Source of the DNA: Nostoc sp. TH1S01 | GTDB taxonomy: Bacteria > Cyanobacteriota > Cyanobacteriia > Cyanobacteriales > Nostocaceae | Direction of reading: 5' to 3' | Assembly (NCBI GenBank): GCA_018993265.1 | Contig: JAGKSW010000148.1 | Span: 1 to 46,202 of the forward strand | Length of the DNA stretch: 46,202 nucleotides | In this document: one piece after another, positions 1 through 46,202 of the stretch | Numbering within the stretch: position 1 is the stretch's first letter | Layout: each line of letters opens with the position of its first letter | Notes under the pieces: model-generated | Told to the model about the DNA's origin: nothing | Database searches by the model: none | The model's input: only the letters and a program-made list of their open reading frames with translations | Translations under genes and position numbers: made by a program

Positions 1-450
1 CCCCTAATACGTGCCGTGGGTGATCGTGCAGGCGTTGCTACTACTCTCAATAACATTGGTGCAGTCTACTCCGAATTAGGAGAAAAGCAGCAAGCATTGT
101 CATATTACAACCAAGCTCTGCCCCTCATACGTGCCGTGGGTGATCGTGCAGGTGAAGCCACTACTCTCAATAACATTGGTGGAGTCTACTCCGCGTTAGG
201 AGAAAAGCAGCAGGCATTGTCATATTACAACCAAGCTCTGCCACTAATACGTGCCGTAGGCGATCGCATGGGGGAAGCCTCTACTCTCAATAACATTGGT
301 GTAGTCTACGACGAATTAGGAGAAAAGCAGCAGGCATTGTCATATTACAACCAAGCTCTGCCCCTAATACGTGCGCTAGGCGATCGCGCGGGGGAAGCCA
401 GAATTCTCAATAACATTGGTCGAGTTTCCGACGCATTAAAAGAAAAGTAG
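1..450 (+). CDS. TPR (kinesin-light-chain type) repeat protein, 5' end outside window, cut by a stop
   Basis: The reading frame is open to the left edge, so the start lies outside the window. It encodes successive 40-residue tetratricopeptide repeats with the pattern TLNNIG.VY..LGEKQQALSYYNQALPLIRA. TPR arrays of this kind are protein-interaction scaffolds and in Nostocales often belong to large proteins with a CHAT or NB-ARC domain; no such domain is visible here. The frame ends at a TAG (448-450) that sits exactly where the other repeats have a Gln codon (EKQQAL becomes EK-stop-QAL). The repeat continues in the same frame afterwards, so this is probably a CAG-to-TAG nonsense change and not a natural end. 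The GTG at 16 is not a credible start. Confidence 0.7.
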   Translation, partial: PLIRAVGDRAGVATTLNNIGAVYSELGEKQQALSYYNQALPLIRAVGDRAGEATTLNNIGGVYSALGEKQQALSYYNQALPLIRAVGDRMGEASTLNNIGVVYDELGEKQQALSYYNQALPLIRALGDRAGEARILNNIGRVSDALKEK

Positions 451-540
451 CAGGCATTGTCATTTTACAACCAAGCTCTACCCCTATCTCGTGCCGTGGG
501 CGATTGCTTCGGGGAAGTTGCTACATTGGGTAATAGAGGT
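1..540 (+). repeat. 120-bp tandem repeat coding for TPRs, 4 good units plus 1 decayed
   Basis: The unit recurs every 120 bases; for example, aataacattggt occurs at 49, 169, 289 and 409. The first four copies are nearly identical at the DNA level, which suggests recent duplication or gene conversion. The fifth copy, from 481, is diverged. Confidence 0.9.
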
Positions 541-750
541 GCGGTAAATTTAGAAAATAAGTCATTGCTGTTTGCCGATGCAGAATTTAACATTACTGAT
601 GCAGCATTTTTAGGGTTAAAAGGTACACAATTACAGTCCCGCCTCGGAATTAATTCAGAGTCTCATAGCGTAAGTCCTCTTAAAAGGACTCAAAAAGAAA
701 CTCATTCCAGTCCACTTGAGTGGACTTTGGCTATCAGCCTGGAACTTTAG
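451..750 (+). pseudogene. Remnant of TPR array after a nonsense codon
   Basis: The frame of the upstream TPR gene continues after the stop with QALSFYNQALPLSRAVGD, a fifth and more diverged repeat, to about 540. From there to the next stop (748-750) it is no longer TPR-like and runs into short inverted repeats (673-757). There is no ribosome binding site before the first ATG at 457, so independent translation is unlikely. I read it as the decayed 3' end of the same gene. Confidence 0.6.
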
Positions 751-757
751 TTCTAGG
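673..757. repeat. Cluster of three short hairpins, Nostoc-type dispersed repeat
   Basis: Three inverted repeats lie in a row: AGTCCT/AGGACT (673-690), a perfect AGTCCACT/AGTGGACT (709-726), and cctgGAACtttaGTTCtagg (about 738-757). The last shares its core with the hairpin at 4531-4560. They look like a family of intergenic repeats; no coding role is seen. Confidence 0.6.
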
Positions 758-848
758 CGGGATGCGGTTTCATACTGCAAATTTGCGATTTTGTGTGTAC
801 ACAGAAGACTCCCTGCTGCCTCAATATGTAAATTAAATGCAGAACAGC

Positions 849-1097
849 TTACTTCTCCATCGCAACAGCACTCACCCCATCTCTCACCAGATGTCCATCT
901 TCCATGTAAATAATTCGGTCAGCAATATCTAAAATGCGGTTATCGTGGGTGACTAGCAAAATTGTACAGCCTTGCTCTTTGGCAAGTGATTGCATTAACT
1001 CCACAACATCGCGCCCAGATTGTTTATCAAGGGCGGCGGTTGGTTCATCTGCCAAAACTATTTTAGGCTGACTTACCAATGCACGAGCGATCGCTTA
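849..1097 (-). pseudogene. C-terminal fragment of an ABC transporter ATP-binding protein (DevA/MacB/LolD-like)
   Basis: Read on the minus strand the frame gives AIARALVSQPKIVLADEP, then TAALD and ILLVTHD: the end of the signature helix, Walker B, D-loop and H-loop of an ABC ATPase, followed by the usual short C-terminus. Walker A, Q-loop and the LSGGQ signature are missing. Upstream of AIARAL the frame meets a stop at once, at a GCGATCGC octamer (1087-1094). A normal protein of this family has about 220-240 residues, so roughly two thirds of the gene is gone. It cannot bind ATP and is best called a truncated pseudogene. An internal ATG at 1077-1079 could start a 76-residue peptide, but without a functional domain. 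Confidence 0.8.
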
Positions 1098-1394
1098 ATT
1101 GATAACCTGATTAATTTAATCACTAATAATCAAACTCCCAAAACTGAAATTACAGATAAATATTCCGGTACAAAGCAGAAAACACCCAGACGTAAACGCC
1201 ATTCCTCCGGTAAATTCCAAATGGATTACGGCTCGGAACCCAAACAATTAAGGTCTATCAGACTTACAGATACAGCTTGGGAAAACCTTGCAGAATTGGC
1301 AGCAAAAAATAACCTCACCCGCAGCGAAATGATTGAAATCTTCGCCCGTCAAAGTGATGGAGAAAGAGAGTGGGGAGTTGGGAGTAGGGAATAG
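1095..1394 (+). pseudogene. C-terminal fragment of a ribbon-helix-helix (CopG/Arc-like) protein
   Basis: The frame encodes a basic, disordered stretch followed by SIRLTDTAWENLAELAAKNN and LTRSEMIEIFAR, a typical ribbon-helix-helix DNA-binding fold at the C-terminus. The homologous part begins right after the HIP1 octamer at 1087-1094. The open frame leftward of it is antisense to the ABC ATPase fragment and has only a TTG start, so the 5' end of the gene is probably lost. The last residues (EREWGVGSRE) come from a G-rich low-complexity repeat, so the natural stop may have been altered as well. Function as a repressor is unproven. Confidence 0.5.
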
Positions 1395-1519
1395 GGGACA
1401 AAAACTTCTTCACTGTTGCTTATCAATATATACATGGTGAATCCAAATTATGTATATACATGGAAAAATTCATCCCCCATACCCCAGTTTCCCCCACTCC
1501 CCACTCCCAACTCCCTCCA
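1371..1519. repeat. G-rich/C-rich low-complexity inverted repeat
   Basis: gtggggagttgggagtaggg (1371-1390) is complementary to the C-rich cccactccccactcccaact stretch around 1491-1512. Between them tgtatatacatgg-type motifs recur. Such G/C-rich heptamer-like repeats are common between Nostoc genes. No gene is visible in 1395-1600. Confidence 0.5.
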
Positions 1520-1600
1520 TTCTGGGTAAATTTGCTAGAGTTAACACACTAGGATTTTTCAGTTAAATTCCTGAAATTCGGCCAGCAGACGAGGCTACCC

Positions 1601-3073
1601 ATGCTTACAAGTACCCTACTTCTCTCGAACCAACTACCGACCTTACAATACTCCTCCACTACAGAACGATTCGATGAAACGTGGGAAGCCCCACTGGCTA
1701 CCCTTTTGGGACTAGGACGCGCCGCTGGTGCTGACTTCATCGAATTTTTCTTAGAGCGCCGCAATTATATTAGTTGTTTAGCAGAAGATGATGCTATCAC
1801 CAGCATTTCACCGAGTTTGGCAACAGGCGCAGGCGTGAGAGTATTTCGCGGCAAAGCTGACTGCTATGTCAGCACAAATGACCTTTCCTTTTCTGGGTTA
1901 AAAGCAGCTTTAGAAAAAGGACTTTCCATTTTAGGCTTACAACTACCCGCGCCTTATTCCTTCATCCCAGAAATCAACCTAGAATTATTGCGAGATTACG
2001 CCACAAAAAGAGGCAAAGATGGCTGGTTAGGGCTGTGTAGTTCAATCCGCGAAATGGGCGAAGTTCTTTTGGATGGTACTGCTGCTCTCAACCAAAAAGC
2101 CAACCATGTACAATCTCGCCGCGCCACTTATTTCCGAGATTGGCAAGAAGTATTAGTGGCTTCTAGTGATGGCACCTTTGCTCGTGACATTCGCCTCACC
2201 CAATCAGTAGGATTTAACTTGTTGTGTGCTGATGGTGCAAATCGGGCTTCCATTGGTGAACGTGCCGGAAACACCAGCGATGCTAACTTCCTGAGAACTT
2301 GGGATTATACTCAAGCCGCCGAGCAAATAGCTGAATCTGCTGGCAAGATGTTATATGCAGATTACGTTGAATCTGGTACTTACCCCATCATCATGGCTAA
2401 TCACTTTGGTGGCGTAATCTTCCACGAAGCCTGCGGACATTTGCTAGAAACCACTCAAATTGAGCGTAATGTCACCCCATTTGCCGATAAAAAAGGCGAA
2501 AAAATCGCTCACGAAAGTTTAACCGCTTGGGATGAAGGGCGTTCTGACAATGCCTTCGGGACAATCGATATGGATGACGAAGGTATGCCAGCCCAGAGAA
2601 CATTACTCATAGAAAAAGGCGTTCTCAAAAACTTCTTAGCAGATAGAGCAGGTTCTTGGCGTACCGGACACCCCAGAACAGGCAGTGGTCGCCGTCAAAA
2701 TTATACCTTTGCTGCTGCCAGCCGGATGCGTAACACTTATATTGCCACTGGCGACTACACCAACGAAGATTTATTTGCCTCTGTTGATAAAGGTATTTAC
2801 TGTAAAAAAATGGGCGGCGGTAGTGTTGGCGCTACAGGTCAATTTAACTTTAGTGTCGATGAAGCTTATTTAATTGAAAATGGCAAAATTACTAAGCCAT
2901 TAAAAGGAGCAATTCTCATTGGTGAAGCCAAGGAAATTATGAATAAAATTTCCATGTGTTCCCAAGACCTAGAATTAGCACCTGGTTTCTGCGGTTCCGT
3001 TAGTGGCAGTATTTACACCACAGTTGGACAACCACACATCAAAGTTGATTCCATAACAGTAGGTGGACGTTAA
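1601..3073 (+). CDS. tldD: TldD family metalloprotease
   Basis: This 490-residue protein has the length and order of the TldD family. The zinc-site motif HEACGH (His275, Glu276, His280) gives the family's HExxxH, and a late FCGSVSG supplies the expected third ligand Cys. In E. coli, TldD pairs with TldE/PmbA and degrades unfolded peptides; the pair processes microcin B17 and the CcdA antitoxin. The ATG at 1601 has no strong Shine-Dalgarno, but the family similarity is dense from about residue 30 onward. The gene is followed after 94 bases by its partner pmbA on the same strand, the usual cyanobacterial arrangement. TldD should be the catalytic subunit, since its partner has no zinc motif. Confidence 0.95.
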
Positions 3074-3167
3074 TCATTCATATATCAAACCACAGATGTA
3101 CACAGATGTCTGCGTCCATCTGCGTTCATCTGCGGTTAATTTAAAATCCAAAATCTAAAATTTGACT

Positions 3168-4508
3168 ATGCCTAATATCACTGAAATCGCAAATTACGCC
3201 AAGGAAAATGCTAATAAACTTGGCATTAAAAAATTTGACATCTATGGCTCAATAATAGACGAAACTAGCGTCCAAGTAGATCAGGGTGAGCCAAAACAAG
3301 TTAAAGCTTCCAATCGCTCTGGTGTTACCGTGCGTGTTTGGAATGAACAAAACACAATTGGCATTACCAGCACCACAGATGTAGACCCCAAAGGATTAGA
3401 ATTAGCATTAAAAACTGCCTACGATGCTAGTTTTTTTGGTGTCAAAGAAAACGTTCCTGATTTTAGTCCAGAAGCAACTGTTCCTATTGAACATACACCA
3501 GAAGATAAAGCACCCCAAGCCCCAGTTTCTGAACTCATAGAAAAATTGCTAGTAGCAGAAAAAGAATTACTATCGGCTCATCCAGCAATTCAAGGTGTAC
3601 CTTACAACGGTTTGGCACAAAGAGATATTGATAGATTTTATCTCAATAGTGATGGTGCAATCAGAACTGAATCGCACTCTATCGCCTCAGTTTATCTTTA
3701 CAGCAAAACCGAAGAAGAAGATAAAAAACCCCGCAGTGGTAACGCTTATAGAATCAGCCGCCGTGTTGATGAGCTTGATATTAATGGTTGCATCAAAGAA
3801 GCAGCAGACAAAACTATCAGTCATTTAAACTACGACAAGGTTAAGTCTGGTAAATATTTGGTTGTTTTCTCGCCTGATGCTTTTTTAAGTTTGCTGGGTG
3901 CTTTTTCTAATTTGTTCAATGCTCAAAATATTTTAGATAAGCAAAGTCTGTCTACTCCTGATGATTTAGGTAAAGAAATCGCTTCTCCATTGCTTTCAGT
4001 TTATGATGATGCACTACATCCGGCTAATATTGGTGCAGAAACTTTTGATGGTGAAGGAACACCAACGCGTCAAGTAAAATTAATTGAAAATGGCGTGTTA
4101 ACAGGTTTTCTTCACAGTGCTGGTACTGCTAAAAGACTGAATGCTCAACCTACAGGTAATGCCAGTATTGGTGCAAAAGTCAGCGTCAGTCCTAACTTTT
4201 ATCATATATTTGCAGCCGCAACCCCTGAGCAGAAATTTAGTTTAGAAACTGCGGAAAATGTAATTTTGATTGATGATTTACAAGCTCTACATGCTGGGGT
4301 GAAAGCTTTACAAGGTTCTTTTTCTTTACCTTTTGATGGTTGGTTAATTAACAAAGGCGAGAAGACAAGTATTGAGTCAGCTACTGTGGCTGGCGATTTC
4401 TTACAAGTTCTAAAGTCTATTGTTTATGTAGAAAAAGAAGTCGAATTAACTCCCGGTGGTGTTTCTCCCAGAGTTTGGGTTGATGGACTTTCAATTACTG
4501 GCGAATAG
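3168..4508 (+). CDS. pmbA: TldE/PmbA family protein, non-catalytic partner of TldD
   Basis: The 446-residue protein has the PmbA/TldE C-terminal signature (ETFDGEGTPTR, NGVLTGFLHSAGTAKRL, GNASIG, LTPGGVSPRVWVDGLSITG). It lacks the HExxxH of TldD, as the family does. It is expected to form the heteromeric TldD/E protease, with the active site on TldD. I chose the ATG at 3168; the TTG two codons upstream (3162) would add only two residues. It is probably co-transcribed with tldD. A strong inverted repeat (4531-4560) lies 22 bases after the stop and probably ends the transcript. Confidence 0.93.
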   Translation: MPNITEIANYAKENANKLGIKKFDIYGSIIDETSVQVDQGEPKQVKASNRSGVTVRVWNEQNTIGITSTTDVDPKGLELALKTAYDASFFGVKENVPDFSPEATVPIEHTPEDKAPQAPVSELIEKLLVAEKELLSAHPAIQGVPYNGLAQRDIDRFYLNSDGAIRTESHSIASVYLYSKTEEEDKKPRSGNAYRISRRVDELDINGCIKEAADKTISHLNYDKVKSGKYLVVFSPDAFLSLLGAFSNLFNAQNILDKQSLSTPDDLGKEIASPLLSVYDDALHPANIGAETFDGEGTPTRQVKLIENGVLTGFLHSAGTAKRLNAQPTGNASIGAKVSVSPNFYHIFAAATPEQKFSLETAENVILIDDLQALHAGVKALQGSFSLPFDGWLINKGEKTSIESATVAGDFLQVLKSIVYVEKEVELTPGGVSPRVWVDGLSITGE

Positions 4509-4530
4509 ACATAGACTTTTCGCATTTTTA

Positions 4531-4560
4531 TTAAGCCTAGAACTTTAATTCTAGGCTTAA
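4531..4560 (+). terminator. Perfect 12-bp hairpin after pmbA
   Basis: TTAAGCCTAGAA (4531-4542) pairs perfectly with TTCTAGGCTTAA (4549-4560) across a six-base loop. There is no T-run, so it may be a dispersed repeat that also serves as a terminator or RNA stabiliser. Its core matches the hairpin at 738-757. Confidence 0.55.
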
Positions 4561-4621
4561 ATTATCATCTGTTACAGCATATTTTGAGTACATGAGGTAC
4601 AAGCGTAAAACCTAAAACCAT

Positions 4622-4649
4622 GTAGAGACGTTACATGTAACGTCTCTAC
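4622..4649. repeat. Perfect 28-bp palindrome, dispersed-repeat type
   Basis: GTAGAGACGTTACA (4622-4635) is followed at once by its exact reverse complement (4636-4649). Palindromes with this GTAGAGACG...CGTCTCTAC core are a frequent intergenic repeat in Nostocales. It lies between the convergent pmbA and amidohydrolase genes. Confidence 0.85.
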
Positions 4650-4692
4650 CGTATTTCACGAATATCGAAACTGCTGTAAATCTAGAAGACAT

Positions 4693-5922
4693 TCAAGCGA
4701 TCGCAACTAAATCCCGTAATAAGCGACAATTAGGTTGAATTAACTTACCTGAACGCACTACCCCAATGGGAATGAGTTTTTGTTTAGCTTTTAATGGCTG
4801 TTCTAAAGCATCAAAAAGTAAACAATCACCCTCTACTAACTGGAGAATTGTGATATCTGCAATGGAACCAACTTTTAAAGTTCCAAGTTCTGCGTCAGCT
4901 TTTAAAACACGGGCTGGGTTGATAGTGACAGCCGCGATCGCATCTGCTAAATTTAATCCCAAGGCTATTAGTTTAGAAATTCCACCACACAAACTATAAT
5001 TCAGCGTTGAATCATCGTGCATCTGCTTAAAATTACCGTGCGCGTCACTACTAATAGTGTGAGGAAACACGCCCTGCGCCATCATCCGCCGCGCAATATC
5101 AAAGCTAAATTTTAGTCCATGTCCTAAATCTAATAATATGCCTCTATCAATCGCTGCATACAACCACTCTGGAACTTGAGTGCGCTTTCCCATTAACCCG
5201 TCTGGTTGACAACTGTAGCAGTGACCTAAAATGTCTCCCGGTTTCATGTACGACAGCGCATTTTCTACTACCTTTTCTGGATTTGGTCGATTGGCTTCGT
5301 CTACAGGAAACAATTCTCCAGTGTGAACATATAAGGGTAAATTAGTGCGATCGCCTACTTCTCTCGCTAATTTTAGTACGTCCATTCCCCAGCGTGATAT
5401 CGAGCCGGAATCAGCGTGTACTTTAAAGCCACGCACAATTTCTGGATTTGCTTGCGCTACTTTAATTAAGGTTTCTATATCTATTTTTTCTGGACTTTCT
5501 AACCCGGAAACTATGTTACCAATAGTTTGAGCTATTGCGTGGTTAACTAACAAAAAACTCCGGACATCTGTTTGTGATGTCTCCACAATCTTGGATTTAA
5601 AGCCAGAAAATGTAAATGGACTACTACTACCTTGGTCAACAATTGTGCTTACTCCGGCATTAATTCCAACATCATCTGCTGGCACACCAAATGTTGTCAT
5701 CCACTCATAAACATGAACGTGTAAATCAATAAAACCAGGACAAATTAAATAATTACCTGCTGCAAATTTTAGCTGGGATTTATAAGTTTTTAACTGCTTG
5801 CTAACTGCGGCAATTTTACCATCACGTATAGCAATATCAAAACGACCGTTCAGTGATTGACTGGGGTCAATAACCCAGCCATTTAGTAATACTAAATCGT
5901 AATATTTTAGGTGAGTTTCCAT
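4693..5922 (-). CDS. Amidohydrolase/deacetylase family metallohydrolase
   Basis: This 409-residue protein has the amidohydrolase superfamily metal site in order: HVH (His68, His70), a probable carboxylated Lys (K167 in RGFKVHADS), YVHTGE (His200), LGHCYS (His234) and SSDAHG with the catalytic Asp. A dihydroorotase-like N-terminal beta-sandwich (LLNGWVIDP) and a closing GTLKVGSIADI segment complete the fold. It resembles the EF_0837/Atu3266 deacetylase group more than true dihydroorotase; the natural substrate is unknown. The ATG has a GAGG Shine-Dalgarno. It lies 46 bases downstream of the class V aminotransferase gene on the same strand, with a small hairpin between them, so the two are probably one operon. 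Confidence 0.85.
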   Translation of the reverse strand: METHLKYYDLVLLNGWVIDPSQSLNGRFDIAIRDGKIAAVSKQLKTYKSQLKFAAGNYLICPGFIDLHVHVYEWMTTFGVPADDVGINAGVSTIVDQGSSSPFTFSGFKSKIVETSQTDVRSFLLVNHAIAQTIGNIVSGLESPEKIDIETLIKVAQANPEIVRGFKVHADSGSISRWGMDVLKLAREVGDRTNLPLYVHTGELFPVDEANRPNPEKVVENALSYMKPGDILGHCYSCQPDGLMGKRTQVPEWLYAAIDRGILLDLGHGLKFSFDIARRMMAQGVFPHTISSDAHGNFKQMHDDSTLNYSLCGGISKLIALGLNLADAIAAVTINPARVLKADAELGTLKVGSIADITILQLVEGDCLLFDALEQPLKAKQKLIPIGVVRSGKLIQPNCRLLRDLVAIA

Positions 5923-5931
5923 AAAACCTCA

Positions 5932-5950
5932 CGGGGTTAAGATAACCCCG
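5932..5950 (-). terminator. Small hairpin between two minus-strand genes
   Basis: CGGGGTTA and TAACCCCG form a stem around a three-base loop in the 46-base gap. There is no T-run. It could be an attenuating or mRNA-processing hairpin that sets the ratio of the two products. Confidence 0.4.
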
Positions 5951-5968
5951 CATCTTGAAAAATATAAA

Positions 5969-7336
5969 TTAATCATCAGGAAGCTCTGCTATTTCCTGCA
6001 ACAGATACAACAACTGATGAATTTCTTCGACGGTGTTGTAGTGTGCTAATCCAATTCGCAGTAAGCCACCACTAGCTTCTACACCTAACCTCTCTATTAA
6101 ACCTAGCGCATAAAAATGACCATGCCATGTAAAAATACCGCGATCGCCTAATGCTTTAGCAATACTTTCAGGGGTTTTTTTAGCTAGTCGCACACCTACT
6201 GTTGGTGTCCGCCAAGCAAAACGAGTTGCATCGGTGATGCCATAGCAGCTTAACCCAGGAATTTCTAATAGTCCAGAAATTAATTTGTGGCTTAGTTCGC
6301 GTTCGTATTGCTGGATGGCGGACATAGCTGCAACTAAAGCCGCACGCCGACTGTGATAAGCAGAGGTGATGCTTGCTGGTTCTGATGATTTGAGAAAACG
6401 GGGACAACTAAATGTTTGTAACCCTTCTTTGTCAGCTGCAATTAAGGCTGCAACTAGTTCGTTATCAATTGCAGGTGAAACATGACAACCAAGTTTAGTT
6501 AAATAGTTAATTGCAGCAACTACGCCAGCTAAACCCTCATGATTCAGAGTCCCAGTTTCCCAGCGTGAGGGAACTTCATCGGGTGCAGGTTTAACTTTAT
6601 ATGGTTGCAAGCGTTCTAGATGTTCTCGTTTACCGTATAAAATGCCAACGTGGGGGCCAAAGAATTTATAAGCAGAACAAGCTAAAAAGTCGCAATCTAA
6701 GCTATGGACATTAATCGGTGCGTGGGGTGCATAGTGAACTGCATCGACAAATACCCAAGCACCAACTGTATGAGCCAAATTTGCGATCGCGGCAATATCA
6801 TTAATTGTACCCACAGCATTGGAAGCATAACTGACGGCGACTAATTTTGTCTTGGAATTAATCAGCCGTTCTAGTTCGCTCATATCTAAGGTGCAGTCAT
6901 CAACATTAATATCCACAACGCGGATAATTACACCTTGTTCTTCTAATGCATACCAAGAAGAAACATTTGCATAGTGATCTAGCCGCGTCACAATAATTTC
7001 ATCACCTGGCTGCAATTCTCGACCAATAGCCCGACTTAAACTAAAGGTAAGGGTGGTCATGTTCGCACCAAATACCACCTCATCACTATCACATCCTAAA
7101 AAATCTGCGATCGCTGCACGAGCAGAGTTAATAGTAGCATCTGTACGCGCACTGGTGGCAAAATACCCATGAGCATTAGCATTTGACCTCACCAGATAGT
7201 CGTTCATCGCATCTAATACTGCACCTGGCACTTGCGTTCCACCTGGCCCGTCGAAAAAAATAGCAGGTTGACCATTGATTTTTTGTGTTAGTGCTGGAAA
7301 CTGGCTACGTATCCATTTCAGGTCAAGCGGTTCCAT
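5969..7336 (-). CDS. Cysteine desulfurase-like class V aminotransferase, catalytic Cys absent
   Basis: This 455-residue protein has the PLP fold of the SufS/Csd group: LDHYANVSSW, VAVSYASNAVGTINDI, the cofactor Asp in FVDAVHYAPH (Asp198, His201) and the Schiff-base Lys in CSAYKFFGPH (Lys224), then RWETGTLNHEG. The C-terminal segment that holds the persulfide Cys in SufS (RxGxHC) reads LLRIGLAHYNT here, with no Cys. That fits the 'cysteine desulfurase-like' branch (TIGR01976 type) whose real reaction is unclear. The ATG has an upstream GAGG at good spacing. It may act with the downstream amidohydrolase on an amino-acid derivative, but this is inference. Confidence 0.88.
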   Translation of the reverse strand: MEPLDLKWIRSQFPALTQKINGQPAIFFDGPGGTQVPGAVLDAMNDYLVRSNANAHGYFATSARTDATINSARAAIADFLGCDSDEVVFGANMTTLTFSLSRAIGRELQPGDEIIVTRLDHYANVSSWYALEEQGVIIRVVDINVDDCTLDMSELERLINSKTKLVAVSYASNAVGTINDIAAIANLAHTVGAWVFVDAVHYAPHAPINVHSLDCDFLACSAYKFFGPHVGILYGKREHLERLQPYKVKPAPDEVPSRWETGTLNHEGLAGVVAAINYLTKLGCHVSPAIDNELVAALIAADKEGLQTFSCPRFLKSSEPASITSAYHSRRAALVAAMSAIQQYERELSHKLISGLLEIPGLSCYGITDATRFAWRTPTVGVRLAKKTPESIAKALGDRGIFTWHGHFYALGLIERLGVEASGGLLRIGLAHYNTVEEIHQLLYLLQEIAELPDD

Positions 7337-7767
7337 AGCAGACTCCTCAGTTGATCATGTTTTACTTATATTTAGCGCCGCAGCAAAAGATTAAATTTGG
7401 TATTTTATGCAAGAGTAATGGCAAGTAATTCTACATAAATCTCAATCAAATTTACCTGCGTTTTTTTGAAATACCCTCTATAATATCTCAGCTAATTTTG
7501 ATTAGGCTAAAATATCTCAGCAGAAAAAATATACTTTGCTGTCAGGTTCAAGATAACTATTAATTACTGAAAAAGTGCTACTTCTTAAATGTAGTTAATA
7601 ATATTTAATTCTTAGATATAGATTGCCACTGCCCAGCTAAAGCCTAGATTTTGCCGAACGCAAATCTTCTGTGCGTTCAACTTTTATAGCAAAATTACCT
7701 ATTAATCTTGTTCGCTACAATTACTATAGTTCCTGTTGAAAATTCTTGAATCAGTCTAATAATTGAT
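7337..7767. other. 431-base intergenic region between divergent genes
   Basis: AT-rich, with no coding frame I can support. It must hold the promoters of the minus-strand PLP-enzyme operon and of the plus-strand DUF3011 gene. A short direct repeat, aatatctcagc, occurs at 7482 and 7511, 29 bases apart. No regulator site was recognised. Confidence 0.5.
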
Positions 7768-8229
7768 ATGGTTATGCGCTTTCCCATAATTGCAGCTACC
7801 TTTATGGCTGCTAGTATCAGTATCGGTACACTTTTGGGCGCTGCTACCCCAGCTTCAGCCCAAGAGATAATCACTTGTTCTAGCCAGAATAATCGGCGGA
7901 GTATTTGTTCAGTACCTGGTAGAGGTAGAGTGAGATTTGTTAGACAATTATCTAACGCCAGTTGTCGAAACAATTGGGGCTACCGAGGAAATCGTATCTG
8001 GGTACGAAATGGTTGCCGCGCTGAGTTTGCTGTTGGCAATAACAGAAACGATAGGTATGACCGAAATGATCGTTTTAACAGAAACGATAGATACTACAGA
8101 AATGATCGCTATTACAGAAATGATCGTTTTAACAGAAACGATAGATACTACAGAAACGATCGGTATGACAGAGACAATAGATACTACAGAAACGACAGGT
8201 ATAACCGCAACGATAGGTATTACAGATAG
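7768..8229 (+). CDS. Secreted DUF3011 protein with RNDRY repeat tail
   Basis: The 153-residue product starts with a clear signal peptide ending in ATPASAQE. A short Cys-containing domain follows (ITCSSQNNRRSICSVPGRG, then CRNNWGYRGNRIWVRNGCRAEF), which looks like DUF3011. From about residue 92 to the end it consists only of five- and ten-residue repeats such as RNDRYYRNDRFN, rich in Arg, Asn, Asp and Tyr. It should be exported; the tail is charged, disordered and possibly able to bind polyanions, cell wall or metals. ATG at 7768 or 7774 (MVMRF) are both possible starts. Function is unknown. Confidence 0.8.
   Translation: MVMRFPIIAATFMAASISIGTLLGAATPASAQEIITCSSQNNRRSICSVPGRGRVRFVRQLSNASCRNNWGYRGNRIWVRNGCRAEFAVGNNRNDRYDRNDRFNRNDRYYRNDRYYRNDRFNRNDRYYRNDRYDRDNRYYRNDRYNRNDRYYR
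8041..8226 (+). repeat. 15/30-bp tandem repeat coding for RNDRY units
   Basis: Units such as agaaacgatagatac and agaaatgatcgttttaac recur through the 3' third of the DUF3011 gene. Because the repeat contains no stop in several frames, overlapping long frames appear on both strands here; they are artefacts. Confidence 0.85.
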
Positions 8230-8283
8230 TTAACTGCGAGTTGAATCTATTCAGTAGCATCTGCAAAATACTACTTTTAGCTG

Positions 8284-8333
8284 ATGGCGATCGCTCCAAG
8301 ATATACATGGTTATTTTCTGGAGCGATCGCCAT
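8284..8333 (+). terminator. Perfect 15-bp hairpin with HIP1 octamers in both arms
   Basis: ATGGCGATCGCTCCA (8284-8298) pairs with TGGAGCGATCGCCAT (8319-8333) around a 20-base loop. It lies 54 bases after the DUF3011 stop and may end or protect that transcript. Each arm carries GCGATCGC. Confidence 0.6.
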
Positions 8334-8389
8334 TTATTTACGTATCCTCCGCGCTTATACATAAAAGGAGTTACGTACAGTCCACGGAA

Positions 8390-8510
8390 AATCGTAGACG
8401 CGCAAGCGGCTTCCCGGAGGGTAGCACAGAGACGCACAGAGAAGTTGCGTGCGCGGGTTCCCCGCGTTGAGCAAACTTCGGGAGTTCACGGAGAAATAAG
8501 AGTTTGAGAG
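8390..8510. repeat. Dispersed Nostoc-type repeat
   Basis: The stretch cgtagacgcgcaagcggctt followed by cccggagggtagcacagag resembles a second copy at 23431-23462 (tagacgcgttagcggcttgc). Such 'tagacgcg...agcggctt' elements are scattered in Nostoc intergenic DNA. Frames crossing it are not believable genes. Confidence 0.6.
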
Positions 8511-8557
8511 TTTTTTGCGTAAGTCCTACATAAAATATAGTAGACACCACTAATTAT

Positions 8558-8577
8558 TAAAATGATTATCATTATTA
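8558..8577. promoter_or_regulatory. Fur-family (Fur/Zur) box candidate
   Basis: AATGATTATCATT (8561-8573) is a perfect 13-base 6-1-6 palindrome. With its flanks, the minus strand matches 16 of the 19 positions of the classic Fur box (GATAATGATAATCATTATC). It is 123 bases before the first, and 204 before the preferred, start of the CDF gene. That fits metal control of the CDF-alkaline phosphatase operon by Fur or Zur. Confidence 0.5.
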
Positions 8578-8614
8578 CATAATATCTCCAAGTTTTTACT
8601 GATTTTTACCCGCT

Positions 8615-8644
8615 ATTAAACCTTATTTACTCAATCGTTAACCT
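8615..8644 (+). promoter_or_regulatory. Pho-box-like array
   Basis: Three 8-base units spaced by 11 bases, ATTAAACC (8615), TTTACTCA (8626) and GTTAACCT (8637), resemble the cyanobacterial PhoB/SphR box (PyTTAAPyPyT/A repeated with 3-base gaps). The units are imperfect. The presence of a PhoA-type phosphatase gene downstream raises the prior. Confidence 0.4.
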
Positions 8645-8776
8645 AAAGGCTGATAAATTGAACGCGGGAATGTACAGGTATTCAGGTATCTCATAATGGT
8701 GCTTTCAGCGGGAGAGCGTCTGACTGATAGCTTATTATTGAAAATAAATTCCAGTAGGTATATCAGGTCAGATTCG

Positions 8777-9508
8777 ATGCAATCAAGCCAAGTGAAGCAA
8801 AAATTTCAGGCTTTGTGGACTGCCTTAGTTTTACTGAGTGTCTTTTTTTGTGTGGAATTAAGTGCAGGAATTTGGAGTCACAGTCTGTCTCTATTAGCAG
8901 ATGCTGAACACATTCTCTCGGATGTAGCAGCGTTGGGTTTAGCACTAGTAGCTTCTTGGCTATCTCAATCCATATCTAAGCACAATGTATTAGGACGTTA
9001 CCGATTAGATATTTTGGCAGCCTTGGTAAACGGGATCAGTTTAGCTTGTATTGCTGGCTGGATTGTCAAAGAAGCGTTAGAAAGGCTGCAATCTCCAGAT
9101 GTGGAGATTCTTGGTATCCCAATGTTAGCCACAGCCTTAATTGGCTTGGGAATTAACAGTTTTAATGCTTTATATCTACATGGATGCAGTCATCAAGACC
9201 TGAATATCAAAGGTGCTTTTCTTCATCTTTTGGCGGATGTCGCTAGTTCAGTTGGTGCAGTGTTAGCTGCGATCGCAGTTATCTGGCTGAATTGGACATG
9301 GGCGGATGGAGTCATCAGTTTATTAGTAGCGGCGTTAATCGCTGTTTTTGCAGCATATTTAGTGATTCAGAGTGTGAAATGCTTGCGCGGTCAAATTACC
9401 GACATTGCTAATACTAGTTGTATGTGTAATTTACCAGCCGAAGAATGTAGCGATCGCGCCCAAGCAGAGAAAATTTTGTTTCCATCCCTAGAGGAGATGA
9501 TGCGATGA
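8777..9508 (+). CDS. CDF-family metal cation transporter lacking the C-terminal domain
   Basis: The protein shows six predicted membrane segments and the two zinc-site helices of cation diffusion facilitators: LADAEHILSD in TM2 (HxxxD) and LHLLADVASS in TM5 (HxxxD), the H/D pattern of zinc transporters such as ZitB. From the ATG at 8777 it has 243 residues. An in-frame ATG at 8696 would add 27 residues that do not look like CDF sequence. After TM6 only about 42 residues remain, with a CMCN motif, whereas most CDFs carry an 80-residue dimerisation/metal-sensing domain. The stop overlaps the next ATG (ATGA), so translation is coupled. It probably moves Zn2+ or a similar ion out of the cytoplasm. 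Confidence 0.85.
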   Translation: MQSSQVKQKFQALWTALVLLSVFFCVELSAGIWSHSLSLLADAEHILSDVAALGLALVASWLSQSISKHNVLGRYRLDILAALVNGISLACIAGWIVKEALERLQSPDVEILGIPMLATALIGLGINSFNALYLHGCSHQDLNIKGAFLHLLADVASSVGAVLAAIAVIWLNWTWADGVISLLVAALIAVFAAYLVIQSVKCLRGQITDIANTSCMCNLPAEECSDRAQAEKILFPSLEEMMR

Positions 9509-9693
9509 TTTCTTTAATTAAACAGCATTGGCGTTTATTAGCTTGTTTTTTATCTGGTCTAATTCTCACAGTCTCTCTATCCCTGAGAATACCAGTTCCA
9601 CAAACAGCTAATGCTGTTCAACCAATTCAGTCTCAAGCAAACTTACCTCCAGACTTTTACTCTGATCATCTGGAACACAATTTTTATCAATAG
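9505..9693 (+). CDS. Small single-pass membrane protein between CDF and alkaline phosphatase
   Basis: The 62-residue product has one N-terminal hydrophobic segment (LLACFLSGLILTVSLSL) and a short polar exterior ending in DFYSDHLEHNFYQ, with His, Asp and Glu that could bind a metal. Its ATG overlaps the CDF stop by four bases (ATGA), strong evidence of real, coupled translation despite the small size. No family was recognised. Placed between a cation exporter and a zinc-dependent phosphatase, it could be an accessory factor, but that is inference. Confidence 0.6.
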   Translation: MISLIKQHWRLLACFLSGLILTVSLSLRIPVPQTANAVQPIQSQANLPPDFYSDHLEHNFYQ

Positions 9694-9738
9694 CTAACTG
9701 CTAACACTTGCTTAATTAATTTTACAAGGCGCACTGCA

Positions 9739-11700
9739 ATGAGTTCATTTTGGCAAAAGTACAGGCGAGTGCTTAGCTTTGCTATGGCTTGCCTTTTCTC
9801 TAGCACACTGCTGACATTTACTAACCCAGCCCCAGCCCTCGCTGCTGGTGGAAATGGAATCAACGTCATTATTATGATTGGCGATGGTATGGGTTGGAAT
9901 ATGGCAAGAGCCGCAGCCCTAGCTAAAGGCGCTCCCTTCTACACCAGTGGTAAAGGTTCTGGTTTAAGCTTTCAAAATTTGGCTGGCTATGGATTAGTCA
10001 CCACTTACGGGACAACCATTCAAGGTAGTACACCAGCTAACCCAACCAATCAAGTACATCTAACTAATAACTCAGCATTGGATGGCTCCAATAGCTTAAC
10101 AGGTGCAAGTCCTGTTCGTCCTGGTTTCTCATTTTTACCTACACCTTTTAACCAAGGCGAGCGAGCTGACGGTAACAGCACAGCCAACGGTAACTTAGCA
10201 GGCTATGACATCAGCCAAGGAGGCCCTGCACCTTGGATTCCTCTGACTCCGGCTAGTCCTGGTAGCTACAACAGAGAGTACATCAAGTGGAGTTATCCTG
10301 ACTCTGCTAACACCGCCACAACTCTCTATACAGGTGTAAAGAGCTATAACAACGCCTTGGGTGTAGATATCTATGAGCGGAAGTTAACCACTATTTTAGA
10401 AATTGCCCAACAACAAGGCAAAGCTACAGGCCTTGTTACTTCTGTACCTGTGAGCCATGCTACCCCTGCTGCTGCGGCATCTTTCGTCAACCGTCGAAGT
10501 AAGTACGACAGCGTTTACAACCCTGCTTTAAGCAACCAAGACAGCATTTTGCAACAAACATTGCTGAACTTCAAACCCAATGTTTTGTTAGGTGGTGGAC
10601 ATCCCTTAGACTTTCAAAATAGGTCTAATACTGGCCCAGCCTATACTTATGAGTACATCACCCAAGATACTTACGAGCATCTCAGAAATAACCCCACTCC
10701 TGAAGCCAACAGATATGGCTATACCTTTTTGGAACGTGGGCCAAATGCTACCCAAGTACTGTTAAACACCTCAGCAACAGTTGACCCCAATCAAGGCGGT
10801 AGATTGTTTGGTTTATATGGTGCGCGTGGACAAAATGGTAACTTACCTACCAGTTCTTCTAAAGGTGATTACAGTACTACCGGTCTAGATAATTTCTCTG
10901 TCTATAGCTCTGTTGTTAGAGGTGCAGCTTCTTCCGACGCTTGTCCATCAAGACAGTACATTCCTGGTTCAGTGAATGAATGTGTGCCTGTAATTGATGG
11001 AAATGGCAACCCAGTTACTGGGCCTACGCCGGATACAGTTCGTCCTCTCTCTCCTGGTGAAACCGATGCTAGTTTCATCGCTAGAGAAATTAACGAGAAC
11101 CCAACTTTGGCTGATTTAACAAAAGCTGCGCTCACAGTCCTGGGTAAAGACCAAGACGGTTTTTGGTTGATGATTGAAGGTGGCGATATTGACTGGGCTG
11201 CTCACGACAACAACATGGATAACCTCATTGGTACTGTGAATGACTTTGATAAAGCAGTCCAAGAAGTTATTAACTGGGTCAAAGATAATGGTGGTTGGAG
11301 CAAAAACTTACTCCTCGTGACTGCTGACCACGACCACTATTTGACTCTCAATAATGACTTTGTTTCTAAACTAAATGCCAACTATAACCCCAATCAAGCC
11401 AGAGGCTTGAAATATAACGCCAAGGATATTACATACAACAAGCAAAATCCCCGTGATGCAGGTCACTTTTGGGGTTCTGACCCAAGATATAAATACCTTT
11501 GGGGTACTCATAGTCGTCGGCTTGTACCTGTTTATTACCAAGGTGCTTACTCTTCAACACTGACAAGATTGTTAGGACAAGAAGTGCGGTTTACAGATAC
11601 CACTGGGACAACTTACTTTGCACCTGGTGTTCGCGGAGTGGTAGACCAAAGCCACATCTTCCAAACTATGAAAGCTGCTTTGACAGGTTCGGCATCTTGA
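9739..11700 (+). CDS. PhoA-type alkaline phosphatase, secreted
   Basis: The 653-residue protein begins with a signal peptide (cleavage near ALAAGG). All core elements of the alkaline phosphatase family (PF00245) are present: IIMIGDGMGWNMARAAAL (metal Asp), the nucleophile Ser in YPDSANTATTLYTGVK, IEGGDIDWAAHDNNMDN (Glu/Asp/His ligands), TADHDH and GTHSRRLVPVYYQG. It is much longer than E. coli PhoA (471) because of insertions between the nucleophile and the second metal site. It hydrolyses phosphomonoesters outside the inner membrane using Zn/Mg. It lies 45 bases after the small membrane protein on the same strand, so CDF, small protein and phosphatase are probably one operon. Confidence 0.93.
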   Translation: MSSFWQKYRRVLSFAMACLFSSTLLTFTNPAPALAAGGNGINVIIMIGDGMGWNMARAAALAKGAPFYTSGKGSGLSFQNLAGYGLVTTYGTTIQGSTPANPTNQVHLTNNSALDGSNSLTGASPVRPGFSFLPTPFNQGERADGNSTANGNLAGYDISQGGPAPWIPLTPASPGSYNREYIKWSYPDSANTATTLYTGVKSYNNALGVDIYERKLTTILEIAQQQGKATGLVTSVPVSHATPAAAASFVNRRSKYDSVYNPALSNQDSILQQTLLNFKPNVLLGGGHPLDFQNRSNTGPAYTYEYITQDTYEHLRNNPTPEANRYGYTFLERGPNATQVLLNTSATVDPNQGGRLFGLYGARGQNGNLPTSSSKGDYSTTGLDNFSVYSSVVRGAASSDACPSRQYIPGSVNECVPVIDGNGNPVTGPTPDTVRPLSPGETDASFIAREINENPTLADLTKAALTVLGKDQDGFWLMIEGGDIDWAAHDNNMDNLIGTVNDFDKAVQEVINWVKDNGGWSKNLLLVTADHDHYLTLNNDFVSKLNANYNPNQARGLKYNAKDITYNKQNPRDAGHFWGSDPRYKYLWGTHSRRLVPVYYQGAYSSTLTRLLGQEVRFTDTTGTTYFAPGVRGVVDQSHIFQTMKAALTGSAS

Positions 11701-11850
11701 AGAGGCTAGAGACTAGAGGTTAGAGGCTAGAAAATACTACTCACTGGGGTTTTAGGTATAAGGGGGTAGAGGGATATGAAGAAAAGAATAAAAACGACCA
11801 TTAAATACTTCTCCCCTATACCCCTACACCAATTCCTGATAAGGGTTTCA
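11701..11850. repeat. Short direct and inverted repeats after alkaline phosphatase
   Basis: agaggctagagactagaggttagaggctag (11701-11730) consists of near-identical heptamer-like direct repeats. The G-rich aagggggtagaggg (11760-11773) is complementary to cccctataccccta (11813-11826). No gene is seen before 11957. Confidence 0.5.
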
Positions 11851-11956
11851 CCTTTTCTTAGTGACATTCGCCCCTAGTCAAGCTTTCAATTGCAGAGATG
11901 TTCATTACTTCTTCTCTGCTGCCAAAAATCCACTTTTACTATTTAAGAGAAAAATA

Positions 11957-12436
11957 ATGTTGAAAAAATTAGCAGCAGCGACAGTAGGAACTGTATTATT
12001 CTTTGCTGCTGGGGAAACCTTTCCAGCCCAAGCTGCAATCATTAGATATGACTTCTCCAACAGTGATGGAACGCTGATTGGCAATTTTTCCTTTAACCAA
12101 GCCGCCGCCGCAGACGACCAATTTGTGACAGTGGATGAAGGCTTAAAAATTTATGCTACCTTCGGTGGTCAGACATACACCGAAGCTGATGATTCTCTAG
12201 CGGCTGTTTTCACGAACTTTTTGGGCGAAATTCCCCCAGGGCAAGGTTTAGGATTGCAATATGTAGTGAATGCTTTCACTATCAACGCTGAGAATTTTAT
12301 TGCGGGAAACAGCGTTCAGCCTGTTACATACACTGCTAGTCCAGTTCCAGAACCAAGTGCGATTTTGGGGTTATCTGTGTTTGGACTAGGATTGTTGGCA
12401 CGTAAAAAACAACAATCAGCCAAATCATCAAAGTAG
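11957..12436 (+). CDS. PEP-CTERM sorting domain protein
   Basis: From the ATG at 11957, preceded by AAGAGA, the product has 159 residues. It has a signal peptide (cleaved near PAQAA), a short beta-rich domain without a recognised family, and a C-terminal PEP-CTERM tripartite signal: VPEPSA, a hydrophobic span (ILGLSVFGLGLLA) and a basic end (RKKQQSAKSSK). Such proteins are sorted and cleaved by an exosortase and often end up in the exopolysaccharide layer. An upstream in-frame start at 11861 would add 32 residues ahead of the signal peptide and is not credible. Confidence 0.85.
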   Translation: MLKKLAAATVGTVLFFAAGETFPAQAAIIRYDFSNSDGTLIGNFSFNQAAAADDQFVTVDEGLKIYATFGGQTYTEADDSLAAVFTNFLGEIPPGQGLGLQYVVNAFTINAENFIAGNSVQPVTYTASPVPEPSAILGLSVFGLGLLARKKQQSAKSSK

Positions 12437-12509
12437 TTTGTATGGAGTGGTGTTGAGCGATCGCAACTAATTTTGCCAAATCTTACACAATCTCAGAATA
12501 ACTCTTTTG

Positions 12510-12541
12510 GGGTGAGCGACAGATTTATTCAACGCTCACCC
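12510..12541 (+). terminator. Hairpin terminator after PEP-CTERM gene
   Basis: GGGTGAGCG (12510-12518) pairs with CGCTCACCC (12533-12541), followed by TAAAATTTT. It separates the PEP-CTERM gene from psbA. Confidence 0.7.
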
Positions 12542-12601
12542 TAAAATTTTCAGTATAAATTTAACTTATAACTTGATTTAATAAATCTTTCCTCAGATTA
12601 C

Positions 12602-12656
12602 TTTACAAAACTCAATAGTTACTTTTAAGATATGTAACAACAGGTGAAAACACCTG
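12602..12656 (+). promoter_or_regulatory. psbA promoter region with inverted repeat and 5'UTR hairpin
   Basis: A TTTACA (12602-12607) could be a -35, with a weak TAAGAT (12626-12631) 18 bases later. GTTAC (12618) and GTAAC (12634) form an inverted repeat around that region. CAGGTG-aaaa-CACCTG (12641-12656) is a perfect six-base-pair hairpin 31 bases before the psbA ATG. There is no canonical Shine-Dalgarno close to the ATG. Confidence 0.4.
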
Positions 12657-12657
12657 A

Positions 12658-13770
<1,113 letters not shown>

Positions 13771-13803
13771 TTTGCTGAGATAGAAGCAATAACTAAATAG
13801 TTG

Positions 13804-13835
13804 AAGGCGCTCTCCTGATGGGGAGCGCCTTTTTA
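13804..13835 (+). terminator. Rho-independent terminator of psbA
   Basis: AAGGCGCTCTCC, a short loop (TGAT) and GGGGAGCGCCTT, followed by a T-run, make a strong intrinsic terminator 34 bases after the psbA stop. Confidence 0.9.
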
Positions 13836-13986
13836 GTTTGGGGTGAAAACGCAGAGGGATGATGAGGTAAACGCAGAGTGACGCGGAGTTTTTATCCGTC
13901 ACTAGGAACAGGAAGTTTGGGGAATTTGATAGACTAGCTAAAATTTGAAATTATTCTAGCTGGTAGCTCTGGGCTGATAAATAAAT

Positions 13987-15636
13987 ATGAGTGATGCTTT
14001 ATTTTGTATAGAAAATTTACGAGTTGCCTATCCTCAGCGTGGCGGGGAAGAACTGAGATGGGCGGTTGATGATGTTTCTTTTACACTGCAACCAGGGGAA
14101 AGAATGGGTTTGGTAGGGGAGTCTGGTTGTGGTAAATCGACTTTAGGAAGGGCGGCGATGCGGTTATTACCGCCTTCGAGTCTGGTTGAGGGACGAGTAA
14201 CTTTTCAGGGGCAATCAGTATTTGATTTAACGTTACCTCAGTTGCGGAAATTTCGGGGGGAGGCGGTAGCACTGATTTTCCAAGACCCAATGACACGCCT
14301 TGATCCATTAATGACGATTGGTAAACATTGTCTGGAAACTTTGCAAGCACATTCACCAGAACTATCAGCCAAGGAAGCGAAAGAAAAAGCACTGGCGACG
14401 TTGGAAAAGGTGAAAATCCCGGCGAGTCGCTGGAATCAGTATCCTCATGAGTTTAGTGGTGGAATGCGACAACGGGTAGCGATCGCTCTTGCTCTCCTCC
14501 TAAATCCTAAGTTAATTGTGGCTGATGAACCTACCACTAGTTTAGATGTCACTGTCTCAGCCCAGATTTTACAAGAATTAACTCGTCTGTGTGCTGAAGA
14601 AAATATGGCACTGTTGCTGATTTCTCACGATTTGGCAATGGTGGCAGAATATTGTAGTCGCATCGGTGTAATGTACAACGGCAAAATGGTAGAAATGGGG
14701 GCGACTACATCGGTGTTTGGCAACCCTCAACATGAATATACGCGATCTCTTTTACAAGCTGCTTTGCATATTCAGGCTGTAGATGGGAGTGGGGAAGATG
14801 GTTCACAACCAACACTTGATAGTCAATCGCCACTTTTACGGGTTACAGAACTCAAGCAACACTACACTATAGAACCTAACTTGATTGAAAGACTGTTTAA
14901 AGCGGAAAGTCAAACAATCAAAGCCGTAGATGGAATTAACCTGGAACTGTTTCCGGGAGAAATTTTAGGCTTAGTTGGTGAATCGGGCTGTGGAAAAAGC
15001 ACACTATCGCGGACTATCTTACAGCTAATCCGTCCTACTGCTGGTAAGGTGGAATTTTTAGGCAAGGATTTAACCAAGCTATCACGCCAAGAAATTCGCT
15101 CTTCTCGCCGACAAATGCAAATGGTGTTTCAAGACCCCCATGCTTGTTTAAATCCGGCGATGACTGTAGGGCAGAGTATAGGCGATCCTTTGTTAATTCA
15201 CAATCTGGCTGATGCAGCAAAAGCCAAAGAAGAAGTATTGTGGATGTTGCAAAAAGTTGGGTTAACACCGCCAGAAGTTTATTATCAACGTTTTCCGTCA
15301 GATTTATCGGGGGGACAACAACAACGAGTGGCGATCGCACGGGCTTTAATTACTCGTCCTAAACTGTTGATTTGCGATGAACCTGTGAGTATGTTAGATG
15401 CCAGTGTGCAGTCGCAAGTATTGGATTTGATGTTGCAGTTAAAAGAAGAGTTTGAGTTAACTTATCTATTTATTACCCATGATTTGTGGTTAGCGAGATT
15501 TTTATGCGATCGCATTGCTGTGATGAATGGGGGTAAAATTGTCGAACTTGGCCCGACAAAACAAATTTTTGCCAACCCGCAGCACCCTTATACACAAACA
15601 CTACTAGCGGCGGCTCCCTTATTAGCTCGTACTTAA
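13987..15636 (+). CDS. Dipeptide/oligopeptide ABC transporter, two fused ATPase domains (DppD-DppF type)
   Basis: The 549-residue protein holds two complete ABC ATPases in tandem. Each has Walker A (GESGCGKSTLGR; GESGCGKSTLSR), signature (FSGGMRQRVAIALAL; LSGGQQQRVAIARAL) and Walker B (LIVADEPTTSLDV; LLICDEPVSMLDA). Each is followed by the oligopeptide-transporter C-terminal extension (NPQHEYTRSLL; NPQHPYTQTLL). This arrangement is seen in YejF/GsiA-like ATPases that power Opp/Dpp-type uptake of peptides, glutathione or similar solutes. No permease or binding-protein gene lies next to it, so these must be encoded elsewhere. It follows psbA after a terminator and is transcribed separately. Confidence 0.92.
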   Translation: MSDALFCIENLRVAYPQRGGEELRWAVDDVSFTLQPGERMGLVGESGCGKSTLGRAAMRLLPPSSLVEGRVTFQGQSVFDLTLPQLRKFRGEAVALIFQDPMTRLDPLMTIGKHCLETLQAHSPELSAKEAKEKALATLEKVKIPASRWNQYPHEFSGGMRQRVAIALALLLNPKLIVADEPTTSLDVTVSAQILQELTRLCAEENMALLLISHDLAMVAEYCSRIGVMYNGKMVEMGATTSVFGNPQHEYTRSLLQAALHIQAVDGSGEDGSQPTLDSQSPLLRVTELKQHYTIEPNLIERLFKAESQTIKAVDGINLELFPGEILGLVGESGCGKSTLSRTILQLIRPTAGKVEFLGKDLTKLSRQEIRSSRRQMQMVFQDPHACLNPAMTVGQSIGDPLLIHNLADAAKAKEEVLWMLQKVGLTPPEVYYQRFPSDLSGGQQQRVAIARALITRPKLLICDEPVSMLDASVQSQVLDLMLQLKEEFELTYLFITHDLWLARFLCDRIAVMNGGKIVELGPTKQIFANPQHPYTQTLLAAAPLLART

Positions 15637-15802
15637 GAGTAAAGGTACAGGCTTCAAGAGGCGACATCAGCGTAAAACCAAGCCAGATAGAGGCTTTAGA
15701 CGCACAGACCCCTTGAAAACATTAGGTAACGTGAGTTTGACGGGTTGAAAAAGTGACAAAAAAAGCGGAGACTGTAATCAAACCCTAATCTGATAGTTCG
15801 GA

Positions 15803-17644
15803 CTACTGATAGCTACTTGCTTGCCGATTAAACATGAGATGATATTGTCCGCCTCTTGCTATTAATTCCTTATGACTTCCTGTTTCTATAATTTTGCCAT
15901 TTTCTAACACAATAATCCGGCCTGCCAGTTTGCATAAAGCTAAACGATGACTGATGACAACAGTCATTTTATTAGTAGCAATGGTACGTAAAAGCTGGTA
16001 AATTTCATGCTCGGTTTTCGGATCGAGTGCGCTTGTAGGTTCGTCCAAAATTAATAGTTGTGCTGAGGATAATCGTATCAGCGCACGAGCGATCGCAATT
16101 CTTTGCCACTGTCCTCCTGACAAGTCTACCCCACCTGCTAATTGCTTACCTAATATTGTCTCTAAGCCTTGCGGGAGATTGTCCACAGCCTTGGCAATTC
16201 CAGCTGTCCTCAGTGCCTCGTTGATAGCGTTAATATCCTGTAGCGCAGGTAAGTATCCAAAACCCACATTTTCACACACTGTAGCGGGAAACCGAGCATA
16301 ATCTTGCATTACCACAGCAACGCGTGAGTATAGCTGTGCTAAGTCAATTTCCCGTAAGTCCTGTCCGTTCCACAAAATCTCGCCACTACTTGGATCGTAC
16401 AGGCGACAGAGTAACTTAGCCAGAGTCGTTTTCCCCGCACCATTTTCCCCTACTAAGGCGATCGTTTGCTGCGGCTGAATTGTGAGGTTGATGTTGTCTA
16501 AAATCTTGCTGTCGCTACCAGGATAAGCAAAAGATAAGTTCTTGATTTCGATTCCCTGTTGCTTTGTTAACGACAAATTAACAGCAGTATCATACCTTAA
16601 AGCTAACGATAACCGCAATTTCGGCTTCAGTTCTAATAATTGAAAAATCGGACGGGTACCCAAAACCACATCATACAAGTTAGAACCATTATTAATCAGT
16701 AAAAACAAACTCTGGCGTACTTGTAGGATTAAACCTGCATAAAGTGCTAAATCTCCTAAAGTATAAATTCCGCGTAAAGCTCCCATAACAACATAAATAT
16801 AGGGTAAAGCGGCTCCTAATCCATTCACAATTGACCAAGAAATTACCAGCACCGTCCCTTTTTTACGGATTTGCTGCATCGATCTAAACATGGTCTGGAA
16901 AAGACTGTGCCACCGAGTCAGCAATAAAGGTTGTAGCTGAAATAAGCGTAATTCTTTGGCATAAGCTTCACCCACCAAGACATCCCGATACAAGTTCATT
17001 TGGCGGACAAGACTCGCCTGAGTTTCTTCGACTTCCCAACTTTTTTTGCGGTAAGTCAATTCCACGTAAATAGCTGGTGTAGCAGAGGTAAATAAAATTA
17101 ACGGTATCCACCAAGCAATTGAGCCAGAGACCAAAATAGCAGGAATTAAAATAAAAAAACCATGCAAAGTTGTGATTACAAGCAAAGATAGTTCCTTGAG
17201 CCGTTCTATTCCTGTTTCTGCCAGTTGCACCAAATTCAATAATTCGGGTGTTTCAAATAACGCGATATCTGTAAAATTAGCAACTTTATTCAGCACAATA
17301 CTTTGAGCAAAACCTTGAACGCGATCGCGCAGCGAAGAAAAAACAAAGTTGGTAATCCCGTTTATTGATTCGGTTAATAAATTAAGTAATATTAATCCGC
17401 TAATGCTACCAAGTAATAGTGGTTCTTGTAGGATAAGAGCGAGCGAGCTTGCTGTAGCAAATTTCCCTAATAAATGGGAGATTTGGTCAATAATAATTTT
17501 GTTGAGAAACAGTGAAATTGCTGGGCTAGAACCACTAATTAGAGTTAAAAATATCAGAGTGCGTAACTCAGTAGGTGCTGACTGAATTACTAACAGCAGG
17601 CTACGCCGAAAAGTTTGAAATAGGCTGGGTTGGCTCGGTTGCAC
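15803..17644 (-). CDS. ABC exporter of the lasso-peptide cluster (McjD-like)
   Basis: The 613-residue half-transporter has an N-terminal membrane domain (about residues 25-330, several hydrophobic segments) fused to one ATPase. Walker A is GENGAGKTTLAK (about 399-410), the signature DLSGGQWQRIAIARAL (about 508-522) and Walker B LLILDEPTSALD. There is no N-terminal C39 peptidase, so it exports an already matured product, as McjD does for microcin J25. It starts with GTG (17644), or less likely an inner start. It is divergent from the B-protein gene, sharing a 264-base promoter region with it. Taken alone it could be any type I exporter; the lasso role rests on its neighbours. Confidence 0.85.
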   Translation of the reverse strand: MQPSQPSLFQTFRRSLLLVIQSAPTELRTLIFLTLISGSSPAISLFLNKIIIDQISHLLGKFATASSLALILQEPLLLGSISGLILLNLLTESINGITNFVFSSLRDRVQGFAQSIVLNKVANFTDIALFETPELLNLVQLAETGIERLKELSLLVITTLHGFFILIPAILVSGSIAWWIPLILFTSATPAIYVELTYRKKSWEVEETQASLVRQMNLYRDVLVGEAYAKELRLFQLQPLLLTRWHSLFQTMFRSMQQIRKKGTVLVISWSIVNGLGAALPYIYVVMGALRGIYTLGDLALYAGLILQVRQSLFLLINNGSNLYDVVLGTRPIFQLLELKPKLRLSLALRYDTAVNLSLTKQQGIEIKNLSFAYPGSDSKILDNINLTIQPQQTIALVGENGAGKTTLAKLLCRLYDPSSGEILWNGQDLREIDLAQLYSRVAVVMQDYARFPATVCENVGFGYLPALQDINAINEALRTAGIAKAVDNLPQGLETILGKQLAGGVDLSGGQWQRIAIARALIRLSSAQLLILDEPTSALDPKTEHEIYQLLRTIATNKMTVVISHRLALCKLAGRIIVLENGKIIETGSHKELIARGGQYHLMFNRQASSYQ

Positions 17645-17908
17645 TCAAGGTTAAATAATGTCTTGGATTTAGCTAATTTAATTGACAATAAATATTCTTG
17701 CCTCTATCTTACCTTGCCATAATACATATTATGGTTCGATGACTTGCATGATTTTTAATCAGTTTGATTTCTAATACATCCCCTTAAATAATGAAATCAA
17801 CTGAATGAACTTCAGTCTAAATATGGAGCTTAGAATTTTCTAACACATCTAGAATACCAAGTAGATGATATTGAAAAGAGTAGCAAGACGAATAAAAGGA
17901 CAAACTTG
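17645..17908. promoter_or_regulatory. Divergent promoter region of the lasso cluster
   Basis: This 264-base AT-rich region separates the exporter (minus) and B protein (plus) and must carry both promoters. I see no confident -10/-35 pair or known regulator site. AAAAGGA (17894-17900) is the Shine-Dalgarno of the B gene. Confidence 0.5.
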
Positions 17909-18694
17909 ATGGGTGAAAACAGCAGTCCTTATAGTCTTAATCGGGACGTATTTCTATTTTTACAAGATGGGATAGCCCAAATCTTGGACTTTAAGCATGG
18001 GCAGTTTTATGGTCTAGATGCAATTGCTACATTAATGTTGTCACTGGTATTAGAAAAAGGGGTAGAAGAGACAGTTAACGAACTAACTACAATCTATGAT
18101 GTAACAGAAGAAAATGTTCGCTCTGACTTGAATATACTCTTACAGGAATTAAAGCAAAAAAAGCTACTTGTTACTAATGTAAAATCATTCAATTTTTTGT
18201 TGTATTTAATACAATATCAATTAAAAGTAATCAACAAAATTTTACTTTTGCTCTTTAAAACAGTCAGTGCAATTTTCCGCAATTTATTCAACCCTGAACC
18301 AACCCCAAATCGCCTTACAGTTGAGCTATTGTTAAGCTTAAGTTGGCTCAGTTTTCGTCTACTCGGATGGAGTCGCACTCTCTCATTGTGGCAGCACTGG
18401 CATCGTGCAGTATTACCAACTGACACCACAGGAACAACAGATATCATTGAGAATGTAGATCGAATGGTGCGGGAAACTGCTGCTAGTAAGCTTTTCTTAC
18501 CAATGGTGTGTAAAGAACGCGCTCTGGTTGGTTATCATCTTCTCCGTACTTTTTACGCCTTACCTGCAACTTTAGTTATCGGCATAGATCGCTATCCGTT
18601 TCAAGTCCACGCCTGGGTTGAGTGTAATGGCTTAGTTGTGACTGACGAACAGGCTCATTGTCAACCCTTTATGCCAGTTGTCAGATATTCTTAA
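17909..18694 (+). CDS. Lasso peptide maturation protein B: fused PqqD-like recognition domain and transglutaminase-like protease
   Basis: The 261-residue protein has two parts. Residues 1-90 (SLNRDVFLFLQDGIAQILDF, then DAIATLMLSLVLEKG) are PqqD-like, the RiPP recognition element that holds the leader peptide. After a linker, residues 140-261 match the lasso B2 cysteine protease: SLSWLSFRLLGW, catalytic Cys in LPMVCKERALVGYHLLR (C201), His in FQVHAWVECNG (H234) and Asp in VVTDE (D246). It should cut the leader from the precursor. The fusion is the McjB arrangement. The ATG at 17909 follows AAAAGGA with good spacing; the TTG just before it is less likely. It is the first gene of the A-containing run, with 281 bases before the precursor. 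Confidence 0.9.
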   Translation: MGENSSPYSLNRDVFLFLQDGIAQILDFKHGQFYGLDAIATLMLSLVLEKGVEETVNELTTIYDVTEENVRSDLNILLQELKQKKLLVTNVKSFNFLLYLIQYQLKVINKILLLLFKTVSAIFRNLFNPEPTPNRLTVELLLSLSWLSFRLLGWSRTLSLWQHWHRAVLPTDTTGTTDIIENVDRMVRETAASKLFLPMVCKERALVGYHLLRTFYALPATLVIGIDRYPFQVHAWVECNGLVVTDEQAHCQPFMPVVRYS

Positions 18695-18975
18695 AGGCAA
18701 TAGTCGATGAATAGATAGCGATAATTAAAGTTAAAGGTGTAAACACTTATTTTTTGAACTGATATTATGAAAAATTCTAGTAATTTTCAGGTTTTCCTCC
18801 TTAATAAAAATATTGATAAAACAACTTTTGTAGGCTTTAATTAAGGAAGAATATAAGTGTAAATAGAGCCTTTCTAACAAGTGGTGGGCGAGTGATTTTT
18901 TTGGCAGCAGAAGCAAGAAAGAAATGTAAAAATCGCTCAATTAGGTCATAAGTCTTGAGCAAAAGGAGGCTACTT
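18695..18975. other. Spacer between B protein and precursor genes
   Basis: This is 281 bases, AT-rich, with no convincing gene. An ATG at 18766 opens a 25-codon frame without lasso-leader features. The length suggests a separate promoter for the precursor, which would allow it to be made in excess over the enzymes. It ends in the strong Shine-Dalgarno AAGGAGG (18963-18969). Confidence 0.5.
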
Positions 18976-19131
18976 ATGTCTAAAAAATTAGAAGGTGTCG
19001 AGCTAAATTATTCCCAACCTAAAGTTTATTTCCAACCTAAAATTTACTCGCTTGGGTCTATAAACCAAGTTCAATCTTATTACCAGGGTCGTTATCTCGA
19101 AGGGCCGAATTCACGGTACTGGTACAGCTAG
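18976..19131 (+). CDS. Lasso peptide precursor (51 residues)
   Basis: The ATG lies six bases after a perfect AAGGAGG. The 51-residue product has a leader with the lasso pattern Y-x2-P-x-[LI]-x3-G: Y18, P21, I23, G27 in YFQPKIYSLGSINQVQS. Counting the usual five residues after that Gly puts position -2 at Gln33 and -1 at Ser34, so the core would be YYQGRYLEGPNSRYWYS (residues 35-51). Its Glu8 (E42) is the only acidic residue in the core and stands exactly where an eight-residue macrolactam ring needs it. The nine-residue tail has bulky Arg, Tyr and Trp residues that could hold the threaded form. Position 1 Tyr and the missing Thr at -2 are unusual. A start at Tyr36 (seven-residue ring, Ser34 at -2) or Ser34 (nine-residue ring) cannot be excluded. 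The gene lies between the B protein and the cyclase, as expected. Confidence 0.82.
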   Translation: MSKKLEGVELNYSQPKVYFQPKIYSLGSINQVQSYYQGRYLEGPNSRYWYS

Positions 19132-19209
19132 TTAGTAAAGGGTTAGGGATACTAAGTCACAGGCAAGTTTAAGAAATTAGCAAAATTATGCCCTAGGGAG
19201 GCAAGAGAA

Positions 19210-20358
19210 ATGGTAGAGCGAGTATATATCGTCTCAAAAGGAGTGAATGAGCAGAATTCTACGCGACCACCTACACTTATAGTTCAAGAGAGGGAGGTAA
19301 ACCCAAAGTCGTATACATGGAAATGGGGATTTCAAGGTAAAACAGGTTGGGATTGGGCGCAATTGTTGTTCGTTCCTCTTGCATTGGGTTTGCTGACTTT
19401 ATTTGTTAATGATCAAGCTCAGAAAAGAGAACGATATGCCCTTGAAGAAAGAAAAAGCCAGGAAGTGGTGCAAGATTATCTGAGCAAGATGATAGATTTG
19501 GTATCAGACGGAAAACTAGGACAACTAAGCGATAAAGAAAAACCAGAATTACTTCAGCCAACATCTACAGCAGCCAAAGCTTTGACACAATCAGTATTAG
19601 GAATCCTATCGAAGGATTCCCCATCAATACTTGCGAATGATGCCAAATTAAGGCTTGAAGCGGATAATGCTGGGCGGAAAGGTCAAGTCTTACGTTTCTT
19701 GTATGATTCAGGGTTAAACACTTATAACTATTCAAAGTATAAAAAACAACTAGAAACTAAACCCGAATCTAAACCAGACTCCACAATTGATATGGAGGGT
19801 ATAGAACTATCAGGGGCGAATCTGCAAAACATGAGCTTTGGCTCAGATCCACAGAATCAGCAAAGAGATGGTTATCAACCAGATTTGTCGCCTATCAACC
19901 TAGGTAAAGCAATACTAATAGACGCTAACTTGAGTGGGTCTAACCTGAATAAAGCTTATCTACAAAAAGCTAGACTATCCAACGCTGATTTGCAATCGAC
20001 TCAGCTAGAGAACGCCGACCTACAAAGGGCTAACTTGGTAGGGGCTAACTTGGCAGGGGCTAACTTAACAGGAGCGGATCTTAGTTATGCCGATCTGACA
20101 GGAGCTGACTTGACAGGTGCTAATCTAAGTGGGAGCAAAACTATCCATGATGCTAAGCTGATTCATGCTAAGTTAAAGGGGGCTAAACTAAGAGATGCCA
20201 ATTTGGCTAATGCTCACCTCAACGAAGTCGATTTGACTGACGCTGACTTAACGAATGCCAATCTAAATAATGCTGAAATACAAGAGGCAATAATTTGTAA
20301 CACCACTATGCCTCCAGGAACAGTTAACTCTAGCAATTGTCTTGGACAAGCGAACTGA
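19210..20358 (+). CDS. Membrane-anchored pentapeptide-repeat protein inside the lasso cluster
   Basis: The 382-residue protein has a cytoplasmic N-terminus, one transmembrane segment (about 50-66, WAQLLFVPLALGLLTLFV), a charged helical part (70-190) and a C-terminal right-handed pentapeptide helix (about 195-362; ANLSGSNLNKAYLQKARLSN, NLVGANLAGANLTGADLSYA). The start follows AGGGAGG at 19195-19201. The N-terminal WDW...LLFVPL part is a familiar cyanobacterial membrane-pentapeptide layout. It is located 78 bases after the precursor and 21 bases before the cyclase, all on one strand, so it is probably co-transcribed with them. Pentapeptide proteins such as McbG/Qnr protect gyrase from inhibitors, so a self-protection role is conceivable but unproven; it could also be an unrelated passenger. 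Confidence 0.85.
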   Translation: MVERVYIVSKGVNEQNSTRPPTLIVQEREVNPKSYTWKWGFQGKTGWDWAQLLFVPLALGLLTLFVNDQAQKRERYALEERKSQEVVQDYLSKMIDLVSDGKLGQLSDKEKPELLQPTSTAAKALTQSVLGILSKDSPSILANDAKLRLEADNAGRKGQVLRFLYDSGLNTYNYSKYKKQLETKPESKPDSTIDMEGIELSGANLQNMSFGSDPQNQQRDGYQPDLSPINLGKAILIDANLSGSNLNKAYLQKARLSNADLQSTQLENADLQRANLVGANLAGANLTGADLSYADLTGADLTGANLSGSKTIHDAKLIHAKLKGAKLRDANLANAHLNEVDLTDADLTNANLNNAEIQEAIICNTTMPPGTVNSSNCLGQAN

Positions 20359-20379
20359 TAGGATGATTTTGGGTTAGAC

Positions 20380-22227
20380 ATGAGAACCGGATTTGAAGTC
20401 ACCCTAGAAGCAACCGGAAACGCTGAATTTCATCTATTTTCGCCAGCAACTTCCTTAGTAACATTCGCCCAAGACTCCGCAACAGAGATAGCAGTGGTAC
20501 TGATGGGACGAATTTATTACCAGGATGACAGGAAAAGTCGCTTTCCTCCAGCATTTCCGCAGGACTTCGCCTCAGACGCAGCTTTAGCATTGGCTATTTT
20601 CCAACATGATGGCGCACAAGGTTTAGAGAAACTTGAGGGTGAATTTGCGCTGGTGGTTTTCGATCGCAAGGAATCGCGTCTTTTAGCCCTGCGTGATCCT
20701 CTAGGAAACTTTCCCTTGTACTGGACGCACCACAACCAAACCACCTGGGTTAGCACTAGTTTGCAATTATTAGCGCAACGACTTCCCCAAGCTGCCATTA
20801 ATAAAGACTTTCTCGCTTCATTCTTAATGTTTCCCTATGCTTTTGTCGAGTTAGCTACTGAAAAGACGGCATTTGAGGAAATTCATCGGATTCTACCAGG
20901 TAATTTCTTAGTATTCACTCCCGATCGCCGGACAACAAAAATCTGGTCTTGGGACTGGATGAAGCAAATTCAACCGATAGAAAATATCACACCCCAGGAA
21001 GCTGGTTTACAGTTTATCGACCTTTTTCGGCAAGCAGTCAAACAGCGCATTCAGGACGAGAAAACCGCTTCTCACTTATCAGGAGGGATGGATAGCTCTT
21101 CTATAGTGTGTATTGCCCGCGACTTACTAGCCGCAGAAACCTCTCCCAGAAAGCTGATTACCCTTTCTTTGGTTTATCAAATGCGGAGTCTGGCAGGTGA
21201 AACAGATTACATTCAAATGGTTGTAGATCAAGGAGGCGCGATTGAACCACAGTATGTGGATGGGGATGCAGCTCTAGACTTCCAGTGGTTTACTCAAGAA
21301 ATCCCTACCTATGACGAACCTTATCCTGGTTTATTCCACTTAGCAATGGAAAAGGTGCTGGTGGATGTAGCTGCTCAGTTAGGGGTGACGGCGATTATGA
21401 GTGGAGGGGGAGCAGAACTGATTGTCGAAGGAAATCGGATGCACTTGGCAGATTTGATGCGTCAAGGTCACTGGCACAAGGCTCTACAAGAAGCGCGTCA
21501 ATGGGCTACTGCCAAGAACCAGAGTCTCTGGTCAATTTTGTACCCCTTCGGAATTGAACCTTTAATTCCGCCAGTGCTGCGAGAGGGCTTACCAGCTTTC
21601 ATCCGAGGCGGTTATGGACGCTGGCCAAAGCTAGGTTCATTTACTATTCCTCCTTGGATTCTTCCTGATTTTGCCAAGCAGCACGATATGTGGGGTAAGG
21701 CACTAGCGACTATACGTGAAATCAACAGATATCCGGTAGAGCAATCCTTAAATCTGCTAGGACTGCAAGCATCTGCGGGAAATTGGGCTGCTTGGTATCT
21801 TGCTGCACCTCTGGGAATCCGCATTTGCCAACCCTTCCTCGATCCGCGTCTGATTACCTACAGTCTCAGTCTCCCCAGAGAATTAAGAGAAATCCCTGAA
21901 GTTCCCAAACCTCTGCTGCAAGTAGCGATGGGCGGGATTCTACCTGAACCGATTCGGACTCGGCGGTTTAAGGGAAATTTCAACGAGGTGTATTGGCAGG
22001 GACTAGCCAAGAATTTACCCAAGCTAGAGGAAATGGTTGTTCAATCGCAGATTGATGAGTTAGGCATTTTCGACAAACAGCAATTGATTCAAGCCATGCG
22101 ACAACACGCGGTTGGGATTGGCGATGTGAGAAGTGGCAGCCGGATCAGTAGTTCATTAGCTGCGATCGCCTGGTTCGACCAAATCAAAGGCGATCGGAGA
22201 TCGGTTAACTGTAGGAGCCAGCAATAA
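20380..22227 (+). CDS. Lasso cyclase (asparagine synthetase B homologue, protein C)
   Basis: The 615-residue protein has the AsnB two-domain plan. The N-terminal glutaminase-like half (LEGEFALVVFDRKESRLLALRDPLGNFPLYW) starts MRTG, without the Cys2 nucleophile, so it cannot use glutamine. The C-terminal synthetase domain has the PP-loop HLSGGMDSSS (residues 232-241). These are the features of McjC-type cyclases, which adenylate the Asp/Glu side chain of the core and join it to the new N-terminus. The usual second motif GGDE reads GGAE here (SGGGAELI, 341-347), which is worth noting. The gene starts 21 bases after the pentapeptide-repeat gene. Taken with B, precursor and exporter, a lasso role is much more likely than asparagine synthesis. 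Confidence 0.9.
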   Translation: MRTGFEVTLEATGNAEFHLFSPATSLVTFAQDSATEIAVVLMGRIYYQDDRKSRFPPAFPQDFASDAALALAIFQHDGAQGLEKLEGEFALVVFDRKESRLLALRDPLGNFPLYWTHHNQTTWVSTSLQLLAQRLPQAAINKDFLASFLMFPYAFVELATEKTAFEEIHRILPGNFLVFTPDRRTTKIWSWDWMKQIQPIENITPQEAGLQFIDLFRQAVKQRIQDEKTASHLSGGMDSSSIVCIARDLLAAETSPRKLITLSLVYQMRSLAGETDYIQMVVDQGGAIEPQYVDGDAALDFQWFTQEIPTYDEPYPGLFHLAMEKVLVDVAAQLGVTAIMSGGGAELIVEGNRMHLADLMRQGHWHKALQEARQWATAKNQSLWSILYPFGIEPLIPPVLREGLPAFIRGGYGRWPKLGSFTIPPWILPDFAKQHDMWGKALATIREINRYPVEQSLNLLGLQASAGNWAAWYLAAPLGIRICQPFLDPRLITYSLSLPRELREIPEVPKPLLQVAMGGILPEPIRTRRFKGNFNEVYWQGLAKNLPKLEEMVVQSQIDELGIFDKQQLIQAMRQHAVGIGDVRSGSRISSSLAAIAWFDQIKGDRRSVNCRSQQ

Positions 22228-22296
22228 TGATCATTCTGAGCCAGGATTAATTGCAACTATGTTGATAACTTATCCGCCATAATCTAAACATTCTAT

Positions 22297-23406
22297 TTAA
22301 GTCAAAACTAAGTTATCTCGATGCACCACGGTATCTGCGCCTACATAACCCAAAATTTCGGGAATTTCTCTGGAGTGTCGCCCGCAGATTTTTTGTAGTT
22401 CATCGCTGCCGTAATTTACTAATCCTCTGGCTATTTCGTTACCGTTGGTGTCGCACAATTGCACAGCGTCTTGGGTGTCAAATTCTCCTTCTATGGTTTT
22501 GATACCTGCGGCTAATAATGATTTTCCAGCTTGTGATATTGCCGCGATCGCACCTTGATCTAAATACAATTTTCCCATCGGCACAAGTCCATAAGCTATC
22601 CAGCGTTTTCTGGCGGATGTGGGTTCTGGTTGCGGTTCAAAGTGGGTTCCTAAAGGTTCACCTTGTAAAATCTTTTCGAGGTTGCGGGGAAATCGCCCTT
22701 GAGTAATTACCGTTCGCACTCCGGCTGCGATCGCAATTCTGGCGGCGGATATTTTTGTTACCATCCCACCCGTACCCCATTGTGAACCTTGTCCGCCTGT
22801 TTGGATTTGCAATTGCGTCAATTCTTTGATATTACTCACCAAGGCAATGGGTTTGGCATCGGGTACAGAACGGGGATCGGCTGAATATAATCTATCTACG
22901 TCGGTGAGTAAAAATAGCCAATCTGCTTCAACTAAACTCGCTACTAATGCCGAAAGGGTGTCATTATCACCAAATTTCAGTTCCTCGACCGCCACGGTGT
23001 CATTTTCATTAACTACGGGAATTACGCCCAGCCCCAGCAGTTCTTTAAAGGTGTTGTAAACGTTGAGGTATCGGCTACGCTGTACTAAGTCGCTGCGCGT
23101 TAGCAAAACCTGGGCAATTGGCTGTTGCAAGGTTGTAAATAAATCGTCATATATCCGCATTAACCTGCCTTGACCAACTGCGGCTACTGCTTGTTTGAGG
23201 GCGATCGCTTTTGGACGTTCTGTTAAGCCTAATCTGGCACAGCCCACACCCACCGCACCAGAGGAAACCAAAATTACACGATTGCCCTGCTGCCTTAAAT
23301 GACAAAGGGTTTCGGTTAAGGTCGCAATCGTAGAAAGTGCTAATTGCCCTGTTTCTGGTTGTGTAAGGCTAGAAGTGCCTATTTTGACGACAATCGTTTT
23401 GGTCAT
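22297..23406 (-). CDS. proB: Glutamate 5-kinase
   Basis: The 369-residue protein has the amino-acid-kinase domain ([70 protein letters not shown]) and a C-terminal PUA domain (from about 280, [35 protein letters not shown]). It phosphorylates glutamate in the first step of proline synthesis in the cytoplasm. It is the last gene in a minus-strand run with the YqeG-like, DUF3727, RuvX and GNAT genes. The convergent lasso cyclase gene ends 69 bases away. Confidence 0.96.
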
Positions 23407-23731
23407 TGGTCAATTGAAGTATGAAGTCTGTAGACGCGTTAGCGGCTTGCCGCAGGCTAGTATGAAGTCTGAAATACTCTACTCATCAATTGATGGTGCT
23501 TGTATTAAGAAATTTTTACTTCATCTTTTTTAGACTATGAAATCTGGAAAAAAAGTAAAGCGCCAATCCTTCTATAAGTGAAGGCTGACGCTTTACTAGT
23601 TTATAGTTATTTACTATCTACTAGGGTCTTTTTTTAGCTGACCCGATGTTATTAATACCTATAATCTCCCATTTTGTGTGTTTCTAAAAATTCCTTAATT
23701 ATTTCTTTAGCTTTATTTTCCTGACGATTTG
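23407..23731. other. Intergenic region with dispersed repeat and hairpin
   Basis: These 325 bases lie between yqeG-like and proB on the same strand. They hold a 'tagacgcg...agcggctt' dispersed repeat (23431-23462) flanked by two copies of tatgaagtctg (23419 and 23461), and a long hairpin at 23554-23597. No gene is seen. Confidence 0.6.
23554..23597 (-). terminator. Nested hairpin, probable terminator downstream of the YqeG-like gene
   Basis: AGTAAAGCG (23554-23562) pairs with CGCTTTACT (23589-23597), with an inner CCTTC/GAAGG stem. On the minus strand it is followed by TTTTTTTCC, so it can end the transcript coming from the YqeG-like gene. Confidence 0.65.
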
Positions 23732-24271
23732 TTACTTTTTGTTAATCACATTTTGCTTAGGTGTGATAGAGGCTCCCAAGATTTCGGAAATCCAAACTTC
23801 AAAATTTCTGACGGGATGGGAACGCAGTGCTGCATCAGGGTGAATAATCGGTTCTACGAGAATTGTAAACATTCCCAGACGATTACCTGCTAAAACATCA
23901 GTAAATAAGCGATCGCCCACCATCCCTACTTGATGTGCTGGTAAATCCATTGCTTGCAGAGCAGCTCTAATTTTGCGGCGAGAGGGCTTGGCTGCACCCA
24001 AGTAATAAGGTAAATTCAGAGAACGAGCAATGTTGCCAATGCGAGATTCGCTTAAGTTATTGCTCACCAAGCACAAATCAACATTAACGCGAATTTCTTC
24101 TACCCATTGTCTCAATTCTGGCGAAGGAGTCCCCACTGTAAAGGGAACTAAAGTTTCATCCACATCTAATACAAGTCCCTTCAGCCCATATTGTTGAATA
24201 ATTTCTTTACTCAATTGCAATACTGAACCGTGTAAAATCAAGTCAGGCTGTAAGAGATTGTTCCAAGTCAT
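23732..24271 (-). CDS. YqeG family HAD IIIA-type phosphatase
   Basis: The product shows the HAD core: LVLDVDETLVPF (DxDxT), LCLVSNNLSE, the Lys in GAAKPSRRKI and MVGDRLFTDVLAGNRLGM. It is a small cytoplasmic HAD phosphatase of the YqeG type, found next to ruvX-like genes in many bacteria; its substrate is uncertain. I prefer the start MTWNNLLQPDLIL (24271, 179 residues), because the family usually begins close to that motif. An in-frame ATG at 24319 would add 16 residues. Neither has a clear Shine-Dalgarno. Confidence 0.88.
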   Translation of the reverse strand: MTWNNLLQPDLILHGSVLQLSKEIIQQYGLKGLVLDVDETLVPFTVGTPSPELRQWVEEIRVNVDLCLVSNNLSESRIGNIARSLNLPYYLGAAKPSRRKIRAALQAMDLPAHQVGMVGDRLFTDVLAGNRLGMFTILVEPIIHPDAALRSHPVRNFEVWISEILGASITPKQNVINKK

Positions 24272-24319
24272 AGAGAATATTTCAGGATCACAACGAACAA
24301 TGCTCTCAATTAAGAGCAT

Positions 24320-24640
24320 TTGTTAAGCATTCACGAATTAATATCTAAACTGTTGTGCATACAAATGGCACATTCCCTGGTTGAAACTGCCATTAGTTAT
24401 TTGTTATTCGTCAATATTAATAACCAATGACAAATTTTGGATAATTGGTACTATTCAATTTTAACCAGGGAAAGCTTTGCTCCCCTGGTTAACGCCCAGA
24501 GAAAATTGTTTTACGTAAATCGAATTTGGGTATTTCTTATGGAAATTCCTTAAATTCTTACAAAATCATGCTAGAAAAAATTCGCAATTAAAAATCTCAA
24601 AATGGGACATTTTTATTTTCAATTTTGAATTTTGCAGATT
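24320..24640. other. Intergenic region between DUF3727 and YqeG-like genes
   Basis: About 320 AT-rich bases with no gene. A perfect ten-base inverted repeat, TTAACCAGGG (24461-24470) and CCCTGGTTAA (24483-24492), could be a terminator or leader hairpin. TGCTCT/AAGAGCA (24301-24318) forms another small hairpin at the alternative start of the YqeG-like gene. Confidence 0.55.
24461..24492 (-). terminator. Perfect 10-bp hairpin
   Basis: TTAACCAGGG and CCCTGGTTAA surround a 12-base loop. It lies about 150 bases beyond the DUF3727 stop and about 190 before the YqeG-like start, so it may end the first transcript or shape the leader of the second. Confidence 0.5.
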
Positions 24641-25213
24641 TTATTCCACTTCGTTAAAAAGCTGTTCTTCTAGCAACGGTTGCACTTGGCGAAATTCTTC
24701 GGGAGAGAGTAATTCAGGTTCACCGTTTTTGGTAATTCTGGCAAAAAACAGCAGTGGGTCGAGGGGGGTATAAATGGCATACTCCTGTTCTTGATGATAG
24801 AAGCTGGCGAGCAACTGTAATTGTTCTGGTTCTAAATCAGTTTCGTCGTCTTCTATTTCTAATGTAAAAAGTTCCGACTCATCTACAGCTGGTAATTCGC
24901 CAGCAACTGTCAAAGCGTAAGCTGTATTTTTAAGAATCAGGTTTTGCTCAGATAAAACTGCTTGGGCAGTACCAAAAATTTCGTCAATAATAGCATCATC
25001 TTCTACTAAAACGGCTTCTTCTTCCTCGTCTTCACCTTCCCAAGCGAAAACTTCTATGGGTGAGTCCACAGGAAGAAGTAAGACATATTCTTGTCCATCT
25101 ACAGAGAGCGAATGTTCTATATAACATTCGAGGGTTCGCCCTGTGTCATCAGTCAAGGTGATGGAACCTGTCCGATCGCGATCGTTATCTTCAGAAAATG
25201 GAGAGGAAAACAT
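24641..25213 (-). CDS. DUF3727 domain protein (DUF1292-like N-terminus)
   Basis: The 190-residue acidic protein has an N-terminal DUF1292-like half (SITLTDDTGRTLECYIEHSL, QEYVLLLPVDSPIEVFAW) and a C-terminal half of the cyanobacterial DUF3727 type (YHQEQEYAIYTPLDPLLFFARIT, LLSPEEFRQVQPLLEEQL). It has no signal peptide or membrane segment. The pairing with ruvX and the YqeG-like phosphatase looks like a conserved cyanobacterial neighbourhood. Its function is unknown. Confidence 0.85.
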   Translation of the reverse strand: MFSSPFSEDNDRDRTGSITLTDDTGRTLECYIEHSLSVDGQEYVLLLPVDSPIEVFAWEGEDEEEEAVLVEDDAIIDEIFGTAQAVLSEQNLILKNTAYALTVAGELPAVDESELFTLEIEDDETDLEPEQLQLLASFYHQEQEYAIYTPLDPLLFFARITKNGEPELLSPEEFRQVQPLLEEQLFNEVE

Positions 25214-25343
25214 AGCCGATTAGTTAAACTTTATCTTTACCCGCAACTGTGAACATTGCTTTACTGTTGAATGACAAATTATGCCAAGCCAATAGTTTCA
25301 CATTCAAACACAACTGCTAAGTAATTGCTTTCAGAATATCACG

Positions 25344-25808
25344 TCAAAAGCTATCCATACTCGACAGCATTTTAACTGCCGCAGAGCGTCTAGCATCTAG
25401 CCATTGTTGTAAAATTAGCGCCGCTGCTTTGCGGTCAATTAAACCTTTATTGCGAGATGGTGAGAGATTCTCGGCGATGAGCATTTGCTCTGCTTGAAAA
25501 GAGGTTAAGCGCTCATCAACATATTCTATGGGTAGTTTGAGAGCCTTGCCCAGTTTGGTGGCAAATTTCTGCACCTGACGAGCTTGGAATCCCAAAGAGC
25601 CATCCATTGAATAAGGTAAACCAACAACTAAAATTTCTACCTGACGGTCATTGACTAGATTTTGGAATTGCTCGACATCACGCTCAAAAGATGAGCGTTC
25701 AACTGTGGTAATTCCGGTAGCAATTAAACCAGTGCGATCGCATCCTGCCACACCAATTCGTTTACGTCCGATATCTAATCCTAGTGCTGAAATATACTGC
25801 TTCGTCAT
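25344..25808 (-). CDS. ruvX: RuvX/YqgF Holliday junction resolvase-like nuclease
   Basis: The 154-residue product has the RNase H-like fold of YqgF: ALGLDIGRKRIGVAGCD (first Asp), ILVVGLPYSMDGS, YVDERLTSFQAEQML (Glu) and GLIDRKAAALILQQWLD (last Asp). The family is implicated in 16S rRNA 5' end maturation or anti-termination and was first proposed as a resolvase. It lies 90 bases after the GNAT gene and about 130 before the DUF3727 gene, all on the minus strand. Confidence 0.94.
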   Translation of the reverse strand: MTKQYISALGLDIGRKRIGVAGCDRTGLIATGITTVERSSFERDVEQFQNLVNDRQVEILVVGLPYSMDGSLGFQARQVQKFATKLGKALKLPIEYVDERLTSFQAEQMLIAENLSPSRNKGLIDRKAAALILQQWLDARRSAAVKMLSSMDSF

Positions 25809-25898
25809 TCTAATTTTTTGCTTTATGCCTCCTAATTGTCAGTGTTGAGTAGTGAGTGCTGAGTCATATATTATTCCTCTGCACTCCTGCTGATTACA

Positions 25899-27137
25899 CT
25901 ACTTTTCTTGCTGGCCATCAACTGATTCATTTTGGCCAGATGCCTCAATGTTACAGTTATTACATTTAAATGTAATAGATTCTGATTTGCTTGGTACTGG
26001 TATCTCTGAAGATTGCGGCTGACCAGTTTTTGCCCAAGACATTCCACCAGGTATGGGTTTACGTGCTGGTTGTAAACCTTGCAGCACATCAGTCCATTGA
26101 ATACCTTCTAAGGAGACAAATTTTGATTCTCGGAGTTTGTGCCACACTGAGCGCGACATAATCAAAGTATGTTCAGTGCGTTTTGCGCCAATCCGTTCTA
26201 AATATTCTTCTCTTTCTGGCTGGTAATCTAAAGAAGCTAGTCGCAAACCTTGTTGCGGGAAGTCTTGTGCTATGCGTGCCAGTTGCGAAAGCAACTCTGG
26301 ATACAACCAAGTATAAGCAGGGTGAACTGTCAGTGTTGCCACATGGGGAGTTTCGCCTTTGCGGTCAAGCTGCACTTGAAAATAGCCAATGGCGGCTTTG
26401 CGTTGCGGTTCAAATACGTAACCACTAACAACTTCTGTTTTAGTTATCCATTGCTTGACTGCATCGGTTAATGCACCAAACAAACTTGTCTTAAAATCGC
26501 GGGTGTTGCGGTCAAATACTTGGCGTACCAAAGGTGGCATTGATGCTGTATCCAGTTGATAAAGCAACTGAGCATCGGCGTTACTAACTGGCAGCAAGTT
26601 CGGTAAATCTGGCTCTGCTTGTGCCAATTCTGCCAGTAAATCGGCTTCTATTTTCCAGTAGGTAATTTCTGCTAAACGTTGAAATCCGTTTTGGCGATAG
26701 AGTGCGAGTGCATCAATATCGTTAATATTTACTTCTAATAACCAAGTCCGCGCTTCTAAAATCGACTCGAAGCAATGGCGCAGCAATTGTGAACCAATTC
26801 CTTGCTTATCCGCAGCCCGATCTAGCATCACCTTATCAATGCGCCAAGTACTGCGAGTGCGGTTGAATGGTGATACTTGAATCATCCCCAACAGCATTCG
26901 CCCTTGCTCTGCAACATAAGCGCAGAAACGATACTGGAGTGGATTTGGGAACCAACTCAAAAATTTGAGTAAGCCATACCAACGACGTAGTGATTGCATT
27001 TGACGCTCGGCAGAATTAGCGCCTTCCAAAGTCGTGGCGACGAATGACTCTTGTGTTAATCGCTCAATTCCATCCAGATCCCGATAGTGGACTGGCCGGA
27101 TGACAACGCTGAGATTTCGAGGAAGTAATGAAGTCAT
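25899..27137 (-). CDS. GNAT family N-acetyltransferase, long cyanobacterial form
   Basis: The 412-residue protein has an N-terminal GNAT domain (RPVHYRDLDGIERL; acetyl-CoA loop DKQGIGSQLLRHCFES; LYRQNGFQRLAEITYW). The second half is a weaker GNAT-like domain with little sequence signature (ATLTVHPAYTWLYPELLSQL; EEYLERIGAKRTEHTLIMSR). The C-terminus is a Ser/Pro-rich tail ending in FKCNNCNIEASGQ, where the Cys pair might bind a metal. Substrate unknown. It heads the minus-strand run with ruvX, DUF3727, YqeG-like and proB. Confidence 0.85.
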   Translation of the reverse strand: MTSLLPRNLSVVIRPVHYRDLDGIERLTQESFVATTLEGANSAERQMQSLRRWYGLLKFLSWFPNPLQYRFCAYVAEQGRMLLGMIQVSPFNRTRSTWRIDKVMLDRAADKQGIGSQLLRHCFESILEARTWLLEVNINDIDALALYRQNGFQRLAEITYWKIEADLLAELAQAEPDLPNLLPVSNADAQLLYQLDTASMPPLVRQVFDRNTRDFKTSLFGALTDAVKQWITKTEVVSGYVFEPQRKAAIGYFQVQLDRKGETPHVATLTVHPAYTWLYPELLSQLARIAQDFPQQGLRLASLDYQPEREEYLERIGAKRTEHTLIMSRSVWHKLRESKFVSLEGIQWTDVLQGLQPARKPIPGGMSWAKTGQPQSSEIPVPSKSESITFKCNNCNIEASGQNESVDGQQEK

Positions 27138-27360
27138 TTTGATTCAAGCGGCCATGTAGCCTTAACTAACTGCTCGTGGGTGGAACTGCTGCATTAATAA
27201 TTTTAACGGCTTTCTGTTGCTGGCTATTGCTTCAAAAGGTTGATTTTTTTGATTAAATACTGCAAAAAGCAAAAAAAGCAGATTTGATGAGTGCGCTATT
27301 GGCGATAACTCAACAATATCTGCTTTTATTTTATTTGACTTTTAGTTAAATTTCCTATAT

Positions 27361-27567
27361 TTACAAACCTTGCCGTGAAATTAACTTTTCAAAGTTGGCT
27401 TGGGTTTGATGGAGGAGTTGTTGTCTACTGTCTTCCACAGAATGCTTGAAGGTTGGAACCAGATTGCGAGCTTGCAGAGTCATGTGCAGCTGTAAATGAG
27501 CGACATATTCGCTAAAATCTTCGTTTTGTACAGCTTTGCCCGTTAGTAAATTAGATTCCGTTGCCAC
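27361..27567 (-). CDS. Small conserved hypothetical protein
   Basis: I start it at GTG 27567, which follows AAGGAG at six bases, giving 68 residues (ATESNLLTGKAVQNEDFSEY and onward). An ATG at 27615 would add 16 residues but places that Shine-Dalgarno inside the gene. The product is helical, with many Gln and Leu (HLQLHMTLQARNLVPTF, QQLLHQTQANFEKLI) and no membrane segment. No family was recognised. Confidence 0.65.
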   Translation of the reverse strand: MATESNLLTGKAVQNEDFSEYVAHLQLHMTLQARNLVPTFKHSVEDSRQQLLHQTQANFEKLISRQGL

Positions 27568-27707
27568 TGTGTTCTCCTTATCGCACTGTTGATTCACATC
27601 ATCAAAACTTATCATGTTGGTCGAATTACCTTTTTATTTTGCAATGAAGTTTAACGGTTGTTTGCAATGAGGTTAGGGGTGAGAGGTTAGGGTGTCACTT
27701 TACAACC

Positions 27708-27754
27708 CTTCATACTTCATACTTCATACTTCACACTTCACACTTCTCACTTCT
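27708..27754. repeat. Heptanucleotide tandem repeat (STRR)
   Basis: cttcata/cttcaca/cttctca units repeat with a seven-base period up to the 3' end of the response-regulator gene. Seven-base STRRs are typical of heterocystous cyanobacteria. Confidence 0.85.
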
Positions 27755-28427
27755 ACTCACGCAGTACGTAGCCTACGCCTCGAACGGTTTGAATGAGGCG
27801 CTTTTCATTGTTGATTTCGAGTTTGAGGCGCAAGTAGCGGACGTAAACTTCGATAATGTTGGAATCGCCCATAAAGTCATAACCCCAAACTTCTTCTAAA
27901 ATGCGATCGCGGGTAATTACTTGTCGAGGATGGGAAAGTAAATAATCAAGCAAATCAAATTCTTTAGCAGTTAACTCAATTAATCTATTACCGCGATACA
28001 CTTCTCTAGTGCGGCGATTTAAGCTTAGGTCTTCAAATTCTAAGATGTCAGCTGCATCGGCTTCTTGATTGCGGCGCAGATGAGCGCGGACTCTGGCTAA
28101 GAGTTCTTCGACACTAAACGGTTTCACTACATAGTCATCAGCACCAGCATCTAAACCAGCCACGCGATCGCTGACTTCATCTTTAGCAGTTAATAATATG
28201 ACTGGAACTTTATCACCAGTACTCCGCAAACGGCGACAAATTTCTAAACCTGATAAACCAGGCAACATCCAATCTAAAATAACTAAATCTGGATGCAACT
28301 CCCGCGCCGCAGTCAGGGCAGTTAATCCATCGTAGGCGACACTGACTTGATAACCTTCGTAATTCAGTTCCAATTCGATAAATCGCGCCAGTTTGACCTC
28401 ATCTTCTACAAGTAAGATGTGCGTCAT
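27753..28427 (-). CDS. OmpR/PhoB-family response regulator
   Basis: From [10 protein letters not shown] the protein has 224 residues. The receiver domain has the acidic pair (VEDE), phospho-acceptor Asp in [10 protein letters not shown], Thr in VILLTAKDE and Lys in [10 protein letters not shown] winged-helix DNA-binding domain follows ([59 protein letters not shown]). It binds DNA when phosphorylated. The longer frame upstream to 28523 would add 32 hydrophobic residues that do not belong to the family. No kinase is adjacent; the HAMP kinase 7 kb away (35515-36954) is a possible partner. Confidence 0.94.
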
Positions 28428-28904
28428 ATTGATGATGTTAATGATTTCAGCAAGGTAAGGCAGTATAGCAGGAGGCAGGAGGCAGAAGGCAGTCCCGATG
28501 AAACAAGCTTCATAGCCAAGCATGAAAGTGGGACTAGTACAAAAAGGCTGAAGTCTGAAGTCTGAAGTCTGAAGTCTGAAATAAAAAAACCTTTATAGTG
28601 AGCTTTTCAGCAATTTATAATGGGTGCTTTATTTCCGCCGTGCTGTACTAGCATTTTTACTCAGCACTCAGCACTCAGCACTCAGCACTTTCAAGCTAGG
28701 AGGTAGGAGGTAAAAGTATTACTATGCGTGGCATTCGTGCTTTTTAAATTCCCTCACCTATACTTCGACTGCTATAATTGATACAGACTGAGAACTAATT
28801 TGGTGTATGTTTAAATTAATTCTCAAATAGCTTAGTATAGATTAAAGCAAATAACAAGTGTATGTCTGTAATTACCGATCGCTGGTATTTGTAACTCTCA
28901 AACT
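28428..28904. other. Repeat-rich intergenic region
   Basis: 477 bases without a gene. It contains two heptamer repeat tracts (ctgaagt x4 at about 28547-28580; cagcact x4 at about 28660-28688) and short aggaggt direct repeats near 28700. The promoter of the response regulator lies at its left end. Confidence 0.65.
28547..28688. repeat. Two heptanucleotide STRR tracts
   Basis: ctgaagt repeats four times around 28547-28580, and cagcact repeats four times around 28660-28688. Both have an exact seven-base period and lie 80 bases apart. Confidence 0.85.
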
Positions 28905-29192
28905 TTAGCAATAAACAGTTACATCTTCACCACATTCATCAGCAAGATAACACAAGGCGCGAAAACGCAGACTTATTAATTGCTCATAAAAAGGATTGAG
29001 TTTGCACATTGCTGGAATGTGAAACAGTTTTCGCCCAAACAAAGTTACATCTCTTTCAAAAGGACATTGAGATGGTATTACTCTACACAAAAAATGAGCT
29101 AATTGCATGTTCTTGATTTCTCGACTTTCTAACCATTGACGAACCTGTTGTAAAAAATCTTTGTGTAAGGGAATTAAAGTTATAGATGTCAT
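28905..29192 (-). CDS. Mo-dependent nitrogenase C-terminal domain protein (stand-alone)
   Basis: The 95-residue product is almost only the Mo-nitro_C domain: PSQCPFERDVTLFGRKLFHI, PAMCKLNPFYEQLISLRFRA, LCYLADECGEDV. Cys residues in PSQCPF, PAMCKL, ALCYL and DECGED could bind a cofactor. Several paralogues of this small protein occur in Nostocales. Despite the name, a role in nitrogenase has not been shown to my knowledge. AAGGTGA eight bases before the ATG supports the start. No nif gene lies in the window. Confidence 0.85.
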   Translation of the reverse strand: MTSITLIPLHKDFLQQVRQWLESREIKNMQLAHFLCRVIPSQCPFERDVTLFGRKLFHIPAMCKLNPFYEQLISLRFRALCYLADECGEDVTVYC

Positions 29193-29421
29193 AGAATTTC
29201 ACCTTAATATTTTTAGTTTGATGAGGTTGGCACCTCGATAAATATAGATAGATATGATCAAGCGATCGCTTGAGGCTGCTACACTCACAGATAATCTTTT
29301 CTCTGGTGTAACGTCTTTAAATACATATCCAAGTTTTTAGATTTCGGAATCATGTCTGAGGTTCCCACAGTTGTGATCCTGCACGTTAGGCTAGATATCG
29401 CTGTCACACAAGTGCGAACCA

Positions 29422-30030
29422 ATGACTGACAACTTTTTTGCTAACAAGAAATCTCTCTTTAACAACTGGGCACCAAGCTACGATTGGACATTTCCCTCAG
29501 TCTTTTATCGAGCTATTCACCAACGGTTATTAGAATATGTTGATTTACCAGAGCAAGTCAACGTCCTAGATTTGGGTTGTGGTACTGGACGCTTATTAGA
29601 ACGCCTCGCCACTAAATTTACTGACTTGCGTGGTACAGGTTTAGACTTATCGCCCAATATGTTACGAATGGCGAGAATGAGTAACCGCCATCATCCACGC
29701 TTAATTTATGTTGAGGGTAATGCTGAGTCTCTACCCTTTGGAGAAGGTCAATTTGATGCTGTGTTCAACACTATTAGCTTTTTACATTATTTAGAACCGC
29801 AAAAAGTTTTAAGTGAAGTAGCGCGAGTGCTTACTCCTGGAGGACGTTTTTACTTGGTTGACTTTACCTTTAAACAAGATATAGAACCGAAAAAATTGCC
29901 AATTTCTCCTCTTGGAGTCCGTTTTTACAGTCCCAAACAACGAGAAACTTTAGGTTCGACATCTGGACTTACGTGTGTAAGTCATCATTATTTATTAGGG
30001 CCTGTTTTGCTAACAATTTTTGCGAAATAG
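29422..30030 (+). CDS. Class I SAM-dependent methyltransferase
   Basis: The 202-residue protein has the Rossmann-type motifs NVLDLGCGTGRLLERLA (SAM loop), GTGLDLSPNMLRMAR, VEGNAESLPFGEGQFDAVF and VARVLTPGGRFYLVDF. It resembles UbiE/Methyltransf_11 enzymes. The C-terminal region is short, and no substrate is indicated. It stands alone on the plus strand between minus-strand genes. Confidence 0.88.
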   Translation: MTDNFFANKKSLFNNWAPSYDWTFPSVFYRAIHQRLLEYVDLPEQVNVLDLGCGTGRLLERLATKFTDLRGTGLDLSPNMLRMARMSNRHHPRLIYVEGNAESLPFGEGQFDAVFNTISFLHYLEPQKVLSEVARVLTPGGRFYLVDFTFKQDIEPKKLPISPLGVRFYSPKQRETLGSTSGLTCVSHHYLLGPVLLTIFAK

Positions 30031-30069
30031 TCATTTGTCATTGGTTATTAGTCATGTTTCTCCTACTTC

Positions 30070-30534
30070 CTACTCCCCTTGATATTTCATAAACACTACA
30101 GGCACTCTTAATAGATTTTTCGCCAATTGCGAGACTCTAAATTTAGGTTTAAGGGATGGAGGAAGATTCTCGAAAGAAACTGTTACAAAATCAAAGCGAC
30201 TATAAAATTGTGATAGTTGCTCACCCAAACATTCTAAATATAGTGGTTGTGTAGCTTGACTGATGAGATGCTGGGTGAGCAAACTACCAAAACCGCGACC
30301 TCTCCAATTTGATTTAACAACCAAACTACCAAGTTCTTGTGCGCCTACAAAATTACGCAACTGTCCGCAAGCAATTAAATTACCCTCACACTCTATAACG
30401 GAGAATTGTTGCCAGCGTAATTGAGTAGGGTCAAGTTTAGCTGAAAATACTAATGAGCGAATTGACCAGTTATCCGCTGATGTTGCTTGACGCAGAATAC
30501 ATCCAGATGGTAACGATAAATTGTTTTGCTGCAT
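30070..30534 (-). CDS. GNAT family N-acetyltransferase
   Basis: The 154-residue protein has a single GNAT domain: RQATSADNWSIRSLV, VIECEGNLIACGQLRNF, ELGSLVVKSNWRGRGFGSLL (acetyl-CoA binding R/QxxGxG/A) and LYLECLGEQLSQFYSRFDF. Substrate unknown. It is convergent with the methyltransferase gene, 39 bases apart. Confidence 0.87.
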   Translation of the reverse strand: MQQNNLSLPSGCILRQATSADNWSIRSLVFSAKLDPTQLRWQQFSVIECEGNLIACGQLRNFVGAQELGSLVVKSNWRGRGFGSLLTQHLISQATQPLYLECLGEQLSQFYSRFDFVTVSFENLPPSLKPKFRVSQLAKNLLRVPVVFMKYQGE

Positions 30535-30699
30535 TAAGTGTACTGAATTTATTTGTACTTTATTGAAAAACTCAAATTAGTCCTAAATAATACTTCCGAT
30601 AGAGCAAACAAGCAGCCAGAACCATGTTTTAGATAGATAACTTTACATTCTTAATCTCTCTACAATAAAGCCAAGAATTAATCATAGGAGTTTATAGTT

Positions 30700-30903
30700 A
30701 TGGCTGAAGAACAAAAGCAAAATTCTTCTAACAATCAAGATACTACCCCTACTGCTTCTGGTGGTTATCAAACCCCTTTACAAGAAGATATTCGCAAAAC
30801 TGGTGATGCTTCTCAATCTGATGCGAGAAAGACAGCTAGACCAGAAGCTCCTGGCGAAGATGATGTAGCAGGTAGCCCAAATCAAGGTACTGAATCTCGT
30901 TAA
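30700..30903 (+). CDS. Small disordered hydrophilic protein
   Basis: The 67-residue product (MAEEQKQNSSNNQDTTPTAS and onward) is rich in Gln, Asn, Ser, Thr, Asp, Glu and Lys. It has no hydrophobic core and looks fully disordered, in the manner of small stress or hydration-related proteins. AGGAG stands 11 bases before the ATG. No family was recognised. Confidence 0.7.
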   Translation: MAEEQKQNSSNNQDTTPTASGGYQTPLQEDIRKTGDASQSDARKTARPEAPGEDDVAGSPNQGTESR

Positions 30904-31488
30904 TTTTATTCAGATGTGTGTGACATAAATAGTCTGATAGAAATTATTTAATAGTTTTGAGTCAGCAAAAATAGGGTGGGTAAAAGTTAGAAAAAACTGA
31001 TTACCCACTCAATTTTTATAATTAACATTAATTTGCAATTCGCAATTAAAAATCAAAAACTTAGTATTTAATAACTTTAGCCTTGGATTTTCATCTATCA
31101 TTAGATATATATATTTAGCGAACAAGAATGCTTTATAGCGTTTTCTAATCTACTGATTTACTAAATACATTGCTAATACAATTAGGCAAACCTCTGCGTA
31201 ACTTTGCGCTCCTCTGCGTTAAAAAACATTAGTTCTGTACCTCACTTAACTGGGAATCGCTATCAAGGTCGGAATTATCAAATAAATTGGGATTTTGTTT
31301 TTATTGTTTGTCTTCTGTGGTGCTTGTTTTTCTAGAGCAATAGTCAATAAAAAGATAAATATTAAATATAAGCAAAATTTCACTAATGTTTATACTGTAT
31401 ATATGTATCATTTGTTTCAGGTCACTGTTGTTTAGCTATAAAGACTAAAAAATTGTTTAGTTATTAGCTAGACTCATACGAGTTGCTC
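30904..31488. other. 585-base intergenic region upstream of the CHASE3 kinase
   Basis: AT-rich, with no gene I can support. A direct repeat of the type cctctgcgtaactttgcgct/cctctgcgttaaaaa (31190-31225), common between Nostoc genes, is the only structure seen. The promoter of the kinase operon should lie toward its right end. Confidence 0.5.
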
Positions 31489-33684
31489 ATGAATAAACTT
31501 TCAGGAAAATTTGTTGCAGGCGGTTTTTCTTTAGCATTACTACTGCTGTGTGGTGTTGGGATAACTTCTTTTATCAGTTTTCAGCGCTTAAGACAAGAAA
31601 AGCAATGGGTAATTCATACTCATCGAGTTATAGAAGCTTTAGATCATCTGCATGTTGGTTTAAGTAATGCGGAAAACGCACGTAGCAGCTACATTTTTAC
31701 AAGCAAGGTAGCTTATAAGAAAGTTTATGAACAAGAAAAGCGAAATGTGGCACAGCAGTTTCAATCTATCAAGAATTTAACCAGGGATAACTTTCGACAA
31801 CAAGACAAACTGAAACAGATTGAACCCAAACTTGAACAGAAGTTTAACTTCTTACAGAAATCCATTGAGATTTTTGAGCAACAAGGTTTGGCAAAAGCTG
31901 TTGACATCGCTCATAGTAATCAATTTATAGCTATCGACACACAACTTAAAAATCTCACTCAAGCGATGGAGAGTGAAGAAAAAACTTTATTGCAACAGCG
32001 AATAGCAAATGCAGATGAGAGTTTTAACCAAAGTATTTTTGTAGTGGCGTTAGGATACGGCTTGAGTTTTTTTCTGATAGTTGGAGTTTATTTACTATTA
32101 CAAGAGCAAATTCGGATTAATCAAGTTTTGTCAGCTGAGGCGATTCTTTTAGAACAGCAAGCGGCTAAAGCAAAGCTGGTAAATATTTTAGAGACTGTGA
32201 CTGATGCTTTTGTGGCTTTAGATCGTAATTGGTGCTATACCTACGTAAATCAAAGAGCAGGACAAATTTTCAATCGTCATCCAGAAGATTTGATTGGTAA
32301 AAATATCTGGGAAGAGTTTCCCGAAGCTGTAGAGCAGAATTTATATCAGATTTACCATCAAGCTCTTGCAGAACAGCAAATCATTGAAATGGAGGAGTTC
32401 TATCTACCTTGGGGACTTTGGTTTGAAAATCGAATTTATCCCACCCAAGAAGGCTTATCAATTTTCTTTCAAGATATCACCCGTCGCAAGTCGGCGGAAC
32501 TTGCTTTAGAAAATAGTGAAAAACGTTATCGCTCATTGGTAATTGCGACATCTCAAGCAGTTTGGTTAGCTGATGCTCAGGGATTTCCTAAAGAATATTC
32601 CTCTTGGATGACTTTGACAGGTCAAACTCAGAAAGAAATTCAAGAATTGGGATGGTTGAATGCAGTTCATCCTGAAGACCGAGAGTTTTCGCAGTTTTTA
32701 TGGAATCAAGCTAAGGAATGGAAAAGTCCTTATAAGCTGGAACATCGTGTGCGAGTCGCTGACGGTAGCTATCGATTTTTTGCTGTGCGGGGAGTTCCTA
32801 TATTGGATGGTGACAACCAAATTCAAGAGTGGATAGGAACTCATACTGATATTACAGACCGCAAACTAGCAGAGGAAGCACTGCAACAAGCGAAAGCCGA
32901 ACTAGAAATTAAAGTTCAGGAACGTACAGCCGAATTACAAAAGCTGAATGAAGAACTGAGAAACTCGAATCAAGAATTAGAACAGTTTGCCTACATAGCT
33001 TCTCATGATTTGCAAGAACCGTTGCGGGCTGTGACTGGTTACAGCCAACTATTAGTGGAGGAATATCGAGATAAGTTAGATGAGTCTGCCCAAGAATACA
33101 TAGATTACATCATTGATGGTGCAAGACGAATGCAGCAGTTGATTCAAGACTTGCTGGCTTATTCTCGCGTAGGGACACGTGGTCGAGCGTTTACGCCTAC
33201 TGATTGCAATGCTGTGATGCGGGAGGCTCTGAGTAATTTACAGGTGGCGATCGCCGAAAGTCAAGCTATCATAACTTATGACTTATTGCCTAACCTTCTT
33301 GCAGATAAAACTCAGCTAGTACAACTATTCCAAAATTTGATTGGTAATGCTATCAAGTTTCGCCGCAAAGATGTACCGCCAGAAATTCAGATTAGTGCAG
33401 TGATGGTAGAGGGGAATAGGGATGTAGGGGAAGAAGATTTGACTCAGCATTGTGTTTGGCTGTTCTCTGTACAGGATAACAGTATTGGAATTAAATCTCA
33501 GTATCTTGAGCGGATTTTTGAAATTTTTCGTCGCCTACATACTCGTCGAGAATTTCCGGGTACAGGTATTGGTTTGGCTATTTGTAAAAAAATTGTTGAA
33601 CGTCATAATGGTCGCATCTGGGCTGAATCTCAGCTAGGGGTGGGTACAACGTTTTACTTTACCCTTGATGAGTCAATTGCCTAA
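31489..33684 (+). CDS. Sensor histidine kinase, CHASE3-PAS-PAS-HisKA-HATPase
   Basis: The 731-residue kinase has two membrane segments (about 9-31 and 183-205) around a CHASE3-like helical sensor. Two PAS domains follow (about 230-335; 345-460, ending in the PAC motifs SIFFQDITRRK and WIGTHTDITDRK), then a coiled coil, the H-box FAYIASHDLQEPLRAVTGYS, and a HATPase with N-box NLIGNAIKFRR and G2 box GTGIGLAICKKIVERHNG. The G1 box reads QDNSIGIK, where most kinases have DNGIGI: one base change gives Ser for the first Gly. The start is the ATG at 31489; a TTG two codons earlier is less likely. The Rcp1-like receiver gene follows after 27 bases and is its probable phosphate acceptor. Confidence 0.92.
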   Translation: MNKLSGKFVAGGFSLALLLLCGVGITSFISFQRLRQEKQWVIHTHRVIEALDHLHVGLSNAENARSSYIFTSKVAYKKVYEQEKRNVAQQFQSIKNLTRDNFRQQDKLKQIEPKLEQKFNFLQKSIEIFEQQGLAKAVDIAHSNQFIAIDTQLKNLTQAMESEEKTLLQQRIANADESFNQSIFVVALGYGLSFFLIVGVYLLLQEQIRINQVLSAEAILLEQQAAKAKLVNILETVTDAFVALDRNWCYTYVNQRAGQIFNRHPEDLIGKNIWEEFPEAVEQNLYQIYHQALAEQQIIEMEEFYLPWGLWFENRIYPTQEGLSIFFQDITRRKSAELALENSEKRYRSLVIATSQAVWLADAQGFPKEYSSWMTLTGQTQKEIQELGWLNAVHPEDREFSQFLWNQAKEWKSPYKLEHRVRVADGSYRFFAVRGVPILDGDNQIQEWIGTHTDITDRKLAEEALQQAKAELEIKVQERTAELQKLNEELRNSNQELEQFAYIASHDLQEPLRAVTGYSQLLVEEYRDKLDESAQEYIDYIIDGARRMQQLIQDLLAYSRVGTRGRAFTPTDCNAVMREALSNLQVAIAESQAIITYDLLPNLLADKTQLVQLFQNLIGNAIKFRRKDVPPEIQISAVMVEGNRDVGEEDLTQHCVWLFSVQDNSIGIKSQYLERIFEIFRRLHTRREFPGTGIGLAICKKIVERHNGRIWAESQLGVGTTFYFTLDESIA

Positions 33685-33711
33685 AAAATTTTGGATAAAG
33701 ATATGTAATAT

Positions 33712-34182
33712 ATGGTTAATGACACTATTAAGAACAGTCAAGTATGTCGGCTTGTGGAAATTTTGCTAGTTGAAGACTCTCCTAGCGACGCGAATCTCAT
33801 AATGAAAGGCTTTGTAAATTCCAAAATTGCCAATAACTTGCACTGGGTAGAAGATGGTGAAACGGCAATGAATTATCTACGCCAGGAAGGAGAGTTTGCT
33901 AATTCTCCACGTCCCGATTTAATTTTACTTGACTTAAATTTACCAGGAATGGATGGACGGGAAGTGCTGACAGAACTGAAATCTGATCCTAGTTTCAAAC
34001 GTATTCCGGTGGTTGTGCTGACTACTTCAGCAGATGAACAAGATATCTTACGTTCCTATAATCTTAATGCTAATTGCTACGTCACAAAACCCCTGGATGT
34101 CTACCAGTTTATTGCAGTTGTGCATTTAATTAAAGATTTTTGGTTAGCAGCAGCCACTCTTCCACCAGATTTATCAATTTAA
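33712..34182 (+). CDS. Rcp1-like single-domain response regulator
   Basis: The 156-residue protein is one receiver domain of the Rcp1 type: EILLVEDSPSDANLI (acidic pocket), LILLDLNLPGMDGREVL (phospho-Asp), VVVLTTSADEQDI and CYVTKPLDVYQFI (Lys), ending in IKDFWLAAATLP. Such receivers pair with phytochrome-like or CHASE/PAS kinases and pass phosphate or act by binding other proteins, having no DNA-binding domain. The upstream kinase is the obvious partner and the downstream REC-kinase a possible target. Confidence 0.92.
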   Translation: MVNDTIKNSQVCRLVEILLVEDSPSDANLIMKGFVNSKIANNLHWVEDGETAMNYLRQEGEFANSPRPDLILLDLNLPGMDGREVLTELKSDPSFKRIPVVVLTTSADEQDILRSYNLNANCYVTKPLDVYQFIAVVHLIKDFWLAAATLPPDLSI

Positions 34183-34283
34183 TAAATATTTTCCTATATT
34201 GTCTAGTATCGATTATGATTGAGCATTGTTTTCACCATCAAGAAATCTGATGATCATTGGATAAATTTATCTAAATATTTGTT

Positions 34284-35477
34284 ATGCACAAAATGATAAT
34301 TCGCGTTCTGCTGGTAGAAGATAGTCCCAGTGATGCCAAACTACTGCGTCAAATATTTACCCACGCCTATCAACATGAACTACAAATGGTGCATGTTGAA
34401 CGATTATCTGAGGCGATAGATTTAAGTTTGGCAGAGAATAATTCTCAAGTAAATGATGCTGAAAATGCAAATTCTCAACAAGATAAATTTGATGTAGTTT
34501 TGTTGGATTTAGGATTACCAGACGCTGTTGGACTAGAAACTTTAAAAGAATATCGAGCCGCAGTAGCAGATATTCCTGTGGTAGTTTTAACAGGACTTGA
34601 TGATGAAGAATTAGCGATGCAAGCCTTAGCAGAAGGCGCTCAAGATTATTTAGTGAAAGACCAAATTACAATTCAGCGGTTAATACGTGCAATTCGCTAT
34701 GCAATTGAACGGGAAGAAATTTTGAATAAGTTACGCGAAAGTGAAGAAATTAGCCGTCAAGCGTTAGCGAAAGAACAACAACTCAATGAACTGAAATCAA
34801 ATTTTGTTGCAATGGTTTCTCATGAGTTTCGTAACCCGATGACTACAATTCGGACTGCTATAGATATTTTGCAAAATCAAAATAATCTCGATGAAGTACG
34901 CAAGGATGTTTATTTTGAGCGTGTGCAAGATGCTCTCAACCACATGTTACAACTATTAGATGAAGTGTTATTTTTGAGCAAGAGTGAAGCTGCTAAATTA
35001 GAGTATAAACCTGCACCTTTAAATTTAATTAGTTTTTGCGACGAAATCACAGAAGTGCTGCAAATGAAGGCTACTGGTCAGCAAAACATTATTTTTAACT
35101 ATGAAGGAGACTGCAATTTAGCTTACATGGATGAGGAATTACTATATTGTATTTTAACTAATTTAATTTCCAATGCTGTGAAATATTCTCCACCCCAAAG
35201 AAATATCTGGTTTAATGTAATATGTAAAGATAATGTGGCAATTTTTAAAGTTAAAGATGAGGGTATAGGGATTCCAGAAAAAGACCAAGTGAATTTATTT
35301 CAAACTTTTTACCGAGCTAGCAATGCGCGGCGAGTTCAAGGTACAGGACTAGGACTAGCTATGGTGAAAAAGTGTGTAGATTTACATGGTGGTGAAATTA
35401 GCCTAGAAAGTCAGCAGGATCTTGGGACAACAGTAATAGTAAAATTGCCGTTAAATTATCGTGGTGAGAGTAACTAA
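34284..35477 (+). CDS. REC-HisKA-HATPase kinase (receiver-first hybrid)
   Basis: The 397-residue cytoplasmic protein starts with a receiver (RVLLVEDSPSDAKLL, VVLLDLGLPDAVGLETL, VVLTGLDDEE, DYLVKDQ), then a helical linker, the H-box FVAMVSHEFRNPMTTIRTAI and a HATPase (NLISNAVKYSP, VKDEGIGIPEKD, GTGLGLAMVKKCVDLHG). It has no membrane segment. It follows the Rcp1-like gene by 101 bases and probably closes a phosphorelay operon of three genes. Its catalytic boxes are complete, unlike those of the first kinase. ATG 34284 or the ATG three codons later are both possible. Confidence 0.92.
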   Translation: MHKMIIRVLLVEDSPSDAKLLRQIFTHAYQHELQMVHVERLSEAIDLSLAENNSQVNDAENANSQQDKFDVVLLDLGLPDAVGLETLKEYRAAVADIPVVVLTGLDDEELAMQALAEGAQDYLVKDQITIQRLIRAIRYAIEREEILNKLRESEEISRQALAKEQQLNELKSNFVAMVSHEFRNPMTTIRTAIDILQNQNNLDEVRKDVYFERVQDALNHMLQLLDEVLFLSKSEAAKLEYKPAPLNLISFCDEITEVLQMKATGQQNIIFNYEGDCNLAYMDEELLYCILTNLISNAVKYSPPQRNIWFNVICKDNVAIFKVKDEGIGIPEKDQVNLFQTFYRASNARRVQGTGLGLAMVKKCVDLHGGEISLESQQDLGTTVIVKLPLNYRGESN

Positions 35478-35514
35478 GAATTGTCATTAGTAAAGAATTT
35501 AAAAATATTAATAA

Positions 35515-36954
35515 TTATGGGATAGAGCTTGATAAATAAGCTGGCAAAGTAATTGTAAATATACTACCTTCACCTAAACGCGATCGCACCGTTACATTAC
35601 CATTCATACCTTCGACTAAGGTTTTGACAATTGATAGCCCTAAACCACAACCACCAGTGGAACTAGTACGAGCTTCATCTATGCGGTAAAATCGCTCAAA
35701 AATCCGCGATTGATGTTGTAAAGGAATACCATAACCTTGATCGCAAACTTCTATGATGGCTTGGTCTGCTTGTTGATGAAACTTAACAGTTACAGAGGTT
35801 TCGGGATCAGAATACTTAAAGGCGTTATCTATTAAATTGAGTAATACTTGTTTGAGGCGATTGTAGTCAGCTTTGGCGGTAATTGGTTGATTAGTTGATT
35901 CAATTATAATCTGGCGATCGCTATAGGTTTTCGCCATTACTACAACTTCGGTAATTAAGTCATTTAATAAGCAACGTTCTAAGCGAAATAGCAAATTACC
36001 ACTATCAGCCCTGGCCAAATCAAGCAAATCTTGTAACAGCCGAATGGTGCGTTCGGCTTCAGCGGCGGCGGTGGCTAAAGCTTCTTGCTGCACTTCGGTT
36101 AAATTATTCTGCCGTCGCAAAACACTTTGCAAATAGCCATGTACGATGGTCAGGGGTGTACGTAACTCATGAGAGACATTACTGACAAATTGTCGCTCTT
36201 GCTCCCAAGATTGGAACAGACGCGATAACATCATGTTGTAGGTTTGAGTTAATTCTCGAACTTCGCTAGGTGCATTTTCTAAATAAAGTTGTGCTTGTCC
36301 TAAGTCTGCAATGGAAATGACTTCTGTCATTTGACTTAACTGGCGCAGAGGTTGCAGAGAACGTTTAATGTAAAATGCGATCGCAAAAGAAATAATTGTA
36401 ATGGTGACAATACTGCCAATTCCTAAACTCTGCACAATAACTAAAAACATGCTTTGTTCGTTGGTCACATCCTGCACGACAAACAATGTGCCTACAGTCT
36501 GACCTCGTAATGTCAAAGTGCTACCGCACATGACAAAGTAGCTTTTACCCATTTCTTGAGTTATGGGCTTCATTGATGTCTGAGTTAAATTCATTAACTC
36601 AGATACTTTTTTTTGCGGTAATTTATTTAAGTTATCTGATTGTGCTATTATCTGATTTTTCTGATTTTTTACCCATAAATATGTATTTGCAGTACTTAAA
36701 TTATTAATTGCCTTTTGCAGCCCATTTTCTTGAGGCAAAATTTCTGTATAAAGCTCTACATAATAAGGCAAATGTTGGGTAATTTGTTGAATATTATTTT
36801 TATAACTATTAATTAAAAATTGCTGCATTTTCCAGCTTGTCCAGATAGCTAGGCTACCTAATCCTAAAGCCGAAACCGCAGCAATGCCAATTGTGAGTCG
36901 AACACGTAATGAAAAAGGATCAACTATGCGAAAGATTTTCTGAATTTGGTTCAC
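35515..36954 (-). CDS. HAMP sensor histidine kinase, translationally coupled to DUF4079 protein
   Basis: The kinase has two membrane segments around a sensor of about 130 residues, a HAMP linker (FYIKRSLQPLRQLSQMTEVI), the H-box FVSNVSHELRTPLTIVHGYL and a HATPase with NLIDNAFKYS, VCDQGYGIPLQHQ and GGCGLGLSIVKTLVEGMNG. I prefer the GTG at 36954: its GTGA overlaps the stop of the DUF4079 gene, a classic coupled start giving 479 residues. A TTG at 36984 would add ten residues. It belongs to the class that partners OmpR-type regulators; the orphan regulator at 27753-28427 is one candidate. Confidence 0.9.
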   Translation of the reverse strand: MNQIQKIFRIVDPFSLRVRLTIGIAAVSALGLGSLAIWTSWKMQQFLINSYKNNIQQITQHLPYYVELYTEILPQENGLQKAINNLSTANTYLWVKNQKNQIIAQSDNLNKLPQKKVSELMNLTQTSMKPITQEMGKSYFVMCGSTLTLRGQTVGTLFVVQDVTNEQSMFLVIVQSLGIGSIVTITIISFAIAFYIKRSLQPLRQLSQMTEVISIADLGQAQLYLENAPSEVRELTQTYNMMLSRLFQSWEQERQFVSNVSHELRTPLTIVHGYLQSVLRRQNNLTEVQQEALATAAAEAERTIRLLQDLLDLARADSGNLLFRLERCLLNDLITEVVVMAKTYSDRQIIIESTNQPITAKADYNRLKQVLLNLIDNAFKYSDPETSVTVKFHQQADQAIIEVCDQGYGIPLQHQSRIFERFYRIDEARTSSTGGCGLGLSIVKTLVEGMNGNVTVRSRLGEGSIFTITLPAYLSSSIP

Positions 36955-37664
36955 TTCGGTGCTTGAGGGTTGGGTGTGGGACAAGTTTTATTAACATAAT
37001 CACACTGATAAATATAAGGTTCCTGCCAACTCAAGGGAATTTCTAATAAGTCTCTTGTGCCTGTTAATCCTTGCCCAATAAACAGTAAAAGAGCGACGCA
37101 GTTTAAAATTGTATGAATGATTCGCCAGCGATGAGACTTATAAATATCTTGCACAATCGCTAAAGAAAATACCATCAGTAGGGATGCGGTAATCCCAATG
37201 TAGTAGTGTGACCAGTACCACTCATTAGTCCGGCGATAAACTCCATCTTGACAGCCTAGAACTACTAAACCAATACCAGTTAAGGTTGCAAAAATGGCTC
37301 GCCATGATTTATTTTTTGCTTGATAAAGTAGTACTAAAGAAGCAATAGTTGCCACAAACATTAATATTATGAAAATTACTTGAAAATTAGCAGTGTTCCA
37401 CAATTGCTTCTTGATGATATTTTTCCCAATTGGATAAGCTAAACCGACTAATGTTAAGCCAACAACAGCACTAGTTAACCAATCACCTAACTGTTTATGT
37501 TCTTTACCAACTACAGGGGGAATTTTACTCTTACCTTCATTTAAATTTTGCAAACGCCGTTGACGTGTTTGCCAGGCAAAATTAACAACATTCCCAATTA
37601 ATGGAAAGACAAAAATAACTGCGATCGCTGGATGTAAAAGACCAAGAAAATCTGCTATATCCAT
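36951..37664 (-). CDS. DUF4079 integral membrane protein
   Basis: The 237-residue protein has about six membrane segments and matches the DUF4079 layout. It opens FLGLLHPAIAVIFVFPLIGN, continues QLGDWLTSAVVGLTLVGLAY and NEWYWSHYYIGITASLLMVF and closes with HRWRIIHTILNCVALLLFIGQGLTGTRDLLEIP in two parts. Conserved His residues in the membrane (HPAIA, SHYYIG, RIIHTILN) could hold haem, as in cytochrome b561-like proteins. The stop overlaps the sensor kinase start by four bases, so the two are made together; this suggests the pair senses or handles a redox or membrane signal. Confidence 0.85.
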   Translation of the reverse strand: MDIADFLGLLHPAIAVIFVFPLIGNVVNFAWQTRQRRLQNLNEGKSKIPPVVGKEHKQLGDWLTSAVVGLTLVGLAYPIGKNIIKKQLWNTANFQVIFIILMFVATIASLVLLYQAKNKSWRAIFATLTGIGLVVLGCQDGVYRRTNEWYWSHYYIGITASLLMVFSLAIVQDIYKSHRWRIIHTILNCVALLLFIGQGLTGTRDLLEIPLSWQEPYIYQCDYVNKTCPTPNPQAPK

Positions 37665-37805
37665 AAATATTTATTTATTATATTTATCTTCAATTTGCAA
37701 TATTTAGTAATTAAAAGCATAATTTTACTTCATCATACTAAATATAATCCAAAATTAAAATCCCAAATCTACAATTCCCAATCATTGTACGGATTAAAAA
37801 GTGAT

Positions 37806-38273
37806 TTAACCGCCAAGACTTGCATAACCAAAAGTAGCATTAAACTTCCGACACCAGACTGCTACTGATTTATAGCCAGACAAGTTAATGTTTGCAGGTA
37901 AAGCGTAGCTTTGACTACCATTAAATCTTCTCAGGCGACCAATTAAAACATAATCTTTAGCTTTTAACCCATAGATTTGGGGTGCAGCAGAGCGATGTAA
38001 AATTACATACACATCCGGGCCGCTACTGGTTCTAAAGTTGCGACTAAATTGTAAATATCTGGTTTTGTTTCTGGTAACAATGCTAACTGTTCCACGGGTT
38101 GCGTGTTCGCCATTCCGAAAGTTAGCAGACTGACCTACAGCCGCAGCTAATTGATTAATTGCAGTATAAGCAACAGGTGTAGAGGTTGATGTCTGATACG
38201 CAGTTACTTTTGGAATAGAGCTTAAGCTTACAGTTGCAATCATCGCAAGGATAGCTAAACTATTAAATTTCAT
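37806..38273 (-). CDS. Secreted DM13 domain protein
   Basis: The 155-residue product has a signal peptide (cleavage near VTAYQ) and one DM13 domain: GTVSIVTRNKTRYLQFS, NFRTSSGPDVYVILHRS, DYVLIGRLRRFNGSQSYALP and SVAVWCRKFNATFGYASLG. The single Cys in VWCRKF is the conserved one of DM13, proposed to take part in redox or electron transfer. It is expected in the periplasm or outside. It lies 141 bases upstream of the DUF4079-kinase pair on the same strand, so shared redox signalling is possible but not shown. Confidence 0.88.
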   Translation of the reverse strand: MKFNSLAILAMIATVSLSSIPKVTAYQTSTSTPVAYTAINQLAAAVGQSANFRNGEHATRGTVSIVTRNKTRYLQFSRNFRTSSGPDVYVILHRSAAPQIYGLKAKDYVLIGRLRRFNGSQSYALPANINLSGYKSVAVWCRKFNATFGYASLGG

Positions 38274-38542
38274 AGCGTTTACATCCTCAAATGCTTCTAT
38301 ATGAGGAAAATTTATAGCCGTCTTTGATGATGAATATTAAATTAAGCTGAGAATTGGTTAAAAATTTAGTTCAGCTATTTTTATCAGAATTTAATTATAG
38401 TTATTTTTGCACTTATTTTGCACAAAAAGAGGTATTAAGTTAATTTTTGCCGTGAATGATTAAGGATGATTATCGTTTATAGACTATATAATATTTCCAT
38501 ACAAGTAAGTCATAATCTTTAATTCTTTAGGAGATTAATCAA

Positions 38543-40837
38543 GTGCAAAAACGTGAACTTGCCAGATTTAATCTTTTGAATCGGAGAGAGAAAAATAATG
38601 AAAATCTTGTGAATCAAAGAATTTTACTATTTCGCTTAGTAGCTTTGATGCTTTTGGGCATTGTGATTTTATCGGGTTTGCTCGTAGCAGGTTGGTTTGC
38701 TGGCGAAATGTCAATTAATAAGTTTTTTAGTCAAATTTACATTTGGCAAATGAACCCGCCATTATGGTTAGAAGCGCCAATGGTACATAATAAATATTTA
38801 CTTTCGCTAACCTTGGCGTTGCTAGCTACAATGTTTGTCGTGATGAAACTTTCGCCTCAACCTCGTATTTGGTCACAGCGGTTAGTAGTTGGCATATTAA
38901 TTATTTTAACTTTGCGGTATTTGTTATGGCGATCGCTCTCTACCCTTAACCTAGCTGATCCATTGAATGGAGCAATTAGTTTGGGTTTATTTACACTAGA
39001 AATCGTCATGATTTCTAGCAGCTTAATAGAGCTATTTTTAATGTTAAATATTAAAGAACGTCACCGGGAAGCTGATGAAAAATCTATCACGGTGATCAAT
39101 GGTGATTTTACACCATCTGTAGATATTTTTATTCCTACATACAATGAACCAGAGTTTATTGTGCGACGCACGATTATTGGTTGTCAAGCTCTAGAATATC
39201 CGCAAAAAAACATCTATCTTTTGGATGATAATCGGCGCTCAGAGATGCGAGAACTAGCCGCAGAACTTGGATGTCATTACCTTAGCCGACTAAATAATCA
39301 ACACGCCAAAGCCGGAAACTTAAATAATGCACTCACTAAAAGTAGTAGTGAATTAATCGCTGTGTTCGATGCAGATTTTGTTCCTACTACTAACTTTCTC
39401 ATGCGGACTGTGGGCTTTTTTCAAGATGAAACTATAGCCATAGTGCAAACACCACAAAGCTTTTATAATGCTGACCCCATAGCCCGCAATCTTGGCTTAG
39501 AAAATATTCTCACCCCTGATGAAGAAGTTTTTCATCGACATATTCAGTCAATCCGAGATAGTGCCGAAAGTGCAATTTGTGCTGGTACTTCTTTTATTGT
39601 GCGCCGCGCTGCATTAGAAAAAACTGGAGGTTTTGTTACCGAATCTTTATCAGAAGATTATTTTACCGGAGTTAATTTAGCTGCTTACGGCTATCGCATT
39701 ATTTATTTAAATGAATTACTCAGCGCTGGTTTAGCAGCAGAAAATATAGCTGCTTATGCAACTCAACGTTTGCGCTGGGCGCAAGGTACACTCCAAGGAC
39801 TGTTTATTCAAACTAATCCGTTAATTATTCCCGGATTTACTTTGACTCAAAGATTAGCTCATTTGGGAGGATTTTTGAGTTGGTTTGCAAATGTAGCTCG
39901 AATTTCTTTTCTGTTGATGCCTTTGGCTTATTCATTTTTGGATGTAATTCCAATTCGAGCAAACTTACCAGAATTAATATATTTTTGGCTACCTCTTTAT
40001 GTAATCAATCTTTCTGTATTTGCTTGGTTGAATAAATATTCGCGTTCAGCATTTTTATCTGATATTTATTTTTTAGTATTATGTTTTCCTGTGGCTTGGA
40101 CTGTTATCCAATCTTTGTTACGTCCCTTCTCAAAAGGATTTAAAGTCACACCTAAAGGACTTAGTAGCGATCGCTATAGTTTTAACTGGAAATTAGCCTT
40201 ACCTTTGATCATACTATTTATCGCTACAGCTATTAGTTTATGGCAAAATCTCTGCATGAGTATTCTCAAACAATCTATGGCTACACAAGTCCCAGCAATG
40301 GCTGAACAAACTGTAGGTATGGGTGTGGGTTGGCTGTGGAGTATCTATAACTTAATCATGATTGGGTCGGCTATTTTAGTTTTTTTAGATGCACCCAAAA
40401 CTGCTAAATTTGAATGGTTTGATTTACGGCGAGTCGTAGAGTTAAAAATTGATGGTGAAAGTTTTTGGGGTGTCACCACAATGATGTCGGAAATTGGTGC
40501 AGAGATAGCACTGACTCAACAACCACCGATGAATTTATTTGTTAGTCAACCAGTCACAATCAAAATCGCTGAAGAAGATTTACAACTAAGTGCAGAAATT
40601 GTGAGTACGGGATTTGCGAATGAATTTCCTATCATCCGTGTTCAGTTTGAATCAGTGAGTATTAATCAACATCGTCGTTTAGTAGAAATGTTATTTTGCC
40701 GACCTGGACAATGGAAGCGTCAAAATGCACCAGGAGAGTTAAGTTCTCTGTTGTTACTGTTGAAAATATTGCTGAAACCACGCTTTATTTTTAATCGCAA
40801 AATTGATGTTAGTCCAGTGGTAGTGACTAAGGTTTAA
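38543..40837 (+). CDS. Cellulose synthase-like family 2 glycosyltransferase with C-terminal PilZ-like domain
   Basis: The 764-residue protein has several N-terminal membrane segments, a GT2 core and further membrane segments. The processive-synthase residues are all visible: IYLLDDNRR, AVFDADFVPT (DxD), ESLSEDYFTGV (TED-like) and TQRLRWAQGT (QxxRW). A PilZ-like domain ends the protein, but its c-di-GMP motif is degenerate: FDLRRVVEL for RxxxR, and MMSEIGAEI for D/NxSxxG, without the Asp. The start is GTG 38543 after TTAGGAGA. It polymerises a beta-glucan or related polysaccharide through the membrane; the product is not determinable. No bcsB-like partner lies nearby. Confidence 0.9.
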   Translation: MQKRELARFNLLNRREKNNENLVNQRILLFRLVALMLLGIVILSGLLVAGWFAGEMSINKFFSQIYIWQMNPPLWLEAPMVHNKYLLSLTLALLATMFVVMKLSPQPRIWSQRLVVGILIILTLRYLLWRSLSTLNLADPLNGAISLGLFTLEIVMISSSLIELFLMLNIKERHREADEKSITVINGDFTPSVDIFIPTYNEPEFIVRRTIIGCQALEYPQKNIYLLDDNRRSEMRELAAELGCHYLSRLNNQHAKAGNLNNALTKSSSELIAVFDADFVPTTNFLMRTVGFFQDETIAIVQTPQSFYNADPIARNLGLENILTPDEEVFHRHIQSIRDSAESAICAGTSFIVRRAALEKTGGFVTESLSEDYFTGVNLAAYGYRIIYLNELLSAGLAAENIAAYATQRLRWAQGTLQGLFIQTNPLIIPGFTLTQRLAHLGGFLSWFANVARISFLLMPLAYSFLDVIPIRANLPELIYFWLPLYVINLSVFAWLNKYSRSAFLSDIYFLVLCFPVAWTVIQSLLRPFSKGFKVTPKGLSSDRYSFNWKLALPLIILFIATAISLWQNLCMSILKQSMATQVPAMAEQTVGMGVGWLWSIYNLIMIGSAILVFLDAPKTAKFEWFDLRRVVELKIDGESFWGVTTMMSEIGAEIALTQQPPMNLFVSQPVTIKIAEEDLQLSAEIVSTGFANEFPIIRVQFESVSINQHRRLVEMLFCRPGQWKRQNAPGELSSLLLLLKILLKPRFIFNRKIDVSPVVVTKV

Positions 40838-40875
40838 GTAACGTTTATGCGATAGATTTTGTTGATATTAGATTC

Positions 40876-42024
40876 TTACGCCACCCAATTCCAGATAGTA
40901 AAGTTAAAAGCATAAGAATAAAGTAATATGGCGAACCAAGCTAATATTGCATATCCCCAACGATTGTGGCGAGAAAACACCAAACCTAATGCCCATGAAA
41001 GTGACACAATGCCATAAACATAACGGCTAACAGACATCAACGCTCCAGAAAATATGATGAGTAACAAAGAGCAAAAACCATAGACTACAGCCGTTTTACT
41101 CAACTGGTGGCGAAAGTACCACAACATATAACCGCCACCAAATACCATCACAACTTTAATTAAACTATCTTTGCCCACAGAGATAGCATCAGTTAAAATG
41201 TACCACCAACTTGGTTGCGCCCATGTTTTTTGTATATGCACAAATGCTAAAGGATCTTTGAAAGCAATGGCGCAATATAAACTAAATGAAATTAATCCTA
41301 ATGGGACACAAAGCCCCGCAATATAAGCACTTAATGGTTTCTTTTCTTGCCAAGCAACAAAAATAAAAGTAGGTAATAAGGTAATTCCTGTAGCGCGAGT
41401 TGCACTAGCCAATGCACCACAAACAGCAGCCCAGACATATTGGCGATGATCAAATGCTCGCAAAGCTGCGGTAGTCAAAAATAGAAATAGTCCTTCAGTA
41501 TAGATAACTGTGCCGTATAAAGAAAACGGACACCAAGCCATTACAGCCGTTGTCCATTTTGCTGCATTAGTTCCATGACGTTCTTTTACCCAAGAATATA
41601 AAAGCAATAACGCCCCAAGAAAAGCGAGATTATTCACTACTGTACCCGCCACTTCAAAGGGTAAGCCAAACATCATCAAGCCACGACTAATTAAGGGAAA
41701 TAAGGGATAAAAAGCAATAGAATGCTGATTGCCATCATTAGCGTAGGTATAACCTTCAACAGCAATTCTGCGATACCATTTACCATCCCAATGAGAGAAA
41801 AGATCCCAACTCGGTTTTGGAAAAAAGTCAGGAGTATAGTCTAGTGGATATGGAGGTTGCCAATATGGATGCACAGTTGATGTATACATTAAAGGAGCAA
41901 CAACTTGCATAGCAAAAATAATTACAAGTCTGCTCACCAGCCACATTAAAATTACAAAAAGATAGCCATTGATTTGGAAATTAATATTTTTAAATAGTGT
42001 TTGTTGATTAATCAGTTTTTTCAT
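40876..42024 (-). CDS. PIG-V-like mannosyltransferase family membrane protein
   Basis: The 382-residue protein has about nine membrane segments and a PIG-V/GT76-like pattern: WDLFSHWDGKWYRRIAVEGY with the early HWDGxWY motif, SIAFYPLFPLISRGLM, GTVIYTEGLFLFLTTAALRA and ASATRATGITLLPTF. Such bacterial enzymes use a polyprenyl-phosphate sugar outside the membrane. Its acceptor is unknown. It is convergent with the GT2 gene and upstream-neighboured by the GT39-like gene on the same strand. Confidence 0.85.
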   Translation of the reverse strand: MKKLINQQTLFKNINFQINGYLFVILMWLVSRLVIIFAMQVVAPLMYTSTVHPYWQPPYPLDYTPDFFPKPSWDLFSHWDGKWYRRIAVEGYTYANDGNQHSIAFYPLFPLISRGLMMFGLPFEVAGTVVNNLAFLGALLLLYSWVKERHGTNAAKWTTAVMAWCPFSLYGTVIYTEGLFLFLTTAALRAFDHRQYVWAAVCGALASATRATGITLLPTFIFVAWQEKKPLSAYIAGLCVPLGLISFSLYCAIAFKDPLAFVHIQKTWAQPSWWYILTDAISVGKDSLIKVVMVFGGGYMLWYFRHQLSKTAVVYGFCSLLLIIFSGALMSVSRYVYGIVSLSWALGLVFSRHNRWGYAILAWFAILLYSYAFNFTIWNWVA

Positions 42025-42051
42025 ATAAAAATCATATTCGATTTTTGAACA

Positions 42052-42085
42052 ATACTAGAGGCGAACGGCTGTTTGCCCCTAGTAT
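42052..42085 (-). terminator. Hairpin between the two membrane glycosyltransferase genes
   Basis: ATACTAGaGGC and GCCcCTAGTAT form a stem with one or two mismatches. It lies about 80 bases beyond the end of the GT39-like gene and may end its transcript. Confidence 0.6.
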
Positions 42086-42166
42086 ATTTTGGGCTGATAT
42101 AGTATTTTACTAAAAAGCTCACTCTACTTATAGTTCAAAAAACTGATTGTGTGGCAAAATCATAAC

Positions 42167-43777
42167 TTAGCGTGAATTGTTAGTTTTGCGTAACTCCCAG
42201 AGTGAGTAATATTCATCTCGATAAGCAAGATGGATTTTAGCTTTGTATTGACTAGCTAATTTTTGTCGCCAATTATCAGTAATATTGAGCAAGAAAACTT
42301 GAGTATAGCCATCCGAAACTTTGGGAATACTTTGATTTTTAACCAACTGCAACCGGACTTGTGGCTCTAAAAGATAACTTAAAGAAAAGACATTGCCATA
42401 ATTAATGCCTTCAGCGTCACTAATTAACAATGGACGCGGAGAACGATTAATGATTTGGGCGACTGGGAAATTATCGTAACTCACGCCTTTACTCCACCAA
42501 GTTCCAGCTTGATAATATACCCGTGAAGAAACTAGTCCAATAATAATCAGCAGCGATAGAATAATTTGCCAAATTCTGCGTCTTGCTAAACCACCGTTAT
42601 TAAGTTGCGTAGCTAACAAGTAAGCAACAGCAATTTGAATGCCTAAATATGCTGGGAAAACATACGTCTCAGAACCTATCTCGATGCCGCTAGAGCTTAA
42701 GGCTGATAAGATTAATGGTAGTGATGGCACTAAAATCAAAATTACAATAAATAGCCAAACTTGATAGTTAGCAGTCACACAAAGTAAAGAAATCGCACAT
42801 CCTACCAAAATTAGCAAAAATCCTAAAATTAGATAACTGGAATTGTTATCTAACATCATGTCTACATCAAAAAATATTCTACTGAATTGTCTGAGCAGAA
42901 ATGGGAATAAAGGCTCTAGGGTTAATGGGGTTGTTACATCATTATTTGATATTAAAAATTGCAAAAATTTAGCTAATCCAATAATCAGCCAAGGAATAAA
43001 GGCAAAAAAAGCTACAACTGAGGCTGATAGGTAAGCTAAAAAAGCTTTATTAAATCGAAACCCAGCAATTGTAATGACATAAATTCCATGTGCGATCGCA
43101 ACAAATATACTCCATATACAGGTGTATAGGCTTAATACTAAAGTGACTGTATAAAGGCTCCAGTTACTAAATTGGTCTGGGGCTGATTTATCTCTAGATG
43201 TTGATTCTAGCCGTAAAGCGCGAATGAGTGCCGCACTACTAATAATAATACTAACGAACCAAAGAATATATTCTTGAGCTTCTGTGGCATATATTAGGTA
43301 AACTGGTGAGACTGCGGCAAGTGCGATCGCTATCCCAGGTAGTGATGATGGGACATAAAATAATTCTCGACATAACCAATAAATAGCCGGAAAAACTAGC
43401 AAGCTAATACAAGCAGATAAACTCCGAATTGCTGTCACTGAATTACCAAAAATTTCTAGCCAAAATCGTGCGATCGCATAATAAATTGGTGTACGCTGGG
43501 GATTTTCTTTAGCTAAAGACATAATCGTATCACTCAGTCCTTTTTGTGGATTAACACCTTGGAACTGAGCCAAACTCTCTGGAGTAATGACACGACCATT
43601 AAATAATTGCTGTTTGACTTCCGCAACTGTATAACCCGAAATCCGCAATGATGTATATGTTTCATCATGGGAATAAATTTTGCTGTCTAGGTTAGAAAAG
43701 CGGAACAATACAGCCATCACCAGCAAAACAATAACTAAAAACCGCAACCAACTCGGAATGATGGTGTTCTGCTGCAT
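42167..43777 (-). CDS. Glycosyltransferase family 39-like membrane protein
   Basis: The 536-residue protein has about eleven membrane segments and the PMT_2/ArnT layout. A first periplasmic loop holds acidic residues (DSKIYSHDETYTSLRI) and PIYYAIARFWLEIFGNSVTAI follows, then repeated hydrophobic segments and a short soluble C-terminus (VSDGYTQVFLLNITDNWRQ). Such enzymes move sugars from polyprenyl-phosphate donors to lipids, proteins or glycans. It lies 142 bases upstream of the PIG-V-like gene in the same direction. Confidence 0.87.
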   Translation of the reverse strand: MQQNTIIPSWLRFLVIVLLVMAVLFRFSNLDSKIYSHDETYTSLRISGYTVAEVKQQLFNGRVITPESLAQFQGVNPQKGLSDTIMSLAKENPQRTPIYYAIARFWLEIFGNSVTAIRSLSACISLLVFPAIYWLCRELFYVPSSLPGIAIALAAVSPVYLIYATEAQEYILWFVSIIISSAALIRALRLESTSRDKSAPDQFSNWSLYTVTLVLSLYTCIWSIFVAIAHGIYVITIAGFRFNKAFLAYLSASVVAFFAFIPWLIIGLAKFLQFLISNNDVTTPLTLEPLFPFLLRQFSRIFFDVDMMLDNNSSYLILGFLLILVGCAISLLCVTANYQVWLFIVILILVPSLPLILSALSSSGIEIGSETYVFPAYLGIQIAVAYLLATQLNNGGLARRRIWQIILSLLIIIGLVSSRVYYQAGTWWSKGVSYDNFPVAQIINRSPRPLLISDAEGINYGNVFSLSYLLEPQVRLQLVKNQSIPKVSDGYTQVFLLNITDNWRQKLASQYKAKIHLAYRDEYYSLWELRKTNNSR

Positions 43778-43831
43778 AGTTACATAAATTATGAAGAGAT
43801 TAGAGATGGCGATCGCAAATCAAATTTCTCA

Positions 43832-44665
43832 TCAAAGCTTTTTTGATGAAGACAATTTTGATGTATTGCTAAAACACTTCGGTAAATGCCATTTTGTAAA
43901 GTTTTCTAGATTAGAAATAGTCAAAAAATCAATTGTTTTAAACTGCCGATCAATTGCGGGAAAACTACATATTTTAGCCCCAATACTTAAATAAGCTTGT
44001 AAAATTTTGGGAATTTCCACGTCACATTTATTCAAACAAGGCTGAGTAATTTCTAAACTGTATGGCGAATTTGGATATACTAAAATACTCGAATGCATAA
44101 AATTGTTTTTTTGAAAAAAATGATATGCACAAGCAGCTTGTCTCGTGGATTGGGTTAGTAATGAAGCACAGCCAAAAAAATACTTGTTTTTAGTCCAAAT
44201 GAGATAATTTGCTAATCCTTCCCACAGTAATAGCAGTGCTTGACTGTTACGAAATTCTGTAGCAATACACGCACGCCCAACTTCCACAGATGCTTGCAGT
44301 ACATGCTCAGGAATTGTGCTGAGATTGAATATATCAGCAGCATCAAAACCCAAACCTTGAGATGCCATTTGATAAGTTTGCATTCGATAAGTTCCAATTG
44401 TTTGACCAGTATTTTTAGAAATCAGCATGAGATGATGGCAAACTTCATCAAACTTATCTCTATCCATCTGGGTGAGGCTAGAACTAGAAAATCCTAAGCC
44501 TAGTTCCAGATTAAATACTTCAAACCGCAAGCGGAAGATAGATTCTAATTCTTCTTCAGTCGAGGCCAGCCGCAAAATATACTTATCGGTTTGAAGGACT
44601 GGAAAATCTGTCCAAGCAGAAGAAGGATTGCATGAATAATTAATGTTGCGGTAAGAAATTTCCAT
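43832..44665 (-). CDS. OlsB-like GNAT N-acyltransferase
   Basis: The 277-residue protein carries the OlsB/Acetyltransf_5 pattern: LRLASTEEELESIFRLRFEV, DKFDEVCHHLMLISKNTGQT, IGTYRMQTYQMA, GFDAADIFNLS, VEVGRACIATEFRN and LLLWEGLANYLIWTKNKYFF with GCASL. The family transfers an acyl chain to an amine, as in ornithine-lipid or N-acyl amino acid synthesis. It could make a membrane lipid or a signal molecule; the substrate cannot be told. It precedes the two membrane glycosyltransferases on the same strand, 54 bases from the GT39-like start, so they may form one unit. GGAAG before the ATG supports the start. Confidence 0.87.
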   Translation of the reverse strand: MEISYRNINYSCNPSSAWTDFPVLQTDKYILRLASTEEELESIFRLRFEVFNLELGLGFSSSSLTQMDRDKFDEVCHHLMLISKNTGQTIGTYRMQTYQMASQGLGFDAADIFNLSTIPEHVLQASVEVGRACIATEFRNSQALLLLWEGLANYLIWTKNKYFFGCASLLTQSTRQAACAYHFFQKNNFMHSSILVYPNSPYSLEITQPCLNKCDVEIPKILQAYLSIGAKICSFPAIDRQFKTIDFLTISNLENFTKWHLPKCFSNTSKLSSSKKL

Positions 44666-45412
44666 CTGTCTTCCAACTTAGATGTGCGGAGATATCCTAG
44701 TAAATTCATACGCTTTACCAAAACATTCGATGCACCTATATACCAAAGCGTTACAAGCGCGATTTTCTAGGATATATTTCCAGAAAGGTTTTCTGATAAA
44801 TCTGAACTTAGTAGCGTGTCAGGTTTATCTAAGAATTGTTGCCAAACCTCTTCTGAAAACAGTATTGATTTTTACCATTTCACCGACAATTCCTCTCCCC
44901 ATCATGATTTGAGAAGGCAGTAGAGTCACCAGAGTGAGAAATGGGTGCTTTTATTATGCCTAGGACTTTGAAAAAAATCTGGCAATAAGATACAAATTTT
45001 ACGGATACATAGATTGATTTTGTTGTCAATAGACAATTTTATAACTGCACCAGTTCTGACTAATATTAGGACTTACACAGTAAAACGAAAAATCAAGGGT
45101 TTAGGGAAGAGTGTAGAGGTATAGGCAGTTAACAAAGTAATTTTTACACAAGCGATCGCCTTGCATTAATCTCTTTACATGATTTCCCTTAACCTCTTTG
45201 CATTATCCTAAGAACAAAATTTAAATAAATACAGTTAAAACAGTTAAGTAATATTTCCCATATATATGAACAAGTATATTTTTTCAAGTCCAGATTTAGT
45301 CCAGTGGAATTGTGAACTGAAACTAAACTAGCTTTTTGAGATTACATGCCTTTTAATCCAGATTTGACCTAATACTTTTCTCCATTATCTGAACCAGATT
45401 GCGGCAGAAAAA
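44666..45412. other. 747-base region without a clear gene
   Basis: AT-rich. The only structures seen are an inverted repeat, ATATCCTAG (44692-44700) and CTAGGATAT (44767-44775), 67 bases apart near the OlsB-like promoter, and a 'ttaggacttacacagta' segment (45067) typical of Nostoc intergenic repeats. A plus-strand frame at 44682-44912 has no Shine-Dalgarno and no family resemblance; I leave it out. Confidence 0.5.
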
Positions 45413-45649
45413 ATGAATCAAAATCTTGTAGCTGCTGCTCACGCCTTAGTAATGAATGCTTCACAGCAATTTACTCCTTGGCTATTTGAGCATAATCTTA
45501 TTTAAGTATTCATCACTTATCAAGCAGGTAAGCTATTGTTTATCGGTTTGCAGCCAAACGGAAGATTATTAGCACTTCCGGGGATAAGTCGGCCAATGGC
45601 GATCGGCTTCAAAAGTGATGAGATTCGACTGATGGTGCGGGTGGGATGA
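45413..45649 (+). pseudogene. N-terminal remnant of a TIGR03032-like protein with internal stop
   Basis: From the ATG at 45413 the frame reads AHALVMNASQQFTPWLFEHN, meets TAA at 45503-45505, and goes on in the same frame with VFITYQAGKLLFIGLQPNGR and a short tail to TGA at 45647. The segment ...WL.E.N(..)F.TYQ.GKL..IGLQP.GR is the start of the TIGR03032 family, whose members have over 300 residues. Here about 78 residues remain, with one nonsense change, and the rest is missing. It abuts the FG-GAP gene (52 bases away), so a deletion or gene replacement may have removed the 3' part. Confidence 0.65.
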
Positions 45650-45700
45650 GTTTAGATTTACCCACAACACAAGCAAAAACAACAAAGAGGATCAACAACA

Positions 45701-46202
45701 ATGGCTAATCTAGCTTTGAATCTATCTGACCTCAACGGCAGCAACGGCTTTGTCATTAATGGTATTGATAATCTTGATTTCTCAGGTTTCTCAGTGAGCA
45801 ATGCCGGAGATATTAACGGTGATGGCATTGATGATCTGATCATCGGAGCCTATCGTGCTGATCCCAACGGTCAGAATTACGCGGGGGAGAGTTATGTAGT
45901 ATTTGGCAGTAGGAATGGTTTTGGAGCCAGTTTCAATTTGTCTTCCTTGGATGGCAGTAACGGCTTTGTCATTAATGGCATTGATGAGTTTGATTTCTCA
46001 GGCCGCTCAGTAAGCGGTGCGGGAGACATCAACGGTGATGGCATCGACGACTTGATTATCGGAGCAAGTGGTGCTGATTCCAACGGTCAGTCTGATGCAG
46101 GAGAAAGCTATGTGGTGTTTGGCAGTAGGAATGGTTTTGAAGCCAGTTTCAACTTGTCTTCCTTGGATTGCAGTAATGGCTTTGGCATTAAAGGCATTGA
46201 TG
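45701..46202 (+). CDS. FG-GAP (integrin alpha-like) repeat protein, 3' end outside window
   Basis: The frame is open from ATG 45701, with AGAGG (45686-45690) before it, to the window end, at least 167 residues. It encodes FG-GAP repeats with calcium-binding loops: GDINGDGIDDLIIGA in residues 36-50 and again in the next copy, each followed by GESYVVFGSRNGF. The period is 72 residues. Such repeats form beta-propellers in secreted or surface proteins of Nostocales, often large and ending in haemolysin-type repeats. There is no classical signal peptide at the N-terminus, which is common for type I secretion. Minus-strand frames inside it are shadows. Confidence 0.92.
   Translation, partial: MANLALNLSDLNGSNGFVINGIDNLDFSGFSVSNAGDINGDGIDDLIIGAYRADPNGQNYAGESYVVFGSRNGFGASFNLSSLDGSNGFVINGIDEFDFSGRSVSGAGDINGDGIDDLIIGASGADSNGQSDAGESYVVFGSRNGFEASFNLSSLDCSNGFGIKGID
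45725..46202 (+). repeat. 216-bp tandem repeat coding for FG-GAP units
   Basis: Units of 72 codons repeat with high DNA identity; gcagcaacggctttgtcatt at about 45738 returns as ggcagtaacggctttgtcat at about 45953. A third unit starts near 46160 and runs out of the window. Confidence 0.85.

What the first reader, a model, noticed from the sequence alone, without database searches (positions are those of the whole stretch)
15803..22227. Complete lasso-peptide gene cluster with an extra pentapeptide-repeat gene
The exporter, fused B protein (PqqD plus Cys/His/Asp protease), short precursor and AsnB-like cyclase without Cys2 stand together, which is the full set known to make lasso peptides. The order (exporter divergent; B, A, pentapeptide-repeat protein, C) is not the usual A-C-B-D order of proteobacteria. 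I know of no described product with this core.
Basis: partly seen in the sequence, partly recalled or inferred. Interest (0 to 1): 0.88.

Follow-up and report, generated by a model that had tools for sequence, protein, structure and literature searches.

The report
Cyanobacterial lasso-peptide cluster with pentapeptide-repeat partner
A cyanobacterium carries a gene set that very probably makes a knotted, antibiotic-like peptide (a lasso peptide), and in most of its close relatives the precursor gene stands beside a matching pentapeptide-repeat gene that may protect the producer from its own product.

Summary
Window 15803-22227 carries a complete lasso-peptide cluster: exporter D (divergent), B (RRE fused to a Cys/His/Asp protease), a 51-aa precursor with a strong ribosome-binding site, a pentapeptide-repeat protein (PPR), and an AsnB-like cyclase without Cys2.

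It belongs to a cyanobacterial lineage with fused B (21 loci found), whose cyclases form one group apart from the common split-B cyanobacterial cyclases. Precursors were found in 18 of 21 loci. All 21 precursor ORFs have an acidic residue at core position 7-9 in the published register; 18 of 21 have Gln where Thr(-2) is usual.

The PPR is not a random neighbour: it is in 8 of 10 uncut clusters of the closest clade, in none of the 10 other fused-B stretches and none of 22 split-B stretches inspected. Precursor and PPR come in two matched types that vary together while D and C stay 87-94% identical. Two uncut clusters lack it, so it is dispensable for biosynthesis.

Best reading: a new variant of a known kind, the PPR being a product-matched partner, most likely immunity (inferred, untested). 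The core is 17 residues (Tyr1-Glu8) or 18 (Ser1-Glu9).

The parts
15803..17644 (-). D: ABC exporter (permease + ATPase), GTG start
   Evidence: ABC_tran 3.6e-32; 90-94% identical to D of the 5 other Nostocaceae clusters, in two of which the frame is broken or truncated
17909..18694 (+). B: fused leader-binding RRE (PqqD-like) and leader peptidase
   Evidence: PqqD at residues 26-88 and Transglut_core3 at 155-259 of P0001; NCBIfam lasso_biosyn_B2 above cut-off; model mean pLDDT 83, best PDB matches lasso RREs
18509..18646 (+). stretch holding the B residues Cys201, His234 and Asp246 (numbered from ATG 17909)
   Evidence: invariant in 15 of 15 aligned fused B proteins; their role as a catalytic triad is recalled from McjB, not from a call
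18961..18969 (+). ribosome-binding site AAAAGGAGG of the precursor
   Evidence: sequence
18976..19131 (+). A: 51-aa lasso precursor MSKKLEGVELNYSQPKVYFQPKIYSLGSINQVQSYYQGRYLEGPNSRYWYS
   Evidence: homologues aligned
19027..19056 (+). leader motif Y18-x2-P21-x-I23-x3-G27; a near-copy of its first part, YSQPKV, lies just upstream at 19009-19026
   Evidence: Y18, P21, G27 and Q33 invariant in 13 of 13. Of the 8 precursors outside that alignment, L095 has Arg at the Gly column and the two of L099 have no Gln at the Q33 column
19075..19128 (+). core peptide, 18 aa (Ser1-Glu9), or 17 aa starting at 19078 (Tyr1-Glu8)
   Evidence: two cleavage models; expected macrolactam masses 2270.018 and 2182.986 Da
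19210..20358 (+). PPR: pentapeptide-repeat protein with N-terminal hydrophobic segment (best 19-residue window 48-66), helical region and C-terminal repeat domain
   Evidence: Pentapeptide 4.7e-38; hydropathy; model with helices up to residue 182 at low confidence, then repeat coils with block pLDDT 73-95 at residues 231-370; only generic repeat-fold matches
20380..22227 (+). C: AsnB-like macrolactam (lasso) cyclase, no Cys2; SGGMDS at 21079-21096
   Evidence: Asn_synthase 1e-27, GATase_7 1e-15; lass_lactam_cya 3.9e-58 and macrolact_Ik_Al 2.4e-57, both below cut-off
17682..17710 (+). weak candidate promoter for B (TTGACA-17-TATCTT)
   Evidence: 10 of 12 match, but the whole scan found 16 sites against 14.1 +/- 3.9 in shuffles

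Best explanation
This is an intact-looking lasso-peptide cluster of a cyanobacterial lineage with fused B. The leader of precursor A (YFQPKIYSLG) binds the RRE half of B, and the Cys protease half cuts the leader off. Cyclase C adenylates Glu42 of the precursor and joins it to the new N-terminus, trapping the aromatic tail. D exports the product. The PPR is not a biosynthetic enzyme but a partner matched to the product, probably membrane-anchored, most likely an immunity protein that binds the peptide or shields its target. Shown here: gene set, domain families, conserved residues, conserved precursor, co-variation of precursor and PPR, absence of the PPR from some uncut clusters. Inferred: cleavage, cyclisation, export, threaded topology, membrane anchoring and the role of the PPR. 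My estimate is about 0.9 for the lasso part and about 0.4 for the immunity role.
For: Families and motifs. Precursor: 18 of 21 fused-B loci carry one (21 ORFs). In the published register (YxxPxL at -17 to -12, PMC10368454) 21 of 21 have Asp/Glu at core position 7 (2), 8 (16) or 9 (3). PPR linkage: present in 8 of 10 uncut clusters of the 11-member cyclase clade. A search of 211 family genomes with the PPR N-terminal domain gave 6 strong hits (E 2.8e-53 or better), all inside these clusters; the next was 1.7e-11. The window genome has about 40 frames with pentapeptide repeats in 7.65 Mb (counted by eye from the 145 matches), about one per 190 kb, so adjacency by chance is unlikely. Co-variation among six Nostocaceae clusters: D 88-94%, B 78-87%, C 87-93% identical, while A and PPR fall into two matched types. 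Type 1 (window, L045): A 69%, PPR 56%. Type 2 (L044, L047, L048, L003): A 74-81%, PPR 45-66%. Across types: A 39-55%, PPR 29.5-32.6%. The window sides with type 2 (L044, L047, L048) against L045 at 48 to 4 sites in D and 66 to 7 in C. A window+L045 clade is rejected for C (p-AU 0.016) and borderline for D (0.0495). Xenococcus L049 has two precursors, each next to one of two adjacent PPR frames.
Against: No product has been seen. Both curated cyclase models score C below cut-off, and the record of a close relative names its C only 'asparagine synthase-related'. For the PPR: clusters L050/L119 and L101 lack it although their precursors are close (L101 core YYTGHYYDGPNSWYWYD), so it is not obligatory. 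Xenococcus L049 has a third pentapeptide-repeat frame about 1 kb beyond the second precursor, which blurs the two-to-two count. The co-variation rests on six related clusters, one of which (the window) carries the conflict; the group tested was chosen after the identities were seen. B is undecided (34 against 29 sites; window and L045 group at 64/98), and the concatenated D+B+C test is not significant (p 0.063). The search model for the PPR was built from the very proteins it recovered. The N-terminal half of the PPR model is of low confidence, and a hydrophobic segment is unlike the soluble Qnr/MfpA proteins (recalled).
Confidence: 0.72

Rival explanations
1. The lasso cluster is real but the PPR is not immunity: it is a membrane scaffold or escort for the enzymes, exporter or precursor.
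For: It has an N-terminal hydrophobic segment and a helical region before the repeat domain and sits between A and C in a tight run (78 and 21 nt gaps). Co-variation with A would fit a precursor-binding role too.
Against: Clusters without it exist (L050/L119, L101, L095), and D, B and C change little between PPR types.
Confidence: 0.25
2. The PPR is a gyrase-protecting DNA mimic like Qnr, MfpA, AlbG or McbG, and the peptide targets gyrase.
For: PPRs protect against gyrase poisons such as albicidin and microcin B17 (start of the abstract of PMC7897471 in the listing), and one is the self-resistance gene of the speirobactin cluster (passages of PMC12406682). Fold matches include MfpA, QnrB1 and AlbG.
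Against: The matches reflect the common repeat fold; the best ones are designed solenoids and Nostoc proteins. NCBIfam Qnr and MfpA scores are far below cut-off. The protein has a hydrophobic segment.
Confidence: 0.12
3. The PPR is a passenger: a common cyanobacterial gene kind that landed in this lineage and stayed by descent.
For: About 40 pentapeptide-repeat frames in this genome; weak relatives of its N-domain in 31 further genomes of 211; a third PPR frame near the Xenococcus cluster.
Against: It stays with A through different orders (D<B>A>PPR>C> against D<A>PPR<B>C>) and in distant G609 and Xenococcus.
Confidence: 0.2
4. The enzymes make a branched-cyclic or linear peptide rather than a threaded lasso, or the cyclase does another amidation.
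For: C is below both curated cyclase cut-offs and the reference cyclases nearest to it lie on long branches.
Against: The full lasso set, with an acid at 7-9 in 21 of 21 precursors.
Confidence: 0.08

Closest known systems
Albusnodin / ikarugamycin-family macrolactam cyclase systems (NCBIfam NF033561)
   Same: B2 protein of fused length in the Amycolatopsis example (about 250 aa); cyclase on the same side of the tree; second-best NCBIfam match of C
   Different: Far apart in sequence (long branches); that cluster has a GNAT gene next to B and no PPR or exporter among the annotated features of the stretch (the gene table is incomplete)
Common cyanobacterial lasso clusters with split B1/B2 (cyclase NF033535; e.g. 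Cyanocohniella, PMC9332814; Roseofilum, PMC9967302; passages read)
   Same: YxxP leader, AsnB-like cyclase, B2 family; the window genome itself has two (L056, L057)
   Different: Split B, separate cyclase clade (100/98), Thr at the Gln column, no PPR in 22 stretches inspected
BsfA lasso precursor with Ile(-2) (PMC10368454, passages read)
   Same: Departs from the conserved Thr(-2); precedent for a Val/Ile(-2) reading of the window precursor
   Different: Separate B1 and B2 and a kinase; Gly1-Asp8 core
Microcin J25 (McjABCD)
   Same: ABC exporter D that also gives immunity (passages of PMC13352647); fused B and AsnB-like C (recalled)
   Different: No PPR; different gene order and leader (recalled)
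Pentapeptide-repeat self-resistance proteins (McbG, AlbG, speirobactin gene E, Qnr, MfpA)
   Same: Repeat fold; gene beside a peptide-antibiotic pathway in the case of speirobactin
   Different: The known ones protect gyrase and are soluble (recalled); this one has a hydrophobic segment and long helical region, and its target is unknown

Membership tests
Lasso-peptide biosynthetic cluster | Precursor with YxxPxL-type leader motif and acceptor Asp/Glu at core position 7-9 | tested here: met
   21 of 21 precursor ORFs. YxxP and some later acid were part of the search pattern for most of them; the acid's position was not
Lasso-peptide biosynthetic cluster | Thr at leader position -2 (usual, not defining) | tested here: not met
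   Gln in 18 of 21, Val/Ile in 3 of 21 in the published register. Ile(-2) is validated elsewhere (PMC10368454)
Lasso-peptide biosynthetic cluster | RRE domain that binds the leader | tested here: met
   PqqD family; fold match to TbiB1 with bound leader, E 1e-4. Binding itself not tested
Lasso-peptide biosynthetic cluster | B2 leader peptidase with Cys/His/Asp | tested here: met
   NF033537 above cut-off; invariant residues
Lasso-peptide biosynthetic cluster | AsnB-like cyclase with ATP-site motif and no glutaminase Cys2 | tested here: met
   curated cyclase models match only below cut-off
Lasso-peptide biosynthetic cluster | Threaded macrolactam product | not testable with these tools
   needs mass spectrometry and NMR
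NCBIfam NF033535 cyanobacterial lasso cyclase | score above 525 bits | tested here: not met
   197.5 bits; separate clade
NCBIfam NF033561 albusnodin/ikarugamycin cyclase | score above 300 bits | tested here: not met
   194.8 bits
Qnr/MfpA gyrase-protecting PPR | family score above cut-off | tested here: not met
   Qnr 42 of 240 bits, MfpA 41.4 of 360 bits
Qnr/MfpA gyrase-protecting PPR | gyrase binding | not testable with these tools
   needs biochemistry

The most novel reading that the evidence does not exclude
Precursor and PPR form an exchangeable product-immunity pair: a membrane-anchored pentapeptide-repeat protein is the specific self-protection factor of a lasso peptide, and the pair is swapped between otherwise conserved clusters, as toxin-immunity pairs are. 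I found no such role described for lasso peptides in the listings, which cover only the held open-licence papers.
Probability: 0.33. Interest if true: 0.72.

Novelty: new variant of a known kind. Interest (0 to 1): 0.55.

Why it matters
Lasso peptides of cyanobacteria are called underexplored in print (PMC9967302, passage). This lineage is easy to miss: the cyclase is named only 'asparagine synthase-related' in the Nostoc sp. ATCC 53789 plasmid record, and no precursor appears in that record's gene table as held here, which is incomplete. If the matched precursor-PPR pairs are product and immunity, they give a handle on what these peptides hit and on a kind of self-protection beside the exporter. 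A leader with Gln where Thr is usual would also widen what is known about leader peptidase specificity.

Tried and rejected
Rfam gave no match at the gathering threshold in the window. Promoter and terminator scans were not clearly richer than shuffles. A PPR-based gyrase story was weighed and kept only as a rival because the fold matches are generic. The idea that only Ala, Gly or Ser can be core residue 1 was dropped as decisive: it fits 17 of the 19 precursors that have [VI]Q before the core, but would put Arg first in L046, Asp first in L095 and the acid at position 10 in one L053 precursor, whereas the published register keeps 7-9 in all 21. For the other side: Ile(-2) has a precedent (PMC10368454), the residues named in PMC12670498 as observed at position 1 are Gly, Cys, Ser and Ala (Asn proposed for metanodin), and L042 in strict register reads Val(-2)-Gln(-1)-Ser1-Asp9. 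I lean 55:45 to Tyr1-Glu8. A recombination map was tried: D and C are clear, B is mixed, so I claim co-variation and possible exchange, not breakpoints. Five loci fetched as possible fused B (L055, L058-L061) had no strong B hit and were dropped before counting. The 20 split-B comparison stretches were picked by me, mostly from the top of the list, not at random; six of the 22 split-B stretches have no cyclase hit and are not in the tree.
Full report
WHAT IS THERE. The window lies on contig C107 of a 7.65 Mb cyanobacterial genome. Five genes stand at 15803-22227: an ABC exporter D (-), then B, A, a pentapeptide-repeat protein (PPR) and C (all +). B combines a PqqD-like RRE and a Transglut_core3 peptidase and passes the NCBIfam lasso B2 cut-off (58.5 against 33 bits). 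C is AsnB-like with SGGMDS and no Cys in its first 45 residues; its two best NCBIfam models are lasso/macrolactam cyclases, both below cut-off. The precursor ATG at 18976 follows AAAAGGAGG by 6 nt; B starts best at ATG 17909. Gaps of 78 nt (A-PPR) and 21 nt (PPR-C) suggest joint transcription, which is inference.

RELATIVES. A scan of genome contigs with B gave five loci. NF033537 was searched in 388 genomes of the order: 106 have a match, and at least 14 of the 388 carry a fused B by my reading of frame lengths and of the maps of the stretches I fetched. Searches with B or the fused-B alignment (386 phylum genomes; 217 family genomes; 388 class genomes; these sets overlap) brought the set to 21 distinct loci: the window, L042-L054, L003 (= L100), L095-L099 and L101. 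One relative lies on conjugative plasmid pNsp_a of Nostoc sp. ATCC 53789 (L045 = L082). The window genome also has two split-B lasso clusters (L056, L057).

PHYLOGENY. In a tree of 44 cyclases (21 fused-B, 16 split-B, 7 references) the fused-B rows are one group (94/81, one change) and the split-B rows another (100/98); albusnodin-type cyclases and a Streptomyces cyclase lie on the fused side, the two AsnB controls, paeninodin-type and a Priestia cyclase on the other (99/96). Six of the 22 split-B stretches had no cyclase hit and are not in the tree. Long branches make the deeper placements unsure. The B model (mean pLDDT 83) matches lasso RREs best.

PRECURSORS. 18 of 21 loci have a precursor (21 ORFs). 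None was found in L043, L051 and L052; L051 ends at a contig edge just upstream of B, and a precursor-model search of the three genomes was also empty. Most were found with a pattern that asks for an aromatic-xxP motif, a later Gly and, a later acid; those of L095 and L099 were picked by eye. So the motif is partly a search condition, but the exact place of the acid is not. In the register of PMC10368454 (YxxPxL at -17 to -12; passages read) all 21 place Asp/Glu at 7 (2), 8 (16) or 9 (3). Position -2, usually Thr, is Gln in 18 and Val/Ile in 3. The window core is then YYQGRYLEGPNSRYWYS (Tyr1-Glu8, 17 aa). The other reading cuts after [VI]Q, giving SYYQGRYLEGPNSRYWYS (Ser1-Glu9): residue 1 is Ala/Gly/Ser in 17 of the 19 precursors with [VI]Q there, and Ile(-2) has an experimental precedent, but then L046 begins with Arg, L095 with Asp, and one L053 ring would have 10 residues. 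I lean 55:45 to the first. In several split-B cyanobacterial precursors with Thr(-2) the residue in position 1 is Ile, Val, Phe, Asn or Lys by the same register (my reading, unvalidated), so a large residue 1 may be tolerated in this phylum.

THE PPR. It is present in 8 of 10 uncut clusters of the 11-member cyclase clade (window, L045, L044, L047, L048, L003, L049, L054; absent in L050/L119 and L101; L051 is cut). 'Uncut' means that the surroundings of A, B and C are held; L049 and L101 show no close D in the fetched stretch, and D is broken in L044 and L047. No frame matches the window PPR at E 1e-5 in the fetched stretches of the 10 other fused-B loci (L042, L043, L046, L052, L053, L095-L099) or of the 22 split-B stretches. 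A genome-wide search of 15 of the fused-B genomes with the N-domain alignment gave strong hits only in G609 and G420; the genomes of L101, L050 and L095 gave none at E 0.001. In 211 family genomes six strong hits, all in these clusters, are followed by a drop to 1.7e-11; the model was made from these proteins, so this shows only that no unlinked near copy exists there. The genome has about 40 frames with pentapeptide repeats (counted by eye from 145 matches; 150 of 266 candidates scored). The N-terminal 180 residues find no paralogue in the own genome at E 0.001.

CO-VARIATION. In six Nostocaceae clusters D, B and C are 88-94%, 78-87% and 87-93% identical, but A and PPR split into two matched types with different gene orders: type 1 D<B>A>PPR>C> (window, L045) and type 2 D<A>PPR<B>C> (L044, L047, L048, L003). 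The window's D and C side with L044, L047 and L048 against L045: 48 against 4 and 66 against 7 informative sites (D only over the part that L044 still has). A clade of window+L045 is rejected for C (p-AU 0.016), borderline for D (0.0495), not for B (where the two already group, 64/98), and for the concatenation p is 0.063; the group was named after the identities had been seen. B sites are mixed (34 against 29). Xenococcus L049 has two precursors, each beside one of two adjacent PPR frames, but also a third pentapeptide-repeat frame about 1 kb further. This fits a precursor-PPR pair that moves or diverges as a unit, as expected of a product and its immunity or receptor partner; with six clusters it is suggestive, not proven.

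HOW IT LIKELY WORKS. Leader binding by the RRE, cleavage by the Cys protease, adenylation and ring closure by C, and export by D follow from the established lasso pathway (B roles and Thr(-2): PMC10368454 passages; McjD immunity: PMC13352647 passages). The PPR has a hydrophobic segment at 48-66, a helical region and a repeat domain; the model's N-terminal half is of low confidence. PPRs serve as protection against gyrase poisons (PMC7897471, start of abstract in a listing) and as self-resistance in the speirobactin cluster (PMC12406682, passages). Because some clusters lack it, it is not needed for biosynthesis, which favours a protective or accessory role.

LITERATURE. Two cyanobacterial lasso clusters in print that I read in passages are split-B types (PMC9332814, PMC9967302). 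'Lasso peptide' with 'pentapeptide repeat' gave seven papers, with 'cyanobacteria' two; 'lasso peptide', 'immunity', 'gene cluster' and 'pentapeptide' gave 21, of which 15 were listed. From listings and starts of abstracts none looks to be about such a cluster, but I did not read them through; of these I saw passages only of PMC13352647. The survey by Tietz and colleagues was not held. So the linkage may be visible in work I could not see.

VERDICT. The cluster is a new variant of a known kind; the pairing of precursor and PPR is the part worth testing.

Noticed in passing
L075 12357-12836, L076 12778-13323, L077 5927-6076: Split-B2 loci whose precursors keep YxxPxL..G..LT but have no Asp/Glu at 7-9, and no lasso cyclase hit in the stretch; neighbours include frames that look by eye like a glycosyltransferase and an ATP-grasp-like protein. 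Possibly another peptide class using lasso-type leader removal.
   Followed up: partly
L069, L073, L080: Three more loci with a lasso B2 match but no cyclase hit in the fetched stretch.
   Followed up: no
L119 8939-9130 with L050: In G530 the precursor lies at the end of contig C313, whose last 22 bases equal the first 22 of contig C35: order A>B>C>D> without PPR; the core has two Cys.
   Followed up: partly
L044 6214-7563 and L047 4879-6762: Exporter D is truncated or split into two frames in two relatives although A, B, C and PPR have open frames.
   Followed up: no
L056 and L057 (G000 C20 and C209): The window genome holds two further lasso clusters of the split-B type, one with three precursor-like frames.
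   Followed up: partly
window 19009-19044: The precursor has a tandem near-repeat of its leader motif (YSQPKV-YFQPKI); L045 keeps what looks like a decayed version.
   Followed up: no
window 1601-4508: A pair of genes that look (recalled, no family search) like the TldD/PmbA metalloprotease pair known from microcin B17 maturation.
   Followed up: no
window 7768-8229: Small exported-looking protein ending in a long run of RNDRYYRNDRF-like repeats.
   Followed up: no
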